Source: Rikenellaceae bacterium (GTDB taxonomy: Bacteria; Bacteroidota; Bacteroidia; Bacteroidales; Rikenellaceae). From it: a stretch of 64,000 nucleotides of DNA. The stretch covers positions 1 to 64,000 of the forward strand of contig SUZC01000002.1 in assembly GCA_015060165.1 (NCBI GenBank), read 5' to 3'. A program made the translations under genes and the position numbers. This document shows, piece after piece, positions 1 to 64,000 of this stretch. A model generated the notes under the pieces. The model did no database searches, was not told the origin of the DNA, and saw only the letters and a list, made by a program, of their open reading frames with translations. How positions within the stretch are numbered: the first letter of the stretch is position 1; each line of letters starts with the position of its first letter.

Positions 1-102
1 ATCGGCAACCGCACGTACTACCTGCCCGAAGATGTAGAAAGCATTGTAACGAAGGTGGAGGACAGACGAAAAGAAGCTAGATGGAAAGGGCGAGAAATCT
101 AA
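1..102 (+). CDS. C-terminal end of a truncated (window-edge) HTH/excisionase-type small protein
   Basis: Open frame from base 1 to the TAA at 100-102: IGNRTYYLPEDVESIVTKVEDRRKEARWKGREI*. This resembles the C-terminus of the small HTH proteins of Bacteroides mobile elements and directly precedes another HTH ORF. Confidence 0.5.
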   Translation: MGNRTYYLPEDVESIVTKVEDRRKEARWKGREI

Positions 103-132
103 TCGATGTATAACAATAAAACCAATTAGAAT

Positions 133-444
133 ATGTATCAAGAGATGAGAACTAAAGATGATGCGTGGATGCAGTCCATTCACGAGAGTATCGACCAACT
201 ATCGGAAATTCTCGATAGTATGCCAATAGATGGTTCAGCCTTACAAAACGATGATGAGTATTTATGCGACAAAGAAGTTGCGTATATGCTTAAAGTGAGC
301 CGAAGAACATTGAGCGAGTACCGAAGCAATGGCACATTGCCTTACTATGTGCTCGGTGGCAAAGTCCTTTACAAGCGAAGTGAGATTGAGCAGGCATTGA
401 AACGGGAGTACAACGGCAAGCACCTGATGAATAACAGCGGATAA
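133..444 (+). CDS. Helix-turn-helix (excisionase/Xis2d-like) protein of a mobile element
   Basis: 103 aa. The motif DDEYLCDKEVAYMLKVSRRTLSEYRSNGTLPYYVLGGKVLYKRSEIEQAL is the typical excisionase-family HTH_17 pattern. Confidence 0.8.
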   Translation: MYQEMRTKDDAWMQSIHESIDQLSEILDSMPIDGSALQNDDEYLCDKEVAYMLKVSRRTLSEYRSNGTLPYYVLGGKVLYKRSEIEQALKREYNGKHLMNNSG

Positions 445-536
445 GCACTCTATATTTTTGGAGGGAGTGAAATTTACCGCTTGCCCTATATTCATCTGAT
501 GCAAAATAATAGCGCCCCTATGGAATAGAAACAAGA

Positions 537-583
537 ACAGCATACAAAAGGGTTATCAATGCAAGACCCCTTTTGTATGCTGT
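537..583. terminator. Long hairpin / inverted repeat, likely terminator-type structure downstream of the HTH ORF
   Basis: ACAGCATACAAAAGGG (537-552) is complementary to CCCTTTTGTATGCTGT (568-583): 16-bp stem with a ~15-nt loop. Confidence 0.7.
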
Positions 584-653
584 CTGTTTATCTTTTTCTA
601 CATTTTCGTCAGTCGTTCATTTCCGTTGCCGTCTGCATTCCTAAGTACAGACA

Positions 654-737
654 TTGAAAGGGGAAAGGTTTTCGGGCTGAATACTCTCCGTAGGAGGAAG
701 ATTCAGTCCGAAACGGCTTGCCGCCCCGACCTTTCAA
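654..737. repeat. Nested inverted repeat (large cruciform/RNA hairpin) in mobile-element DNA
   Basis: Outer arms TTGAAAGGGG (654-663) and CCCCgacCTTTCAA (724-737). Inner arms GTTTTCGGGCTGAAT (668-682) and ATTCAGTCCGAAAC (701-714). Confidence 0.65.
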
Positions 738-875
738 CTTTCAAGGGCTGATGTACTACCTTCGCAGACGAGCAAAGGAAAGGGGCGAATGACGGAATCG
801 GGAAACTCATAATATCGCAGATTGATGATAGACCAAATCAAATATTACACTGCAATAATGAAAAACGCACCACCT

Positions 876-907
876 TTTTGCTCGTTCATAAAAAAGTTGT
901 ACCTTTG
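876..907 (+). promoter_or_regulatory. Bacteroidetes sigma-ABfr-type promoter with no intact gene behind it
   Basis: TTTTG (876-880), 19-nt spacer, TACCTTTG (900-907). Matches TTTG-N19/20-TAnnTTTG. Confidence 0.65.
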
Positions 908-1096
908 TTCCAAGATGAGTTGTACATCAATGCAAATCACGCAAGTATGTAGAAATCAGAACAGTTGCCAACTCATTACCTCGTTCTTGAACTTTCCGCA
1001 TAAACTTTTTATTCTTAGCGGATTATGAGATTATTCCAAAAATAAATAATATATTTGTAATGTTTCAGGTGGGGTAATTGTAGTAGTCCCTTTGCC

Positions 1097-2224
1097 TTGA
1101 ATTCGAAGATTGTGGCTGGATTGTATTTCCATATTCCTTTCTGTAAGCGTATATGTGCTTATTGTGACTTTTATCGTTCGGCCGATTTAAGTCTCATTGA
1201 TGATGTCCTATCGGCTATGGGAGCGGAGTTGGAAGAACAACGTGATTTCCTTCACGATAAAAAAATTGATACAATATATTTTGGGGGTGGTACACCTTCA
1301 TTACTTGAGCCTTGTCTGATGGGTGCGTTGATTGAGCATGCTGCTAAATTATTTGATTGCTCCGATGTTGTGGAGATTACTGCTGAGGTCAATCCTGATG
1401 ATATCACACCTAAATATGTTAAAGGGCTACGTGATGTGGGTTTTAATCGAATAAGTATAGGCGTTCAATCGTTTGACGATGAAGAGCTTCGATTTATGAA
1501 TCGCCGACATTCAGCGGCAGGTGCTGAATCGGCTGTGAAGATGTTGCAGGATGGTGGTTTTGAAAATATTACACTCGACCTGATTTTTGGCGTTGATGGA
1601 TTCGGCGAGCGTGTTTTGCAACGCAGTATAGAGAAAGCGTTGGAATTGGATGTGCAGCACATCTCGGCATACCATTTGACAATAGAACCCGCAACAGCTT
1701 TTGGCCGTCGTTTGGCAAGAGGTAAGATCAAAGAAGTAGCAGAGAGCCAAAGCGAGAAGGAGTATGCTTTGATTGAGAGTATGTTATGCAGTGCGGGTTT
1801 TGAGCATTACGAAGTTTCGAATTACGCTCGTCCTGGGTATAGGTCCAAGCACAATTCATCGTATTGGCGTCAGGTTGAGTATCTTGGAGTTGGACCCGGT
1901 GCTCATTCGTATAATGGTCAAGAACGTCATTGGAGTGAGCAGGCACTTCGGGAGTATGTTGCGGGACGAGAATATAAGAGTGAGATTTTATCGGCTGTAG
2001 ATCGTAGGAATGAGTATATTATGACTTTACTGCGCTGTGCAGAGGGTATTGATGTACAGGATTTTGAGGCTAAATTCGGTCGGGGAGAGTCGGTGGTGTT
2101 GAGGGGGTTGGCCTCGCGTTGGATCGAGTCGGGCGATTTGGTGTGGGAGAATAATAGATTATATATCCCGACATCGAGATTTTTAATTTCCGATGCGGTA
2201 ATCGAATCTTTATTTGATGCGTAA
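1097..2224 (+). CDS. hemW: Radical SAM HemW (coproporphyrinogen III oxidase-like, heme chaperone)
   Basis: IPFCKRICAYCDFY CxxxCxxC motif; YFGGGTPSLL; ISIGVQSFDDEELRFMNRRH. Non-ATG start: TTG at 1097 or, more consistent with family N-termini, GTG at 1112 (VAGLYFHIPFC). Confidence 0.9.
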   Translation: MNSKIVAGLYFHIPFCKRICAYCDFYRSADLSLIDDVLSAMGAELEEQRDFLHDKKIDTIYFGGGTPSLLEPCLMGALIEHAAKLFDCSDVVEITAEVNPDDITPKYVKGLRDVGFNRISIGVQSFDDEELRFMNRRHSAAGAESAVKMLQDGGFENITLDLIFGVDGFGERVLQRSIEKALELDVQHISAYHLTIEPATAFGRRLARGKIKEVAESQSEKEYALIESMLCSAGFEHYEVSNYARPGYRSKHNSSYWRQVEYLGVGPGAHSYNGQERHWSEQALREYVAGREYKSEILSAVDRRNEYIMTLLRCAEGIDVQDFEAKFGRGESVVLRGLASRWIESGDLVWENNRLYIPTSRFLISDAVIESLFDA

Positions 2225-2563
2225 TTAACGATTTTACTTTGGAAATTTGACTTTTACCCTGCCAGAAAATAGGGTAGGTGTAACTATGGCTCATATTTTG
2301 CGCAAGAAGAGCCTGAAAAAGCAATTAATAAAAAATATTAATTTATTGTTAAATTATTTTATGAAATCACTTCTTGCGCGATTAATGTGCTGAAATATAA
2401 ATATAAAGTATTATCTTTGCAGCGCATTTTAGACCATAAAACTTCACTTGTACTCGGATTTAAGTAAATTCGATGTGGCTTTGTTTTTATATGTTTGGTC
2501 GAAAAATGTATATGTGTCAACGGAAAATTGATTAGAAGATATATATTAATTTAAGTACGATTT

Positions 2564-5500
2564 ATGAGTAATACGAATCAGATGCCCAACTATCTATTTG
2601 AGGTTAGCTGGGAGGTATGTAACAAAGTTGGCGGTATCCATACGGTAGTCTCTACCAAGGCATTGACTGTCAACAAGCTTATGGGCGATAATTATATGGT
2701 TATCGGTCCCGACTTGATGCAGGAGGGTACCAATCCTGAGTTTGAGGCAGATGCTGCTCTTTTATCGGATTGGCGCGAGAGCCTATATGCTGAGGGTATT
2801 CGCGTGCGTATCGGTCGCTGGAAGGTTGCCGGTAGCCCGATTGCAATTTTGATTGATTTCAAGTCTTTCATCTCGCAGAAGGACGAGGTGTTGAAGCATA
2901 TGTGGGAGGATTACCACGTTGACTCTATCTCAGGTCAGTGGGATTATATCGAGCCTGTGTTGTTTGGATATGCAGCCGGTATGGTTATCAAGTCTTATGT
3001 TGACAACTTCTGCTCTTCAGCAGATAAGGTTGTAGCCCATTTCCACGAGTGGATGACAGCTTCAGGTGGATTGTATTTGCGTAAGCACTCTCCATACGTG
3101 GCAACATTGTTCACTACTCACGCTACTGTGGCTGGCCGTTGCATTGCCGGTAATGGTCTTTCGCTTTACTCTGATATGCATAAGTTCAATGCTGACGAGT
3201 TGGCTCGCCGTTACAACGTGATGGCTAAACACTCTATCGAAAAGATGTCAGCTTTGTATCACGATGCATTCCTTACAGTGAGCGAGATTACAGCCAACGA
3301 ATGTAAGTATTTGCTTGGTCGCGAGGTAACTCACATCACACCTAATGGTTTCGAGAACGATTTCGTATGGCAGGGTGAGGAGTTTGCCGAGAAGCGTGCA
3401 GAGGCTCGTAAGTCTATGATTCAGGTTGCAGAGGCATGCTTGGGTCATAAGTTCGAGAAGGAGCCTTTGATTATAGGTACAAGTGGTCGCTACGAGTATC
3501 ACAACAAGGGTCTCGATATCTTTATGGAGTCGTTGAAGCGTTTGGCATCATGTGCGTTGGATCGCGAGATCTTGGCATACGTTACAGTTCCTGCTGCCAA
3601 CAATGGCGCACGTGCCGACTTGGTTCGTCACTTGCAGGATGCTTCGCAGCCTATCGACGCTAATCAGTGGCGTTTCTCAACTCACTACCTCGACAATATG
3701 CAGTGGGATCCTGTAACACAGGCAATCAAGGGTAGTGTGTTGGAGCGTGAGGGTTCGAAGGTTAAGGTTATCTTCGTGCCTTCATATTTGAACTCTGCCG
3801 ATGGCGTATTCAACAAGAACTATTACGAGATGTTGGTGGGTATGGATATTACCGCATTCCCATCATACTACGAGCCATGGGGTTATACTCCGTTGGAGTC
3901 AATCGCATTCTCGGTTCCTACACTCACATCTAACCTCTCAGGTTTCGGTCTTTGGGCTGTTAAGCATGCAGACCACTCAGGTGTTGAGGTTATCCGTCGT
4001 GATGATAACAACGATGCTTACGCTGTTGAGCAGTTGGTATCGGCTACATTGCGCTTTATGCAGCTTTCTGAGGCAGAGGTTGAGGCAGTTCGCGCGTCAG
4101 CACTTGAAATGTCGAAGAAGGCTTTGTGGTCGAATTTCTACAAGCACTATCAGCGTGCGTACGCTGAGGCTATGGAGAATGCAGCAGCTCGAATCAATAA
4201 TATCTCAGTTGAGGATGGCGGTAGTTCTAGCGAGCAGATTAACTTCGTTCGCCAGCAGCTTACCTCAAACAAGCCCTCATGGCACCGCATGATGGTTGAG
4301 AAGCGTCTGCCTGCACGTTTGAGTGCATTGGAGACTATCTCTCACAACTTGTGGTGGTGCTGGACTCAGGATGCCCGCGATTTGTTCGAGAGTATCGACG
4401 CAGAGTTGTGGAATAAGGTAGACCGCAATCCTATTGCTCTTATCGATAAACTCCCCATTGAGCGTATCAACGAGTTGGAGAAGGATAAGGATTTCTTGAA
4501 GCGTTTGGATGCTGTAGCAAAGCAGCTCGATGATTATATGTCGGAGAAACCCGACGAGAAGAGCGCAAAGGTGGCATATTTCTCAATGGAGTATGGTTTG
4601 CACTCATCGTTGAAGATCTATTCTGGTGGTTTGGGTATCTTGGCAGGTGACTACTTGAAGGAGGCATCTGATAAGAATGTTCCGATGGCAGCCGTAGGTT
4701 TGTTGTACCGCTACGGATATTTCACTCAGCAGCTCTCTTCACAGGGTAGTCAGGTGGCTAACTACGAGGCTCAGAACTTCAGCAAGTTGCCTATCTCGCC
4801 CGTACGTGACGAGTCTGGTAACTGGGTTACAATCCAGATTGCATTCCCAGGTCGTACTTTGTCGGCTCGCATTTGGAAGTGTCAGGTAGGTCGTACCGAC
4901 TTGTTCTTGCTCGATACTGATTACGAGGCAAACCGCGACGAGGATCGTCAGATTACATACTTCCTCTACGGTGGTGATTGGGAGAACCGTTTGAAGCAGG
5001 AGCTCTTGCTTGGTGTAGGTGGTATCCGTGCATTGCAGAAGATGGGTATCAAGCAGCAGGTTTATCACTGCAACGAAGGTCACGCTGCATTCATCGGATT
5101 GGAGCGTTGTCGCAACCTCATCTCGAAGAAGCGTTTGTCGTTCTCTGAGGCTATGGAGGTAGTGCGTTCGTCATCACTCTTTACAACTCACACCCCAGTT
5201 CCTGCAGGTCACGATGCATTCCCAGAGTCGATGATGCGTCAGTATATGTCGCACTATCCCGATGTATTGGGTATCACATGGGAGCAGTTCATCAACTTGG
5301 GTAAGACTAACCCTAACGATGTGAACGAGCGCTTCTCAATGTCGGTATTGGCTTGTAACTTGTCTCAAGAGGTTAACGGTGTGTCTTGGTTGCATGGTGA
5401 GGTATCGAAGGATATTTTGGGTAATATGTGGCCAGGCTACTTCAAGGATGAGTTGCACATTGGCTACGTAACCAATGGTGTTCACTTCCCAACATGGGTA

Positions 5501-6811
5501 GCATCTAATTTGCGCCGTTTGTATGAGCGTTATTTCCCGAAGGGATTCAACGGTCACGTATATAATATTCCAGAGTGGCAGGGTGTTCACAAGATCGATG
5601 ATGCCGAGTTGTGGCAGGAGCGTATTGCGTTGAAGACTCGCTTGATTAACCACATCCGTCAGCGTTATAGCGATCCTAAGCAGGCAAGCTTCGATTCACC
5701 ACGCCAGATGGTTCAGGTTGTTGAGAGCATTCGTCCCGATGTGTTGACTATCGGTTTTGCTCGTCGTTTCGCAACTTACAAGCGTGCTCACTTGCTCTTC
5801 ACTAACTTGGAGCGTTTGTCGGCATTGGTAAATAATAAGGAGCGTCCTGTACAGTTTGTGTTCGCAGGTAAGGCTCACCCGCACGATATTCCTGGTCAGG
5901 ATTTGATCAAGCGTATCGTTGAGGTTTCTAAGATGCCTGAGTTCTTGGGTAAGATTGTATTCTTGCAGAACTATGATATGGAGTTGGCTCGTCGTATGGT
6001 TCAGGGTGTTGACGTATGGTTGAACACTCCTACCCGTCCTTTGGAGGCTTCGGGTACATCGGGCGAGAAGTGTGTGATGAATGGTGTGATGCAGTTCTCT
6101 GTTCTCGACGGTTGGTGGGTCGAGGGATACAAAGAGGGTGCTGGATGGATGCTTCCTATGGAGCGTTCATACGCCGATCAGAGCTTCCAGAACGAGTTGG
6201 ATGCCGAGATGATCTACAACACTATCGAGGATCAGATCGTACCTCTCTATTACGATCGTGGCGAGGATGGTATTCCTCACGGTTGGGTTAAGAGCGTTAA
6301 GAACTGTATCGCCGATATCGCATCGAACTTTACAACAAACCGTATGCTTATCGATTACGAGGAGCGTTTCTATAATAAGTTGGTAGAGCGTAAGGCTCGT
6401 ATGGTGGAGAACAACTACCGCGAGGCTCGTGAGATCGCAGCATGGAAGCGTAAGGTTTCGGCGGCTTGGGACGATGTTAAGATCCTTGGCGTTCAGCGTG
6501 TCGAGTTGGACAACGAGGCAATCTTCGTTGACAAGAAATATCTCTATGAGGTTACTTTGGATGTTGCTAATCTCTCGGCTGATGATTTGGGCGTAGAGTT
6601 GGTAGTGGCTAAGCAGATTGAGGCTGGCGAGAGCGTTAAGGTTGTTGCCACTAAGCCGTTGGCTGTTAAGAATGTCGATGGTCGCGAGGTTACATTCTCT
6701 ATCGATTACACACCTGCACGCACAGGCTCATTCGATGTAGCGTTGCGTGTATACCCCAAGAACGATCGATTGCCACATCGTATGGATTTCGCACTCGTTA
6801 AGTGGGCATAA
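2564..6811 (+). CDS. Fusion protein: N-terminal glycogen/starch synthase (GT3-like) + C-terminal alpha-glucan phosphorylase
   Basis: 1415 aa. N-half YLFEVSWEVCNKVGGIHTVVSTKA and FPSYYEPWGYTPLESIAF. C-half VAYFSMEYGLHSSLKIYSGGLGILAGDYLKEASD and the PLP-type motif EASGTSGEKCVMNGVMQFSVLDGWW. Confidence 0.92.
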   Translation: MSNTNQMPNYLFEVSWEVCNKVGGIHTVVSTKALTVNKLMGDNYMVIGPDLMQEGTNPEFEADAALLSDWRESLYAEGIRVRIGRWKVAGSPIAILIDFKSFISQKDEVLKHMWEDYHVDSISGQWDYIEPVLFGYAAGMVIKSYVDNFCSSADKVVAHFHEWMTASGGLYLRKHSPYVATLFTTHATVAGRCIAGNGLSLYSDMHKFNADELARRYNVMAKHSIEKMSALYHDAFLTVSEITANECKYLLGREVTHITPNGFENDFVWQGEEFAEKRAEARKSMIQVAEACLGHKFEKEPLIIGTSGRYEYHNKGLDIFMESLKRLASCALDREILAYVTVPAANNGARADLVRHLQDASQPIDANQWRFSTHYLDNMQWDPVTQAIKGSVLEREGSKVKVIFVPSYLNSADGVFNKNYYEMLVGMDITAFPSYYEPWGYTPLESIAFSVPTLTSNLSGFGLWAVKHADHSGVEVIRRDDNNDAYAVEQLVSATLRFMQLSEAEVEAVRASALEMSKKALWSNFYKHYQRAYAEAMENAAARINNISVEDGGSSSEQINFVRQQLTSNKPSWHRMMVEKRLPARLSALETISHNLWWCWTQDARDLFESIDAELWNKVDRNPIALIDKLPIERINELEKDKDFLKRLDAVAKQLDDYMSEKPDEKSAKVAYFSMEYGLHSSLKIYSGGLGILAGDYLKEASDKNVPMAAVGLLYRYGYFTQQLSSQGSQVANYEAQNFSKLPISPVRDESGNWVTIQIAFPGRTLSARIWKCQVGRTDLFLLDTDYEANRDEDRQITYFLYGGDWENRLKQELLLGVGGIRALQKMGIKQQVYHCNEGHAAFIGLERCRNLISKKRLSFSEAMEVVRSSSLFTTHTPVPAGHDAFPESMMRQYMSHYPDVLGITWEQFINLGKTNPNDVNERFSMSVLACNLSQEVNGVSWLHGEVSKDILGNMWPGYFKDELHIGYVTNGVHFPTWVASNLRRLYERYFPKGFNGHVYNIPEWQGVHKIDDAELWQERIALKTRLINHIRQRYSDPKQASFDSPRQMVQVVESIRPDVLTIGFARRFATYKRAHLLFTNLERLSALVNNKERPVQFVFAGKAHPHDIPGQDLIKRIVEVSKMPEFLGKIVFLQNYDMELARRMVQGVDVWLNTPTRPLEASGTSGEKCVMNGVMQFSVLDGWWVEGYKEGAGWMLPMERSYADQSFQNELDAEMIYNTIEDQIVPLYYDRGEDGIPHGWVKSVKNCIADIASNFTTNRMLIDYEERFYNKLVERKARMVENNYREAREIAAWKRKVSAAWDDVKILGVQRVELDNEAIFVDKKYLYEVTLDVANLSADDLGVELVVAKQIEAGESVKVVATKPLAVKNVDGREVTFSIDYTPARTGSFDVALRVYPKNDRLPHRMDFALVKWA

Positions 6812-6842
6812 TTTCTCTTTACTATCAAGTAAATTTTCAATA

Positions 6843-6927
6843 TTGAGTCATCCGGGCGAGCGAGTCTCGTCCGGGCTGATTCAAAATCTATCAAATTCTG
6901 GGGGATATAAATTTTGGGCGATAGATT
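6843..6927 (+). other. Two adjacent intercistronic hairpins
   Basis: Hairpin I: TTGAGTCATCCGGGCGAG-CGAGT-CTCGTCCGGGCTGATTCAA (6843-6884, with wobbles). Hairpin II: AATCTATC (6885-6892) paired with GATAGATT (6920-6927). Confidence 0.6.
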
Positions 6928-7010
6928 AATTTATTAAGGTAAAAATTAACCAAGTTGCCAAAATTTTTATTAACTTTACTGAAAATAAATAATTTTTCAA
7001 AAACTTTAAT

Positions 7011-9098
7011 ATGTCGGCATTAACTTTTGACAAGAGCGAGTTGGGTAATTTGGAGTATTCGCTTCAGCGCGAGATGTTGGCTACCGACCGCAAAGGCGGT
7101 TATATGAGCACAACAATCGTATGTTGCAATACGCGCAAATATCACGGTCTGATGGTAGCTCCCATCGATCAGAGCGATGAGGCATACGTTTTGCTCTCTT
7201 CACTCGATGAGACCATTATTCAGCACGACCAGTCATTTAATCTGGCCTTGCACCGTTACAGAGGTGTTTATGAGCCGCGTGGTCATAAATACATCACAGA
7301 TTTCGAATATACTCCCACCCCCACAATCACCTATCGTGTGGGCGGTGTAATCCTTCGTAAGGAGCTGTTGTGGATTCACAAACGCACACAGCTTATGATT
7401 CGCTATACTTTGGTTGATGCCCATTCGGATACTACATTGCGTTTGCGTCCGTTCTTTGCTTTCCGTAACAAGCACTCCTTGTCGAAGGCAAATATGGAGG
7501 CTAACGGTCGTTCGTACCCAATTACGGGTGGTGTTAAGTGCAAACTCTATGAGGGTTATCCTTGGCTCTATTTGCAGACCAATAAGAAAGACGTTGAGTT
7601 TGTAGCTGCTCCCGACTGGTACTACGATTTCGAGTATCCCGAGGAGATTAAGCGTGGTTACGACGGCTATGAGGATTTGCTTACAACCGGTTATTTCGAG
7701 ATGTCTATCAAGAAGGGCGAGAGCATTATCTTCTCGGCGGCGACTGATGAGATGGCTACCAACGAGACAATTACTCAGATTTATGAGGCATCGCTTGCTC
7801 GTCGTACTCACAAAATCGATTTCTTGAGCTGCCTGCACCACTCAGCACGCCAGTTTATCGTGCGTCGTCCGGGTGGCCGTACGGAGATGATTGCGGGCTA
7901 TCCATGGTATGGTACCGTAGGTCGCGATACATTCATTGCTTTGCCAGGTATCGTATTGGAGCAGAAGTACAAGGAGGACTGCTTGGATGTCTTGGATACT
8001 ATGGTAGCCAAGATGCAGAACGGTAACTTCGCTGACTCAGCTTCAGCGTGGGTTGCTGCCGATGCTCCACTTTGGTTCTTCTGGACTTTGCAGAATTTGG
8101 AGAAGCACATTACTGCCAAAAAGCTTTGGGAGCGTTATGGCGAGGCTATGAAGGCTGTATTGGAGGCTTATCGTCGTGGTTTTGGCGAGAAGGTTAAGTT
8201 GCACGCCAACGGCCTTGTATGGGCTGCTGCCGATGGTGAGGCTCTTACTTGGATGAATACCAAGGTTGATGGTCAGCCCGTGGCACAGCGTGCAGGTTAT
8301 GCCGTAGAGATTCAGGCTTTGTGGTACAATGCAGTTAGTTATACTTTGGCATTGGCACGTAAGATGAAGGATAAGGAGTTTGTCGAGAGCTGGAAGGATG
8401 AGCCTGCTAAGACCAAGGAGTCATTCCTTGAGAAGTTCTGGCTCGATGCTGAGTATTTGGCAGATTATGTAAATGATTACGAGACTAACGATTTCCGTCG
8501 CTCTAATATGCTCGTTGCAACAGCTTTGGATTACACAATGCTCAACGAGGAGCAGACAATGGATGTGTTGACAGTTGTTCGTCAGCACCTGCTCACATCG
8601 CGTGGTGTTCGTTCGCTCTCACCTCGCAACCCTCACTATGAGCCTTCTTATGCAGATGATCAGCGTTCACAGGATTTGGCAAGCCGCAATGGTTCAATCT
8701 GGGTATGGCCATTGATGATGTATGTCAAGAGCTGTTTTGCAATTGCAGGCGAGCGTTTCTTGCCTGAGGCAGAGGAGATCTTGGCTGCATTCAACGATGA
8801 GATCCAGACTGCTTGTATCGGTTCAGTGAGTGAGTGCTTCGAGGGAGATCCTCCATTCCACGCACGTGGCTGCTTGTCGCAGGCTACCAGCGTAGGTGGA
8901 TTGCTCTACATCAGCGACCTTATCGGTGAGTGGAAGCAGAAGTCAGGTAAGACTGTTGCTGAAAAGAAGTCAGTAGTGAAGAAACCTGCCGCTAAAAAGA
9001 GCACTAAGGCTACCAAGAGCGCTGATGTTGCCGTTGAGCAGCAGAGTGTGAGCGAGGAGCCTAAGCCCAAGAAGAAGTGTGTACGCAAAAAGAAATAA
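7011..9098 (+). CDS. Glycogen debranching enzyme (amylo-alpha-1,6-glucosidase type) with Lys-rich C-terminal tail
   Basis: N-terminal TDRKGGYMSTTIVCCNTRKYHGLMVAP and AGYPWYGTVGRDTFIALPG motifs of bacterial debranching enzymes. Tail KQKSGKTVAEKKSVVKKPAAKKSTKATKS...EEPKPKKKCVRKKK. Confidence 0.92.
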   Translation: MSALTFDKSELGNLEYSLQREMLATDRKGGYMSTTIVCCNTRKYHGLMVAPIDQSDEAYVLLSSLDETIIQHDQSFNLALHRYRGVYEPRGHKYITDFEYTPTPTITYRVGGVILRKELLWIHKRTQLMIRYTLVDAHSDTTLRLRPFFAFRNKHSLSKANMEANGRSYPITGGVKCKLYEGYPWLYLQTNKKDVEFVAAPDWYYDFEYPEEIKRGYDGYEDLLTTGYFEMSIKKGESIIFSAATDEMATNETITQIYEASLARRTHKIDFLSCLHHSARQFIVRRPGGRTEMIAGYPWYGTVGRDTFIALPGIVLEQKYKEDCLDVLDTMVAKMQNGNFADSASAWVAADAPLWFFWTLQNLEKHITAKKLWERYGEAMKAVLEAYRRGFGEKVKLHANGLVWAAADGEALTWMNTKVDGQPVAQRAGYAVEIQALWYNAVSYTLALARKMKDKEFVESWKDEPAKTKESFLEKFWLDAEYLADYVNDYETNDFRRSNMLVATALDYTMLNEEQTMDVLTVVRQHLLTSRGVRSLSPRNPHYEPSYADDQRSQDLASRNGSIWVWPLMMYVKSCFAIAGERFLPEAEEILAAFNDEIQTACIGSVSECFEGDPPFHARGCLSQATSVGGLLYISDLIGEWKQKSGKTVAEKKSVVKKPAAKKSTKATKSADVAVEQQSVSEEPKPKKKCVRKKK

Positions 9099-9113
9099 TA
9101 AAAGATATATAGA

Positions 9114-10436
9114 ATGAGAGTATTAATGTTTGGCTGGGAGTTCCCGCCTCATATTGCCGGTGGCTTGGGTACTGCGTGCTATGGTATGACCCGAGGTCTG
9201 GCGCGTAACGATGTCGAGGTTATCTTCGTGATGCCTCGCGCATCGGGAGATGAGGACGAACGATTCGTTAAGGTTATCAATGCCAGCGATATCGAAGCTC
9301 GTTATAGTACGGGTTCGACTGTCGAGGGTGCCGATGACATTATGCGTAAGATATCGTTCATTCACATCGATTCTAATATGGTCCCCTATATCTCTCCCGA
9401 GGAGTGGGATACCTATCGCGAGGAGTACGAGCGTACGGGTCGTAAGATTTGGGAGCGTGAGGGTGATAGTTGGACTCAACGTTACACCTTCTCGGGTAAG
9501 TATGGTGCAAACCTTATGGAGGAGGTTGCGCGTTATGCAGTAGTTGCGGCTGAGGTAGCTCGTCAGTTGGAGGGTCAGTTCGACGTTATCCATGCTCACG
9601 ATTGGCTTACATATTTTGCAGGTATAGCAGCAAAGCGTGTATCGGGCAAGCCATTGGTGGTGCATATGCACGCGACTTCGTTTGACCGCTCGTCTAGCGA
9701 TAATATCGACACAAGAGTATACGAGATCGAGCGTGCCGGTATGGCTGCTGCCGACCGTGTTATCGCGGTGTCGAACTTGACTCGTAATATCGTTATCGAG
9801 AAGTATAACATTCCAGCAGAGCGAGTTGTAACGGTTCACAATGCAGTTCGTTTCGTGAATAGCGATATGGAGGCACCTGAGCGTGGAGTGGAGGATAAGA
9901 TTGTTACCTTCTTGGGTCGTATTACCTTCCAGAAAGGTCCCGATTACTTTGTCGAGGCTGCTGCAAAGGTGTTGAAGCGAGTACCTAACGTTCGTTTCGT
10001 TATGGCCGGTTCGGGTGATATGATGAACCACGTTATCCGCCGTGTGGCACGTTTGGGTATTGCCGACCGTTTCCACTTTACAGGTTTCTTGAAGGGTGAC
10101 GATGTGCATAAGATGTTCCAATTGTCAGACGTATACATTATGCCTTCGGTATCGGAGCCATTTGGTATCTCTCCGTTGGAGGCTATGCGTGCCAACGTAC
10201 CTGTAATTATCTCTAAGCAGAGTGGTGTTGCCGAGGTATTGGACTACGCTGTGAAGGTTGACTATTGGGATGTAGATGCAATGGCCGACGCTATCTATGG
10301 CTTTGTGAAGTATCCAGCATTGGCAAAAATGTTCTCGCAGAAGGGCCTTGAGGAGGTTACTGGCTTGAAGTGGAACAACGCTGCGGCAAAGGTTAAGGCA
10401 GTCTATGAAGATGCCATTAATGAGTGTGCAAAATAA
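9114..10436 (+). CDS. Glycosyltransferase family 4 (glycogen synthase-like)
   Basis: MRVLMFGWEFPPHIAGGLGTACYGMTRGL; HAHDWLTYFAG; MPSVSEPFGISPLEAM (GT-B EX7E-type motif). Confidence 0.9.
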   Translation: MRVLMFGWEFPPHIAGGLGTACYGMTRGLARNDVEVIFVMPRASGDEDERFVKVINASDIEARYSTGSTVEGADDIMRKISFIHIDSNMVPYISPEEWDTYREEYERTGRKIWEREGDSWTQRYTFSGKYGANLMEEVARYAVVAAEVARQLEGQFDVIHAHDWLTYFAGIAAKRVSGKPLVVHMHATSFDRSSSDNIDTRVYEIERAGMAAADRVIAVSNLTRNIVIEKYNIPAERVVTVHNAVRFVNSDMEAPERGVEDKIVTFLGRITFQKGPDYFVEAAAKVLKRVPNVRFVMAGSGDMMNHVIRRVARLGIADRFHFTGFLKGDDVHKMFQLSDVYIMPSVSEPFGISPLEAMRANVPVIISKQSGVAEVLDYAVKVDYWDVDAMADAIYGFVKYPALAKMFSQKGLEEVTGLKWNNAAAKVKAVYEDAINECAK

Positions 10437-10455
10437 AATAAAACGATATTAAGAT

Positions 10456-11676
10456 ATGAAAACAGTAAGCTTATATTTTCAAGTGCATCAGCCTTGGCGT
10501 TTGAAAATTTACCGCTTCTTCAACATCGGTAAGGACCACAACTATTTGGACGACTTTACCAATCGCGCCATTATGCAGAAGGTAGCTCGTCAGTGCTACT
10601 TGCCTATGAACGCATTGTTGTTGAAGCTCATTAAGGAGAATAAGGGTGCTTTCAAGTGTTCGTTCTCTATCACAGGTTCTGCCGTTGAGCAGTTCCGTGC
10701 CTATGCTCCTGAGGTGTTGGATTCTTTCCGTGCTTTGGCCGAGACAGGTTGTGTAGAGTTTTTGGCCGAGACTTACTCACACTCTTTGGCATCACTCTCA
10801 TCGAAGGAGGACTTCGTAGAGCAGGTTAAGTTGCACTCAAAGATGATTAAGGATGAGTTCGGTAAGAAGCCCGTTGCATTCCGCAATACGGAGCTTATCT
10901 ACTCTGACCAGATCGGTGAGATGGTATCGGAGCTTGGCTTCAAGACTATCTTGGCCGAGGGTGCTAAGCACGTGATGGGTTGGAAGTCTCCTAACTACAT
11001 CTACACTAATGCTATCGACAACCGTTTGCGCGTGTTGCTTCGTAACTACAAGCTCTCTGACGATATTGCATTCCGTTTCTCTAATCAGGGTTGGGATCAG
11101 TACCCTCTCACAGCTGACAAGTTTGCAGGCTGGGTTAAGGAGGATGCTGGTGAGGTTGTTAACCTCTTTATGGATTATGAGACATTCGGTGAGCACCAGA
11201 AGGCATCGACAGGTATCTTCGACTTTATGAAGGCGTTGCCAAAGGCTATCTTGAAGCAGGGCGATGCGCAGTTTGCAACTGTTAGCGAGGCTGCAAAGGC
11301 ATACCAGCCTGTAGGCGTATTGCACTGTCCTCACGTTATGTCGTGGGCTGATGAGGAGCGTGACGTTACAGCTTGGTTGGGTAACGAGTTGCAGAATGAA
11401 GCTTTCACTAAACTCTATGCCTTGAAGGATAGAGTGAAGGCTTTGAAGAATGCAGATTTCGAGTATGTATGGAACTTTATGCAGACTTCTGACCACTTCT
11501 ACTATATGGCAACAAAGTGGCTTTCTGACGGTGATGTTCATTCATACTTCAACCCCTATGGTTCGTCATACGAGGCGTTCATTAACTATATGAACGTATT
11601 GGCTGACTTCGAGATTGAGGTAGAGAAGGCATTGGCTGCAAAGAAGTCACGTAAGAAGGAGACAGCTTCGGCTTAA
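10456..11676 (+). CDS. GH57 family alpha-amylase / glucanotransferase-like protein
   Basis: LYFQVHQPWRLKIYRFFNIG, FRNTELIYSD (nucleophile region), LFMDYETFGEHQ (acid/base region). Confidence 0.9.
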   Translation: MKTVSLYFQVHQPWRLKIYRFFNIGKDHNYLDDFTNRAIMQKVARQCYLPMNALLLKLIKENKGAFKCSFSITGSAVEQFRAYAPEVLDSFRALAETGCVEFLAETYSHSLASLSSKEDFVEQVKLHSKMIKDEFGKKPVAFRNTELIYSDQIGEMVSELGFKTILAEGAKHVMGWKSPNYIYTNAIDNRLRVLLRNYKLSDDIAFRFSNQGWDQYPLTADKFAGWVKEDAGEVVNLFMDYETFGEHQKASTGIFDFMKALPKAILKQGDAQFATVSEAAKAYQPVGVLHCPHVMSWADEERDVTAWLGNELQNEAFTKLYALKDRVKALKNADFEYVWNFMQTSDHFYYMATKWLSDGDVHSYFNPYGSSYEAFINYMNVLADFEIEVEKALAAKKSRKKETASA

Positions 11677-11695
11677 TCTCAATTTCTTAATACAA

Positions 11696-11735
11696 ATAGG
11701 CTGCTAACTTGCGGGTTAGCAGCCTATTCTTTTTG
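11696..11735. terminator. Bidirectional intrinsic terminator
   Basis: ATAGGCTGCTAAC ... GTTAGCAGCCTAT followed by TCTTTTTG, between convergent genes. Confidence 0.85.
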
Positions 11736-11754
11736 TTGTATGTAATATCCGATT

Positions 11755-14106
11755 CTATTTTAGTGTATCTATCCAACGCAGAGCATAGTCGATACTGATA
11801 TATGCCTCCACAAGGTCTGCTGTGATGTAGAAGTATTGGTTAGCCGATTCGAAGGCTATCTGCGAGTCGGCAGAGAGAACCGGTAGCATCTCACGAATGA
11901 GGGCCTGCTCAGTTACGCACGCTTTTCGCATTATAGCTTTGCACTCAGCCTTTTCTGAGGCGTCGTTACTCTTCAGATATCGATCACGTGCCTCAAAGAA
12001 ACGAGCTTGCTCTACGGATGATTGTAAGTGAATCCTTACGGTTTCGGCTCGGCTGAGCTGAGTCTTTACGCCGTCGCGGTATTGCTTGTCGGCAAGGGTA
12101 TAGGCTTGCTCAAGCAGTTTAACACCTTCGGCAAAGCCTTTGGCCGACTTGCTCATCAGTTCAAGCCATACGTCGAAGGGATATATTGCGTGCCAACCTT
12201 GCCAATGGTCGTAGGGGAACCCATATACCATAGTAGAGCCGTAGTTCGTGGGCGTTGTGTAGAACGGATTAGCCGGACCTTTGTGCTGTGGACCGTAGTA
12301 ATTAATGCTGATGTGGTATGGATAGTTGGTGAATCCCTCCGAGCAGGCACGCCAAGCCTCTCTTACCAACGGACCAACTTTTGGTCCATACTCGTTAAGT
12401 GCAAATTGGTCGACTGTTTTGCCGGCATCGGCTCCCTTGCGGAACGATTGGAATAGTTTGAGGTTCTCCGATGGACATCCTCCCAAACTCCAACTAAGCA
12501 TTACGCCGTTGACACTCTCTTGTGTAAGATTCTGGGCGTGTTGTGCCACTAGGTCAAGAACAGGGATTTGAGGTACAGTAGCTATTTCCCAAGTGCAGTT
12601 CACTTGAACCTTTGCCACACACTTCAAGCCAGCTTTGCGGGCTGCAGCCCAGTTCCGCAGTGCGCGTGGTCCAGGACCAACATTTGAGATTGAGTACTCA
12701 CCAACGATTGATTTTACGCCACCTCGTTCAAATGGTTTCGACCACTCGCTAACCGACATAAACCAGCACTCCTTAGGTAGCTTGTTGATGATGGCCTCGC
12801 ACTCGTCATCGCGCCAGCCCCAATCCCATACAATCACTTTAGCGTCGGGTGCAGCTTTGTGAACACCCTTCTCGATGGCGCAGTTTACCTCTGCTATCAG
12901 GTCGGCATAGGCCTTATCCTTGCAGTGTGGACAATTTAGGTGATTACGTGATACGCAGCTAGTGTAGTTCTCCGATGCGGTGATGGTAAACACTCCTCCC
13001 AGGCCCTCGACCTGCGAGAAGATACTCTCCATAGAGCGCGAGAGCCAATCGAGTACTTCAGGGTTTGAGGTGCAGAAGGCATTGAGACCTCCCCACTCGG
13101 GACCCATATACTCCTTGCGTTTGGGCGACGCATCGAAATAATCTTCATCCATAGCTCGCGGCTCGTTGACGTAGAGATATATCTTGATACCATACTTTGC
13201 GGCACGGTCTACAAGACGTTTAAGGCCCTTGATTCTCTCTGAAGCCTTCTCATCGCCGGGGAATCCCTTTTGATCGGGCTCCACCATCATACGCATCACA
13301 GAGTGTAGCCACACACCGTTGACTCCCACCTCTTGCAATTGGCGGAACAACTCCTCGGGATATGAACTCATCTTCTCATCGAGCAGCGGATCTCCAAAGT
13401 CGGAGAAGTAGGGGAATATCATTCTCAGTTCGAAAGCTTCGTTATTATTGGTTGCATCACTTACGTTGTTGAGAGCTGCGCCCTTTATATTGGGGGCTGG
13501 TGCTTGCAATTTTTCGAAATCACGCATAAATCCGAATCGGGGTTCTTCGACCTTCATCGCATCCTTGCCCAATGAACTTACCGTTTTGGCAATCTCGGCG
13601 GCACGATTGCGCATATCGTCGGTTGGCTCTGTGTAGAGCAGGGGTTGGCAGTAGGGTTTTATGCTACCTAACTTTATATACAAAAAGTCGTCTTCAATAA
13701 GGCGGAACTTCAACTCCTCGCGGTCCATCCCGAGCAGCTGCATAAGCTGTTCGTACGGGAGCAGATGCCAATTACGCTTCAGTACAGTGATGTAGCCTCG
13801 TGTGGTGGCCCACTCGGGCTCAATCTGCTGCTTTGATGGTAATCCCATTGATTTGGCGAGCGACTCAACATTCTTTACCGAAGTTTGCAACACCTCAGCA
13901 ATGCGGTTTTTATCGACTACGCTCCAATTCCTCCACACAAAGGCGTATTGCGGGTGGGGAAAGTAGTCGAGCGTAATGGCGGCCTTGCGACCCTCCTCGC
14001 CGGGGAGTACTATGCTTGGCTGTGCTTGCGTCTGTGCTTGTAATCTGATGCAAGTAATGGTAGATATCACTGTTACAATCAGCAATAAGTTCAGTAGTCG
14101 TTTCAT
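11755..14106 (-). CDS. Secreted glycoside-hydrolase-like (TIM-barrel) protein of uncertain family
   Basis: 783 aa, signal peptide MKRLLNLLLIVTVISTITCIRLQAQ. YGIKIYLYVNEPRAMDEDYF, GLGGVFTITASENYTSC, NCPHCKDKAY and VIVWDWGWRDDEC resemble barrel strands of sugar hydrolases. Confidence 0.5.
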   Translation of the reverse strand: MKRLLNLLLIVTVISTITCIRLQAQTQAQPSIVLPGEEGRKAAITLDYFPHPQYAFVWRNWSVVDKNRIAEVLQTSVKNVESLAKSMGLPSKQQIEPEWATTRGYITVLKRNWHLLPYEQLMQLLGMDREELKFRLIEDDFLYIKLGSIKPYCQPLLYTEPTDDMRNRAAEIAKTVSSLGKDAMKVEEPRFGFMRDFEKLQAPAPNIKGAALNNVSDATNNNEAFELRMIFPYFSDFGDPLLDEKMSSYPEELFRQLQEVGVNGVWLHSVMRMMVEPDQKGFPGDEKASERIKGLKRLVDRAAKYGIKIYLYVNEPRAMDEDYFDASPKRKEYMGPEWGGLNAFCTSNPEVLDWLSRSMESIFSQVEGLGGVFTITASENYTSCVSRNHLNCPHCKDKAYADLIAEVNCAIEKGVHKAAPDAKVIVWDWGWRDDECEAIINKLPKECWFMSVSEWSKPFERGGVKSIVGEYSISNVGPGPRALRNWAAARKAGLKCVAKVQVNCTWEIATVPQIPVLDLVAQHAQNLTQESVNGVMLSWSLGGCPSENLKLFQSFRKGADAGKTVDQFALNEYGPKVGPLVREAWRACSEGFTNYPYHISINYYGPQHKGPANPFYTTPTNYGSTMVYGFPYDHWQGWHAIYPFDVWLELMSKSAKGFAEGVKLLEQAYTLADKQYRDGVKTQLSRAETVRIHLQSSVEQARFFEARDRYLKSNDASEKAECKAIMRKACVTEQALIREMLPVLSADSQIAFESANQYFYITADLVEAYISIDYALRWIDTLK

Positions 14107-14133
14107 GATGCAGTAGCTTTAAGCTGATTTATA

Positions 14134-15147
14134 TTATATGAATTTTATAGCGCGACCTGCACCCGTGTATCCTGCGCCAACAGTGTATTGTATGGCCGAG
14201 GGTGAGAAACGCTCCTCGAAGAAATAGTGGGTATGGCCACAAAGGATGGCTTTCAGCAAAGGTTGCTCTTTGAGCCAGGCGATGAAGTCGAGTGTAGGTT
14301 TGTCGGCACGCTGTTGGATAGAACGGTTACGCCACTTCTGGTCAGGTGCGAGGTTGGGATACTCTTTGTATTTTGACGTAATCTCCAGCGGGGCTCCCGT
14401 AAGATAGGCAGCAAGGCCATTGGTTTGTTTGAGCCCATACTCGCAATGTTTGGGAGTATAGAGAGGCACGTGGCACATCATAACGATTGGTAGACCACGT
14501 TTCACCTCTTTCTCCATAAGTTCGTGCTGCTGTTCTGTGAAGTTGTAGTATACGTCATCAATGGCTACGAAATTCACCCCATTTACCACCTGCGATGCCA
14601 ATGTGAGGTTGTTGGGGTAGGCGGCTTGCACTTTGTCGTAGGATTGAGCCTTATATGCCGCATCCTCCTTAGCTTCGCCTACAAACTGAGAGTATTCGTG
14701 GTTACCTGCTGAGGCGAACCAATTGCCTATGCTGAGCTGTCCGGCAATGAATTCAAGGTTGGCTTCGCTCACAAAGTCAATCAAGTCGCCCGTGTGTAGA
14801 AGTAGCATATTGTTTTCGGTGGCGTAGCGTATGTGGGCATCGAAGTAGTGTTCAGCCCAGGGGAATATGCGTTGACGGTGACGCGATAGGTCGCGTTTAC
14901 GGTCAGATTCGGTATCGAATACTCGCGTGAGGTGTGAGTCTGAAATATGCAGGGCCGAGAAGGGCTTTTCGGCTCCGACGTTGATAGTCAGAGGACGTAT
15001 GTCGAGCTTAATGTTGGGTTGCACTTCACCCCTTAGTGCAGCAGAGGGATGATTTATCGTGGCCAGATTGTCGGCATGGAGTAGATTTGGTAGTTGGCTG
15101 GCGAGCAGCGTTCCTCCAAACAATTTCAGGAATTCGCTTCGTTTCAT
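14134..15147 (-). CDS. Calcineurin-like metallophosphoesterase, exported
   Basis: LHISDSHLTR, HTGDLIDF, SAGNHEY, MCHVPLY, LCGHTHYF metal-binding motifs. N-terminal MKRSEFLKLFGGTLLASQLPNLLHA export signal. Confidence 0.9.
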   Translation of the reverse strand: MKRSEFLKLFGGTLLASQLPNLLHADNLATINHPSAALRGEVQPNIKLDIRPLTINVGAEKPFSALHISDSHLTRVFDTESDRKRDLSRHRQRIFPWAEHYFDAHIRYATENNMLLLHTGDLIDFVSEANLEFIAGQLSIGNWFASAGNHEYSQFVGEAKEDAAYKAQSYDKVQAAYPNNLTLASQVVNGVNFVAIDDVYYNFTEQQHELMEKEVKRGLPIVMMCHVPLYTPKHCEYGLKQTNGLAAYLTGAPLEITSKYKEYPNLAPDQKWRNRSIQQRADKPTLDFIAWLKEQPLLKAILCGHTHYFFEERFSPSAIQYTVGAGYTGAGRAIKFI

Positions 15148-15212
15148 ACTCTTGATGATATATTTATTCTTGTAATCTATTTTCGAAATAGTTTTGGGTC
15201 ACACAAATTTAT

Positions 15213-15255
15213 AAAAAAATACACCAACTACAAATGTGCAGTCGGTGTATTTTTC
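15213..15255 (-). terminator. Intrinsic terminator after glycerophosphodiesterase gene
   Basis: AAAAATACACC ... GGTGTATTTTT inverted repeat with A/T tracts on both sides. Confidence 0.7.
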
Positions 15256-15306
15256 TATGATTTGTGGCTATGCCATTCAATTCAATCTTGAACGATTAGG
15301 CTAAAA

Positions 15307-16119
15307 TTATTTAATTGTAACCCATGGCATATTCTTTTTTGCGAAATCCTTTACTCCAACAGCCATATCGCAGCATAGTGCGTCGGCTCCGAGTGCTACG
15401 CCGAGAATAAAATCTTCGATGGATTGACCAGGCCAGAGCGATACGATCAGACCCTCTTTTTTTGCCTTATCGACCATCGTGCGGCTTGTGCCGCCCATAT
15501 TGCAAGCCAAACGTTTTACCCCCAAATCCTTTGCCTGTTTGATTGCATCATCGGTAATGGGTGTGCCGAGGATAAACATCAAATCGGCATCGGGGTGGAG
15601 GCGTTGCATGGTCTGCAAAGCTCGTTTGTCGAACGAGGTGAACAGGTAGGTAGAGTTGACAGGTTTGCGGGCCATAGCAATCTTGTAGAGTTTCTCGCAG
15701 TAGACATCGAGCTGCTCCTGAGTGTAGTCGTTAGTCTTCATCTCAAACTCCACATACATACCATTGCACTCTGACAACCACTCGCACATCTCGTCGACAA
15801 AAGCTATGGGATTGCCCTTATCGGTGCGGACTTTGCTAATTTGCTTGCGGGTCATCTCCTCGACCTTGCCCTGATGGGGAGTGAGACGGTCGAGCGACGA
15901 GTCGTGAGAGATTACCAGCTCGCCATCTTTAGTGAGGCGTATGTCGGTCTCGAAGCCGTTGATACCCTTGTCGTGCATACCCTTGAAAGCAGCCATTGTG
16001 TTTTCATCGAACTCAAAGCGACTGCCGCGATGGCCAAACAGAATAACCTCACGGGTGTGTTGTGCCATAGCGGTTGCACCCATCAGCAGAGCCGCAATGA
16101 ATAATATTGCTCTCTTCAT
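15307..16119 (-). CDS. Glycerophosphodiester phosphodiesterase family protein, exported
   Basis: LFGHRGSRFEFDENTMAAF ... GFETDIRLTKDGELVISHDSSLDR catalytic motifs; signal peptide. Confidence 0.9.
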   Translation of the reverse strand: MKRAILFIAALLMGATAMAQHTREVILFGHRGSRFEFDENTMAAFKGMHDKGINGFETDIRLTKDGELVISHDSSLDRLTPHQGKVEEMTRKQISKVRTDKGNPIAFVDEMCEWLSECNGMYVEFEMKTNDYTQEQLDVYCEKLYKIAMARKPVNSTYLFTSFDKRALQTMQRLHPDADLMFILGTPITDDAIKQAKDLGVKRLACNMGGTSRTMVDKAKKEGLIVSLWPGQSIEDFILGVALGADALCCDMAVGVKDFAKKNMPWVTIK

Positions 16120-16160
16120 AATTTTGTGGTTATTATTGTTCCTCTATTGTTTGGGCGACC

Positions 16161-16718
16161 CTACACGGTCATAATCTCCTTCTCCTTAGCCTCCATAAGT
16201 GCGTCGAGCTGCTTAGAATACTTCTCCAACAGCTTCTGGGCTCTTGTCTCGCCGTCCTTGGCCTCGTCCTCGGGCATACCCTCTTTCTGGGCCTTCTTGA
16301 ATGACTCCACTGCATCGCGACGTGCATTACGCAAACTGATACGTGCATTCTCTCCAACACCCTTAACCTGCTTTACAAGTTCCTTACGACGCTCCTCTGT
16401 GAGAGGTGGAATAGTAAGACGGATGGTCTCTCCATTGTTCGAAGGGGTGAGGCCGATGTTAGAGTCGAGGATAGCCTTCTCAATAGGGCGAATCATATTC
16501 TTATCCCAGGGCTGAATCAAAATTGTGCGTGCGTCGGGAACAGTCACACTTGCTACGCCCGATACGGGAGTCTGTGAGCCATAATAATCGACAAATACGC
16601 TATTCAATACGTTGGTTGACGCCTTACCTGCGCGGATGTTAGCAAGCTCTTCGTCGAGGTGCTCTACTGTACGCTTCATACGGTCAGTTGCCTCATTGAT
16701 AATAGTTGTAGTATCCAT
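16161..16718 (-). CDS. frr: Ribosome recycling factor
   Basis: 185 aa. TVEHLDEELANIRAGKAS, VDYYGSQTPVSGVASVTVPDARTILIQPWD. Confidence 0.97.
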   Translation of the reverse strand: MDTTTIINEATDRMKRTVEHLDEELANIRAGKASTNVLNSVFVDYYGSQTPVSGVASVTVPDARTILIQPWDKNMIRPIEKAILDSNIGLTPSNNGETIRLTIPPLTEERRKELVKQVKGVGENARISLRNARRDAVESFKKAQKEGMPEDEAKDGETRAQKLLEKYSKQLDALMEAKEKEIMTV

Positions 16719-16796
16719 AGTAGTTTACGTTAAATAATTTTCTTGTGTTATATTAGCTTTTCTTATCTCTATATTTAATAGATAGCAGGGTGTGTG

Positions 16797-17351
16797 TTAT
16801 TTCAATGCAGCATCGATTGTTGCAATCATCTCGGCAAACTCCTCAGGAGTATAGCCTACCGACAGGTAGATAACTTTGCCATCCTTGCCCACCACGAAGT
16901 TTCGTGGAATGTAGTTTTGGGCGTAGAGTTTGTAGATTGACTGCTTAGGGTCCAATCCCATTGGGAAGGTGTAGTTCATCTTCTTGCGGAAAGCCTCTAC
17001 AACCTCCTTCTTCTCGCCACGCGAGATGGGGAGGAATACAAAATCCTTGCCCTTGAAGTGGTCGATAATCTGCTTTTGTACGTGCTTCAGCTCCTCACGG
17101 CAAGGAGGACACCACGTTGCCCAGAAGTTGACAAGTACAACCTTGCCTTTGAGCTTAGAGAGTTGAATTTTACTGCCATCGACCATCTCGACAGTGAAAT
17201 CAGGGGCTTTGTCACCCTTTTTTACGATTGTAGTCTTTGCCACTTCGTCGTCCTGACTCTGTGCCTGTGCAGCAGATGGTGCTATTGCAAGCAATATCAA
17301 TGCTGCCAATGCAATATATGCTTTGCTAAATAGTTTTTTCATAGTTTTCAA
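16797..17351 (-). CDS. TlpA/ResA-type thioredoxin-like protein, exported
   Basis: Signal peptide; VVLVNFWATWCPPCREELKHV CxxC motif. Confidence 0.92.
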   Translation of the reverse strand: MKTMKKLFSKAYIALAALILLAIAPSAAQAQSQDDEVAKTTIVKKGDKAPDFTVEMVDGSKIQLSKLKGKVVLVNFWATWCPPCREELKHVQKQIIDHFKGKDFVFLPISRGEKKEVVEAFRKKMNYTFPMGLDPKQSIYKLYAQNYIPRNFVVGKDGKVIYLSVGYTPEEFAEMIATIDAALK

Positions 17352-17429
17352 TTTTTGTTATACGTTGGTTTGTTGTGTGCAATTATTGAGCCTGTCTAAA
17401 CATACATGCGGATAACTTTCCCGGGCAGA

Positions 17430-18143
17430 CTACATCTCCTTGCATACGAGTGTTCCGATTTGTTCACCCTGCATAACTTTTTCCAGGTTGCCCGGGGTGT
17501 CCATATCGAATACGATGATGTCCAATCCGTTCTCTTTGCAGAGTGTAAAGGCTGTCATATCCATCACCTTCAGGTCACGATTGTATACCTCGTCGAATGT
17601 GATGCGGTCGAATTTGGTTGCTGTTGGATCCTTCTCGGGGTCGGCTGTGTAGACTCCGTCGACGCGAGTTCCCTTGAACATAACCTCTGCTTCAATCTCT
17701 ATGCCACGAAGTGCTGAGGCGGTGTCGGTCGAGAAGTATGGGTTAGATGTTCCACCTCCGATGATTACCACATAGCCTGCCTCCAAATACTCGATTGCCT
17801 TAGCCTTTGAGTAGTACTCGCCGATTGGCTCCATGCGAATCGATGTTAATACCTTGGCTTTTACGCCATTATCTTCCAATGCAGAGTGTAGAGCTAGCGA
17901 GTTGATGATTGTAGCCAGCATACCCATCTGGTCGCCCTTCACGCGGTCGAAACCCTTCTTGGCTCCTTGCAAGCCACGGAAGATGTTACCACCTCCAATT
18001 ACAATTCCAATCTGCACACCACTTTCGGCCACAGTTTTGATCTGCTCGGCATACGATTGCAGTACGGCGGGTGAAAGACCATATTTCTGCTCACCTTGGA
18101 GCGATTCACCGCTGAGTTTGAGTAGGATTCTGTTGTATTTCAT
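17430..18143 (-). CDS. pyrH: UMP kinase
   Basis: MKYNRILLKLSGESLQGEQKYG, IVIGGGNIFRG, GGTSNPYFSTDTASALR. Start set at internal Met (18143), 20 codons inside the supplied ORF. Confidence 0.96.
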   Translation of the reverse strand: MKYNRILLKLSGESLQGEQKYGLSPAVLQSYAEQIKTVAESGVQIGIVIGGGNIFRGLQGAKKGFDRVKGDQMGMLATIINSLALHSALEDNGVKAKVLTSIRMEPIGEYYSKAKAIEYLEAGYVVIIGGGTSNPYFSTDTASALRGIEIEAEVMFKGTRVDGVYTADPEKDPTATKFDRITFDEVYNRDLKVMDMTAFTLCKENGLDIIVFDMDTPGNLEKVMQGEQIGTLVCKEM

Positions 18144-18424
18144 AGTTTTAACATTTAATTTTCGTTCGTTAATTTGTCGTTGTGTAATGTTTTGCTTGCC
18201 CACAATTTGGTTCTTGTCGTCAATAAGCCTAATATATCAAATGCGAAGATAAGAAAAAATCTATAAAATCGCAATCGAAAAATTAAAATTGGGTCTTGCA
18301 ATTATTATGTATGAATATCCTCAATAAGTATAAATACCTATTTTGGTCGAGAGCCTATTCTATTTGTGGCTTTTGGCGGCACACAATAACCCTTTTTTCG
18401 CTATCTTTGCGTAAAATTAGTAGT

Positions 18425-19279
18425 ATGAGAATCGCTAACCTCTTTTATTTTGCGCTATTGTTTTTTGTGGCGATAGGTTGTGACCACCGTACCGAGGTGG
18501 CTCGTCGTCTGGAGAGCGTGCCTAATTTGGTGGCTTATTGGGATTTCTCGGATGAGGATTATCTTACCGCTACGGGCGTGGATGCTACACTGCAAGCCGC
18601 CCGAGAGGCTATGCCTACACTTATCGAGCAGGGACCTTTGTCGCAGCGTTCTCTGCATTTCGACGGCAATGATTATCTCTATATCCCCTATGATAAGAGT
18701 GGCCGACTAAATGTTAAAAGCGGTGAAGTGACCGTTGTGGCGTGGGTGCGTTGGAGTGGTGAGCAAACTGGCTTTGTGGCTGGTATGTGGAATGAATACG
18801 AGGACGGCGGCAAACGCCAATATGGATTGTTTGTGTCGTTGCCTCACTATAATGGTGCCAATCAGGTGTGTGGTCATATCTCACAGACGGGTAAGCCGAC
18901 ACCTCCGTTTCCATATTCGATTGATTATTCAGCCTCAGCCCAGCAAGTGCCTGCCAATGAGTGGTGCGCAGTGGCGTTTACTTATGATGGCGAGTATATA
19001 CGCTCTTACCTGAATGGCCACTTTGAGCAGCGTGACGAGGAACTTATTAACCACACTATAGGTTTTGAAGGTTATCCTGAGGGTCTGCGTCAGGTGAAGA
19101 ATCCATACTATTTCCCCGATGGTATAGGCGATAACGGCTCGGACTTCACTGTCGGAGCAGTCTTCGTGGCCAATCGCATCGGTAACTACTTTAAGGGTGA
19201 CATTGGAGGCATAGCTATCTACGACCGTGCATTATCGGCAGAAGAGGTTGAATATGTAAGTTGGTGGGAGAAAAATTAA
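18425..19279 (+). CDS. LamG/concanavalin-like domain lipoprotein
   Basis: MRIANLFYFALLFFVAIGC lipobox. SLHFDGNDYLYIPYDKSGRLNVKSGEVTVVAWVRW ... GDIGGIAIYDRALSAEEV is LamG-like. Confidence 0.85.
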   Translation: MRIANLFYFALLFFVAIGCDHRTEVARRLESVPNLVAYWDFSDEDYLTATGVDATLQAAREAMPTLIEQGPLSQRSLHFDGNDYLYIPYDKSGRLNVKSGEVTVVAWVRWSGEQTGFVAGMWNEYEDGGKRQYGLFVSLPHYNGANQVCGHISQTGKPTPPFPYSIDYSASAQQVPANEWCAVAFTYDGEYIRSYLNGHFEQRDEELINHTIGFEGYPEGLRQVKNPYYFPDGIGDNGSDFTVGAVFVANRIGNYFKGDIGGIAIYDRALSAEEVEYVSWWEKN

Positions 19280-19294
19280 TGACCTAAATATTGA

Positions 19295-20872
19295 ATGAAG
19301 CATAATCTATTATTAGCTATTTTGCTCTGTGTAACAACCGCATTGTCGGCCCAGCAGAAAATATCGATTAATCCCGAGACTGAGTATCAGACCATCGAAT
19401 TCTTCGGTGCAGCCGATGCGTGGAGCGGCCATTTTGTTGGGGAGTATTGGAGTGATATAGCAAAGCGCGATATTGCCGATTTGCTCTTCTCTGAGGAGAT
19501 AGATGCTGCGGGGAATCCCGTTGGTATCGGCCTTACGATGTGGCGCGTGAATCTCGGCGCAGGCACATTGGAGCAGCCTGGGGCTGACATCAACCCCTAT
19601 CAGCGTCGTGCCGAGTCGTACCTCTCGCTTGATGGCAAGAGCTATGATTGGGGCAAGTGTGCTGGTCAAGAGTACTTCATGCAGGCGGCTAAGGATCGCG
19701 GCTGTAATCAGTTTATCCTCTTCTCTAATTCGCCACTTGTGCAATATACACTCAATGGCAAGGGATATGCCCCGACAAATAATAGCGCCAATATCACCAA
19801 TGATGGTTATGCGGCTTATGCCAAGTATTTGGTAGATGTTACCGAACACCTGATGGATAAGGGCTTTAACATCTCTTACATCAGCCCCATCAATGAGCCG
19901 CAGGTGGAGTGGAACACCCCGCATCAGGAGGGTTCGCCGTGGCGAAATAGCCAGATAAGTCGTATGTTCCGTTCGCTTGATAAGGAGCTCTCTCGTTCAG
20001 CTAAGTTCGATCGTGTGCGTATGAGTGTTGCCGAGACTGCACTTCTTCGAGCTGTCTATTCGCAGTATGAGTCAATGAATGCCCGTTTTGATAACGATAC
20101 TATGGAGTCTCCAGGCCGACAGCTATATATGTTCTTCGACAAGCAGTCACCACACTATTTGGGCGATCTTAAGCATGTCGATCAGGAGTTTACGGCCCAT
20201 CCCTACCACAACCATTTTACCTCGGAGGATATGCGCTCAACTCACCTTTTGGCTGCTACTGAGGCTAAGAAATATGGTTTGGATTACCACTCGTCGGAGT
20301 GGTGTTTGTTGCCTAATTCGAAGCGTTACGGAGGTATTACCGAGGATTGGCAGAAAGGTAATCACGGCGATATTCAGGCCGCACTGATGATGGCAAGGGT
20401 GATGTATAGTGACTTTGTCGATATGAACGCTGTGTCGTGGTGCTATTGGAAGGCTATGGAGTTGCGTGGTGACCACGCCCTGATTGCGTTGCATGCTACC
20501 GATGGCGATATACATAAGGGTGGTTACATATCGTCGAATAAGATGTTGTGGGTGCTGGGCAACTTCAGCCGTTTTGTTCGTCCCAACTATAAGCGTATTG
20601 ACCTCACGGGCGCTGACGACGTGGATACATTGGCCGCGACGGCGTACCTCTCACCCGATGGGAGCGAGATTGTTGTCGTATTTGTAAATTCCGATTTCAA
20701 GAATCACAATGTGGAGATCTCGCTTCCCAAGCAGTGGCGAAAGAGAATAAGGGGCGTAAAGAGTTACCGCACCGATGCCCGTCATGATTTGGCATATGCT
20801 TCGCTACCTCCCAATATGGCGTACGACATAGCTGCCAGAGGCGTAACAACGCTTGTTATTGATTTGCAATAA
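19295..20872 (+). CDS. GH30-family glycoside hydrolase, exported
   Basis: Signal peptide; QTIEFFGAADAWS; SPINEPQVEW (acid/base); DYHSSEWCLL (nucleophile region). Confidence 0.88.
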   Translation: MKHNLLLAILLCVTTALSAQQKISINPETEYQTIEFFGAADAWSGHFVGEYWSDIAKRDIADLLFSEEIDAAGNPVGIGLTMWRVNLGAGTLEQPGADINPYQRRAESYLSLDGKSYDWGKCAGQEYFMQAAKDRGCNQFILFSNSPLVQYTLNGKGYAPTNNSANITNDGYAAYAKYLVDVTEHLMDKGFNISYISPINEPQVEWNTPHQEGSPWRNSQISRMFRSLDKELSRSAKFDRVRMSVAETALLRAVYSQYESMNARFDNDTMESPGRQLYMFFDKQSPHYLGDLKHVDQEFTAHPYHNHFTSEDMRSTHLLAATEAKKYGLDYHSSEWCLLPNSKRYGGITEDWQKGNHGDIQAALMMARVMYSDFVDMNAVSWCYWKAMELRGDHALIALHATDGDIHKGGYISSNKMLWVLGNFSRFVRPNYKRIDLTGADDVDTLAATAYLSPDGSEIVVVFVNSDFKNHNVEISLPKQWRKRIRGVKSYRTDARHDLAYASLPPNMAYDIAARGVTTLVIDLQ

Positions 20873-20961
20873 GAGATAATAGAACAAAAATTTGTCAAAT
20901 AGGAATTAAATGTGTTTCTTTGCATAGCAGATAGAAAACTAATAACTCAATATAAAATATT

Positions 20962-22233
20962 ATGGTAGATATTTTTGAAAGATTAGAGAAGAACACCGGT
21001 GGCCCGATTGGTCAGTATATGCAGTTGGTACACGGTTATTTTGCATTCCCCAAATTGGAGGGTGAGTTGGGTCCTCATATGCGCTTCCGTGGCAAGATGA
21101 TGCTCAACTGGAGTTTGAACAACTATCTCGGCTTGGCTAACCACCCCGAGGTACGTAAGGCTGACGCAGCAGGTGCTCAGGAGTTTGGTATGGCAGCTCC
21201 TATGGGTGCTCGTATGATGAGTGGTCAGACTAAGTATCACGAGCAGTTGGAGCGTGAGCTTGCTGAGTTCGTAGGCAAGGAGGACGCTTTCCTTTTGAAC
21301 TTCGGTTATCAGGGTATGATCTCTATCATCGACTGTTTGCTTACTCCACGTGACGTAGTGGTTTACGATGCCGAGTGTCACGCTTGTATCATCGATGGTT
21401 TGCGTATGCACAAGGGTAAGCGTTTCGTGTATGCTCACAACAATGAGGAGTCATTGCGTTTGCAGCTTAAGCATGCAACCGACTTGGCTGAGGAGCAGCG
21501 CGGTGGTGTGCTTGTGATTACCGAGGGTGTATTCGGTATGAAGGGCGATCTCGGTTTCCTTGATGTTATTGTTAAAGCTAAGAAGGATTTCAACTTCCGT
21601 CTGTTGGTTGACGATGCTCACGGTTTCGGTACTATGGGCCCTGGCGGTCGTGGTACAGCAGCTCACTTTGGTGTTGTTGATGGTGTTGACGTATTGTTCA
21701 ATACTTTCGCAAAGTCGATGGCAGGTATCGGCGCATTCGTAAGCGGTCCACGTTGGCTCATCAATTTGTTCCGTTACAATATGCGTTCTCAGCTTTACGC
21801 TAAGTCGCTTCCAATGCCTATGGTAATCGGCGCGTTGAAGCGTTTGGAGCTTATCCGTAACCACCCTGAGTATCAGGAGAAGTTGTGGGAGATCACTCGC
21901 GCTATCCAGAACGGATTCAAGGAGAACGGTTTTGAGATTGGTGTTACCCAGTCGCCTGTTACGCCTGTATATATGAAGGGTGGTAACGAGGAGGGTACCA
22001 ACCTTATCGTCGATCTTCGTGAGAACTACGGTATCTTCTGCTCAATTGTAATCTATCCTGTTATTCCTAAGGGTGAGATTATCTTGCGTATTATCCCTAC
22101 TGCAGCCCACACATTGGAGGATGTAGAGCGCACAATTGAGGCATTCAAGGCTGTACGCGAGAAGTTCAATGCTGGTTACTATGCATCGATGCCTATCCCA
22201 ATGAAGGCAGACCCTGAGTTCAAAGTACGATAA
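20962..22233 (+). CDS. PLP-dependent alpha-oxoamine synthase family enzyme (SPT / KBL / cysteate acyltransferase-type)
   Basis: NYLGLANHPEVRKADAAGAQEFGMAAPMGARMMSGQTKYHEQLE, DDAHGFG, FNTFAKSMAGIGAF (PLP lysine). Confidence 0.88.
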   Translation: MVDIFERLEKNTGGPIGQYMQLVHGYFAFPKLEGELGPHMRFRGKMMLNWSLNNYLGLANHPEVRKADAAGAQEFGMAAPMGARMMSGQTKYHEQLERELAEFVGKEDAFLLNFGYQGMISIIDCLLTPRDVVVYDAECHACIIDGLRMHKGKRFVYAHNNEESLRLQLKHATDLAEEQRGGVLVITEGVFGMKGDLGFLDVIVKAKKDFNFRLLVDDAHGFGTMGPGGRGTAAHFGVVDGVDVLFNTFAKSMAGIGAFVSGPRWLINLFRYNMRSQLYAKSLPMPMVIGALKRLELIRNHPEYQEKLWEITRAIQNGFKENGFEIGVTQSPVTPVYMKGGNEEGTNLIVDLRENYGIFCSIVIYPVIPKGEIILRIIPTAAHTLEDVERTIEAFKAVREKFNAGYYASMPIPMKADPEFKVR

Positions 22234-22260
22234 TACGATAAATTGAATTCATAAATAGTT

Positions 22261-22302
22261 AAATATCCCGTCTAACATTGAGTTGGACGGGATATTTTTT
22301 TT
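22261..22302 (+). terminator. Intrinsic terminator
   Basis: AAATATCCCGTCTAAC-attga-GTTGGACGGGATATTTTTTTT. Confidence 0.9.
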
Positions 22303-22411
22303 GTGACTTTCGCTTTGGAAATTTTAAATTCTATTTTTTATATAACTCTTCTCCCTCTAAGTCCTGGAAGGTGTTTTGATGTTACGGAAGAGTGTGTTGC
22401 ATCAAAGGAAA

Positions 22412-23812
22412 TCATCGAGAGGCCGCAAGACCTTTCAGAAAGGCTTTACGTTTGGGCTTTCTGTCAAATGTGTATTTGCCGGCTGTGATATCCTCCACCG
22501 ATATATTTTTATAGACTATCGAGTAGCCTCCTCCGCGAGTCGAGCAGTGGGTCTCCTCCTCATATAGGAAACCTATGCTGCCATCGCTTTGTTGCGTCAT
22601 TGTTGAGTATGCAGAGCCGAGGTTGGTCACCTGAAGGAATCCCTCCCAATTGCGAGCTATGATGTCGGGCGACGAGTAGTCGGCAGGCGAGCTCAACACT
22701 TTATAATATATACCCACATCGCGGCGATACGGCCCGAGAGGTACCGACTGTAACAACAGATAGTGGCGTGAGCGGTCAACCTTGCTGCGTACGGGCAGTA
22801 GCATCAACTCTCCGTTGCAAGCCTCCTTCTCACACACAACGCCCTCGTTCTTGTCGCCCGATAGAGCCATCTTACCCCAGTGACCCTTTGCCGACTCTAT
22901 GTCGTCAAATGTGTAGCGGTTGAATTGGCGGCCTCCCCAAATGCGTGAACTGATGACGATTGAGCCGTCGGGCATCTCCTCGACTTTGGCCTCATCGGCC
23001 TTTTGCGGAATAGCCATATCCTCCTTGTCGCCCAGCAGCTTCCAGTTGCGGCCGAAGTCGTCTGAGTAGATTACGGCATTAATCCATACACCGCTTTTGA
23101 TAGTTATGAGGAGTGCTGCATAGATGCGGTAGTAGTCGCCTACCTTTACTTGCTGGCTCTGCATAATGCGTCCCGATGCCATAAACATAGCTCTTACGGG
23201 ACCGTATGATGTGTGGTCGAACATTGAGTATATGCTCTCGGCCATATCGTGGGGTTTGCTCCACGTGTGACCGCCGTCGTTGCTGCGTATGCATACCATA
23301 TTCTGATGCAGGTTACGCTGTCCGCGAGTGTAGGCCACGTTGCCAGCACAACTTACAACCAATACCTCGTCGCTTTCGCGGTCGGCTACAATACATGGAT
23401 CTCCAAATCCTACATTCATAAAGTCGGGTGATGCCGCCCCCTTACCTTCGGCGATTGTAAGTTCCTTACTCCAGGTAGCGCCGTTATTGTTGCTGATGCG
23501 TACTTTCAAGTCGATACGGCCATCTTTTACCAAACCGATATCGCTACGGCTATAACGGTAGTCGGCTGCAGCAATCAACTCGCCACGTCGGTTCTGAGCT
23601 ATGGCTGGAATACGGTAGGGTATTGCTTGTTCAGATGGAGTGGTAAATACCTCAATAGCCTTTTTGTTGAGATGATAGTGCTTTACTGTGGTTGATTGAG
23701 GTGTAGTTTTCTGAGTGTTCTGATTGTTTTGAGCAGTGACCGATGTTGTGGTCAATGTGGCTACTATACCAATTGCCAAAGTCCATAGCGTTGTGCGAAA
23801 TGCTCTCTTCAT
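22412..23812 (-). CDS. Exo-alpha-sialidase (GH33-like, BNR/Asp-box repeats), exported
   Basis: PYRIPAIAQNRRGELIAAADYRYSRSDIG; Asp boxes SNNNGATWSK and SNDGGHTWSK; DGSIGFLYEEE. Confidence 0.9.
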   Translation of the reverse strand: MKRAFRTTLWTLAIGIVATLTTTSVTAQNNQNTQKTTPQSTTVKHYHLNKKAIEVFTTPSEQAIPYRIPAIAQNRRGELIAAADYRYSRSDIGLVKDGRIDLKVRISNNNGATWSKELTIAEGKGAASPDFMNVGFGDPCIVADRESDEVLVVSCAGNVAYTRGQRNLHQNMVCIRSNDGGHTWSKPHDMAESIYSMFDHTSYGPVRAMFMASGRIMQSQQVKVGDYYRIYAALLITIKSGVWINAVIYSDDFGRNWKLLGDKEDMAIPQKADEAKVEEMPDGSIVISSRIWGGRQFNRYTFDDIESAKGHWGKMALSGDKNEGVVCEKEACNGELMLLPVRSKVDRSRHYLLLQSVPLGPYRRDVGIYYKVLSSPADYSSPDIIARNWEGFLQVTNLGSAYSTMTQQSDGSIGFLYEEETHCSTRGGGYSIVYKNISVEDITAGKYTFDRKPKRKAFLKGLAASR

Positions 23813-23954
23813 AAGTTTTGCATGTTACGTTAGTATTCAACTCTGTTAGGTTGGCGACCACCAATTTGCGTGAGCTGTGAGGCTAATTGTGTGGTAGACC
23901 AATCCGATGTTTTACAAATATACTGAATTTATTCGATTTTTGGAGTGCTTGATA

Positions 23955-23984
23955 TTGCTCTTGTGTCATTTTTTTATAAATTTG
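23955..23984 (+). promoter_or_regulatory. Promoter candidate of kdgK-eda-MFS operon
   Basis: TTG (23955-23957), 19-nt spacer, TAAATTTG (23977-23984). Confidence 0.5.
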
Positions 23985-24026
23985 TAGGACTGTTCGGCTC
24001 AGCCGATATATCAGAAAACTTTTATT

Positions 24027-25064
24027 ATGGGTAAGATTGTAACTTTTGGCGAGATAATGTTGCGCTTGGCAACTCCCGACAATTTGCGTTTTTGTCAGAG
24101 CAACTCATTTTCGGCTACCTTCGGAGGTGGCGAAGCTAATGTGGCCGTTTCTCTGGCTAACTATGGTGAGCAGGTGGAGTTTGTGACTCGTCTGCCACAT
24201 AACGACATCGCACGCTCGTGCGTTATGGAGCTTAAAAAGTATGGCGTTGGTACGCAGCATATTATCTATGGTGGCGAGCGTTTGGGAATCTACTTTCTGG
24301 AGACGGGTGCTGTGGCACGTCCGAGCAAGGTGGTTTACGATAGAGCACATTCGTCGATTTCAACCATAGAACTGGGTATGATTGATTGGGAGCAGGTCTT
24401 TGCTGGGGCCGATTGGTTTCACTGGACCGGCATTACCCCCGCAATAAGTGCCTATGCTGCAGAGGTGTGCTTGGAGGCTTGTCGTGCGGCAAATCGCTTG
24501 GGCGTGAAGGTGTCGTGCGATTTGAACTATCGTAAGAATCTGTGGAAGTATGGCAAGTCGGCTGCTGAAGTTATGCCTCAGTTGGTTGAGTGTTGCGACG
24601 TGATACTCGGTAACGAGGAGGATGCCGAGAAGGTCTTTGGCATCAAACCAGATGGTTTCGATGTAACAGCTACCGAGGGTAGGGTTGAGGCTGCGGAGTT
24701 TGAGAGCGTATGTCGGCAGTTGATGGACCGTTTCCCACGTGCTGAGAAGGTTATAATCACACTCCGAGGATCAATCAATGCAAACCATAATACCTGGGGT
24801 GGTGTGCTCTACGATGGAGAGCAGCTGTACTCGTCGAAGCGCTACGATATTACCCACATTGTCGATAGAGTGGGCGGAGGAGATTCATTTATGGGTGGCC
24901 TGATTTATGGTCTGCGTCACTACTCCTCATCGCAGCAGGCACTGGAGTTTGCTGTTGCTGCATCTGCCTTGAAACACACAATCTATGGCGATTTCAATCA
25001 GGTTACGGTTGCTGAGGTGGAGACTCTAATGGGTGGCGATGGCTCAGGCCGCGTGTCGCGATAA
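24027..25064 (+). CDS. kdgK: PfkB-family sugar kinase, probable 2-keto-3-deoxygluconate kinase
   Basis: TFGEIMLRLATPDNLRFCQS, GGGEANVAVSLA, RVGGGDSFMGGLIYG; next to eda-type aldolase. Confidence 0.88.
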   Translation: MGKIVTFGEIMLRLATPDNLRFCQSNSFSATFGGGEANVAVSLANYGEQVEFVTRLPHNDIARSCVMELKKYGVGTQHIIYGGERLGIYFLETGAVARPSKVVYDRAHSSISTIELGMIDWEQVFAGADWFHWTGITPAISAYAAEVCLEACRAANRLGVKVSCDLNYRKNLWKYGKSAAEVMPQLVECCDVILGNEEDAEKVFGIKPDGFDVTATEGRVEAAEFESVCRQLMDRFPRAEKVIITLRGSINANHNTWGGVLYDGEQLYSSKRYDITHIVDRVGGGDSFMGGLIYGLRHYSSSQQALEFAVAASALKHTIYGDFNQVTVAEVETLMGGDGSGRVSR

Positions 25065-25094
25065 AATGATTGAATTGAAAAAAGACAAAACAAT

Positions 25095-25763
25095 ATGGCA
25101 AGATTTTCAAAAATAGCCGTTCTTTCGGCAATGCAACAGACGGGTATGGTCCCCGTGTTCTATAATGCCGACGTGGAGCTTACGAAGCAGGTGGTAAAGG
25201 CTTGTTACGAGGGTGGTGTACGTGTGTTTGAGTTTACTAATCGTGGTGAGTTCGCTCACGAAATATTCTCCGAATTGATCAAGTGGGCCGCTACGGAGTG
25301 TCCTGAGTTGATTCTCGGTGCGGGTAGTGTGGTCGATGCTCCCACGGCAGCGCTTTATATCCAGTCGGGTGCTAATTTCATTGTAGGCCCGATGTTCAAT
25401 GCCGAGGTGGCCGTGTTGTGTAACCGTCGTTGCGTACCATATACTCCAGGTTGTGGTACAGTAACCGAAATCACTACTGCGCAAGCTGCAGGTTGTGATC
25501 TGGTGAAGATATTCCCAGCTGGGGAGGTGGGAGGCCCATCGTTTGTAAAGAACGTGAAGGCTCCAATGCCGTGGTCGATGATTATGGCTACAGGAGCTGT
25601 TGAACCTACCGAAGAGAGCCTTACGGCCTGGTTTAAGGCTGGAGTGACTGTGGTAGGTATGGGTTCGAAACTCTTTCCCTCAAAAGCTATTGCAGCAGGC
25701 GATTGGGCTGTCGTTACGGCTCTATGTCGTAAGGCCCTCGATATTATTGCCGCTGCACGATAG
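25095..25763 (+). CDS. eda: KDPG / 4-hydroxy-2-oxoglutarate aldolase
   Basis: [59 protein letters not shown]. Confidence 0.92.
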
Positions 25764-25822
25764 CAGATTGTAGAGGCTCAAATAAGCCTCGGATATAAAA
25801 GGAAAACCAAAACTACTAAGAT

Positions 25823-27274
25823 ATGACTAAAAGCAATACTCAGAAGATGACCTCGCAGCGTTGGGTTATCTGCTCTTTGCTCTTTTTTGCGACCACGATC
25901 AACTATTTGGATCGTCAGGTGTTGTCGCTTACGTGGGAGGATTTCATCCGTCCCGAATTCCATTGGACCAACTCTCATTATGGCTGGGTAACGGGAATCT
26001 TCTCGCTTGTCTACGCTGTAGCGATGCTATTTGCGGGCCGTATAGTGGATAAGCTGGATACCAAGCGTGGATATATGTGGAGTATAGGAATATGGTCGGT
26101 GGGTGCCTGTGTGCACGCTTTGTGTGGTGTAGCTACCGAGTGGATTGTCGACTTGCCTGATGCCGAGGCTTTGCGTGCGGTGGTTGACAATGCGGCCCTT
26201 GTGTCGAAGATCGCATTGGTGTCGCTCACTTTCTTTATCATAGCTCGTTGTATACTTGCAGTGGGTGAGGCTGGAAACTTCCCGGCTGCAATCAAGGCCA
26301 CAGCCGAGTACTTCCCCAAGAAGGATCGTGCCTATGCTACAAGTATATTCAATGCTGGCTCTACAATCGGAGCGTTGCTTGCTCCTTTTACCATTCCTGT
26401 GCTGGCGCAGCATTTTGGATGGGAGGCCGCTTTTATTATAATAGGAGCATTGGGATTTATATGGATGGGCTTCTGGCAATTCCTATATAAGAAACCAGAG
26501 CAGAATCCGTTGGTCAATGCTGCTGAGTTGGAGTATATCAATTCCGATAGCGACGAAGAGGCTGCCGCTGCTGTGAAGGCTGCGAAGGAGGCTGCTACAG
26601 CTCCGAAGGTTTCTTTGTGGAAATGTTTCTCGTTCCGCCAGACTTGGGCGTTTATCTCGGGTAAGGCTATTGCCGACGGAGTGTGGTGGTTCTATCTGTT
26701 CTGGATGCCGTCGTACTTGAAGAATGCTTGTGGAATGTCATCGACAAGTTTTGAGTTCCAGTTGGCGTTGGGTGTATTATATCTTATCGTGATGATCTCG
26801 TTGGTAGGTGGTTATCTGCCTACAATCTTCATCGAGAAGTTCAAGATGAATCCCTATGCGGGTCGTATGCGTGCAATGCTTATCTTCGCATTCTTCCCCT
26901 TGTTGGCTCTGTTGGCACAGCCATTGTCGCAATACTCATATTGGTTCCCCGTTGTGATTGTTGGTATTGCTGCGGCAGCTCACCAATCGTGGTCGGCAAA
27001 TATCTTCTCGACTGTGGGCGATATGTTCCCCAAATCGATGATTGCAACTATTACAGGCATCGGAGGTATGGCAGGAGGTATCGGCTCGTTCGGTATCCAG
27101 CTCGGAGCAGGTCAGCTTTTCGACTATGCTGAGCAGAGTGGTTTGTCGTTTATGGGTTATGAAGGCATCGAGGCTGGATATATGATTGCCTTCTCGTTCT
27201 GTGCTGTGGCTTACCTTGTAAGCTGGCTTGCGATGAAGGCCTTTGTACCAAAGTATAAGCCTATTGTGTTGTAA
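25823..27274 (+). CDS. MFS transporter, hexuronate (ExuT-like) family
   Basis: INYLDRQVLSLTWEDFIRPEFHWTNSHYGWVTGIFSLVYA, many hydrophobic helices, operonic with kdgK/eda. Confidence 0.88.
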   Translation: MTKSNTQKMTSQRWVICSLLFFATTINYLDRQVLSLTWEDFIRPEFHWTNSHYGWVTGIFSLVYAVAMLFAGRIVDKLDTKRGYMWSIGIWSVGACVHALCGVATEWIVDLPDAEALRAVVDNAALVSKIALVSLTFFIIARCILAVGEAGNFPAAIKATAEYFPKKDRAYATSIFNAGSTIGALLAPFTIPVLAQHFGWEAAFIIIGALGFIWMGFWQFLYKKPEQNPLVNAAELEYINSDSDEEAAAAVKAAKEAATAPKVSLWKCFSFRQTWAFISGKAIADGVWWFYLFWMPSYLKNACGMSSTSFEFQLALGVLYLIVMISLVGGYLPTIFIEKFKMNPYAGRMRAMLIFAFFPLLALLAQPLSQYSYWFPVVIVGIAAAAHQSWSANIFSTVGDMFPKSMIATITGIGGMAGGIGSFGIQLGAGQLFDYAEQSGLSFMGYEGIEAGYMIAFSFCAVAYLVSWLAMKAFVPKYKPIVL

Positions 27275-27326
27275 TGCGAGGCGCAATAGCACGACTCGTA
27301 AGGGGTTGGTGCAGATGTATAAATAT

Positions 27327-27366
27327 GGGGCAGAGTTAGACTATCAATCTACTCTGCCCCTTTTCT
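27327..27366. terminator. Bidirectional terminator between convergent uronate operons
   Basis: GGGGCAGAGTtaga...tctACTCTGCCCCTTTTCT. Confidence 0.85.
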
Positions 27367-27391
27367 CGCTCTATCTTCAATTGGTGAGTCT

Positions 27392-28522
27392 TTACATATT
27401 TGCTTCACGACGCTTGATGAATCTCACCTCAAGAGGTGAAGCTATGCGCTGTGCCTGCTTCTCCACCTCTATCACCCACTTCTCGTGGCTCTCCATATCG
27501 GCACCGCTCCAAGCTGAGCCGTTCCACATCCTTATAGTGTCGCCGGCTCGTGCCTTTCGAATAGCTACTGCGTGATTGTCCATATCTGAGGTCGATGCCG
27601 CCGACTCCAAAATTACAGCCAACGATATGTCGCCATCCTTTTCCGGGTCCTTTGAGTCTGATGCCTGCTCGGTGATAGCCACGTAGTTGTCGCCATCGCT
27701 GCGACTGCTCACTGCATGCATAATGACACCTGCTGCAACCTCAATCTCACCGTCAAACCCATCCAAGATATATTCCTGGTAGGTAAATCGGCTGTTGGCA
27801 TCAAGCCATATTTTGCGTTTCATCTTTACGCTTTTGCCGCCCAGTTTATGTGGTGCATATTCAAATTCTGCTTGTGTGCGGATGGGGCCGTTTGTAAGGC
27901 ATTGCTGATGGGTGTAGTTGCCAGCGAGCAGCAACTCCTCGCCATCGACAACTGCCAATGCTCCACCTCCGAGAGTGCCTCCCACCTTGTAGCAATCCAT
28001 TCCTTCGCCGTAGTTGTGGTGGTAGTCGTTACGAGCAAACCACTCGTCGATGATTAGCTTCGGGGTGTTCTTCACCCACACATCGACACCTTGCGTGCGA
28101 GGATCTTTGAGACGAGGGCCGTATATACGATACGCCGTGAGGTTGTTCTCCCACGCATAGTCATCCATACGCTCAGGAACGTAAAGGCCAAATACCTGCG
28201 GAGTATACTCCTCGCGTACGCTACGCTGAATATTGTACGATGTTGAAGAGTTAGCTCCGACACTTGCCAAAAAGAGTAGGTGCGTGGGGTTGCCTTCTGA
28301 GTCGAATACTACCTGTGAGGGTATTTGATTGTCTTTGTGGTCGAATACGACCACCTTCTCGGGTGTGATGGCTGCTCCACGCAACTCGCCCCACTCGATG
28401 CTCACGACCTCTTCATTGCGGGCGAAATCGAGGTTGTTCTCCACCTCGACAAACAAGCCCGGCCCAACCACGCCGCACGACGTGAACAGAAGTCCTAGAA
28501 ATAGTGTTATTGCCCTTCTCAT
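27392..28522 (-). CDS. DUF4861-like lipoprotein
   Basis: Lipobox LFTSCG; MDDYAWENNLTAYRIYGPRL... as in uronate-locus DUF4861 proteins. Confidence 0.7.
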   Translation of the reverse strand: MRRAITLFLGLLFTSCGVVGPGLFVEVENNLDFARNEEVVSIEWGELRGAAITPEKVVVFDHKDNQIPSQVVFDSEGNPTHLLFLASVGANSSTSYNIQRSVREEYTPQVFGLYVPERMDDYAWENNLTAYRIYGPRLKDPRTQGVDVWVKNTPKLIIDEWFARNDYHHNYGEGMDCYKVGGTLGGGALAVVDGEELLLAGNYTHQQCLTNGPIRTQAEFEYAPHKLGGKSVKMKRKIWLDANSRFTYQEYILDGFDGEIEVAAGVIMHAVSSRSDGDNYVAITEQASDSKDPEKDGDISLAVILESAASTSDMDNHAVAIRKARAGDTIRMWNGSAWSGADMESHEKWVIEVEKQAQRIASPLEVRFIKRREANM

Positions 28523-28573
28523 TGGTGTCTGGGTTAATTTAATTATGCCATTATTTGTTGCCCGATGGGTCGC

Positions 28574-29377
28574 TTATTGTGGCCCGCGACCTATGTAGGC
28601 CAATATTCCACCATCGACGTAAAGTATGTGGCCATTCACAAAATCCGAAGCTGACGATGCCAAGAAGATGGCGGGCCCCATCAGATCGTCAGTCGTACCC
28701 CATCGCTCGGCGGGGGTCTTTGCTACAATGAACGAATCGAATGGGTGGCGTCGTCCCTCGGCATCACGCTCGCGTAGTGGCGCGGTTTGAGGGGTAGCTA
28801 TATAGCCAGGACCTATGGCGTTGCATTGTATGTTATAGCGACCATACTCTGAGGCGATGTTACGTGTGAGCATCTTCAATCCTCCTTTAGCGGATGCGTA
28901 GGCCGATACTGTTTCGCGGCCAAGTTCTGACATCATCGAACAGATGTTGATAATCTTACCGCCCCCACGTTCCATCATTGACGGAATCACCGCCTTGGCC
29001 ATAATGAAAGCGGCAATAAGGTCGATATCTATTACCTCGCGGAACTCCTCGACCGACATCTCGTGCATTGGGATGCGTTTTATTATGCCTGCGTTGTTAA
29101 CGAGAATGTCCACTGCACCAAGTTCCTGCTCAATATTGCTTATCATCTGTGCGACAGCCTCTTCGTCGGTTACATCACATAAATAGCCTTTAGCCTCGAT
29201 GCCTTTGGCTGAGTAGTCTGCCAGCGCCTTGTCGAGATGCTCTTTGCTACGGCAGTTGAATGCAATTTTCGCACCAGCCCCGGCCAACGCCTCGGCAATG
29301 GCGAAACCTATGCCGTAGGCTGCACCCGTTACAAGAGCTACTTTACCTTTGAGTGAGAAAATATCTGTCGGATTCAT
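28574..29377 (-). CDS. kduD: SDR: 2-dehydro-3-deoxy-D-gluconate 5-dehydrogenase / gluconate 5-dehydrogenase
   Basis: VALVTGAAYGIGFAIAEALAGAGA, LVNNAGI, SAYASAKGG; next to kduI. Confidence 0.85.
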   Translation of the reverse strand: MNPTDIFSLKGKVALVTGAAYGIGFAIAEALAGAGAKIAFNCRSKEHLDKALADYSAKGIEAKGYLCDVTDEEAVAQMISNIEQELGAVDILVNNAGIIKRIPMHEMSVEEFREVIDIDLIAAFIMAKAVIPSMMERGGGKIINICSMMSELGRETVSAYASAKGGLKMLTRNIASEYGRYNIQCNAIGPGYIATPQTAPLRERDAEGRRHPFDSFIVAKTPAERWGTTDDLMGPAIFLASSASDFVNGHILYVDGGILAYIGRGPQ

Positions 29378-29422
29378 TTCCTATGGGTTAACTAAGTTGT
29401 CGTTGTGTTGATATGTTTCGGG

Positions 29423-30265
29423 TTATTTAAGGTCGGTTATAGCAGAGAAGTCTTGGTCTCCATAGTCAAGATTTTCGCCACCCATACCCCAAATGAAGGT
29501 GTAGTTGTGTGTTGCTGCTGCACTGTGGATTGACCACTCGGGTGAGATAACTGCCTGATCGCCCTTCATCCAAATGTGGCGAGTCTGGTCGGGCTCTCCC
29601 ATAAAGTGACAGATTGCGTCCTGCTCAGGTAGCTCGAAATAGAAGTAAGCCTCCATGCGTCGAGAATGAACGTGGGCGGGCATAGTGTTCCATACGCTGC
29701 CTGTCGCCAGCTCAGTCATACCCATCTGTAATTGGCAGGTGGGTAACACCTGATTGACTATCATCTTGTTGATGTTGCGGTCATTAGAGCCCTCCAACGA
29801 TCCCATCTTTGCAACTATAGCATCGGCCTTGGTGATTTTGCGGTCGGGGTATTTACGATGAGCTGTGGTGGAGTTAAAGTAGAATTTTGCTGGCGCAGAG
29901 TTGTCGTCACTCTCGAATACAACCTCTCTGTTGCCAGAGCCCAAATAGAGAGCCTCCTTGAAATCGAGATGGAAAGTCTCATCGCCCACACGGACCGTAC
30001 CGGCTCCTCCTACATTGAATATTCCAATCTCTCGACGAGTGAGGAAGTAGGGGGCTTTTAGTGGGTCGATAGCCTCCAATGGTAGAGCCTCATCTATAGG
30101 CATAGCTCCACCTACAATCATTCGGTCGTACATTGAGTAGACCATATTTACTTCGTTGGCAGAAAAGACATTCTCGATAAGAAAATCCCTGCGCAGACGC
30201 TCGGTGTCGTATGAGCGTGCATCTTCGGGGTGTGCAGCATATCGCACTTGGTAGTTGGTTTTCAT
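29423..30265 (-). CDS. kduI: 5-dehydro-4-deoxy-D-glucuronate isomerase
   Basis: MKTNYQVRYAAHPEDARSYDTERLRRDFLIE; MPIDEALPLEAIDPLKAPYFLTRREIGIFNVGGAGTVRVG. Start set at internal Met (30265). Confidence 0.95.
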   Translation of the reverse strand: MKTNYQVRYAAHPEDARSYDTERLRRDFLIENVFSANEVNMVYSMYDRMIVGGAMPIDEALPLEAIDPLKAPYFLTRREIGIFNVGGAGTVRVGDETFHLDFKEALYLGSGNREVVFESDDNSAPAKFYFNSTTAHRKYPDRKITKADAIVAKMGSLEGSNDRNINKMIVNQVLPTCQLQMGMTELATGSVWNTMPAHVHSRRMEAYFYFELPEQDAICHFMGEPDQTRHIWMKGDQAVISPEWSIHSAAATHNYTFIWGMGGENLDYGDQDFSAITDLK

Positions 30266-30324
30266 ATAATATTTATCTTTTTTTTGCTTTTCTATGAGTT
30301 TTGAACTCGGTTGAAGTTTCAATG

Positions 30325-31728
30325 TTAGAACTTGAAGAAGTTTTTAGCGTTGTTGTAGCTGATGTTCTCGACCATCTGGCCCAAGAAATCTATCTCGCTG
30401 GCAGGTAGGAGCCCCTGCTCTACATCGTTGCCAATCAGGTTACAGAGCGTACGACGGAAGTACTCGTGGCGCGGATAGCTTAAGAAGCTGCGTGAGTCGG
30501 TGAGCATACCCACAAAACGGCTCAGCAGACCGAGTAGTGAGAGTGAATTCATCTGACGTTCCATTCCATCCTTTTGGTCAAGGAACCACCATCCCGAACC
30601 AAACTGAATCTTGCCGGCAATGCTACCATCTTGGAAATTGCCAATCATTGTTGCAACCATCTCGTTGTGGCTGGGGTTGATGTTATAGAGGATTGTTTTT
30701 GTGAGCTTGCCCTGAGAGTCAAGTCGGTCGAGGAACTTTGCCATACTCTTAGCTACGGGCTCGTCGCCAATCGAGTCGAAACCTGTATCGGGACCGAGCA
30801 GAGCCATCATGCGGCTGTTGTTGTTACGAATAGGACCATAGTGGAATTGCTGAGTCCAGCCCGATTCGTAGTCCATAATGCCAAACTCAACGAGCATAGC
30901 GCTTTTGTATTTGCGAATCTCTGTATCGGACAACATCTCTCCACCATATACTTTTGTGAAGATAGCTTCAATCTCGGCCGACGTGTAATCCTCGGCATAG
31001 AACTCTTCAATTCCGTGGTCACTCAATCGACAGCCTACACTCTCAAAGAAATTGTGGCGTACTCGTAGAGCGTCGAGCAACGATGCAAACGAATTGATCT
31101 CCACCTCGGCTACCTCAGCCAAACGGTCGATGTAGGCCTTGAATGCTGCGGGTTGCTCTACGGCCATAGCCTTGTCGGGTCGCCAAGTTGGTAATACCTT
31201 GCAGTTGAAACCATCTTCGCGGCACTTAATGTGGTGCTCAAGCGAGTCAATCGGATCGTCGGTTGTGCATACGACCTCCACATTGTAGCGTTGCATAATA
31301 CCACGAGCAGAATATTCTGGTTGTTGCAACAGAGCCGAGCAGTGGTCGTATATTTCACGTGCTGTCGATGGGTTGAGCAACTTCTCTACACCAAAAGCAG
31401 TTTTGAGCTCGAGATGTGTCCAATGGTATAGCGGGTTACGCATGGTGTAGGGGACAGTCTCAGCCCACTTTTCAAACTTCTCCCAATCAGAAGAGTCTCC
31501 TGTGCAAAAACGCTCTTCCACTCCATTGGTGCGCATTGCACGCCATTTGTAGTGATCGCCTGCAAGCCATATCTCCGATAGGTTACGGAAACGATGGTCG
31601 TTTGCTACGTATTCAGGATTGAGGTGGCAATGATAGTCAATGATTGGCATCTTAGATGCGTGGTCGTGATACAAACGCTCTGCTGTTGGGGTCTGTAACA
31701 AGAAATTTGAGTCGTTAAATTGTTTCAT
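30325..31728 (-). CDS. uxaC: Glucuronate isomerase
   Basis: MPIIDYHCHLNPEYVANDHRFRNLSEIWLAGDHYKWRAMRTNGV; YNINPSHNEMVATMIGNFQDG. Confidence 0.96.
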   Translation of the reverse strand: MKQFNDSNFLLQTPTAERLYHDHASKMPIIDYHCHLNPEYVANDHRFRNLSEIWLAGDHYKWRAMRTNGVEERFCTGDSSDWEKFEKWAETVPYTMRNPLYHWTHLELKTAFGVEKLLNPSTAREIYDHCSALLQQPEYSARGIMQRYNVEVVCTTDDPIDSLEHHIKCREDGFNCKVLPTWRPDKAMAVEQPAAFKAYIDRLAEVAEVEINSFASLLDALRVRHNFFESVGCRLSDHGIEEFYAEDYTSAEIEAIFTKVYGGEMLSDTEIRKYKSAMLVEFGIMDYESGWTQQFHYGPIRNNNSRMMALLGPDTGFDSIGDEPVAKSMAKFLDRLDSQGKLTKTILYNINPSHNEMVATMIGNFQDGSIAGKIQFGSGWWFLDQKDGMERQMNSLSLLGLLSRFVGMLTDSRSFLSYPRHEYFRRTLCNLIGNDVEQGLLPASEIDFLGQMVENISYNNAKNFFKF

Positions 31729-31762
31729 ATCAGGAGTAGATTTTTGTTCGGTTATAGTTATA

Positions 31763-31793
31763 CAAAGATAATTTATTTATGTCGTAAAATCAA
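31763..31793 (-). promoter_or_regulatory. Promoter of uxaC-kduI-kduD arm
   Basis: On the minus strand: TTG, 20-nt spacer, TATCTTTG (CAAAGATA at 31763-31770, CAA at 31791-31793). Confidence 0.6.
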
Positions 31794-31866
31794 TTTTTGG
31801 GCCGACTAGTGTCGAAAAATGTGCTAAACGACTCAACAAGAGAGAAGTTTTTGTATATTTGTCATT

Positions 31867-33066
31867 GTGAAACTTATTCAGTTAATAAAATATCTGGCGA
31901 GTGCCGATTTCTCATTTCGCGTCAAACGTTGGTTGTGGCGTCGTGCATCGCGAAGTGCGATAGGGCGTTATATGCTCCATCAGCGCTTTGGAGTGCCTGC
32001 TGCGAACCTACATCGCGACGTGTTTGGAATGCACTTTTTCTCGCCCATAGGATTGGCCGCAGGATTCGATCGTGATGGTGAGATGATAGATGCCATGGCA
32101 GCAGCAGGATTCGGATTTGTCGAGATAGGGCCTGTTACTCCCAAACCACAGCATACTCCTGAAAAGAGCGGTGATTTGCTCCTGCTCAAAGGCGACCGTG
32201 CTTTGATTTATCGTGCCGACATCGAGAGCGCTGGTGTGGAGCAGGTTATTGAAAATGTTAAGCAGCGTAGTAGTCGAATAGTGGTGGGATGTAATATCGC
32301 CAAGGGAAGTAAAACAGATTGTGAAGGTGCCCCAAAAGATTATTTGCGTCTGTTCCGCCCATTATATCAGTATGTCGATTACTTTACGGTCAATGTGTGT
32401 TGCAATACCACACCTGAGCCGTATGTGCCTACCTCAAAGCAGGAATTGATGGACATCCTAGTTCCATTGTTTGATTTCCGACGTGGTCAGAATCAGTATC
32501 GTCCTATTTTATTGAAGATTTCGCCCGATTTGAGTGATGAGCAGATTGATTTGATGACCGATATTATGATTGATACTCCGCTCGATGGTATTGTAGCTTG
32601 TGGAGGCACTATCGGTCGTCATTCGCTGTCGAAGTCTACCGAGCAGATGCGCTCGATTGGCCGTACTCACGGTGCGATGTGTGGTCGACCTTTGAAAAAC
32701 AGAGCCATCGAGGTTGTGAAGCGAATCTATTCACGTTCGAAGGGTACTTATCCCATCATCGGTTGTGGAGGAGTGTCTACGCCCGATGATGCTATGCAAA
32801 TGTTGCAGGCGGGAGCTACGTTGGTTCAGATTGGAAGTGAGTTTATCTATGGCGGGGGAGCTTCGCTACGCAATATGCAGTTGGGGCTTGATGAGCGTAT
32901 CCGTAAGGCCGAGCAGCGTACTGCAGCTGAGAGTTCGGATGCGACCTTAACGTCAGGCGCAGCTAAGAGTTGTGATGTCGTGGCCTCTGATGCACCAACG
33001 ACATCTGATGCCGCAACAGAATCAGGAACTCCTCCTGCTGTAAATTCTAATAATTCAGCCCAGTAA
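31867..33066 (+). CDS. Dihydroorotate dehydrogenase-like (PyrD class 2 fold) flavoprotein with divergent active-site motifs and low-complexity tail
   Basis: FMN-barrel motifs IGLAAGFDRDGEMID, GFVEIGPVTPKPQ, LLKISPDLSDEQ, PIIGCGGVSTPDDAMQMLQAGATLVQIGSEFIYGG. Usual NRMGFNN, NVSSPNT, NTT and GGLSG motifs are replaced. Confidence 0.8.
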   Translation: MKLIQLIKYLASADFSFRVKRWLWRRASRSAIGRYMLHQRFGVPAANLHRDVFGMHFFSPIGLAAGFDRDGEMIDAMAAAGFGFVEIGPVTPKPQHTPEKSGDLLLLKGDRALIYRADIESAGVEQVIENVKQRSSRIVVGCNIAKGSKTDCEGAPKDYLRLFRPLYQYVDYFTVNVCCNTTPEPYVPTSKQELMDILVPLFDFRRGQNQYRPILLKISPDLSDEQIDLMTDIMIDTPLDGIVACGGTIGRHSLSKSTEQMRSIGRTHGAMCGRPLKNRAIEVVKRIYSRSKGTYPIIGCGGVSTPDDAMQMLQAGATLVQIGSEFIYGGGASLRNMQLGLDERIRKAEQRTAAESSDATLTSGAAKSCDVVASDAPTTSDAATESGTPPAVNSNNSAQ

Positions 33067-33077
33067 AACATAGAGCA

Positions 33078-34340
33078 ATGATTAAAGCTGCAATCGTAAC
33101 TATAGGCGATGAGATTCTCATCGGCCAAATTGTCGATACCAATTCAGTTAGCATATCCAAACATCTTAATTCTGCGGGTATAACCGTTGTCGAGAAACTT
33201 TCGATAGGTGATAGTGCCGAGCAGATAACCGATACTTTGCATCGTGTCATGGAGATTTCCGATGTGGTAATAATTACGGGTGGCTTGGGACCTACTAAAG
33301 ATGATATCACCAAATTTACTCTTGCAAAGATATTTTCTTCATCAATGCACGAGGATAGCCGTGTGGCCGAGCACGTTCGTCGAATGCTTGCTGCGCGAGG
33401 TATTGAGTATAACGAATTGAATCGTTCACAAGCTATGGTTCCTGATTGCTGTGAGGTGTTGTTCAATGCTCACGGCACAGCTCCTGGAATGTTGTTTGTG
33501 GGCGAGAAGGGGCAGATTGTGGTGTCGCTTCCGGGTGTACCTTTCGAGATGGAACACTTGATGAGTGAGGAGGTTATGCCTCGACTACGGGAGCGTTTGT
33601 CGCTACACGCCAATATCCATCGCACGATGATTACAGCCGGTGTTGCGGAGTCGATCTTGGCCGAGCGTATATCGGAGTGGGAGGATTCTCTTCCTGCGAG
33701 TATTAAATTGGCGTATTTGCCAGCTCCGAATGTGGTGCGATTGCGTCTGTCGGCATACGATGTGGAGGATGAGGCTGAGATGCGTCAAACGATAGATGCC
33801 CTCTTTGATAAACTCTATAAAATAATCCCCGATAATATTGTTGGTTTTGAGAACGCATCGATGCAGGAGTTAGTCCATAATATCATGTGTGATAAGGAGT
33901 TAACGCTTGCTACTGCGGAGAGTTGTACAGGGGGTACCATTGCATCACGATTTACCGCAATGGCGGGGGCTTCGGCCTACTTCAAATGTGGTGTGGTGGC
34001 CTATGCCAACGAAGCGAAGCGCGATGTGCTGGGTGTGAACTACGAGGATATTATGCGCTACGGAGCAGTAAGCGAGCAAGTGGCTCGTCAGATGGCAGAA
34101 GGGGCTCGTCGTGTGGGCGAGGCCGATTATGCTATAGCTACCACAGGCATTGCAGGCCCAACAGGTGGCTCTGCAGAGAAACCTGTGGGTACGGTGTGGA
34201 TTGCTGTCGCAACACCTACACATACGGTGGCAGTGATGAGAAATTGCGGAACAGACCGTGGCCAGATTGTAAATCGTGCATCGGCCTATGCAATAGAAAT
34301 GCTCTATAAGGAGCTGAAAAATAGCCTTGCCATAGGGTAA
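33078..34340 (+). CDS. cinA: CinA family protein (competence/damage-inducible, NMN deamidase type)
   Basis: AAIVTIGDEILIGQIVDTNS, ITGGLGPTKDDITK, LATAESCTGG, TGIAGPTGG. Confidence 0.95.
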   Translation: MIKAAIVTIGDEILIGQIVDTNSVSISKHLNSAGITVVEKLSIGDSAEQITDTLHRVMEISDVVIITGGLGPTKDDITKFTLAKIFSSSMHEDSRVAEHVRRMLAARGIEYNELNRSQAMVPDCCEVLFNAHGTAPGMLFVGEKGQIVVSLPGVPFEMEHLMSEEVMPRLRERLSLHANIHRTMITAGVAESILAERISEWEDSLPASIKLAYLPAPNVVRLRLSAYDVEDEAEMRQTIDALFDKLYKIIPDNIVGFENASMQELVHNIMCDKELTLATAESCTGGTIASRFTAMAGASAYFKCGVVAYANEAKRDVLGVNYEDIMRYGAVSEQVARQMAEGARRVGEADYAIATTGIAGPTGGSAEKPVGTVWIAVATPTHTVAVMRNCGTDRGQIVNRASAYAIEMLYKELKNSLAIG

Positions 34341-34404
34341 ATTCTCTGCTTTGCAGCCTGCGGACAACAAATTTACTCCCAAAAAGCAAATTTTAAATTT
34401 TGAA

Positions 34405-34437
34405 TTTTGAATTTTGAATTTATTTTGCTTATCTTTG
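34405..34437 (+). promoter_or_regulatory. Promoter of rpmB operon embedded in heptamer repeats
   Basis: TTTTG (34405-34409), 20-nt spacer, TATCTTTG (34430-34437). TTTTG also recurs at 34398 and 34412 with 7-nt periodicity. Confidence 0.65.
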
Positions 34438-34481
34438 CGCACCCTTATTGTGAGGGGATAGAAATTAAAATGTAAAAAACA

Positions 34482-34715
34482 ATGAGAGTTTGCGAAATTA
34501 CAGGTAAGACCGCAGTAGTGGGTAACAATGTTTCTCACTCAAACCGCAAGACCAAGCGCAAGTTCAATACGAACTTGAAGACTAAGCGTTTTTGGTCAGA
34601 GGAGGAAGGCCGCTGGCTCACTTTGAAGGTGACCACCGCCGGTATGAAAACAATTAACAAGAAGGGCTTGGCTGCCGCTTTGAAGGAGGCTGCTGCACCT
34701 AAGAAAGTTTACTAA
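34482..34715 (+). CDS. rpmB: 50S ribosomal protein L28
   Basis: [38 protein letters not shown]. Confidence 0.98.
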
Positions 34716-34730
34716 AAATCAGAGTAACAA

Positions 34731-34913
34731 ATGGCAAAGAAAGGTAACAGAGTTCAGGTGATTTTGGAGTGCACCGAGCAGAAGGAGAGTGGTGTTGCAG
34801 GAATGTCACGTTACATCACCACCAAGAACAAGAAGAACACACCCGACCGTTTGGAGCGTCGCAAGTACAATCCTTACTTGAAGAAGGTGACAGTACATCG
34901 TGAAATTAAGTAA
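34731..34913 (+). CDS. rpmG: 50S ribosomal protein L33
   Basis: [60 protein letters not shown]. Confidence 0.98.
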
Positions 34914-34927
34914 TTTTTGTGTAAGTT

Positions 34928-35086
34928 ATGGCAAAGAAAGTAGTTGCAACCCTTAAAACGGGTACCAACAAGAAGTACACCAAGTGCATCAAGATGGTGA
35001 AATCAGAGAAGACTGGTGCTTACATCTTCAAGACTCAGAACATTCTTGAGGAGGCTGACATCAAGGCTTACTTCGCTGAGAAATAA
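34928..35086 (+). CDS. DUF4295-type small basic protein (probable Bacteroidota ribosomal protein)
   Basis: 52-aa ORF below the supplied ORF cutoff: MAKKVVATLKTGTNKKYTKCIKMVKSEKTGAYIFKTQNILEEADIKAYFAEK*. Immediately after rpmG. Confidence 0.88.
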   Translation: MAKKVVATLKTGTNKKYTKCIKMVKSEKTGAYIFKTQNILEEADIKAYFAEK

Positions 35087-35128
35087 TTTATTTTTGTATG
35101 AGGCTGCGAATTTCGCAGAACCTAATGC

Positions 35129-35164
35129 AAAAAAGGCGCTTCCCGTGGGAGGCGCCTTTTTTTT
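35129..35164 (+). terminator. Intrinsic terminator of rpmB-rpmG operon
   Basis: AAAAAAGGCGCTTCCCGTGGGAGGCGCCTTTTTTTT. Confidence 0.93.
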
Positions 35165-35269
35165 GTGCAGAGTCGATTCTTATATATATTTGGTAGTACG
35201 GTAAAAAAAATGTAACTTTGTACAATAATTTGCCACACAGAATGTGTTGGCTTAAAAATAGATAAGAGT

Positions 35270-36307
35270 ATGGGATTTTTTGATCTTTTTAAGAAGAAAA
35301 AAGATAATTCGCAGGAGCCGCTTTCTACTGAACAACAAGTAGCCGTTGAGCAGCAGAAAGCTGAAGAACAACAGGCGCAGAAGGAAGAGTTATCAGCTGG
35401 TTTGCAAAAGACTAAGGAGGGTTTCTTCTCTAAGTTGGCACGTGCTGTTGCGGGTCGTTCGACTGTTGATGCCGATGTGTTGGATGATTTGGAGGAGGTG
35501 CTTATCACTTCTGATGTCGGAGTTGAGACTACCGTTAAGATTATCAACCATATTGAGGAGCGTATTGCCCGCGATAAGTATATGAATACCTCGGAGCTGA
35601 ATGCGATTCTACGTGATGAGATTGCTCAGTTGATGGAGGAGTCACATTCGTCGCAGCAGGATTTTGGTTTGGAGGTAAAGGAGGGTACTCCCTATGTTAT
35701 GATGGTTGTAGGAGTTAATGGCGCTGGTAAGACCACTACAATCGGAAAACTTGCTGCGCAACTTACCAAGGCGGGCCGCAAGGTTTACATCGGTGCTGCC
35801 GATACTTTCCGAGCCGCAGCTATTGACCAGCTGGCGGTGTGGGCCGAGCGTGCAGGAGCTACTATGATTCGCCAGGAGATGGGTTCTGATCCTGCATCTG
35901 TGGCTTTCGATACTTTGAAGTCGGCTGTGGCCAATTGTGCCGATGTGGTGCTGATTGATACGGCTGGCCGTCTGCATAATAAGGTTGGCTTGATGAATGA
36001 GCTTACGAAGATTCGTAATGTGATGGCAAAGGTTATTCCCGATGCACCCCATGAAGTGATGCTTGTGTTGGACGGCTCTACAGGCCAAAATGCCTTCGAG
36101 CAGGCTCGTCAGTTTACTCAGGCTACGCAGGTTACTTCGCTTACAATCACCAAGTTGGACGGTACTGCAAAGGGCGGTGTGGTAATCGGTATCAGTGACC
36201 AATTCCATATTCCTGTGCGATATATCGGTATTGGCGAAGGTATCGACCAGCTCAGAATCTTTGACCGTCACCAGTTTGTGGATGCCCTTTTCGGGGAGAA
36301 AAAGTAA
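35270..36307 (+). CDS. ftsY: Signal recognition particle receptor FtsY
   Basis: VVGVNGAGKTTTIGKLAAQL, GAADTFRAAAIDQL, LIDTAGRLHNK, KLDGTAKGGVVIGI. Confidence 0.97.
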   Translation: MGFFDLFKKKKDNSQEPLSTEQQVAVEQQKAEEQQAQKEELSAGLQKTKEGFFSKLARAVAGRSTVDADVLDDLEEVLITSDVGVETTVKIINHIEERIARDKYMNTSELNAILRDEIAQLMEESHSSQQDFGLEVKEGTPYVMMVVGVNGAGKTTTIGKLAAQLTKAGRKVYIGAADTFRAAAIDQLAVWAERAGATMIRQEMGSDPASVAFDTLKSAVANCADVVLIDTAGRLHNKVGLMNELTKIRNVMAKVIPDAPHEVMLVLDGSTGQNAFEQARQFTQATQVTSLTITKLDGTAKGGVVIGISDQFHIPVRYIGIGEGIDQLRIFDRHQFVDALFGEKK

Positions 36308-36327
36308 TACGATAAGAGGTTTGCAAG

Positions 36328-37647
36328 ATGAAGAAAATCAACGTCATAACTTTGGGTTGCTCAAAGAATACGGTCGATAGTGAGCATCTGATGGCGCAAC
36401 TTGCAGCAGCAGGTTACGAGTTGGAACACGATAGCGACAGAAATGATGCTGATGTGGTTGTGATCAACACCTGCGGATTTATCGGTGATGCCAAAAAGGA
36501 GAGTATCGATACGATTCTTGCGGCTGTGAGAGCCAAGGAAGAGGGCCTTATCGAGCGATTGTTTGTTGTAGGTTGCCTTAGTGAGCGATATGCCGATGAA
36601 CTCCGAGATGAGATCCCAGAAGTTGATGAGTATTTTGGTGTGAACGATTGGGCTGATATCGTAGCTGCATTGGGTGGCCAGCATAAGGCAGAACTCGCAA
36701 CTGAGAGAGTACTTACAACTCCGGCCCATTATGCATATTTGAAGATTTCTGAGGGGTGTAATTGGTTGTGCGGATATTGCGCTATTCCACTTATTCGAGG
36801 TAAGCACATCTCTGTGCCAATGGAGAGCATTTTGGAGGAGGCTCGACTATTGGCCGAGCGTGGAGTGAAGGAGTTGATGGTTATCGCACAGGACACAACC
36901 TATTATGGTATAGATCTTTATGGTTGTCGCCGTTTGGCTGATTTACTGTCGGAATTGTGCCGTATAGAGGGTATAGAGTGGATTCGTTTGCATTATGCTT
37001 ATCCTGCTGCATTCCCCGAAGATGTGATTGAGGTGATGGCTCGCGAGCCTAAAATCTGTAAGTATCTTGATATCCCATTCCAGCACATTTCGGATAAGAT
37101 GCTCTCTGCTATGAAGCGTCGCCATACAAAAGCTGAGGCAATGGAGCTCATTAAGCGTCTGCGTCGACAAATTCCCGACATTGCTCTGCGTACGACCCTA
37201 CTTGTGGGATATCCTGGCGAGACATTGGAGGATATTGCAGAGTTGGAGGAGTTTGTACGTGAGGTGCGTTTCGATAGATTGGGTGTTTTCCCCTATTCGG
37301 AGGAGGAGGGGACCTATTCGGCCACAGAACTTACAGATGATGTTCCTGAAGAGGAAAAAGAGCGTCGTGCGGCGCGAATTATGCAGATTCAAGAGCAGAT
37401 ATCGTTGGAGAACAATATCTCACGGGTGGGCCGAGTTATGCGGGTTATGGTCGATTCACGTCAAGGTGATTACTATGTCGCACGTTCGGAATATGATTCG
37501 CCAGAGGTTGATCAGGAGATCCTTATTCCGTGCGAGTTGCGCCAGTTGCGCAGGGGTCGTTTTTATGATGTTCGCATCACTGGGGCCGAGGATTATGACC
37601 TTTTTGGAGAGGTGATTGCACCTTCACGAAGTGTGCAAAGTCGATAG
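36328..37647 (+). CDS. rimO: Ribosomal protein S12 methylthiotransferase RimO
   Basis: INVITLGCSKNTVDSEHLMAQL, INTCGFIGDAKKESIDTIL, EGCNWLCGYCAIPLIRGKHIS. Confidence 0.96.
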   Translation: MKKINVITLGCSKNTVDSEHLMAQLAAAGYELEHDSDRNDADVVVINTCGFIGDAKKESIDTILAAVRAKEEGLIERLFVVGCLSERYADELRDEIPEVDEYFGVNDWADIVAALGGQHKAELATERVLTTPAHYAYLKISEGCNWLCGYCAIPLIRGKHISVPMESILEEARLLAERGVKELMVIAQDTTYYGIDLYGCRRLADLLSELCRIEGIEWIRLHYAYPAAFPEDVIEVMAREPKICKYLDIPFQHISDKMLSAMKRRHTKAEAMELIKRLRRQIPDIALRTTLLVGYPGETLEDIAELEEFVREVRFDRLGVFPYSEEEGTYSATELTDDVPEEEKERRAARIMQIQEQISLENNISRVGRVMRVMVDSRQGDYYVARSEYDSPEVDQEILIPCELRQLRRGRFYDVRITGAEDYDLFGEVIAPSRSVQSR

Positions 37648-37682
37648 AAAGTTTTGCAAATCGAGTATAGATTGCCCTAAAA

Positions 37683-37714
37683 TTTGCGGAAGATAGATTT
37701 TTTTTCTATCTTTG
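37683..37714 (+). promoter_or_regulatory. Promoter of coiled-coil ORF-zapA transcription unit
   Basis: TTTG (37683-37686), 20-nt spacer, TATCTTTG (37707-37714). Confidence 0.7.
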
Positions 37715-37745
37715 AGAGTGAAAAACGTTACAAACTTTTGGTGAG

Positions 37746-38045
37746 ATGGCTTGTAAAAGCATCATAAAGCACATTGAGGCACAGGCAGAGCGTATAATTT
37801 CGCAGTACGAGAAGATGGAGGCCGATTGCGAACAACTTCGTGTTGAGCGCGATGAATTGCGTGCACAATTGCGTGAGCAGCAGGAGCAGTTACGAGAGTT
37901 GAAGGCTGAAGTGCAACGTCTGCGTTTGGCTGAGAGTTTGAGCGGAAATACTACCGATAAAACCAAATCGCGTGCGCGACTTAACCTGTTAGTGCGGGAG
38001 GTTGATAAGTGCATTGCGTTGCTTACTAAAGCAGAAGAGAATTAA
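37746..38045 (+). CDS. Small coiled-coil protein directly upstream of zapA
   Basis: 99 aa with heptad-rich IISQYEKMEADCEQLRVERDELRAQLREQQEQLRELKAEVQRLRLAESL. Confidence 0.8.
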   Translation: MACKSIIKHIEAQAERIISQYEKMEADCEQLRVERDELRAQLREQQEQLRELKAEVQRLRLAESLSGNTTDKTKSRARLNLLVREVDKCIALLTKAEEN

Positions 38046-38053
38046 TTGAAACA

Positions 38054-38368
38054 ATGGCTAAGCAAAAGATAAATCTCAAAGTGGCCGGTAAGGCATATTC
38101 GTTGACAATTGACAGCGATAAGGAGGAGGTGTATCGTTTGGCGGAGCGTGAGGTGAATACCAATTTGGCTACCTTGCAGAAGACCTTTGGCGATAATTTC
38201 GACATTAAAGATTGTTTGGCCATTACTGCATTGCAATTGAGTATAAACAATATTGCCATTACGCGACAAAATGAATTAGAGAGCGATGATATGAAGGCTC
38301 TTGATGCATTGTCGCAACGACTCGACAAGCATCTGAATCGTTTGCCACGAGCAAAGTCGGCAAAGTAG
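38054..38368 (+). CDS. zapA: Cell division protein ZapA
   Basis: KQKINLKVAGKAYSLTIDSDKEEVYRLAEREVNTNLATLQKTF; 104 aa. Confidence 0.88.
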   Translation: MAKQKINLKVAGKAYSLTIDSDKEEVYRLAEREVNTNLATLQKTFGDNFDIKDCLAITALQLSINNIAITRQNELESDDMKALDALSQRLDKHLNRLPRAKSAK

Positions 38369-38497
38369 TATGCTTTTATATTTATAGGCTTAAAGATTGT
38401 TGTACCTCAATTTTGACTGGTAAAATAGATTGGAATACAACCCTTTACCCCAATTGGGAATTAGAAGGTTGAAAAATAGTTCTTTATATACAAATCT

Positions 38498-38698
38498 ACC
38501 CGCATAGATTTCCTTATAGCTTTGCGAAACTGAACACTTATTACATTGGGTCAACTCTCGGTTTCTCAAAATCAGGCCTTAACTTCGCATGAAGTGTGTC
38601 TGTGGACACCGTTGGACGATTGCGAACTCCGGAGCCCCACACCTTGACTTATCGGCAGATTCGTCAAACAAGAAAAGGAACTTCTATGCGGTTTTTTT
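38498..38698 (+). ncRNA. Structured ncRNA, candidate 6S RNA (ssrS)
   Basis: Noncoding interval between zapA and rny. Long-range closing stem: CCGCATAGA(38500-38508)/TCTATGCGG(38683-38691) and TTCCTT(38510-38515)/AAGGAA(38675-38680). The 3' arm is followed by a T7 tract. Length ~200 nt. Confidence 0.65.
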
Positions 38699-38763
38699 GT
38701 ATGTGTACGATTGTTGGAAACATACTTATAACCAAATATTTAACAACATTATTAATTACAGCA

Positions 38764-40311
38764 ATGACAACAGTTATTATAACAGCTATCGTGTCGGCGA
38801 TTGTGAGTGTGAGCGTGTATTATCTGGTGACGCTCTACATCACAAAGAATACGATAAAAAAACAACGTGAAGCAGCTCTCCGCGAGGCCGAGGCCGAGGG
38901 TGAGATGATAAAGAAGGAGAAGATTTTGCAGGCTAAGGAGCGATTTATAAAGTTGCAAAGCGAGCACGATCGTCAGATAAACGAGCGAAATCAGAAGATT
39001 GCTCAAAGCGAGCAGCGTGCAAAGCAGATTGAGTCGAATTTGCAGAATCAGCAGCGTGACCTTGACCATAAAATCAAGGAGAACGATCGCCTTAAGGAGC
39101 AGATGACTGCTCAGCTCCAGAATCTTAACACTCGCAAGGAGGAACTTGCTGCAGTGATTAAGGAGCAGAATATTCGTTTGGAGCAGATTTCTGGAATGAG
39201 TACAGAGGAGGCTAAGAATATCCTTATCGAGAATATGAAGACCGAGGCTAAAGCCGAGGCTGACGCATATATCAACGAGACTATCGAGGAGGCTAAACTC
39301 ACTGCGACAAAGGAGGCAAAACGTATCATCGTTACCTCTATCCAGCGCGTAGCCACTGAGACTGCTATCGAGAATGCTGTGACAGTATTTAACATCGATA
39401 GCGATGAGGTTAAGGGTCGTATCATTGGTCGTGAGGGTCGTAATATCCGCGCATTGGAGGCTGCTACCGGTATCGAGATTATTGTAGATGATACTCCAGA
39501 GGCTATTATCTTGAGCGGTTTCGATCCTGTTCGTCGCGAGATTGCGCGTTTGGCATTGCACCAGCTTGTAACTGATGGTCGTATCCATCCAGCCCGTATC
39601 GAGGAGGTTGTGGCTAAGGTTAAGAAGCAGATTGAGGAGGAGATTGTTGAGGTTGGTAAACGTACTGCAATCGACTTAGGTATTCACGGTCTGCACCCCG
39701 AGTTGATTCGTCTTATTGGTAAGATGAAGTATCGTTCTTCGTATGGACAGAACTTGTTGCAGCATGCTCGCGAGACCGCAAACCTTGCAGGTATTATGGC
39801 ATCGGAGTTGGGATTGCCGGTTAAGGCTGCACGTCGAGCAGGTCTGTTGCACGATATTGGTAAGGTGCCTGATGATGAGCCAGAGTTGCCACACGCAATT
39901 ATTGGTATGAAGCTGGCAGAGAAGTACAAGGAGAAGCCAGATGTATGCAACGCCGTAGGAGCTCACCACGACGAGGTCGAGATGAATTCGATGATTGCTC
40001 CGATTATTCAGGTATGTGATGCTATTTCAGGAGCTCGCCCGGGAGCACGTCGTGAGGTTGTAGAGTCTTACATCAAGCGTTTGAAGGAGATGGAGGATAT
40101 CGCACTCTCATATCCTGGTGTGGTTAAGACTTACGCTATTCAGGCAGGTCGTGAGTTGCGCGTAATCGTTGGTGCTGATAAGCTCTCGGATCAGGAGTCA
40201 GAGTCATTGTCACACGATATAGCAAAGAAGATTCAGGACGAGATGACTTATCCTGGTCAGGTGAAGATTACCGTTATTCGCGAGACTCGTTCGGTAAGTT
40301 ACGCGAAATAA
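38764..40311 (+). CDS. rny: Ribonuclease Y
   Basis: N-terminal TM helix [26 protein letters not shown], coiled coil, [31 protein letters not shown] domain LLHDIGKV. Start at 38764; the supplied ORF extends into noncoding DNA. Confidence 0.95.
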
Positions 40312-40323
40312 TAGTTAACCCGT

Positions 40324-40358
40324 AAAGCGTGGCTCTCGTAAGGTAGCCACGCTTTTTT
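40324..40358 (+). terminator. Intrinsic terminator after rny
   Basis: AAAGCGTGGCT ctcgtaaggt AGCCACGCTTTTTT. Confidence 0.92.
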
Positions 40359-40431
40359 ATATTTCATCATAGAAGATGTGTATGGCGACTGCCATACGCA
40401 GTTTCAAATAACCTTAACACTTCGATATAAT

Positions 40432-41586
40432 ATGCGAATCAGTAGATTATTTATGTTGGCGATGGCTGGCATAGCATTGCTGGGCATCGGTTGTAATTCA
40501 TTTCCTAAGCAGCAGACCGATGAGGCTATCCAGGCTGTTATGAGCGAATTCAATGCAGTGGGTATTTCGGCCGCTGTGGTTAAGGATGGCAAAATTGTAT
40601 ATAACAACTCGTTTGGATATAAGGATTTGGCTACCAAAGCACCCCTGTCAAACGATGATGTTATGAGAATTGCATCTATCTCAAAGTCATTTACGGCAAC
40701 ATCTCTCTTGCAGCTTGTCGATAAGGGCGTTATCTCGCTCGATGATGATGTAAGTGACTTGATAGGTTTTAAGATTCGTAATCCTCATCACCCCGATATT
40801 CCTATTACTCTGAAAATGGTGCTTTCACATACGGCAAGTATTAAGGATAAGGCAGATTATTTTACTCTCGACCATTTGAATCCTGCGGTGTATGGTAATT
40901 GTGTTGAGTCATATTTTACCTACAAGCCTGGCGAGGGATACAACTACTCTAATATGGGTTTGAATCTTGCGGGTACCATTTTGGAAAAGGTTTCGGGCGT
41001 AAGATTTGATGAGTATGTAAAGAAGAATATTATCGAGCCGCTCGGCCTATATGGAGGTCATAACGTCGATTTGCTCGATAGCGACAAGTTTGCACGCATC
41101 TACAATTTTCGAAATGGAGAGTACGTAGAGTCAACAGGTGCATATCGTAGCACTGCCGATGCTATGGCAGATTATAAGTTTGGTTATTCTTCGCCCATCT
41201 TCTCACCTACGGGTGGTGTGAAAATCTCGGCATACGATTTGGCTAAGTATATGATCATGCATATGAATTATGGTGAGTATGGTGGTGTTCGCATCATATC
41301 GGAGCAGAGTGCCAAACTGATGCAGACCCCAGTTAGCTCTAGTGGTTATGGCTTGTGTCTTACCGAGTTCGATGATAAAGTTGAAGATGAAAAGTATAAA
41401 GCACCAGGCAATTATCTCATTGGTCATACTGGCGGAGCGTATGGTCTAAGTAGTATCATGATTTGGAGTCCCGCCGACGGTTGGGGTATTGTTGCAATGA
41501 CCAATGGTTGGACATCGGTTAAAGGCAAGAATTTCCTGAACGAATTGACTAATGCAATCTATCAAGCCTGCATAGCAGAGAAGTAA
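40432..41586 (+). CDS. Serine hydrolase (class C beta-lactamase-related), lipoprotein
   Basis: Lipobox LLGIGC; SISKSF (SxxK), YNYSNMG (YxN), GHTGG. Start at internal Met 40432. Confidence 0.9.
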   Translation: MRISRLFMLAMAGIALLGIGCNSFPKQQTDEAIQAVMSEFNAVGISAAVVKDGKIVYNNSFGYKDLATKAPLSNDDVMRIASISKSFTATSLLQLVDKGVISLDDDVSDLIGFKIRNPHHPDIPITLKMVLSHTASIKDKADYFTLDHLNPAVYGNCVESYFTYKPGEGYNYSNMGLNLAGTILEKVSGVRFDEYVKKNIIEPLGLYGGHNVDLLDSDKFARIYNFRNGEYVESTGAYRSTADAMADYKFGYSSPIFSPTGGVKISAYDLAKYMIMHMNYGEYGGVRIISEQSAKLMQTPVSSSGYGLCLTEFDDKVEDEKYKAPGNYLIGHTGGAYGLSSIMIWSPADGWGIVAMTNGWTSVKGKNFLNELTNAIYQACIAEK

Positions 41587-41601
41587 ACAGCCTATTCTTT
41601 A

Positions 41602-41645
41602 CAAAACGAGGCTCCTAACTTAATTTGTTAGCGAGCCTCGTTTTG
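41602..41645. terminator. Bidirectional terminator
   Basis: CAAAACGAGGCTCCTAAC ... GTTAGCGAGCCTCGTTTTG between convergent genes. Confidence 0.93.
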
Positions 41646-41654
41646 CATTGTATC

Positions 41655-42269
41655 CTATTGCTTTATTCTATCGGGATTGTTTCTTAGGAATGTCTCCCAC
41701 GATGAGGAACCCTTCACTGCTTTCTTGCCTCCGCCAAGTCCCTTTACTCGCTCTGTACCCATTGCAACCGATATGGGAGTGCGTGCGGTAAAGTAGTGAC
41801 ACATAGCAACAGCCATACCATCGGTAGCATCCAGTCGACGGGGTGTGTAATCCAATTTAAGCATACGTTTCACGATTGCTGCCACCTGCTCCTTCGATGC
41901 CGAGCCGGAGCCAGCAATGGCCTGCTTGATGCGTGACGGTGCATACTCAAATACCTCTTTGTCAAAGCTTAGAGCTGCAGCCATAGCCACACCCTGAGCA
42001 CGCCCCAATTTGAGCATACTCTGCACATTCACCCCAAAAAAAGGCGATTCCAAAGCCACTTCGCGCGGTTGATAATCCTTTATTAGCTTGCTCACTCGGT
42101 CGAATATGTAACGCAGTTTGCGATAGGGGTCGCTCATTGTGTGCAGATCGATGTCACCCATCACCACCGAACGCAGTTTATTGCCCTCGACCTCTATGAT
42201 GCCGTAACCCATATAGTTCGTGCCAGGGTCGATGCCCATAATGCGATATGTCGATGCTTTTTCGGCCAT
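41655..42269 (-). CDS. ruvC: Crossover junction endodeoxyribonuclease RuvC
   Basis: RIMGIDPGTNYMGYGIIEVEG, ALESPFFGVNVQSMLKLGRAQGV, DATDGMAVAMCH. Confidence 0.96.
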   Translation of the reverse strand: MAEKASTYRIMGIDPGTNYMGYGIIEVEGNKLRSVVMGDIDLHTMSDPYRKLRYIFDRVSKLIKDYQPREVALESPFFGVNVQSMLKLGRAQGVAMAAALSFDKEVFEYAPSRIKQAIAGSGSASKEQVAAIVKRMLKLDYTPRRLDATDGMAVAMCHYFTARTPISVAMGTERVKGLGGGKKAVKGSSSWETFLRNNPDRIKQ

Positions 42270-42311
42270 TGCGTGTGGTGGTAAATTTTCTACAAGACAA
42301 ATATAATGAAA

Positions 42312-42343
42312 ATTCCCAAACCCAACAAAGTGGGTTTGGGAAT
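42312..42343 (-). terminator. Terminator of the downstream DUF4369/TlpA gene region
   Basis: Perfect ATTCCCAAACCCA...TGGGTTTGGGAAT hairpin. U-tract is weak on either strand. Confidence 0.6.
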
Positions 42344-42390
42344 ATCTTATATTGTATTTCTTGTGGAGTAAAATCTTTTCTATGCGGAGA

Positions 42391-43476
42391 TTACTTCAAC
42401 AACTCCTCAATCTTCTTCTCCAAAGCCTCACCGCGCAGATTTTTTGCGATGATTTTGCCCGTTGAGCAATCTATCAGGAAGTTGGCTGGAATAGCCGTGA
42501 TATAATACTCTTTGGGTGCGGGCGAATTTCCCACCTTCAAACCGCTCACATTTATCCACTCCATTCCAATCTTTTTCATCGCACTTTCCCAATCCTTTTT
42601 GTTGGCATCGAGCGACGACGCATAAACCTCAAATCCCTTTTTGTGGAATTTGTTGTATGTCGCTTTGAGGTTTGGCATCTCGTTCATACAAGGGCCGCAC
42701 CACGAAGCCCAAAACTCCAACAATATAAATCTGTTACCCTCTTTTTCGACAACGCTTTTCAATGAAATCTCCTTGCCGTCGGCAGTTGGCTCGGTAACGT
42801 CGCTGTATGGGTTGCCAATCTCGAAGCGAGTGGCACGTTTGGCCTCCTCGATTTGCGTGGCAAAATACTCCTGCTTGTGTGGTAAAAGAGCGTATAGCTC
42901 CAACTGCTCGGTTGGCTCGAACTCATCGGCCATATAATCTGCCACGAAAACACCAAACTCGTTCTCGGCATTATCGGCTATCTGTTTGTGAACATATTCA
43001 AATCCTAAGTTGAGGATCTCCTCCTCGTCGAGACCATCTTCCTCGGCTTTCTCTATTAGTGAGTTGATATCGTTAAAGAATGTGAAGATTTTATTGTTTA
43101 ACTCTGTCCCGATAGGTGCGTGTATATCATTGCTGAAAGCGGTCTTGATTCGTCCCTCTTCGAGGATAAAACGGTGTACAATCATAGGCTTGTCGAATCT
43201 GAGCGAGTCGTTATAGACACGTGTCATAACGTAGGCGATAGTCGGCTGCTCGATTGTGCCCTCAAATCGGAATTGGTTGTTCTCGATTCTTACAGAGTCG
43301 ATGTAGTCATAGTCGCCAGAACTATTCTTCTGAATGCAGAGGTATGCCCACTCCCCGTCGGGGCAACGGCCTGTTGTGTCTTTTCCCGTTACGATGTACG
43401 AGTTGGGAGCTGAGCAACCAATGGCACAGCACGCAACGATGCTTGCAATAGCGATAAAGCAGTAAATCTTTTTCAT
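42391..43476 (-). CDS. DUF4369 + TlpA-like thioredoxin lipoprotein (paralog 1)
   Basis: Lipobox ACCAIGC; LLEFWASWCGPCMNEMPNLKATYNKFHKKGFEVYASSLD. Confidence 0.9.
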   Translation of the reverse strand: MKKIYCFIAIASIVACCAIGCSAPNSYIVTGKDTTGRCPDGEWAYLCIQKNSSGDYDYIDSVRIENNQFRFEGTIEQPTIAYVMTRVYNDSLRFDKPMIVHRFILEEGRIKTAFSNDIHAPIGTELNNKIFTFFNDINSLIEKAEEDGLDEEEILNLGFEYVHKQIADNAENEFGVFVADYMADEFEPTEQLELYALLPHKQEYFATQIEEAKRATRFEIGNPYSDVTEPTADGKEISLKSVVEKEGNRFILLEFWASWCGPCMNEMPNLKATYNKFHKKGFEVYASSLDANKKDWESAMKKIGMEWINVSGLKVGNSPAPKEYYITAIPANFLIDCSTGKIIAKNLRGEALEKKIEELLK

Positions 43477-43557
43477 AGTGATAAAAGCGTTTGATGTTAA
43501 TTTGTAATTAGTATATTATGATTGTTGGATAATTGGTAAAGGCTTGTGTATTAATTA

Positions 43558-43591
43558 ATTACCCCGCCCTGCTATTGCGAGGAGGGGTAAT
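43558..43591 (-). terminator. Hairpin downstream of paralog 2
   Basis: ATTACCCC...GGGGTAAT inverted repeat between the two paralogs. Confidence 0.5.
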
Positions 43592-43611
43592 CATATCATT
43601 GTCGCGAGTTA

Positions 43612-44691
43612 TTACTTCAAAAGCTCTGCAAGTTTCTCCTCCAACGCAGCGCCACGCAAGCCCTTAGCTACGATTTTGCCTGTTGAGCAGTCGATAAGGA
43701 AGTTTGCGGGGATAGAGTTTACAGCGTAGTCGTTGCGAGAGGGAGTATCCCAATACTTCACGTTGCTAACGTGCAACCAATTCATCTTCTTATCTTTGAT
43801 AGCCTTCTCCCAATTCTCCTTCTTCTGATCCAAAGATACAGCGTAAATCTCGAAGCCCTTCTTGTGATACTTGTCATAAGCTGCCTTCAAGTGGGGAACC
43901 TCCATCATGCAAGGACCACACCAAGATGCCCAGAAATCGAGCAAGATATACTTGTTCTTCTTGTTCTCAACTGCGCTCTTCAATGAAAGCTGCTTGCCGT
44001 CGGGTGTTGGCTCGGTGATGTCGATATAAGGATTACCGGGAGCTACCTTCAAAGCCTGCTCTGCGCCCTTCTTCATATCGGCCAATTTCTCCTGCTTATC
44101 AGCTGGCATAGCTGCGATGATATCGAGAATCTGCTGAGGCTCGAACTGATAGTATGATCTGCTGAGCTGATCGCTACCAAACTGGTTAGCCGCATTCTCA
44201 ACGATAGTGTTGAAGCGCAAGTCTGTGAGCTCCTTCTGTGCAGCCTGAATAGCAGCATCATCCTTAGCCTCGTAAGCCTTGTTGACACGCTCGTAGATCT
44301 CGCTCAACTTTGTGCTGAATGCAGTGTTGGCATCGTTCAACAAGCTACCTGTTGCGTTGTAGTTCTTTTTCTCTGCATCTACAACGTTGATTACGATCTT
44401 GCCAGCCTCTACGTATACGGGAACTGTAGCCACAGCCTCGCGAGGGTTAGATGAACCAACAGCGATGTATGCCATATATGCAGCTTCAGGAGCCTCACCC
44501 TTGAACTTGAATGAGTTCTTCTCAACTACAACTGAATCTACGGGAGTCATCTTGCGGTTCTCGGTCTTAAGCATATAGACCATCTTGCCATCCTCAAAAG
44601 CAGCGTTGCTACCAGAGATGGTGTACTTTGTACCATTGTCGCAGCTTGCCAATGCCGCAGCTGCCAATACGATTGTAAAAATCTTTTTCAT
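43612..44691 (-). CDS. DUF4369 + TlpA-like thioredoxin lipoprotein (paralog 2)
   Basis: Lipobox ALASC; LLDFWASWCGPCMMEVPHLKAAYDKYHKKGFEIYAVSLD; C-terminus IPANFLIDCSTGKIVAKGLRG matches paralog 1. Confidence 0.92.
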   Translation of the reverse strand: MKKIFTIVLAAAALASCDNGTKYTISGSNAAFEDGKMVYMLKTENRKMTPVDSVVVEKNSFKFKGEAPEAAYMAYIAVGSSNPREAVATVPVYVEAGKIVINVVDAEKKNYNATGSLLNDANTAFSTKLSEIYERVNKAYEAKDDAAIQAAQKELTDLRFNTIVENAANQFGSDQLSRSYYQFEPQQILDIIAAMPADKQEKLADMKKGAEQALKVAPGNPYIDITEPTPDGKQLSLKSAVENKKNKYILLDFWASWCGPCMMEVPHLKAAYDKYHKKGFEIYAVSLDQKKENWEKAIKDKKMNWLHVSNVKYWDTPSRNDYAVNSIPANFLIDCSTGKIVAKGLRGAALEEKLAELLK

Positions 44692-44756
44692 TCTATTATT
44701 TTTTATTGTGTTGATTAAATCTCTGCGTTGATTGAGTCTGTTTTTGTTATACGATG

Positions 44757-45800
44757 TTACTCATTATTCTTTGCAGTATTCTCCTTTGCTGCTTTCTCCA
44801 AAGCTGTTACTCTACGCTGCAGCTCTGGCAGGGTCTTGAATACGGCGAATGAACGGTGGTAATTGATTCCTGCCAATGCGGGCGAGCCAAAGCGAATCTC
44901 TCCATCGGGAACATCTTTGTCCAATCCCGACTGTGAGCCGATCTTTACATAGTTGCCCACTGTAACGTGGTCGGCAATGCCCACCTGACCTGCGAGGAAG
45001 CAGTTGCGGCCCACCTTCGATGTGCCCGCTATGCCTGTTTGTGCTGATGATACGGTATTCTCGCCCACTTCCACATTGTGGCCAATCTGAATCAAGTTGT
45101 CGAGCTTTACGCCCTTGCGAATAATGGTGGAATCGGTCTTTGCGCGGTCGATGCAGGTGTTTGCTCCAATCTCTACATTATCCTCAATAATAACATTTCC
45201 CAACTGTGGAATCTTGTCGAATGTTCCATCGGGCTTGGGCAGGAATCCGAAACCATCAGCTCCGATAACTGCGCCAGCGTGGATAATACAGTTGGCTCCC
45301 ACTCGGCAACCCTCATAAATCTTCACACCCGGGTAGAGTGTGGTACCGGCTCCAACCTTCACTCCGTCGCCTACATATACCTGCGGATAGATCTTTGCTC
45401 CGTCACCAACTACTGCGCCGGCCTCGATTACTGCAAAATCACCTATGTAGCAGTTCTCGCCGATGGTTGCCTTCTCTGAGATAGATGCCATCTTGCTAAT
45501 GCCTTTCTTCTGAGGTTTCATTGCGTTGTACATCTCCAGAAGTTGGAGTACCGCTGCTCCCACGTCGGGAATTTTGATAAGCGTAGCCTTGACTTCGCTC
45601 TTAGGCTCGAAGTCATTGCTTACTAATATGATAGAGGCATTGCTTGAATATACAAACTGTTCATATTTGGGATTAGTGAGATAGGTGAGAGAACCCTGCT
45701 TGCCACCCTCGATAGAGGATACTGTGTGTACTGCTGCGTTCTTGTCGCCTACCACCGTGCCGCCCAAAAGACCGGCAATCATCTCTGCTGTAAATTCCAT
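44757..45800 (-). CDS. lpxD: UDP-3-O-acylglucosamine N-acyltransferase
   Basis: Left-handed beta-helix hexapeptide repeats; ADGFGFLPKPDGTFDKIPQLGNVIIEDNVEIGANTCIDR. Confidence 0.96.
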   Translation of the reverse strand: MEFTAEMIAGLLGGTVVGDKNAAVHTVSSIEGGKQGSLTYLTNPKYEQFVYSSNASIILVSNDFEPKSEVKATLIKIPDVGAAVLQLLEMYNAMKPQKKGISKMASISEKATIGENCYIGDFAVIEAGAVVGDGAKIYPQVYVGDGVKVGAGTTLYPGVKIYEGCRVGANCIIHAGAVIGADGFGFLPKPDGTFDKIPQLGNVIIEDNVEIGANTCIDRAKTDSTIIRKGVKLDNLIQIGHNVEVGENTVSSAQTGIAGTSKVGRNCFLAGQVGIADHVTVGNYVKIGSQSGLDKDVPDGEIRFGSPALAGINYHRSFAVFKTLPELQRRVTALEKAAKENTAKNNE

Positions 45801-45925
45801 TTTGTAGTGTTGTTATCGGGTTTGCTTTATTTGTGTGTCGTGTGTAACGGATATTGTATAATATCCTAAACTGCAAATATATAAACTATTGTGCGATATT
45901 GCAAACCCTTTGTCGTATATAGGGA

Positions 45926-45949
45926 CAAAAAAAGCCGCTTATGCGGCCT
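45926..45949 (-). terminator. Terminator of murB-tilS-holA-coaD run
   Basis: Minus strand: TAGGCCGCATAAGCGGCTTTTTTTGT. Confidence 0.88.
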
Positions 45950-45981
45950 AATTATTAAAAAACAAGACTTTGTTGCTATCC

Positions 45982-46449
45982 TTAGAGATAATTTTCAAGC
46001 TTAATGCCGTCTGGCATTATTTCATCGGTATTTATTCCAAAAGCGTGTAGTTCGCGGACTGTAGATGAAGAGATATCACTATATTCAGCAGGCGTAAATA
46101 GCATCACGCTCTCCAACTCAGGGAAGAGACGGCGATTGGTTTGAGCCATTGTGCGTTCGTATTCAAAATCAATCGTATTACGTATTCCGCGGATGATAGC
46201 TGTGGCTCCCACTTGGCGAGCGATGTCGCCAGTCAACGAAGAGTATCTGATTACTTCGATGTTAGCATTGCCCATATAGTAATCGCGTATCAACTTCTCG
46301 CGTTGCTCTGCGGCGAGTAGCGATGTTTTGTTTACATTCTCGCCTATGGCAATAACAATCTTGTCGAATAGTCTGAGAGCCTGCTCTACGAGTGCTGCGT
46401 GGCCTCTGGTAAAGGGATCGAACGATCCGGGAAATATTGCTGTCCGCAT
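45982..46449 (-). CDS. coaD: Phosphopantetheine adenylyltransferase
   Basis: MRTAIFPGSFDPFTRGHAALVEQALRLFDKIVIAIGEN; IIRGIRNTIDFEYERTMAQTNR. Confidence 0.96.
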   Translation of the reverse strand: MRTAIFPGSFDPFTRGHAALVEQALRLFDKIVIAIGENVNKTSLLAAEQREKLIRDYYMGNANIEVIRYSSLTGDIARQVGATAIIRGIRNTIDFEYERTMAQTNRRLFPELESVMLFTPAEYSDISSSTVRELHAFGINTDEIMPDGIKLENYL

Positions 46450-46460
46450 AAGTTTAAGTT

Positions 46461-47246
46461 CTATTTTTTGCTATTATAAATCTGTTCCATTGCCGCCGCG
46501 ATACGTTCGGCTGCAATCGACATATAGGGTCGATTGTCGATGTGGGCGGCAGCCGAAATACCTTGATAGCTCCCTAGTAAAACCTCATCAGCCGACTCCA
46601 GCTCAAGAGCCGAAAGTTGCATACGTTGTACTCCATATCCTACTTTCATCGCAGCCCGCTCAACAAGAGTACGCTCTACGGATGCCAGGTTTGATGTTTG
46701 GGAGTATAGGGTATATCCTTTGATGGTAAATATCGGGTTTGCAGAATCGCTTTTTATCTCGCCTTTGGGGCCAATCATTATAGCTGAGTGGTAACCTCTG
46801 CGTCGAGCTATGGCATTGGCTAAAGCCTGAGACTCTATTGAGGCTGAGGTGGGGTAGTCGCCAAGTGGGTTCGACATTGGGAGGGTTGCTATCTCGGGGC
46901 GAAGACTACGCATTACGTAGCCTTGGTATATAGAGTTGCCATGACAGCGAAGTCTATGATTCCCATCCGCGTCGAGCGAAAGTTCAATACCAATCGTCGC
47001 ATTGCGAGATAATCGATTGGCTTGCAATAGCATCGAAGCTTGTCGTTCAAGCTCGCGCGAATCGATATCCAACTCTGTGTCAAATAGTTTTTTTGCCGAT
47101 TGGTTGAGCAGCTCAATATGTTGAGCTATGTGTCGGCAACTATATCCCAACGAGTGTATGTTTTGATAAACGAACGGCATCGAAGAGGCTTGCTCAGTAC
47201 AAAGCTCTCCGTTGAGAATCATATATTTTTCGCACTGTTGGCTCAT
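46461..47246 (-). CDS. Class IV aminotransferase-like protein lacking the PLP lysine
   Basis: MILNGELC..., GYHSAIMIGPKGEIKSDSANPIFTIKGYTLYSQTSNLASVERTLVERAA...LESADEVLLGSYQGISAAAHIDNRPY follows the PabC/BCAT C-terminal domain layout, with no Lys at the expected position. Confidence 0.6.
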   Translation of the reverse strand: MSQQCEKYMILNGELCTEQASSMPFVYQNIHSLGYSCRHIAQHIELLNQSAKKLFDTELDIDSRELERQASMLLQANRLSRNATIGIELSLDADGNHRLRCHGNSIYQGYVMRSLRPEIATLPMSNPLGDYPTSASIESQALANAIARRRGYHSAIMIGPKGEIKSDSANPIFTIKGYTLYSQTSNLASVERTLVERAAMKVGYGVQRMQLSALELESADEVLLGSYQGISAAAHIDNRPYMSIAAERIAAAMEQIYNSKK

Positions 47247-47260
47247 AGTTGGCGAGGTTG

Positions 47261-48331
47261 TTATTGCATGAAAATTTTTAGTAATAATTCGCGGCGAAGT
47301 TCACCTTCGTCGGCTGCTCCAGCATCGATTCCCTTGCTCTTTCCGTCGTATTCGCGAAGTAGCCCCAGAATATTGAATACTCGACGATTCTCCCAACGTG
47401 CCGATTGTTGTTTTAGCTCATCAACGGCGTAGACATTGCTCTTTTTGAGAGTTCGCATAAGCTCCATATTGTCGGGAAACGCGATGCCTTTGCGTTTGCT
47501 TAGCCAACGTAGATAGTTTATTATAAACATATCGTGGAATAATCCGAAAAGTGTTGAGATTGTGAGTAGCAACGGGTATTCCTTCGGGTTGCGCGACATA
47601 TGGTCGGCTATTTGCAATGAGCGAGCTACATCAAAAGTTGCCACTGCATTGCAAAGTTCAAAATTGTTGAACTCCTTCGATATACCTACGCTTTGCTCGA
47701 TATGCGTGTCGGTAATCTGTTTTGTGCCTTCGGGGAGAGCTATGATCAACTTGTCCAGTTCGTTTGAGATTTTCGAAATGTCGCAGCCCAGATGCTCGAT
47801 TAACATCTGTAATGCTTTCTGGGTCATAGTCATCGATTTTGAAGCCACAAATTTCGATAGCCAAGCACCTATTTCGTAGTCACGAGGACGCACCGATTCG
47901 AGCACTGCACCCGATGCTGCACATTGCTTGTATAGAGCCGAGCGTTTGTCAATATTTTTCTCCTTGTGACAGATGATGAGTATGGTCGAGGCCTGAGGTT
48001 TTGAGGTGTAGTGCGATAACTTCTCTATGTTGCGAAGTTGCTGTGCTTCCTTGACGATAATCACTTCGTATTGTCCCATCATAGGCATCTGACGGCAGAG
48101 GTTTACAATCTGTCCTGCCTCACTATCCTTGCCATAGACTGTTATTTGATTGAATGCTTGCTCGGCGGGGCTCAAGATACTCTGCGATAATTTGTCGCAA
48201 AGAGCATCTATGAAATAGCTCTCCTCGCCCATAAGTAGGTATATCGGGGCAAACCGGCGAGCTGCAATATCAGCTTTGAGTTGCTCGAATCGCTCGACGC
48301 TATCCTTGAATTTTATGCTCGATTTAGCCAT
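47261..48331 (-). CDS. holA: DNA polymerase III subunit delta
   Basis: FAPIYLLMGEESYFIDALCDKLSQSILSPAEQAFN; KSNVYAVDELKQQSARW; 356 aa. Confidence 0.92.
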   Translation of the reverse strand: MAKSSIKFKDSVERFEQLKADIAARRFAPIYLLMGEESYFIDALCDKLSQSILSPAEQAFNQITVYGKDSEAGQIVNLCRQMPMMGQYEVIIVKEAQQLRNIEKLSHYTSKPQASTILIICHKEKNIDKRSALYKQCAASGAVLESVRPRDYEIGAWLSKFVASKSMTMTQKALQMLIEHLGCDISKISNELDKLIIALPEGTKQITDTHIEQSVGISKEFNNFELCNAVATFDVARSLQIADHMSRNPKEYPLLLTISTLFGLFHDMFIINYLRWLSKRKGIAFPDNMELMRTLKKSNVYAVDELKQQSARWENRRVFNILGLLREYDGKSKGIDAGAADEGELRRELLLKIFMQ

Positions 48332-48334
48332 TGT

Positions 48335-49675
48335 CTAAATAGTCTCTTTGGTTATACGCAATACCCATTCGCTCTTGTCTGTAATGCGGAATTTGTGTCC
48401 TATGCGTCGTCCCACCAACCACGCAATTTCTCCATCCGAACAGAGTACGAACTGGCGTGATTTCTCGGCCATAGATATTTTACGATCAATCAGATAATCA
48501 CTCACTTTCTTGCTGCCGTTCATGCCATAAGGGATGAATGAATCACCATCGTTCCATCGTCTAAGAAGTAACGGGTATGATAGCTTTTCTGCATCGAGAA
48601 GGGCTATATTGTCGGCTACATTGTATGTGGGCAGACTATCGACGTCGCACAATTCGAAATAGAGCACCGAATTGCCACAATAGGCTCGTTGTTGCCCCTT
48701 CTGGACAAGAATTTCGCAGGGATCTTGATCTTCTGTTCTGGCAACAACAATGTTACCGCGATCTGCGTAGGCAACGTGTGTGCGGGAGTAGAATCTTTTG
48801 CCCGTAGAGCCTGTTTCAAGAGCCTTGCATAAGCTGTCAACCACATCTCCTTTGAATCCAAAACGCGAACTCAAAATTTCATATATTACGAAACTTCGTG
48901 TTTGTACATGTTCGATTGTCTCTATGTTGATGGTGCATAAATCGCCATCTATGTGTGCTGCCTGTTTGAAGATATTATCGATTGCGTTGTCGATGAACTG
49001 TTGGGCTGCGGTTAGTCGTGCCACATTTTGATTCATAATGAACGCAAAACGAGGATTAATCTCTTTTAGGCGCGGGATAAGTCCCAATCTAATCTTGTTG
49101 CGCAGGTATTTGGTCGAGCGGTTTGAAGAATCTTCTCGATAAGTGATATGTTTGTGCAAAGCGTAATCGAGAATCTCTTTGCGAGTGGCAAACATTAGTG
49201 GCCGCACAACTCGTCCAACGCGATTGCTGATGCCGGTCAGACCTCGCAATCCAGTACCTCTCAACATATTAATGAAGAAAGTCTCTATTGAATCATCTAT
49301 ATGGTGAGCTATGGCAATAACCGTGTAGTCGTGAGTCTCGCACAACTCGTAAAACCACTCATATCGCAGGCGTCGAGCGGCCATCTCCATCGATTCGCCC
49401 GTACGCTCCATCTCTCCTTGTGTGTCGAAGCGTTTGTTGTGGCACTCGATGCCATAGCGGCGGGCAGTCTCTTGTACCATAATTTCATCCTCGTCGCTCT
49501 CGCGGCCACGTAGACTGAAATTACAATGAGCGATGCCGACATTATAGCCACTATTGACGCATAACGACATTAACACCATCGAATCCACGCCACCCGATAC
49601 TGTGAGTAGAATCTTGTCCTGTCGTGTGAAAAGATTCTGGCGGTTGACATATTCCTGAAATCTCTCTATGAGCAT
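48335..49675 (-). CDS. tilS: tRNA(Ile)-lysidine synthase
   Basis: ILLTVSGGVDSMVLMSLC, AHCNFSLRGRESDEDE, AHHIDDSIETFFINMLRGTGLRGLTGI. Confidence 0.97.
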   Translation of the reverse strand: MLIERFQEYVNRQNLFTRQDKILLTVSGGVDSMVLMSLCVNSGYNVGIAHCNFSLRGRESDEDEIMVQETARRYGIECHNKRFDTQGEMERTGESMEMAARRLRYEWFYELCETHDYTVIAIAHHIDDSIETFFINMLRGTGLRGLTGISNRVGRVVRPLMFATRKEILDYALHKHITYREDSSNRSTKYLRNKIRLGLIPRLKEINPRFAFIMNQNVARLTAAQQFIDNAIDNIFKQAAHIDGDLCTINIETIEHVQTRSFVIYEILSSRFGFKGDVVDSLCKALETGSTGKRFYSRTHVAYADRGNIVVARTEDQDPCEILVQKGQQRAYCGNSVLYFELCDVDSLPTYNVADNIALLDAEKLSYPLLLRRWNDGDSFIPYGMNGSKKVSDYLIDRKISMAEKSRQFVLCSDGEIAWLVGRRIGHKFRITDKSEWVLRITKETI

Positions 49676-49683
49676 AATCCTTA

Positions 49684-50697
49684 CTACAAAATATTTACTT
49701 CTGGCTCAATCTTGATGCCGAACTTGTCGTATACACTCTGCTGTACGCTTTGTGCGAGGGCTATGACGTCTTCGCCCGTAGCTCCTCCCAAATTGACTAG
49801 TACCAATGCTTGGCGTTCGTGTACCCCAACTTTTTCATTACGATAACCCTTTAACCCTGCGCGGTCGATAAGCCAACCTGCGGCCAACTTGCATTTCGAT
49901 TCATCGGCCGTAGGATATACGGGCATATCTTCGTGGAGCTCCTTTAGCTGGTCGGCGACTTTTTTGTCGACGACGGGATTCTTGAAAAAGCTACCGGCAT
50001 TGCCTATCTTCGATGTGTCGGGAAGTTTGCGGCGACGAATATCGCATACAGCTTCGCGGATATTTATCAATGTGGCACCACCTCTGGTCTCAGTCTCGGC
50101 TGCAAGATCGCCATATCCGAGATTGGGGGCCGGATGTTTGCTTAGGCGGAACTCTACAGATGTGATAATGGCGCGACCTTTGAGTTCCTGCTTGAAGATA
50201 CTATCGCGATAGCCAAATCTACACTCCTCATTGGTGAGGGTGTGATGTTGGCACTCTTCAGTGTCGAAATAATGCACTCTCGAAATAATATCCTTTGCCT
50301 CTGCTCCATATGCACCAATGTTTTGCACTGGTGAGGCTCCTACACTGCCAGGAATGAGCGATAGATTCTCAGCACCCCATAGAGCTCTCTCAACGCAATT
50401 CTCTACCAGATCGTCCCACTCGACGGCTGCTTCGGCCTCGATCGTTATTGAATCATTATCTTCGCTAATGATGTTTATTCCGCAACCAACGGGGTGTATG
50501 AGTGTACCATCGTAACGTTTGGTAAATAGAATGTTGTTTCCTCCGCCCAGCACGTACCATTTTTCGGGACGATTGGGCGCAGAGAAGATTATATCCAAAT
50601 CGGATGCAGAGTCGAACTCTATTATTTTGGCGGCTCGCTCCTCGACATGGAAACTATTTAACTCTTGAAGTGGAAAATCTATATATTCTTTAATCAT
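49684..50697 (-). CDS. murB: UDP-N-acetylmuramate dehydrogenase
   Basis: YVLGGGNNILFTKRYDGTLIHP, NLSLIPGSVGASPVQNIGAYGAEAKD, NAGSFFKNPVV. Confidence 0.97.
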   Translation of the reverse strand: MIKEYIDFPLQELNSFHVEERAAKIIEFDSASDLDIIFSAPNRPEKWYVLGGGNNILFTKRYDGTLIHPVGCGINIISEDNDSITIEAEAAVEWDDLVENCVERALWGAENLSLIPGSVGASPVQNIGAYGAEAKDIISRVHYFDTEECQHHTLTNEECRFGYRDSIFKQELKGRAIITSVEFRLSKHPAPNLGYGDLAAETETRGGATLINIREAVCDIRRRKLPDTSKIGNAGSFFKNPVVDKKVADQLKELHEDMPVYPTADESKCKLAAGWLIDRAGLKGYRNEKVGVHERQALVLVNLGGATGEDVIALAQSVQQSVYDKFGIKIEPEVNIL

Positions 50698-50709
50698 AAT
50701 TGCTGGCGA

Positions 50710-53700
50710 TTATTTTTTCTGAGAGTCAATCTCCTCAAGCAGAGCCTTAACGGCAGTCTCCAACTGCTCGTCACGACCAGTGATGACAACCTCTGGTGAG
50801 TTTGCAACCTTGATATCGGGCTCAAGTTGAGTATTCTCCAAATATTGACCGTTGGCCATTCTGTATCCTACGATGGGGATACCAAATGTGAGAGTTGCAT
50901 CCTGCAGACGCTCCCATGACACACTAGTCATAGTTCCAGGAACAGGCATTCCGACAACCTTGCCTATTCCCATAGTCTGGTATACCCAAGGTGTACCGTG
51001 GGCATTCGAATAGTTGGCCTCGCATGTAATCATAATTGATGCCTTATTCCATCGGCGGCTCGGCATATCGCACGACTCTTTGCCGCGAATTACCTGAGTG
51101 AGGTACTTCTCTCCGCTGAAAAGAATCTCAACATCCTCATGCAGACGACCACCGCCATTGAAACGGGTGTCGATAACGATTCCCTCGCAGTGGTTGTATT
51201 TACCCAGAATGTCAGCATAAACCGTACGGTAACTGCCATCGTTCATCGACTGGATGTGAACATAACCCAAGCGTCCGTTCGAGAGGCGTTTTACATCCTC
51301 GGCACGCTGTTTAATCCAGCGGTCGTAGAGAAGGTTACTCATCTGACCATAAGAAATTGGAAGAACAACCTGCTCCCAGCGTTTGCCGTCCGATGGACGA
51401 TGCATCGAGAGGAGTGTACGCTTGCCTGTCTTACGGTTGAGTAATGGGAAGAAATCCATACCCTCCTTAATCTCTACGCCGTCGATTTTTTCGATAACGT
51501 CACCCTTCTGAATATCGATAGAGGCCTTGTCGAGTGGACCACCGGGGATGATCTCGTCGATTTTCAAACCATCACCCTTAGCGTTCCAGTCGTAGATAGC
51601 TCCCAATTCGGCAGTAATATCGCTATTTGAGTTTGACGGGCGACTGTATGAACAACCGGTGTGCGATACGTTCAACTCTCCGAGCAGTTCGCTTGTCATC
51701 TCGGCAAAGTCATAGTTGTTGTCGATGTATGGTAAGAATTGAGCGTAATTTTTGCACATTGCATCCCAATCAACGCCGTGCATTGTGGTGGTGTAGAATC
51801 GCTCCTTCTCCTGTCGATAGATGCGATCGAACATATATTCACGCTCCTCGGCAGGGTTGAATTTCAACTCGCAGCGTGCACTAATCGTTGTGGCCGATGC
51901 GGGAGATCCACCCTTGAAACGTTTCATCGAGCCGCCGAGTTGGAACATGTTCTCGCGCTTTTTGTCCCAAACCAATGCTCCTGAGCCAAAACCCTTCTGA
52001 ACAACCTTATTTGAGCGGTCGTGCAGAGTTATCTGCCACAAATCGTAACTACCTTCGAGTGAGATGATGTAATAGAGCGACTTGTTGTCTTTGCTGAGTG
52101 TATATCCGCTTACATTACCTGAATATGGAGTAAGGCGAACGATTCGGCGATCAATGCCCTCGAATTCAATCTCGATATCCTTCGATTTGGGTTCCTCTTT
52201 CTTTACTTCGCCCTTCTTGCTATCCTTTTTATCGTTGCTCTTTTCAGCCTCGGTAGCCTTTGCCTGGTCGGCTTTTGCCTTCTTTTCGGCCTCCTCATAG
52301 AGTTCAAACTCCTCCTTGCTCATACGGAAGAGCTCATGGCTCTTGCGGTTGAGGAATACAATCATCACATCCTCCAATGAGCCCCACGATGCGTGGCTAC
52401 GCATACCATAGCGGTCAGTCTTGAAGAGCAATGCGTTGCCATCTAACACCCACTGTGGATTAGAAGAGAAATAACCAGTGTTGGTGATGTTGAAAATCTC
52501 ACCACCCTGTGCGCTGACGATTCCGATGTCAGAATATGGATCGTGGCGGTTGCCAGTATAACTCAGGGCAAACCATTTGCCATCGGGTGACCACTTATAG
52601 TCTATTCCGCCGGCGGTGTTGAAGTGTTGTGTACCGTCGGTAATCTGGCGTACCTTGCCCGATTCCAAGTTGAGCACCATCAGACGGCAGCGGCCCTCGA
52701 CAAATGCCAACTCCTTACCATCGGGTGAATATTGAGGATATGCACGATCAATCTTATTGTCTTTGAACAAAGGCTTCTCGTCGATGAGTGTAGCATTTGG
52801 GAAATTAGGATCCTCTTCGCGAGCGATTGTTGCGGTGAAGATATTCCAATTACCATCGCGCTCCGATGCATAGGCAAGCGTACGGTTATCTGCTGCAAAT
52901 GTGGGTGAAGACTCACTCTCGACCGTCGATGTAATGCGTCGAGTTGTGGTGTAGTCAACCGAAGTGACGAATATCTCGCCACGGTTGACGAAAGCAACCT
53001 GCTTGCCATCGGGCGATATGGTCGAATTTCCACCTCCCGTCACAGAGAGGATGGTATTGATGTCGGTAGGATTCTCCTCCAGAATCTCAACATTGAGTTT
53101 GCGAGGTGAAGAATTTCCTTGTGAGGTGTATATCTCACCGTTGAATCCATAGCACAACGTTCCGTTGTCGGCAACGGTGAGGAATCTTACGGGATGAGTA
53201 TTGAATTTTGTAATCTGCTTGGCCGCAGATGGGTTGTCAGCAGGGATCGACCATACGTTAAACGTACCACTTCTCTCGCTCAAAAAATAGATGGTCTTGT
53301 CGTTGTCGGCAAAACGAGGATAGCGATCCTCGCCCTCCCAATTGGTTATTTGCGTGTGCTTGCCTGTCTTTGTGTCGTAGATCCACGCATCGCGAGTGAT
53401 TGACGAAGTGTGGTGCTTGCGCCAATAGTTCTCACCGCCCTTGCGGTCCTGATAGAGGAACTTGTCGCCACTCTTGTTGAAATCGATGTATTGGGCAGGG
53501 GTGGCTAAAATTCTCTCGGGACGACCTCCTTCGACATTAATGGCATACAATTCGCTCATTGACCCCTTGGGGAATAGGGCGCTCTGAGCTGGGTCGTAAG
53601 CAGAAGCTCCGTAATATATGCGCTTGCCATCTGTAGAAAAGGCATATGGTGTATCTGAGCCTGAATATGTAGTTACACGCCTGGGGGAGCCGCCTTTTGC

Positions 53701-53976
53701 CGAAATGGTGAAAATATCGAAATTGCCATATCGGTCGCAGGCATATGCCAAAGTCTTAGAATCGGGTGACCAAACGGGGTTATAGTCATAATTCTCTGTT
53801 GGGGTGATTCTGGTAGCCTTGCCGCCTGTTGCGGGGACTGTGTAGATGCTACCTTTGTAGGTGAATGCAATGGTTGTACCATCTGGAGAGATGGTAGGAT
53901 ATCGTAACCATAGTGGGGCTGCCTGACTAAAAAAGGCAACGAAAACGAATGTGATTAATGTAAAAAAATGTTTCAT
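50710..53976 (-). CDS. Tricorn-like S41 peptidase (beta-propellers + PDZ + S41)
   Basis: 1088 aa. YPTISPDGTTIAFTYKGSIYTVPATGGKATRIT (TolB/tricorn repeats), PDZ-like IQKGDVIEKIDGVEI, IVIDTRFNGGGRLHEDVEILFSG, ITCEANYSNAHGTPWVY. Confidence 0.92.
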   Translation of the reverse strand: MKHFFTLITFVFVAFFSQAAPLWLRYPTISPDGTTIAFTYKGSIYTVPATGGKATRITPTENYDYNPVWSPDSKTLAYACDRYGNFDIFTISAKGGSPRRVTTYSGSDTPYAFSTDGKRIYYGASAYDPAQSALFPKGSMSELYAINVEGGRPERILATPAQYIDFNKSGDKFLYQDRKGGENYWRKHHTSSITRDAWIYDTKTGKHTQITNWEGEDRYPRFADNDKTIYFLSERSGTFNVWSIPADNPSAAKQITKFNTHPVRFLTVADNGTLCYGFNGEIYTSQGNSSPRKLNVEILEENPTDINTILSVTGGGNSTISPDGKQVAFVNRGEIFVTSVDYTTTRRITSTVESESSPTFAADNRTLAYASERDGNWNIFTATIAREEDPNFPNATLIDEKPLFKDNKIDRAYPQYSPDGKELAFVEGRCRLMVLNLESGKVRQITDGTQHFNTAGGIDYKWSPDGKWFALSYTGNRHDPYSDIGIVSAQGGEIFNITNTGYFSSNPQWVLDGNALLFKTDRYGMRSHASWGSLEDVMIVFLNRKSHELFRMSKEEFELYEEAEKKAKADQAKATEAEKSNDKKDSKKGEVKKEEPKSKDIEIEFEGIDRRIVRLTPYSGNVSGYTLSKDNKSLYYIISLEGSYDLWQITLHDRSNKVVQKGFGSGALVWDKKRENMFQLGGSMKRFKGGSPASATTISARCELKFNPAEEREYMFDRIYRQEKERFYTTTMHGVDWDAMCKNYAQFLPYIDNNYDFAEMTSELLGELNVSHTGCSYSRPSNSNSDITAELGAIYDWNAKGDGLKIDEIIPGGPLDKASIDIQKGDVIEKIDGVEIKEGMDFFPLLNRKTGKRTLLSMHRPSDGKRWEQVVLPISYGQMSNLLYDRWIKQRAEDVKRLSNGRLGYVHIQSMNDGSYRTVYADILGKYNHCEGIVIDTRFNGGGRLHEDVEILFSGEKYLTQVIRGKESCDMPSRRWNKASIMITCEANYSNAHGTPWVYQTMGIGKVVGMPVPGTMTSVSWERLQDATLTFGIPIVGYRMANGQYLENTQLEPDIKVANSPEVVITGRDEQLETAVKALLEEIDSQKK

Positions 53977-54187
53977 ATGTATAGCTTTTTTATTGATTCC
54001 TTGTGTAATGCATCAAAAATAATCTTCATTATTCCACAAAGTTAGAAAATATTTTGTAAATTTGGATAATTTTTGAGCCGCTACCTATCTGTAATTGGTA
54101 AAGAAATTATGTGAATTAACTCATCGGGAGTCCTATTCTTTGGCTTACCGATAAACCGAGAAGTAACAGACGAACTAAAACTATATT

Positions 54188-55627
54188 ATGCCTATGTTTA
54201 GCAAAGAAGATTTACAACAGATTCAAGATCATGGTTTAACCGTGGAACAGGTCGAGCAGCAAATCGAGAACTTCCGTAAGGGATTCCCATATTTGAAGAT
54301 TGTGCGGGCGGCGGCTGTCGGAGACGGCGTACTGAAACTCGATGATGAGCAGTTGTCGAAGGCTGTGGCTCGTTACGATGAGCAGTCGGCAGCTTTGCGT
54401 ATAGTGAAATTTGTTCCTGCATCGGGTGCAGCGACACGTATGTTCAAAGAACTATTCGAGTTTGTTAACGACGATAAGCGTGGTAAGGGTATTGATACCT
54501 TGTTGGACAATATCGAAAAATTTGCCTTCTGGCCTGAGTTGTCGCAATACATTACCCCTGATGCATCGGAAGATGAGATTGTTGAGGCGATCGTTAAGTG
54601 CGGTTTATGCTATGGTTCTAAGCCAAAGGGCTTGGTTACGTTCCACGCCTATTCTGACGGCAATCGTAAGGCTGTCGAGGAGCATTTGGTTGAGGGTGCA
54701 TTGTATGCCCGTTCGGGTGACGATGTGTATATTCACTTCACTGTATCTGCCGAGCATATGGGCGGATTCTGGGATGTTTTGGGTGCTACCCAGCCCATCT
54801 ACGAGGAGAAGTTTGGTGTTAAATACAACATCTCGTTCTCTGTTCAGAAGACATCTACCGATACCATTGCTGTAAATCCCGATAATACCCCATTCCGTAC
54901 CGACGAGGGTCAGTTGCTTTTCCGTCCGGCGGGTCATGGTGCGCTTATTGAGAATCTGAACGATATCGAAGCCGATGTTATCTTTGTTAAGAACATCGAC
55001 AACGTAACAACCGACGCACGCCGTGGCGATACAGTTACTTACAAGAAGGCGTTGGCTGGAATTTTGTTGGAGTTGCAGGAGCAGGCTTTCGAGTATATGA
55101 AAGTATTGGAAGTAGGTGGTGGTGATTTGGCTGCTATTGCTGACTTTGTCGAGAATAAGCTCTGTGTGAAACTTCCCGAGGATTATAACTCGGCTGTATT
55201 GAAGGCAATTTTGGATCGTCCGATCCGCGTGTGTGGTGTAGTACGTAATCAGGGTGAGCCTGGTGGTGGCCCGTTCTGGGTAAGTGCAGCCGATGGTACA
55301 GAGTCGTTGCAGATTGCCGAGTCGAGCCAAATTGCTCCCGATGATATGCATCTGATGAAGTCGGCCACTCATTTCAATCCCGTAGATTTAGTTTGCGGAG
55401 TGAAGGATTCTCGTGGTCGCAAGTTTGACCTTAATAAGTATACTGATCCAGAGACTGGCTTTATCTCATCAAAGTCGAGCGGAGGTCGCGAGTTGCGTGC
55501 GCAAGAGTTGCCGGGTTTGTGGAATGGTGCAATGGCAAATTGGAATACCGTTTTGGTTGAAGTCCCTATTACAACATTCTCGCCTGTTAAGGTTGTTCAA
55601 GATTTGTTGCGTCCTGAGCATCAGTAG
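54188..55627 (+). CDS. DUF4301-like protein, possible nucleotidyltransferase fold
   Basis: 479 aa. KFVPASGAATRMFKELFEF, KPKGLVTFHAYSDGNRKAVEEHLVEG, GHGALIENLNDIEADVIFVKNIDNV. Confidence 0.75.
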   Translation: MPMFSKEDLQQIQDHGLTVEQVEQQIENFRKGFPYLKIVRAAAVGDGVLKLDDEQLSKAVARYDEQSAALRIVKFVPASGAATRMFKELFEFVNDDKRGKGIDTLLDNIEKFAFWPELSQYITPDASEDEIVEAIVKCGLCYGSKPKGLVTFHAYSDGNRKAVEEHLVEGALYARSGDDVYIHFTVSAEHMGGFWDVLGATQPIYEEKFGVKYNISFSVQKTSTDTIAVNPDNTPFRTDEGQLLFRPAGHGALIENLNDIEADVIFVKNIDNVTTDARRGDTVTYKKALAGILLELQEQAFEYMKVLEVGGGDLAAIADFVENKLCVKLPEDYNSAVLKAILDRPIRVCGVVRNQGEPGGGPFWVSAADGTESLQIAESSQIAPDDMHLMKSATHFNPVDLVCGVKDSRGRKFDLNKYTDPETGFISSKSSGGRELRAQELPGLWNGAMANWNTVLVEVPITTFSPVKVVQDLLRPEHQ

Positions 55628-55667
55628 AATGTAAATAATGAGATAAACGTTGTTATACGGATTGTAA

Positions 55668-55712
55668 AGCAAAAAATATGGGGACTCAAAAGGCCCCATA
55701 TTTTTTTGTAAT
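55668..55712 (+). terminator. Intrinsic terminator after DUF4301 gene
   Basis: ATATGGGG actcaaaagg CCCCATATTTTTTTG (start coordinate approximate). Confidence 0.85.
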
Positions 55713-55727
55713 ATCCTATGTGTAATA

Positions 55728-56570
55728 TTATTTACGCTCGTAATATCTCACGTAGTCAATCTCCATCTTCACGGGTAAATCCTTTGGTTCAACAGCACCA
55801 GCCCAATCGCCTCCCAGCTGTGCTGATAGAATCAGATAGAATGGGTGTTCTGAGAATGGGAACTGATCCTTCTTGTCGGGCTTGATACGCTCGTATGAAC
55901 CAGTCTTTACATCGTTGATATAGAATTCAATGGTGTTGTAATTTATTTCCACCGAATACACATTGAATACATCCTGGTCAACTTTTGATACGAATCCCGA
56001 TTGGGTCTCAGGCTCACGCCACTCCCATGTGTGTAGCGAATGTGCAGTTTGGAAGATTTTAGGGTCGCGATTGATATGCTCCATAATATCAATCTCTCCG
56101 CCATCAGGCCAACCTATCTCTATGTCAGGCATAAGCCAAATGGCTGGCCAGAATCCCTTTGCGCAGTCGAAACGTGCTCTTACATCGATGCGGCCAAAAT
56201 GAAACGAGCGCTTGCCCATAGTCTCAACTCCGCCTGTAAGGAAAGGACGCTTATCATCGCAACCTTCGGGCCGGTTGATGGCGTGAACCGATAAAAGGCC
56301 GTCTTTTTCTTGACACAATGAGTCGGCATCGGTCATGTAGATAGCCCACGGCGCACTCATTATGGGGCAACGACTCCAGGCCGATTTGTCAATCTTGTTG
56401 TCGTTGAACTCATCGGCCCATACCAATCTCCAACCCTTGTGGGCTTTGCGGGCACCTTTGGCCGAAACGGGATTGGTGTTATCGCTTGTTGGAGGAATAA
56501 TTTGGGCATTACTCATTTGAGCCGCAAAAAACATTGCGAGTGCCATCGAAATGATGAAAAATTTTCTCAT
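55728..56570 (-). CDS. GH16 family glycoside hydrolase (tandem copy A)
   Basis: GWRLVWADEFNDNKID; WPAIWLMPDIEIGWPDGGEIDIMEH (ExDxxE catalytic motif); YLILSAQLGGDW. Confidence 0.92.
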   Translation of the reverse strand: MRKFFIISMALAMFFAAQMSNAQIIPPTSDNTNPVSAKGARKAHKGWRLVWADEFNDNKIDKSAWSRCPIMSAPWAIYMTDADSLCQEKDGLLSVHAINRPEGCDDKRPFLTGGVETMGKRSFHFGRIDVRARFDCAKGFWPAIWLMPDIEIGWPDGGEIDIMEHINRDPKIFQTAHSLHTWEWREPETQSGFVSKVDQDVFNVYSVEINYNTIEFYINDVKTGSYERIKPDKKDQFPFSEHPFYLILSAQLGGDWAGAVEPKDLPVKMEIDYVRYYERK

Positions 56571-56590
56571 TTTATAGATGTTTAAGGTTG

Positions 56591-57436
56591 TTATTTTTTG
56601 AGTTGATAAAATCTTACATAGTCAATATCCATTCTTGCGGGTAAATCCTTTGGCTCAACTTCGCCAACCCAAGCACCTCCTAACTGGGCCGATAAAATTA
56701 CATAGAAGGGGTGATTCGAGTATGGGAATTGGTCTGGCCTGTCTGGATTCATACGCTCGTATGTGCCTGTTTTTACATTGTTTACATAGAACTCTATTCG
56801 ATTCTCGTAGATTATTACCGAATAGACATTGAATAGCTTCGGGTCGATCTTGCTTACGAATCCCGATTGGCTTTTTGGCTCGCGCTTCTCTAATGTGTAG
56901 GGCGAATGTACGGTCTGATACAAATCGTTCTCGTAGCTCAAATGTTCCATTATATCAATCTCGCCACCTTTTGGCCAAGGTATATTTGCATCGGGCATAA
57001 GCCAAATGGCAGGCCAGAAACCCTTTGCGCAATCGAATCTGGCGCGAACATCGAAACGTCCTAGTTGCATGGAGCGTAAATCCTTACTTTGCACGCCTCC
57101 TGTTAGAAATGGACGTGGATCATCTATCCCTTCGGGGCGATTGATGGCGTGGAGTTGCAACACACCATCTTTCTCTTGACAAAGTGATTCGAGGTTTGAC
57201 ATATGCTTTCCCCAGTCTGCATTATTTGCTGGGCAGCGACCCCATGCTTTTTCGTCGATTTTGTTGTCGTTGAACTCATCAGCCCAGACTAATTTCCATC
57301 CCTTGTGTGCCTTGCGAGCACCTTTGGCAGATACTGGCTGAGTACCATCTTCAGTTGGTAAAATAGCTTGCGCAAAGAGGGTATTTGATGCCAACAGGGT
57401 TGACATAATCAAAGTTACAATTAGGTTTCTTCTCAT
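56591..57436 (-). CDS. GH16 family glycoside hydrolase (tandem copy B)
   Basis: GWKLVWADEFNDNKID; WPKGGEIDIMEHL; YVILSAQLGGAW. Confidence 0.92.
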   Translation of the reverse strand: MRRNLIVTLIMSTLLASNTLFAQAILPTEDGTQPVSAKGARKAHKGWKLVWADEFNDNKIDEKAWGRCPANNADWGKHMSNLESLCQEKDGVLQLHAINRPEGIDDPRPFLTGGVQSKDLRSMQLGRFDVRARFDCAKGFWPAIWLMPDANIPWPKGGEIDIMEHLSYENDLYQTVHSPYTLEKREPKSQSGFVSKIDPKLFNVYSVIIYENRIEFYVNNVKTGTYERMNPDRPDQFPYSNHPFYVILSAQLGGAWVGEVEPKDLPARMDIDYVRFYQLKK

Positions 57437-57462
57437 TTCAGTGCTGTTCTAATTATTATTTG

Positions 57463-58338
57463 TTATTTATTCACTCTGTTTGACTTTGGAAGGTAGAATC
57501 TTACGTAGTCTACTTCCATCTTTACTGGAAGTTGGTCGGCTTCGATTGGGCCAATCCAGTGGCCACCCAATTGTGCCGATAGGATCATATAATAATCGTA
57601 GTCATCGAAGGGGTATTGGCCTTCGGGTTCGGGGGATAGACGTGAGTAGGTGAATGTCCTGCGATTGTTGATATAATATATTATTTCAGAGTCTGTTATC
57701 TCGACGGAATACACATTGTAGCAACTCAAATCGACAGGCTCTTTATGGTCGTGCTGAGTCTTGGGTTGGCGTAGGCCTTCGATGTGTCCCGAGTGTACAG
57801 TTTGGTAGATGTATGAGTCAAAATTTAGATGCTCCATAATGTCAATCTCTCCTGCTTCAGGCCAGGGTAGTTCTGATTCGGGCATAAGCCAAATCGCAGG
57901 CCAAAATCCTTGCGCACAATCGAATCGAGCACGTACATCGATACGCCCGTTGCGGATGAATCGCATACCCCGACTTTCCAAACCTCCTGTTAGAAAATTT
58001 AGCGAATCTTGATATTTTTCGGGCTTATTTATTCCATAAAGTTGCACCACTCCATTCTTGACTTGGCATAGTGAGTCAAGCATTGACATATGGCGATTCC
58101 ACGGAGAACCATAGCGGTGGCATCGACGCCAAGAACTGGTGTCGATTTTATTGCCGCTAAACTCGTCGGCCCAGACCAATTTCCAACCTTTGTGAGTCCT
58201 TTTTGCGCTCTCCTTTTTGTGGTGATACTCAGTTGCCTGATTCTTATCCTCTGCTCTCTGCTGGGCTAGAGTTGAGGTAACCCCAAATATCGAGATCAGT
58301 AGCGTCGCGATGGCTAATTTGCAAGTATTGAAATGCAT
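57463..58338 (-). CDS. GH16 family glycoside hydrolase (tandem copy C, most divergent)
   Basis: GWKLVWADEFSGNKID; WPEAGEIDIMEHL; YMILSAQLGGHW. Confidence 0.92.
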   Translation of the reverse strand: MHFNTCKLAIATLLISIFGVTSTLAQQRAEDKNQATEYHHKKESAKRTHKGWKLVWADEFSGNKIDTSSWRRCHRYGSPWNRHMSMLDSLCQVKNGVVQLYGINKPEKYQDSLNFLTGGLESRGMRFIRNGRIDVRARFDCAQGFWPAIWLMPESELPWPEAGEIDIMEHLNFDSYIYQTVHSGHIEGLRQPKTQHDHKEPVDLSCYNVYSVEITDSEIIYYINNRRTFTYSRLSPEPEGQYPFDDYDYYMILSAQLGGHWIGPIEADQLPVKMEVDYVRFYLPKSNRVNK

Positions 58339-58537
58339 AATTAATTAGTGTTTGTTGTGAACAATATGCTATTACAAAATTATGGAAAAAAAAGTCTTAG
58401 TGCAAATCAAATTAAATTGTTGGTTGAAATGTGCTGTAAATTAGAATGTTGTGTTTGGCTGAAATGCGTAGTGATGGCTTTTTTTTAGCATGAGTTATTC
58501 TGCAAACGAACAATCGAAGGAGAAAATGGGGTGTAAA

Positions 58538-58569
58538 TTTTGACAATGTAGATAATTATCTTAACTTTG
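58538..58569 (+). promoter_or_regulatory. V-ATPase operon promoter
   Basis: TTTTG (58538-58542), 19-nt spacer, TAACTTTG (58562-58569); ~100-nt leader to the first ATG. Confidence 0.75.
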
Positions 58570-58669
58570 CGACGCTTTTTTTATAAGGTTTTTTGCGTCC
58601 GCGCGTGTAAAGCCGGAGTCTTATGCCTTTTGGAATAGAATGAACAAATAGAAACAAAATATTTTTTTT

Positions 58670-59281
58670 ATGGAAAACACAAAACTTCAACAATTGACCG
58701 ATAAGCTCTATCAGCAGGGCTTGGAGAAGGGTCGTGCTGAGGCTGATAACCTCGTAGCTCAGGCTAAGAGTGAGGCCCAGAAGATCGTGGCCGAGGCCGA
58801 GGCTCTTGCCGCTAAAATTGTAGCAGATGCAGAGACAAAGGCCGAGGATATCGAGAAGAACGCTATGACTGAGATTACTTTGGCAGGTAAGCAGGCAATC
58901 GCTAAGATTAAGGCCGAGATTGAGAACCTTATCGTGGTAAAGAGCACATCAGAGGGCGTTAAGGCTGCCAATATGGATGCTTCGTTCATTAAGGATATGC
59001 TTTTGGCTGTAGCCAAGAATTGGAACAACGGCGATAAGGCAGAGTTGTCTGTATTGCTTCCTGAGGCTAAGAAGGCAGAGCTTGCAAAGGGTATCGAGGC
59101 GGCTGCTAAGACTCTTTTGACTGCAGGTGTTGAGGTTGGTTTCTCGGCTGATGTAAAGAGCGGTTTCAAGGTAGGCGAGAAGCAGGGTGGCTATTACATC
59201 TCGTTCTCAGACGAGAGCTTCGAGGCATTGTTGAGCAACTATTTGCGCGATAAGGTATCGCAGCTTCTGTTTAAGGCATAA
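58670..59281 (+). CDS. V-type ATP synthase subunit E
   Basis: Ala/Glu/Lys-rich coiled-coil N-terminus typical of subunit E; first gene of the V-ATPase operon. Confidence 0.85.
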   Translation: MENTKLQQLTDKLYQQGLEKGRAEADNLVAQAKSEAQKIVAEAEALAAKIVADAETKAEDIEKNAMTEITLAGKQAIAKIKAEIENLIVVKSTSEGVKAANMDASFIKDMLLAVAKNWNNGDKAELSVLLPEAKKAELAKGIEAAAKTLLTAGVEVGFSADVKSGFKVGEKQGGYYISFSDESFEALLSNYLRDKVSQLLFKA

Positions 59282-59293
59282 ACGGCAAGGAGT

Positions 59294-60127
59294 ATGTTCG
59301 AGACGAATTATTACTCTTTAGTTGCAGGTCTGCGTGAGTATACCCTCGATGCCGACACCAAGGGTTTTGACGCTACGGAGATTGTAGCCGAGATCCTTGA
59401 GGAGTTGTCAAAGTCGGATGCGCGTGCAGTGCGCTTGATGTATGCTTATTACGATTGCGAGAATCTGATTGCTCGCAAGGCATCACGTGCGGCGTATAAT
59501 CCGTTGGGAAATATTGCAGCCGAGGAGTTGGACGATGAGCTTTCGTCGCCCAAACGAGTTGCAGAGCCTATGGCGCGTGTGATTCGCGCGTATGCTGATC
59601 CCGAGAGCGAGTGGGCTGAGGGCCTGGATATGACGCAGAGCTTCGAGAAGGCGTTGCTTGCTGCCTACTATGAGGCTTGTAGCAATGCTAATTGTCGTTT
59701 CTTGCGTGATTGGGCAGAGTTTGACCGTACATTGCGTAATGTGTCGGCTGCTGCGGTAGCTCGTTCGTTGGGCCGACCCATCGATAGTGTTACAGTCGGT
59801 GGTGGAGAAGTTGTAGAGCAGTTGCAGCGTTCGTCAGCAGCCGATTTCGGCTTACGTGGCGAGGTGGCATATATCGATGCTGTGATTGCCGCGGTAAATG
59901 ATGAGCAGAATCTATTGGAGAAGGAGCATAAGATCGATATGGTACGTTGGGAGCAGGCATTGGAGCTTGCAGGATTTGATTATTTCAACATCAACGCCAT
60001 ATTGTCATACTTGGCTCGTATCAACATCGTGGCACGCTGGTCGCTTCTGGATGCAAAGCGTGGTCGTGAGATGTTGCAGCGTATTATGGCCGAACTCGAC
60101 GGCAAAGATTTGGTAAATAAACAATAA
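59294..60127 (+). CDS. DUF2764 family V-ATPase operon protein
   Basis: NYYSLVAGLREYTLD...; helical 277-aa protein between subunits E and A. Confidence 0.85.
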   Translation: MFETNYYSLVAGLREYTLDADTKGFDATEIVAEILEELSKSDARAVRLMYAYYDCENLIARKASRAAYNPLGNIAAEELDDELSSPKRVAEPMARVIRAYADPESEWAEGLDMTQSFEKALLAAYYEACSNANCRFLRDWAEFDRTLRNVSAAAVARSLGRPIDSVTVGGGEVVEQLQRSSAADFGLRGEVAYIDAVIAAVNDEQNLLEKEHKIDMVRWEQALELAGFDYFNINAILSYLARINIVARWSLLDAKRGREMLQRIMAELDGKDLVNKQ

Positions 60128-60138
60128 AAACAAAATAA

Positions 60139-61896
60139 ATGAAAACGTTAGGACGTGTAAACGGTATCATCTCAAACATCGTGATCGTGAAGGCAGACGG
60201 TGCGGTGGGACAGAACGAGATATGTTATGTCTATTGTGGTGAGACCCGTATGATGGCTGAGGTAATCAAAGTCATCGGTGATGATGCCTATGTTCAGGTG
60301 TACGATAGTACGCGAGGCCTGAAAATCGGCGACAAGGTGGAGTTCGTAGGCCATATGTTGGAGGCTACGTTGGCTCCTGGTTTGTTGTCACGCAACTATG
60401 ATGGTTTGCAGAACGACTTGGAGAAGATGGATGGCTTATTCATCAACCGTGGTTCTATTACCGATCCCATCGACTTCGAGAAGAAATGGGAGTTTACTCC
60501 ATTGGCAAAGGTCGGCGATAAGGTTTCGGCCGGTGATTGGTTGGGTCAGGTGAAGGAGCAGTGGGTTGACCACAAGATTATGGTTCCTTTCATTATGCAG
60601 GCAACCTATACAGTTAAGAGCGTTGCGAAGGCAGGTGAGTACAAAGTAACCGACACTATTGCAGTCGTTGCGGACAAGGATGGTAACGAGTACAATATCA
60701 CAATGGTTCAGAAGTGGCCCGTAAAGCAGGCTATACGTTGCTATACAGAGAAACCTCGTCCATCACGCGTGATGGAGACTGGTGTTCGCGCTATCGATAC
60801 TTTCAACCCATTGGCAGAGGGTGGTACAGGATTTATCCCTGGCCCATTCGGTGCGGGTAAGACTGTGTTGCAGCACGCTATCTCGAAGCAGGCTGATGCT
60901 GATGTGATCATCATCGTAGCGTGTGGTGAGCGTGCAAACGAGGTTGTGGAGATCTTTGCTGAGTTCCCAGAACTTATCGATTCTCGTACAGGTCACAAGC
61001 TTATGGAGCGTACAATCATCATCTGTAATACCTCAAATATGCCCGTTGCAGCTCGTGAGGCATCGGTTTATACAGGTATGACAATCGGTGAGTACTATCG
61101 TGCTATGGGATTGAAGGTGCTCGTAATGGCCGACTCTACATCTCGTTGGGCTCAGGCATTGCGTGAGATGTCTAACCGTTTGGAGGAGCTTCCTGGTCAG
61201 GACGCCTTCCCTATGGACCTCTCGGCCATCATTGCAGCGTTCTACGCTCGTGCAGGTTTGGTTAAGTTGAACAACGGCCAGACAGGTTCTGTGACATTCC
61301 TCGGTACTGTATCACCTGCGGGTGGTAATTTGAAGGAGCCAGTTACAGAGTCAACAAAGAAGGCAGCTCGTTGCTTCTATGCACTTTCGCAGGGTCGTGC
61401 CGACTCTAAGCGTTACCCAGCTATTGACCCGCTGGATTCTTACTCTAAGTATTTGGAGTATCCCGAGGTTGCATCTTACTTGGATAGCCACATCGGTAAG
61501 AATTGGGTTAATACTGTTTACGAGGGTAAGACTATCGTACAGCGTGGTAAGGAGGCTAACGACCAGATCAACATCTTGGGTGATGACGGTGTGCCTGTAG
61601 CATACCACGAGCGTTTCTGGAAGTCGGAGCTTATTGACTTTGTGATTTTGCAGCAGGATGCATTCGATGATATCGATGCCAACTGTCCTATCGAGCGTCA
61701 GAAGATGATGTATGAGATGGTGTTGGGCGTGTGCCGCAAGTCATTTGATTTTGCCGATTTCGAGGCCTGCTCAAAGTTCTTCAAGGGTCTTATCAACCTC
61801 TTCCGTCAGATGAACTACGCTGAGTGGCAGAGTGAGAAGTTCTTCGACTATAAGGGTCAGATTGAGCAGATGGTTAGTAATCAACTCTCTAAATAA
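60139..61896 (+). CDS. atpA: V-type ATP synthase subunit A
   Basis: GFIPGPFGAGKTVLQHAISKQADADVIIIVACGERANEV; VMADSTSRWAQALREMSNRLEELPGQDAFP. Confidence 0.97.
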   Translation: MKTLGRVNGIISNIVIVKADGAVGQNEICYVYCGETRMMAEVIKVIGDDAYVQVYDSTRGLKIGDKVEFVGHMLEATLAPGLLSRNYDGLQNDLEKMDGLFINRGSITDPIDFEKKWEFTPLAKVGDKVSAGDWLGQVKEQWVDHKIMVPFIMQATYTVKSVAKAGEYKVTDTIAVVADKDGNEYNITMVQKWPVKQAIRCYTEKPRPSRVMETGVRAIDTFNPLAEGGTGFIPGPFGAGKTVLQHAISKQADADVIIIVACGERANEVVEIFAEFPELIDSRTGHKLMERTIIICNTSNMPVAAREASVYTGMTIGEYYRAMGLKVLVMADSTSRWAQALREMSNRLEELPGQDAFPMDLSAIIAAFYARAGLVKLNNGQTGSVTFLGTVSPAGGNLKEPVTESTKKAARCFYALSQGRADSKRYPAIDPLDSYSKYLEYPEVASYLDSHIGKNWVNTVYEGKTIVQRGKEANDQINILGDDGVPVAYHERFWKSELIDFVILQQDAFDDIDANCPIERQKMMYEMVLGVCRKSFDFADFEACSKFFKGLINLFRQMNYAEWQSEKFFDYKGQIEQMVSNQLSK

Positions 61897-61904
61897 GCAT
61901 AGAT

Positions 61905-63224
61905 ATGACAACACGAGCATTTCAGAAAGTATATACAAAGATTGATAATATCACCAAGGCTACCATCACACTCCGGGCTACGGGTGTAGGTAACGACGAG
62001 TTGGCTACCGTAGGCGGTAAGTTGGCTCAGGTGGTGAAGATTATGGGCGAGAACGTAACGTTGCAGGTTTTCGCAGGTACAGAGGGTTTGGCTACAAACT
62101 CTGAGGTAGTGTTCCACGGCGAGGCTCCAAAGTTGCGCGTATCGGATAATTTGGCAGGTCGTTTCTTCAACGCTTATGGTGAGCCGTTGGAGGGTGGTGA
62201 GCCTATCGAGGGTGAGGCACGCGAGATTGGAGGTCCTACTGTGAATCCATTCCGTCGTATTCAGCCATCGGAGTTGATTGCTACCGGTATTGCAGGTATC
62301 GACCTTAATAATACAATCGTATCAGGTCAGAAGATTCCATTCTTCGCCGATCCTGACCAGCCTTACAATGCCGTTATGGCCAATGTGGCGTTGCGAGCAA
62401 AGGCCGACAAAATTATCTTGGGTGGTATGGGTCTTACCAACGATGACTTCCTCTACTTTAAGCAGGTGTTCGAGAACGCAGGTGCGTTGGACCGTATCGT
62501 GTCGTTTGTAAATACCACAGAGAATCCTCCCGTAGAGCGTTTGTTGGTTCCTGATATGGCCTTGACAGCAGCTGAGTATTTTGCAGTAGATAAAGGTGAG
62601 AAGGTGTTGGTGCTTTTGACCGATATGACCTTGTATGCCGATGCATTGGCTATTGTGTCGAACCGTATGGATCAGATTCCTTCGAAGGACTCTATGCCTG
62701 GTTCACTCTACTCGGATTTGGCAAAGATTTACGAGAAAGCCGTGCAGTTGCCTAACGGTGGTTCAATCACTATTATCGCCGTTACAACACTTTCTGGTGG
62801 TGATATTACTCACGCTATTCCCGATAATACAGGTTATATCACCGAGGGTCAGCTCTTCTTGCGTAACGACTCTGATACAGGTAAGGTTATCGTAGACCCA
62901 TTCCGTTCGTTGTCTCGTTTGAAGCAGCTTGTAATCGGTAAGAAGACTCGCGAGGATCATCCTCAGGTGATGAATGCCTGCGTACGTTTGTATGCCGATG
63001 CAGCCAATGCTAAGACCAAGTTGGAGAATGGTTTCGATTTGTCGGATTACGACGAGCGTGCATTGAAGTTTGCACACGACTATTCGGAGAAGTTGCTTGC
63101 AATTGATGTTAACATCGAGATCGAGCAGATGCTTGATACAGCATGGACTCTCTTTGCCGAGTATTTCTCGAAGGAGGAGGTTGCTATCAAGGCCGAATTG
63201 ATTGAAAAGTACTGGAAAGCGTAA
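61905..63224 (+). CDS. atpB: V-type ATP synthase subunit B
   Basis: GRFFNAYGEPLEGG, IATGIAGIDLNNTIVSGQKIPFFADPDQPYNAV, SRLKQLVIGKKTREDHP. Confidence 0.97.
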   Translation: MTTRAFQKVYTKIDNITKATITLRATGVGNDELATVGGKLAQVVKIMGENVTLQVFAGTEGLATNSEVVFHGEAPKLRVSDNLAGRFFNAYGEPLEGGEPIEGEAREIGGPTVNPFRRIQPSELIATGIAGIDLNNTIVSGQKIPFFADPDQPYNAVMANVALRAKADKIILGGMGLTNDDFLYFKQVFENAGALDRIVSFVNTTENPPVERLLVPDMALTAAEYFAVDKGEKVLVLLTDMTLYADALAIVSNRMDQIPSKDSMPGSLYSDLAKIYEKAVQLPNGGSITIIAVTTLSGGDITHAIPDNTGYITEGQLFLRNDSDTGKVIVDPFRSLSRLKQLVIGKKTREDHPQVMNACVRLYADAANAKTKLENGFDLSDYDERALKFAHDYSEKLLAIDVNIEIEQMLDTAWTLFAEYFSKEEVAIKAELIEKYWKA

Positions 63225-63248
63225 ATTCTTGCCGAAAGGATAAAGATT

Positions 63249-63857
63249 ATGGCAATTAAGTTTCAATATAATAAAACTTCGCTGGGCGAGCTGGGTAAAC
63301 AGCTGAAGATGCGCCAAACGGCACTCCCTACAATTAAGAGTAAGGAGTCAGCTCTTCGCTCGGAGGTTAAGAAGGCGAAGGACACGGCACGCGACTACCG
63401 TCGTCGTCTCGATGCACTTGCAGCCGAGTACGACTATATGGCAGCTCTGTGGGGCGAGTTTGATGCCACATTACTCCGTGTGGATGATGTGATGCTCTCG
63501 ACCCAGAAGATTGCAGGTGTGCGTACTCCGGTGTTGGAGCAGGTCAGCTTCTCTGAGAAGCCTTACGACCTCTTCTCGTCGCCGGTATGGTATGCCGATG
63601 GTGTCGATTTGTTGAAGCGTCTGGCTCAGTTGGGCATCGAGTGCGAAGTATATAATCGCAAGATGGAGCTTTTGGACTATGCTCGTAGAAAGACCACCCA
63701 GAAGGTTAACCTTTATGAGAAGGTTCAAATTCCCGGCTACGAGGACGCTATCCGTAAGATTAAGCGATTTATGGAGGACGAGGAGAACCTCTCTAAATCG
63801 GCACAGAAGATTGTTAAAACTCGTCAACAACAGGCTGCGGAGGGGTCTATGCTATGA
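63249..63857 (+). CDS. atpD: V-type ATP synthase subunit D
   Basis: FQYNKTSLGELGKQLKMRQTALPTIKSKESALRSEVKKAK; 202 aa. Confidence 0.93.
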   Translation: MAIKFQYNKTSLGELGKQLKMRQTALPTIKSKESALRSEVKKAKDTARDYRRRLDALAAEYDYMAALWGEFDATLLRVDDVMLSTQKIAGVRTPVLEQVSFSEKPYDLFSSPVWYADGVDLLKRLAQLGIECEVYNRKMELLDYARRKTTQKVNLYEKVQIPGYEDAIRKIKRFMEDEENLSKSAQKIVKTRQQQAAEGSML

Positions 63858-64000
63858 TAGTAAAGATGTCACGTTACGACTTTGTGGTGCTTGCATCACA
63901 GAGTGATGATTTTGTAGCTCGTTTGCGCGAGTTGGGTTTGGTAGATGTCACTACCACTGGTTGGGAGCCTCGTGAGCAGGATCGCCAGTTGGTGAGTGAT
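63854..64000 (+). CDS. V-type ATP synthase subunit I, N-terminal fragment (runs off window)
   Basis: ATG at 63854 overlaps the subunit D stop (ATGA). MIVKMSRYDFVVLASQSDDFVARLRELGLVDVTTTGWEPREQDRQLVSD resembles subunit I N-termini. Confidence 0.8.
   Translation, partial: MIVKMSRYDFVVLASQSDDFVARLRELGLVDVTTTGWEPREQDRQLVSD

Follow-up and report, generated by a model that had tools for sequence, protein, structure and literature searches.

A class 2 dihydroorotate dehydrogenase homologue displaced by a class 1B enzyme in Alistipes and probably kept for another task

We analyzed a gene at positions 31,867 to 33,066 of a window of 64,000 nucleotides, the whole stretch of DNA examined here, from a Rikenellaceae bacterium (assembly GCA_015060165.1, contig SUZC01000002.1, forward strand). 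Its product looks like a class 2 dihydroorotate dehydrogenase (DHODH, PyrD) but, judged by its residues, is very probably not a DHODH. The best explanation, to which we give a probability of about 0.78, is that the product was displaced, is no longer a DHODH and has been kept for another task. The orotate pocket is replaced, the predicted fold and most of the FMN contacts are retained, and the gene evolves under purifying selection. The protein would still bind FMN and probably does a different job, and to name its new reaction is at present to guess.

The product matched the Pfam family DHO_dh (6.7e-50) and passed the NCBIfam class 2 models TIGR01036 (237 bits, cut-off 200) and NF003652 (281 bits, cut-off 267), but it stayed below the cut-off of the class 1B model NF005574 (58 bits versus 269). 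Because the class 2 cut-offs are still passed, databases would name it a quinone-dependent DHODH, and there the gene is almost certainly mislabelled. The AlphaFold model of the 399-residue protein (mean pLDDT 92) showed a confident barrel and N-terminal helices (within residues 2-41); all 50 Foldseek neighbours listed for it were class 2 DHODHs, with a TM score of 0.85 to E. coli 1f76, and the nearest solved structures were also class 2 enzymes. The GTG start aligns with the first Met of the relatives. Upstream, TATATTTG at 31854-31861 fits the Bacteroidetes TAnnTTTG −7 element and ends 5 bases 5' of the GTG; the same spacing is found in L113, a relative with 82% identity, so the mRNA may be leaderless, although the motif had no common position upstream of the gene across the subclade. 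The features are as follows.

31867..33066, + strand: remodelled homologue of class 2 PyrD (399 aa; GTG start codon; stop codon within the range)
31867..32010, + strand: N-terminal helices (residues 1-48), where class 2 enzymes have the quinone-tunnel domain; ExxH missing
32053..32079, + strand: LAAGFDRDG; FMN contacts A62-G63 kept, orotate/catalytic Lys66 replaced by Arg69
32122..32148, + strand: EIGPVTPKP; FMN contact Thr86 replaced by Pro89
32206..32229, + strand: IYRADIES, aligned in place of INRMGFNN (substrate loop 111-115)
32287..32307, + strand: GCNIAKG; FMN contact Asn139 kept as Asn143
32389..32421, + strand: VNVCCNTTPEP in place of VNVSCPNVxxx; Asn172 and the base-position Cys kept, Pro176 and Asn177 replaced
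32512..32532, + strand: LKISPDL; FMN contact Lys217 kept, invariant in every group
32596..32619, + strand: ACGGTIGR in place of ATNTT; Thr245, Asn246 and Thr247 lost
32671..32694, + strand: GAMCGRPL in place of GGLSGxPL; FMN contact Gly268 kept
32761..32781, + strand: GCGGVST; FMN phosphate contact Gly297 kept, Cys at 295 specific to the subclade
32827..32844, + strand: QIGSEF; Tyr318 replaced by Gly and Gly320 by Glu (9/9 of the subclade), Ser319 kept
32920..33063, + strand: low-complexity Ser/Ala/Thr tail (residues 352-399, about 48), of differing length among relatives
33078..34340, + strand: cinA, downstream neighbour of class 2 pyrD, conserved in canonical and remodelled genomes

The tail is also long in a canonical relative (G041) and is thus unconnected to the remodelling.

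E. coli positions were assigned to the protein by alignment, and we take the residue roles to be those given to the E. coli PyrD contacts in annotation of the family (E. coli numbering). The sequence-only reading had quoted IYRADIES, NVCCNTTPEP, ACGGT and GAMCG, all of which are in the frame, and had argued that a pocket changed at several sites is not a chance event. This was borne out: 33 of the 107 positions conserved in at least 95% of canonical relatives are altered, including eight of the ten substrate contacts tested (K66R, N111Y, M113A, G114D, F115I, N177T, N246G and T247G). Among the orotate contacts K66, N111-F115, N172, N177, N246 and T247, only R112 and N172 are retained, so that the Asn residues said to be mostly changed are indeed replaced at 111, 177 and 246 but not at 172. 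Lys66, present in 36/36 canonical copies, is R or T in 9/9 members of the subclade to which the gene belongs. The FMN contacts A62, G63, N139, N172, K217, G268, G297 and S319 are kept, and T86P, T245C and Y318G are altered. The FMN-barrel signatures had been called intact, which is not true of GLAAGFDRDG (K66R), EIGPVTP (T86P) or QIGSEF (Y318G and G320E). On the quinone side R99D, R102L and Y318G are found, and the ExxH of the N-terminal helices, present in 36/36 canonical copies and 46/48 other Alistipes copies, is carried by 0/9 of the subclade.

The Ser/Cys base context had also been listed as changed. The flanking Pro176 and Asn177 are gone, but Cys179, which aligns with position 175, is not a replacement, because all 36 canonical Rikenellaceae class 2 enzymes read NVSCPNV there and Cys is the local canonical residue, as is R112. 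Two genomes of the same order outside these 36 (G198 and G278) carry Ser at this position, and class 2 DHODH has been described as Ser-based (PMC10395836, table 1). Within the subclade, position 175 is C, D or L (Asp or Leu in 5/9 members). In a class 1A DHODH, K45A and C132A, the equivalents of Lys66 and the base, each abolish the enzyme in vivo (PMC10395836).

When the assembly (2.19 Mb, 91% complete) was searched with PF01180, two genes were found, the present one and another, on contig C18, that encodes a class 1B enzyme and lies in the order carB-pyrK-pyrDB with pyrE and pyrB within a few kb. This PyrDB is canonical (NVSCPN, GGFSG, adjacent pyrK and carB). The gene is thus not the only pyrD-like gene of its genome, and the refutation that the sequence-only reading had proposed for itself does not apply. 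To see how the two enzymes are distributed we surveyed 150 Rikenellaceae genomes, 137 of which had a homologue, and aligned 103 homologues; those close relatives that have names belong to Tidjanibacter and to Alistipes, and many of the Alistipes species come from the guts of ruminants and deer. Within the family, class 1B was confined to the genera g1 and g20, which we take to be Alistipes and Tidjanibacter. A full canonical pocket was kept in 36 of the 103 copies, in genomes that all lack class 1B (0/36), and the other 67 copies, from the two lineages Alistipes and Tidjanibacter, had a rewritten pocket, class 1B being present in the genome for 66 of them. Within g1, three genomes (G104, G108 and G121) are without class 1B and retain an unaltered pocket. 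The class 1B/PyrK pair has displaced the class 2 enzyme and now makes orotate in Alistipes. Since the pocket change follows the second DHODH almost perfectly, the idea of a lineage-specific remodelled DHODH, the other half of the earlier inference, is disfavoured.

The sole exception, G138, has a rewritten copy and no class 1B in a draft assembly 93% complete. We searched it for pyrK and carB and found neither (the carB query had no positive control), so the whole carB-pyrK-pyrDB block is absent from this assembly, and we set G138 aside as a counter-example. Seven genomes with two PF01180 matches and a canonical pocket were likewise not counted as exceptions, as the class 1B model limits class 1B to the two genera; in one of the seven, G049, the second match is L083. 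Of the sampled g1 genomes only two are without the gene, which is nearly always an open frame; judged from these sequences, a displaced, remodelled class 2 DHODH appears common to nearly all sampled Alistipes genomes. Six g20 (Tidjanibacter-like) genomes, 98-99% complete, encode class 1B but lack any class 2-like gene, which shows that the remodelled gene can be dispensed with there.

In the majority of genomes of both kinds, canonical and remodelled, cinA lies directly 3' of the gene. Because the gene occupies the place beside cinA that class 2 pyrD has in the sister genera, it is a displaced ortholog and not an extra copy; it is the usual class 2 pyrD of the family, still in its ancestral position, the working DHODH being of another class at another locus. 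The proposed mis-annotated paralog with a new role is therefore well supported as to the new role and the mis-annotation (class 1B present, cut-offs passed), but "paralog" is imprecise. We considered cinA as a functional clue and rejected it, since it adjoins canonical pyrD as well and hence tells of ancestry, not function. A cinA tree and a PyrD tree from which the pocket columns were left out each require the pocket state to have changed twice, once for the main Alistipes clade and once for Tidjanibacter, and the subclade of the gene forms one well-supported group within Alistipes. As only two independent changes underlie the pattern, the figure of 66/67 overstates its statistical weight. 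In both lineages V170, two residues before the conserved Asn172, has become Thr or Ser (61/67 remodelled copies, 0/36 canonical), which may reflect convergence or else point back to one older origin.

The loss is concentrated at the substrate contacts. Over the 107 positions, the canonical residue is kept at 11% of substrate contacts in the subclade of the gene, 41% in other Alistipes and 30% in Tidjanibacter, compared with 86%, 94% and 99% for FMN contacts and 74%, 86% and 76% for other invariant sites. In 20000 random draws of positions, no set reached a value as low as that of the substrate contacts, a comparison that treats positions as independent and leaves shared ancestry uncorrected. 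Among the closest remodelled pairs listed, dN/dS was 0.03-0.28 and below 0.17 in all but one, against 0.01-0.16 among the canonical pairs listed, many of the dS values being near saturation; between the gene and L113, dN was 0.12 and dS 2.1. Low dN/dS together with the loss of substrate contacts indicates a constraint on the protein that does not extend to the orotate site. On this evidence, the ancestral quinone-dependent class 2 DHODH was displaced by the orotate-making class 1B enzyme of the carB-pyrK-pyrDB block; relieved of its orotate duty, the old gene would have lost the Lys and Asn residues that held orotate and, in the subclade, the N-terminal quinone signature too, with the FMN-carrying barrel retained under strong purifying selection. 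The product would then most likely be an FMN oxidoreductase acting on another small molecule with a different electron partner.

That the re-shaped pocket takes a new substrate is, as a step by itself, somewhat short of an even bet. We favour it slightly because close relatives agree in their new pocket residues and certain replacements are seen repeatedly: the protein and L113 match at all ten substrate positions, the subclade-specific residues C295 and E320 are fixed, and the change of V170 in two lineages suggests a new constraint near the flavin. The same observations weigh against a pseudoenzyme, folded and perhaps FMN-bound yet without any catalytic activity, serving as a structural or regulatory partner that binds, for example, PyrDB/PyrK or another protein; catalytically dead paralogs are known to act as activators (PMC3663545). 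This explanation is in play because the pocket residues differ widely between subclades, and we regard it as a serious, if tentative, competitor. In every remodelled group the substrate contacts evolve faster than the rest (identity 0.37-0.50 versus 0.61-0.65), Lys66 is replaced by R, P, C, T, H, N, S or V across the remodelled copies, and the gene is missing from the six nearly complete Tidjanibacter-like genomes. Between Alistipes subclades the pocket identity is 0.50 versus 0.61 for the rest, and this variation argues against one new substrate shared by all. T86P and Y318G, which fall on FMN contacts, also count against the favoured explanation.

The remaining explanations are all improbable. 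A dihydropyrimidine (dihydrouracil/dihydrothymine) oxidase has a direct precedent in fungi, where class 1A DHODH-like proteins of this kind occur alongside a genuine DHODH (PMC10395836), and by our own reasoning the loss of Lys66 and Asn111 could fit a substrate without a carboxylate; but the fungal enzymes keep the SCPNV motif and rely on its Cys (PMC10395836), while Pro176, Asn177, Asn246 and Thr247, which hold the pyrimidine ring, are gone here, so this is a long shot. Slightly less probable still is a lineage-specific enzyme that is still a DHODH with other residues holding orotate. It would account for the retained N172, base-position Cys and K217, for the class 2 HMM scores and for the predicted class 2 fold, but not for the replacement of Lys66, Asn111, Asn177, Asn246 and Thr247, the Asp or Leu at the base in five of the nine subclade members, or the pocket change that tracks another, complete DHODH in the genome. 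A functionless, decaying relic is the least probable of all. Redundancy with class 1B and loss from some genomes would suit decay, but the near-universal open frame in g1 and a dN/dS mostly around 0.1, close to that of canonical copies, do not.

At the level of the order we surveyed 247 genomes with a completeness of at least 90%, using a threshold of E 1e-30 or better for class 2-like matches. Class 1B was present in 146 and a class 2-like match in 90, and co-occurrence was rare: five genomes (G000, G203, G220, G258 and G378) had both as separate genes. G320 was discarded, as its class 2 match is its class 1B gene. The class 2 proteins of G000, G203, G220 and G258 scored 209-257 bits on the class 2 model, compared with 331-433 for the other full-length matches. 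Those of G203, G220 and G258 are a different variant, in which Lys66 is kept, the base loop is deleted or unalignable and Asn246 is replaced. This second variant (L159, L160, L161 and L083) has a K(I/L/V)PAD motif and A.GP(T/S) for ATNTT; it was seen beside class 1B in G203, G258 and G220, and in G049 (L083) it coexists with a canonical class 2 gene. The draft genome G378 has both enzymes with apparently intact pockets (L162 and L163), the only such case seen, so the exclusion between the classes is near but not absolute. That class 1B takeover in the order has repeatedly led to recruitment of the class 2 enzyme as a new non-orotate FMN family, found in nearly all Alistipes species, is a conjecture we would not yet bet on.

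The displacement is a clear example, provided by nature, of how an essential enzyme can be ousted and still be retained for another use; the sister genera and the three genomes of the same genus group, which retain the unaltered enzyme, are its natural controls. Automatic annotation is implied to report two DHODHs in Alistipes, of which probably one is real, and this would misdirect metabolic models and claims about inhibitor targets. The remodelled copies are a ready set for seeking a new function of the DHODH barrel and, if the proposal is true, a recruited FMN enzyme family that has gone unseen because its members are annotated as PyrD. Our literature search, mostly outside subscription papers, found no account of this displacement or of an Alistipes DHODH, which is weak evidence of novelty.

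Compared with known systems, the protein shares with class 2 DHODH (E. coli 1f76, human 1d3g) the barrel fold, as predicted, most FMN contacts, HMM scores above cut-off and, within the family, the place beside cinA, but differs in the replacement of K66, N111, M113-F115, N177, N246 and T247 and in the loss of the quinone-side R99, R102 and Y318 and the N-terminal ExxH. Class 1B PyrDB/PyrK (NF005574) does, in the same genome, the step once done by the ancestor of the gene, but it is of another class and at another locus (C18) with an intact pocket, and the gene adjoins cinA, not pyrK. The nearest precedent is that of the fungal dihydrouracil oxidases, class 1A DHODH-like flavoproteins that live next to a genuine DHODH and have themselves been wrongly assigned as DHODH (PMC10395836). 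They share the feature of a DHODH-family look-alike next to the true enzyme; they are, however, class 1A-like and keep the SCPNV active site, whereas the protein described here is derived from class 2, has CCNTT instead and carries a rewritten pocket.
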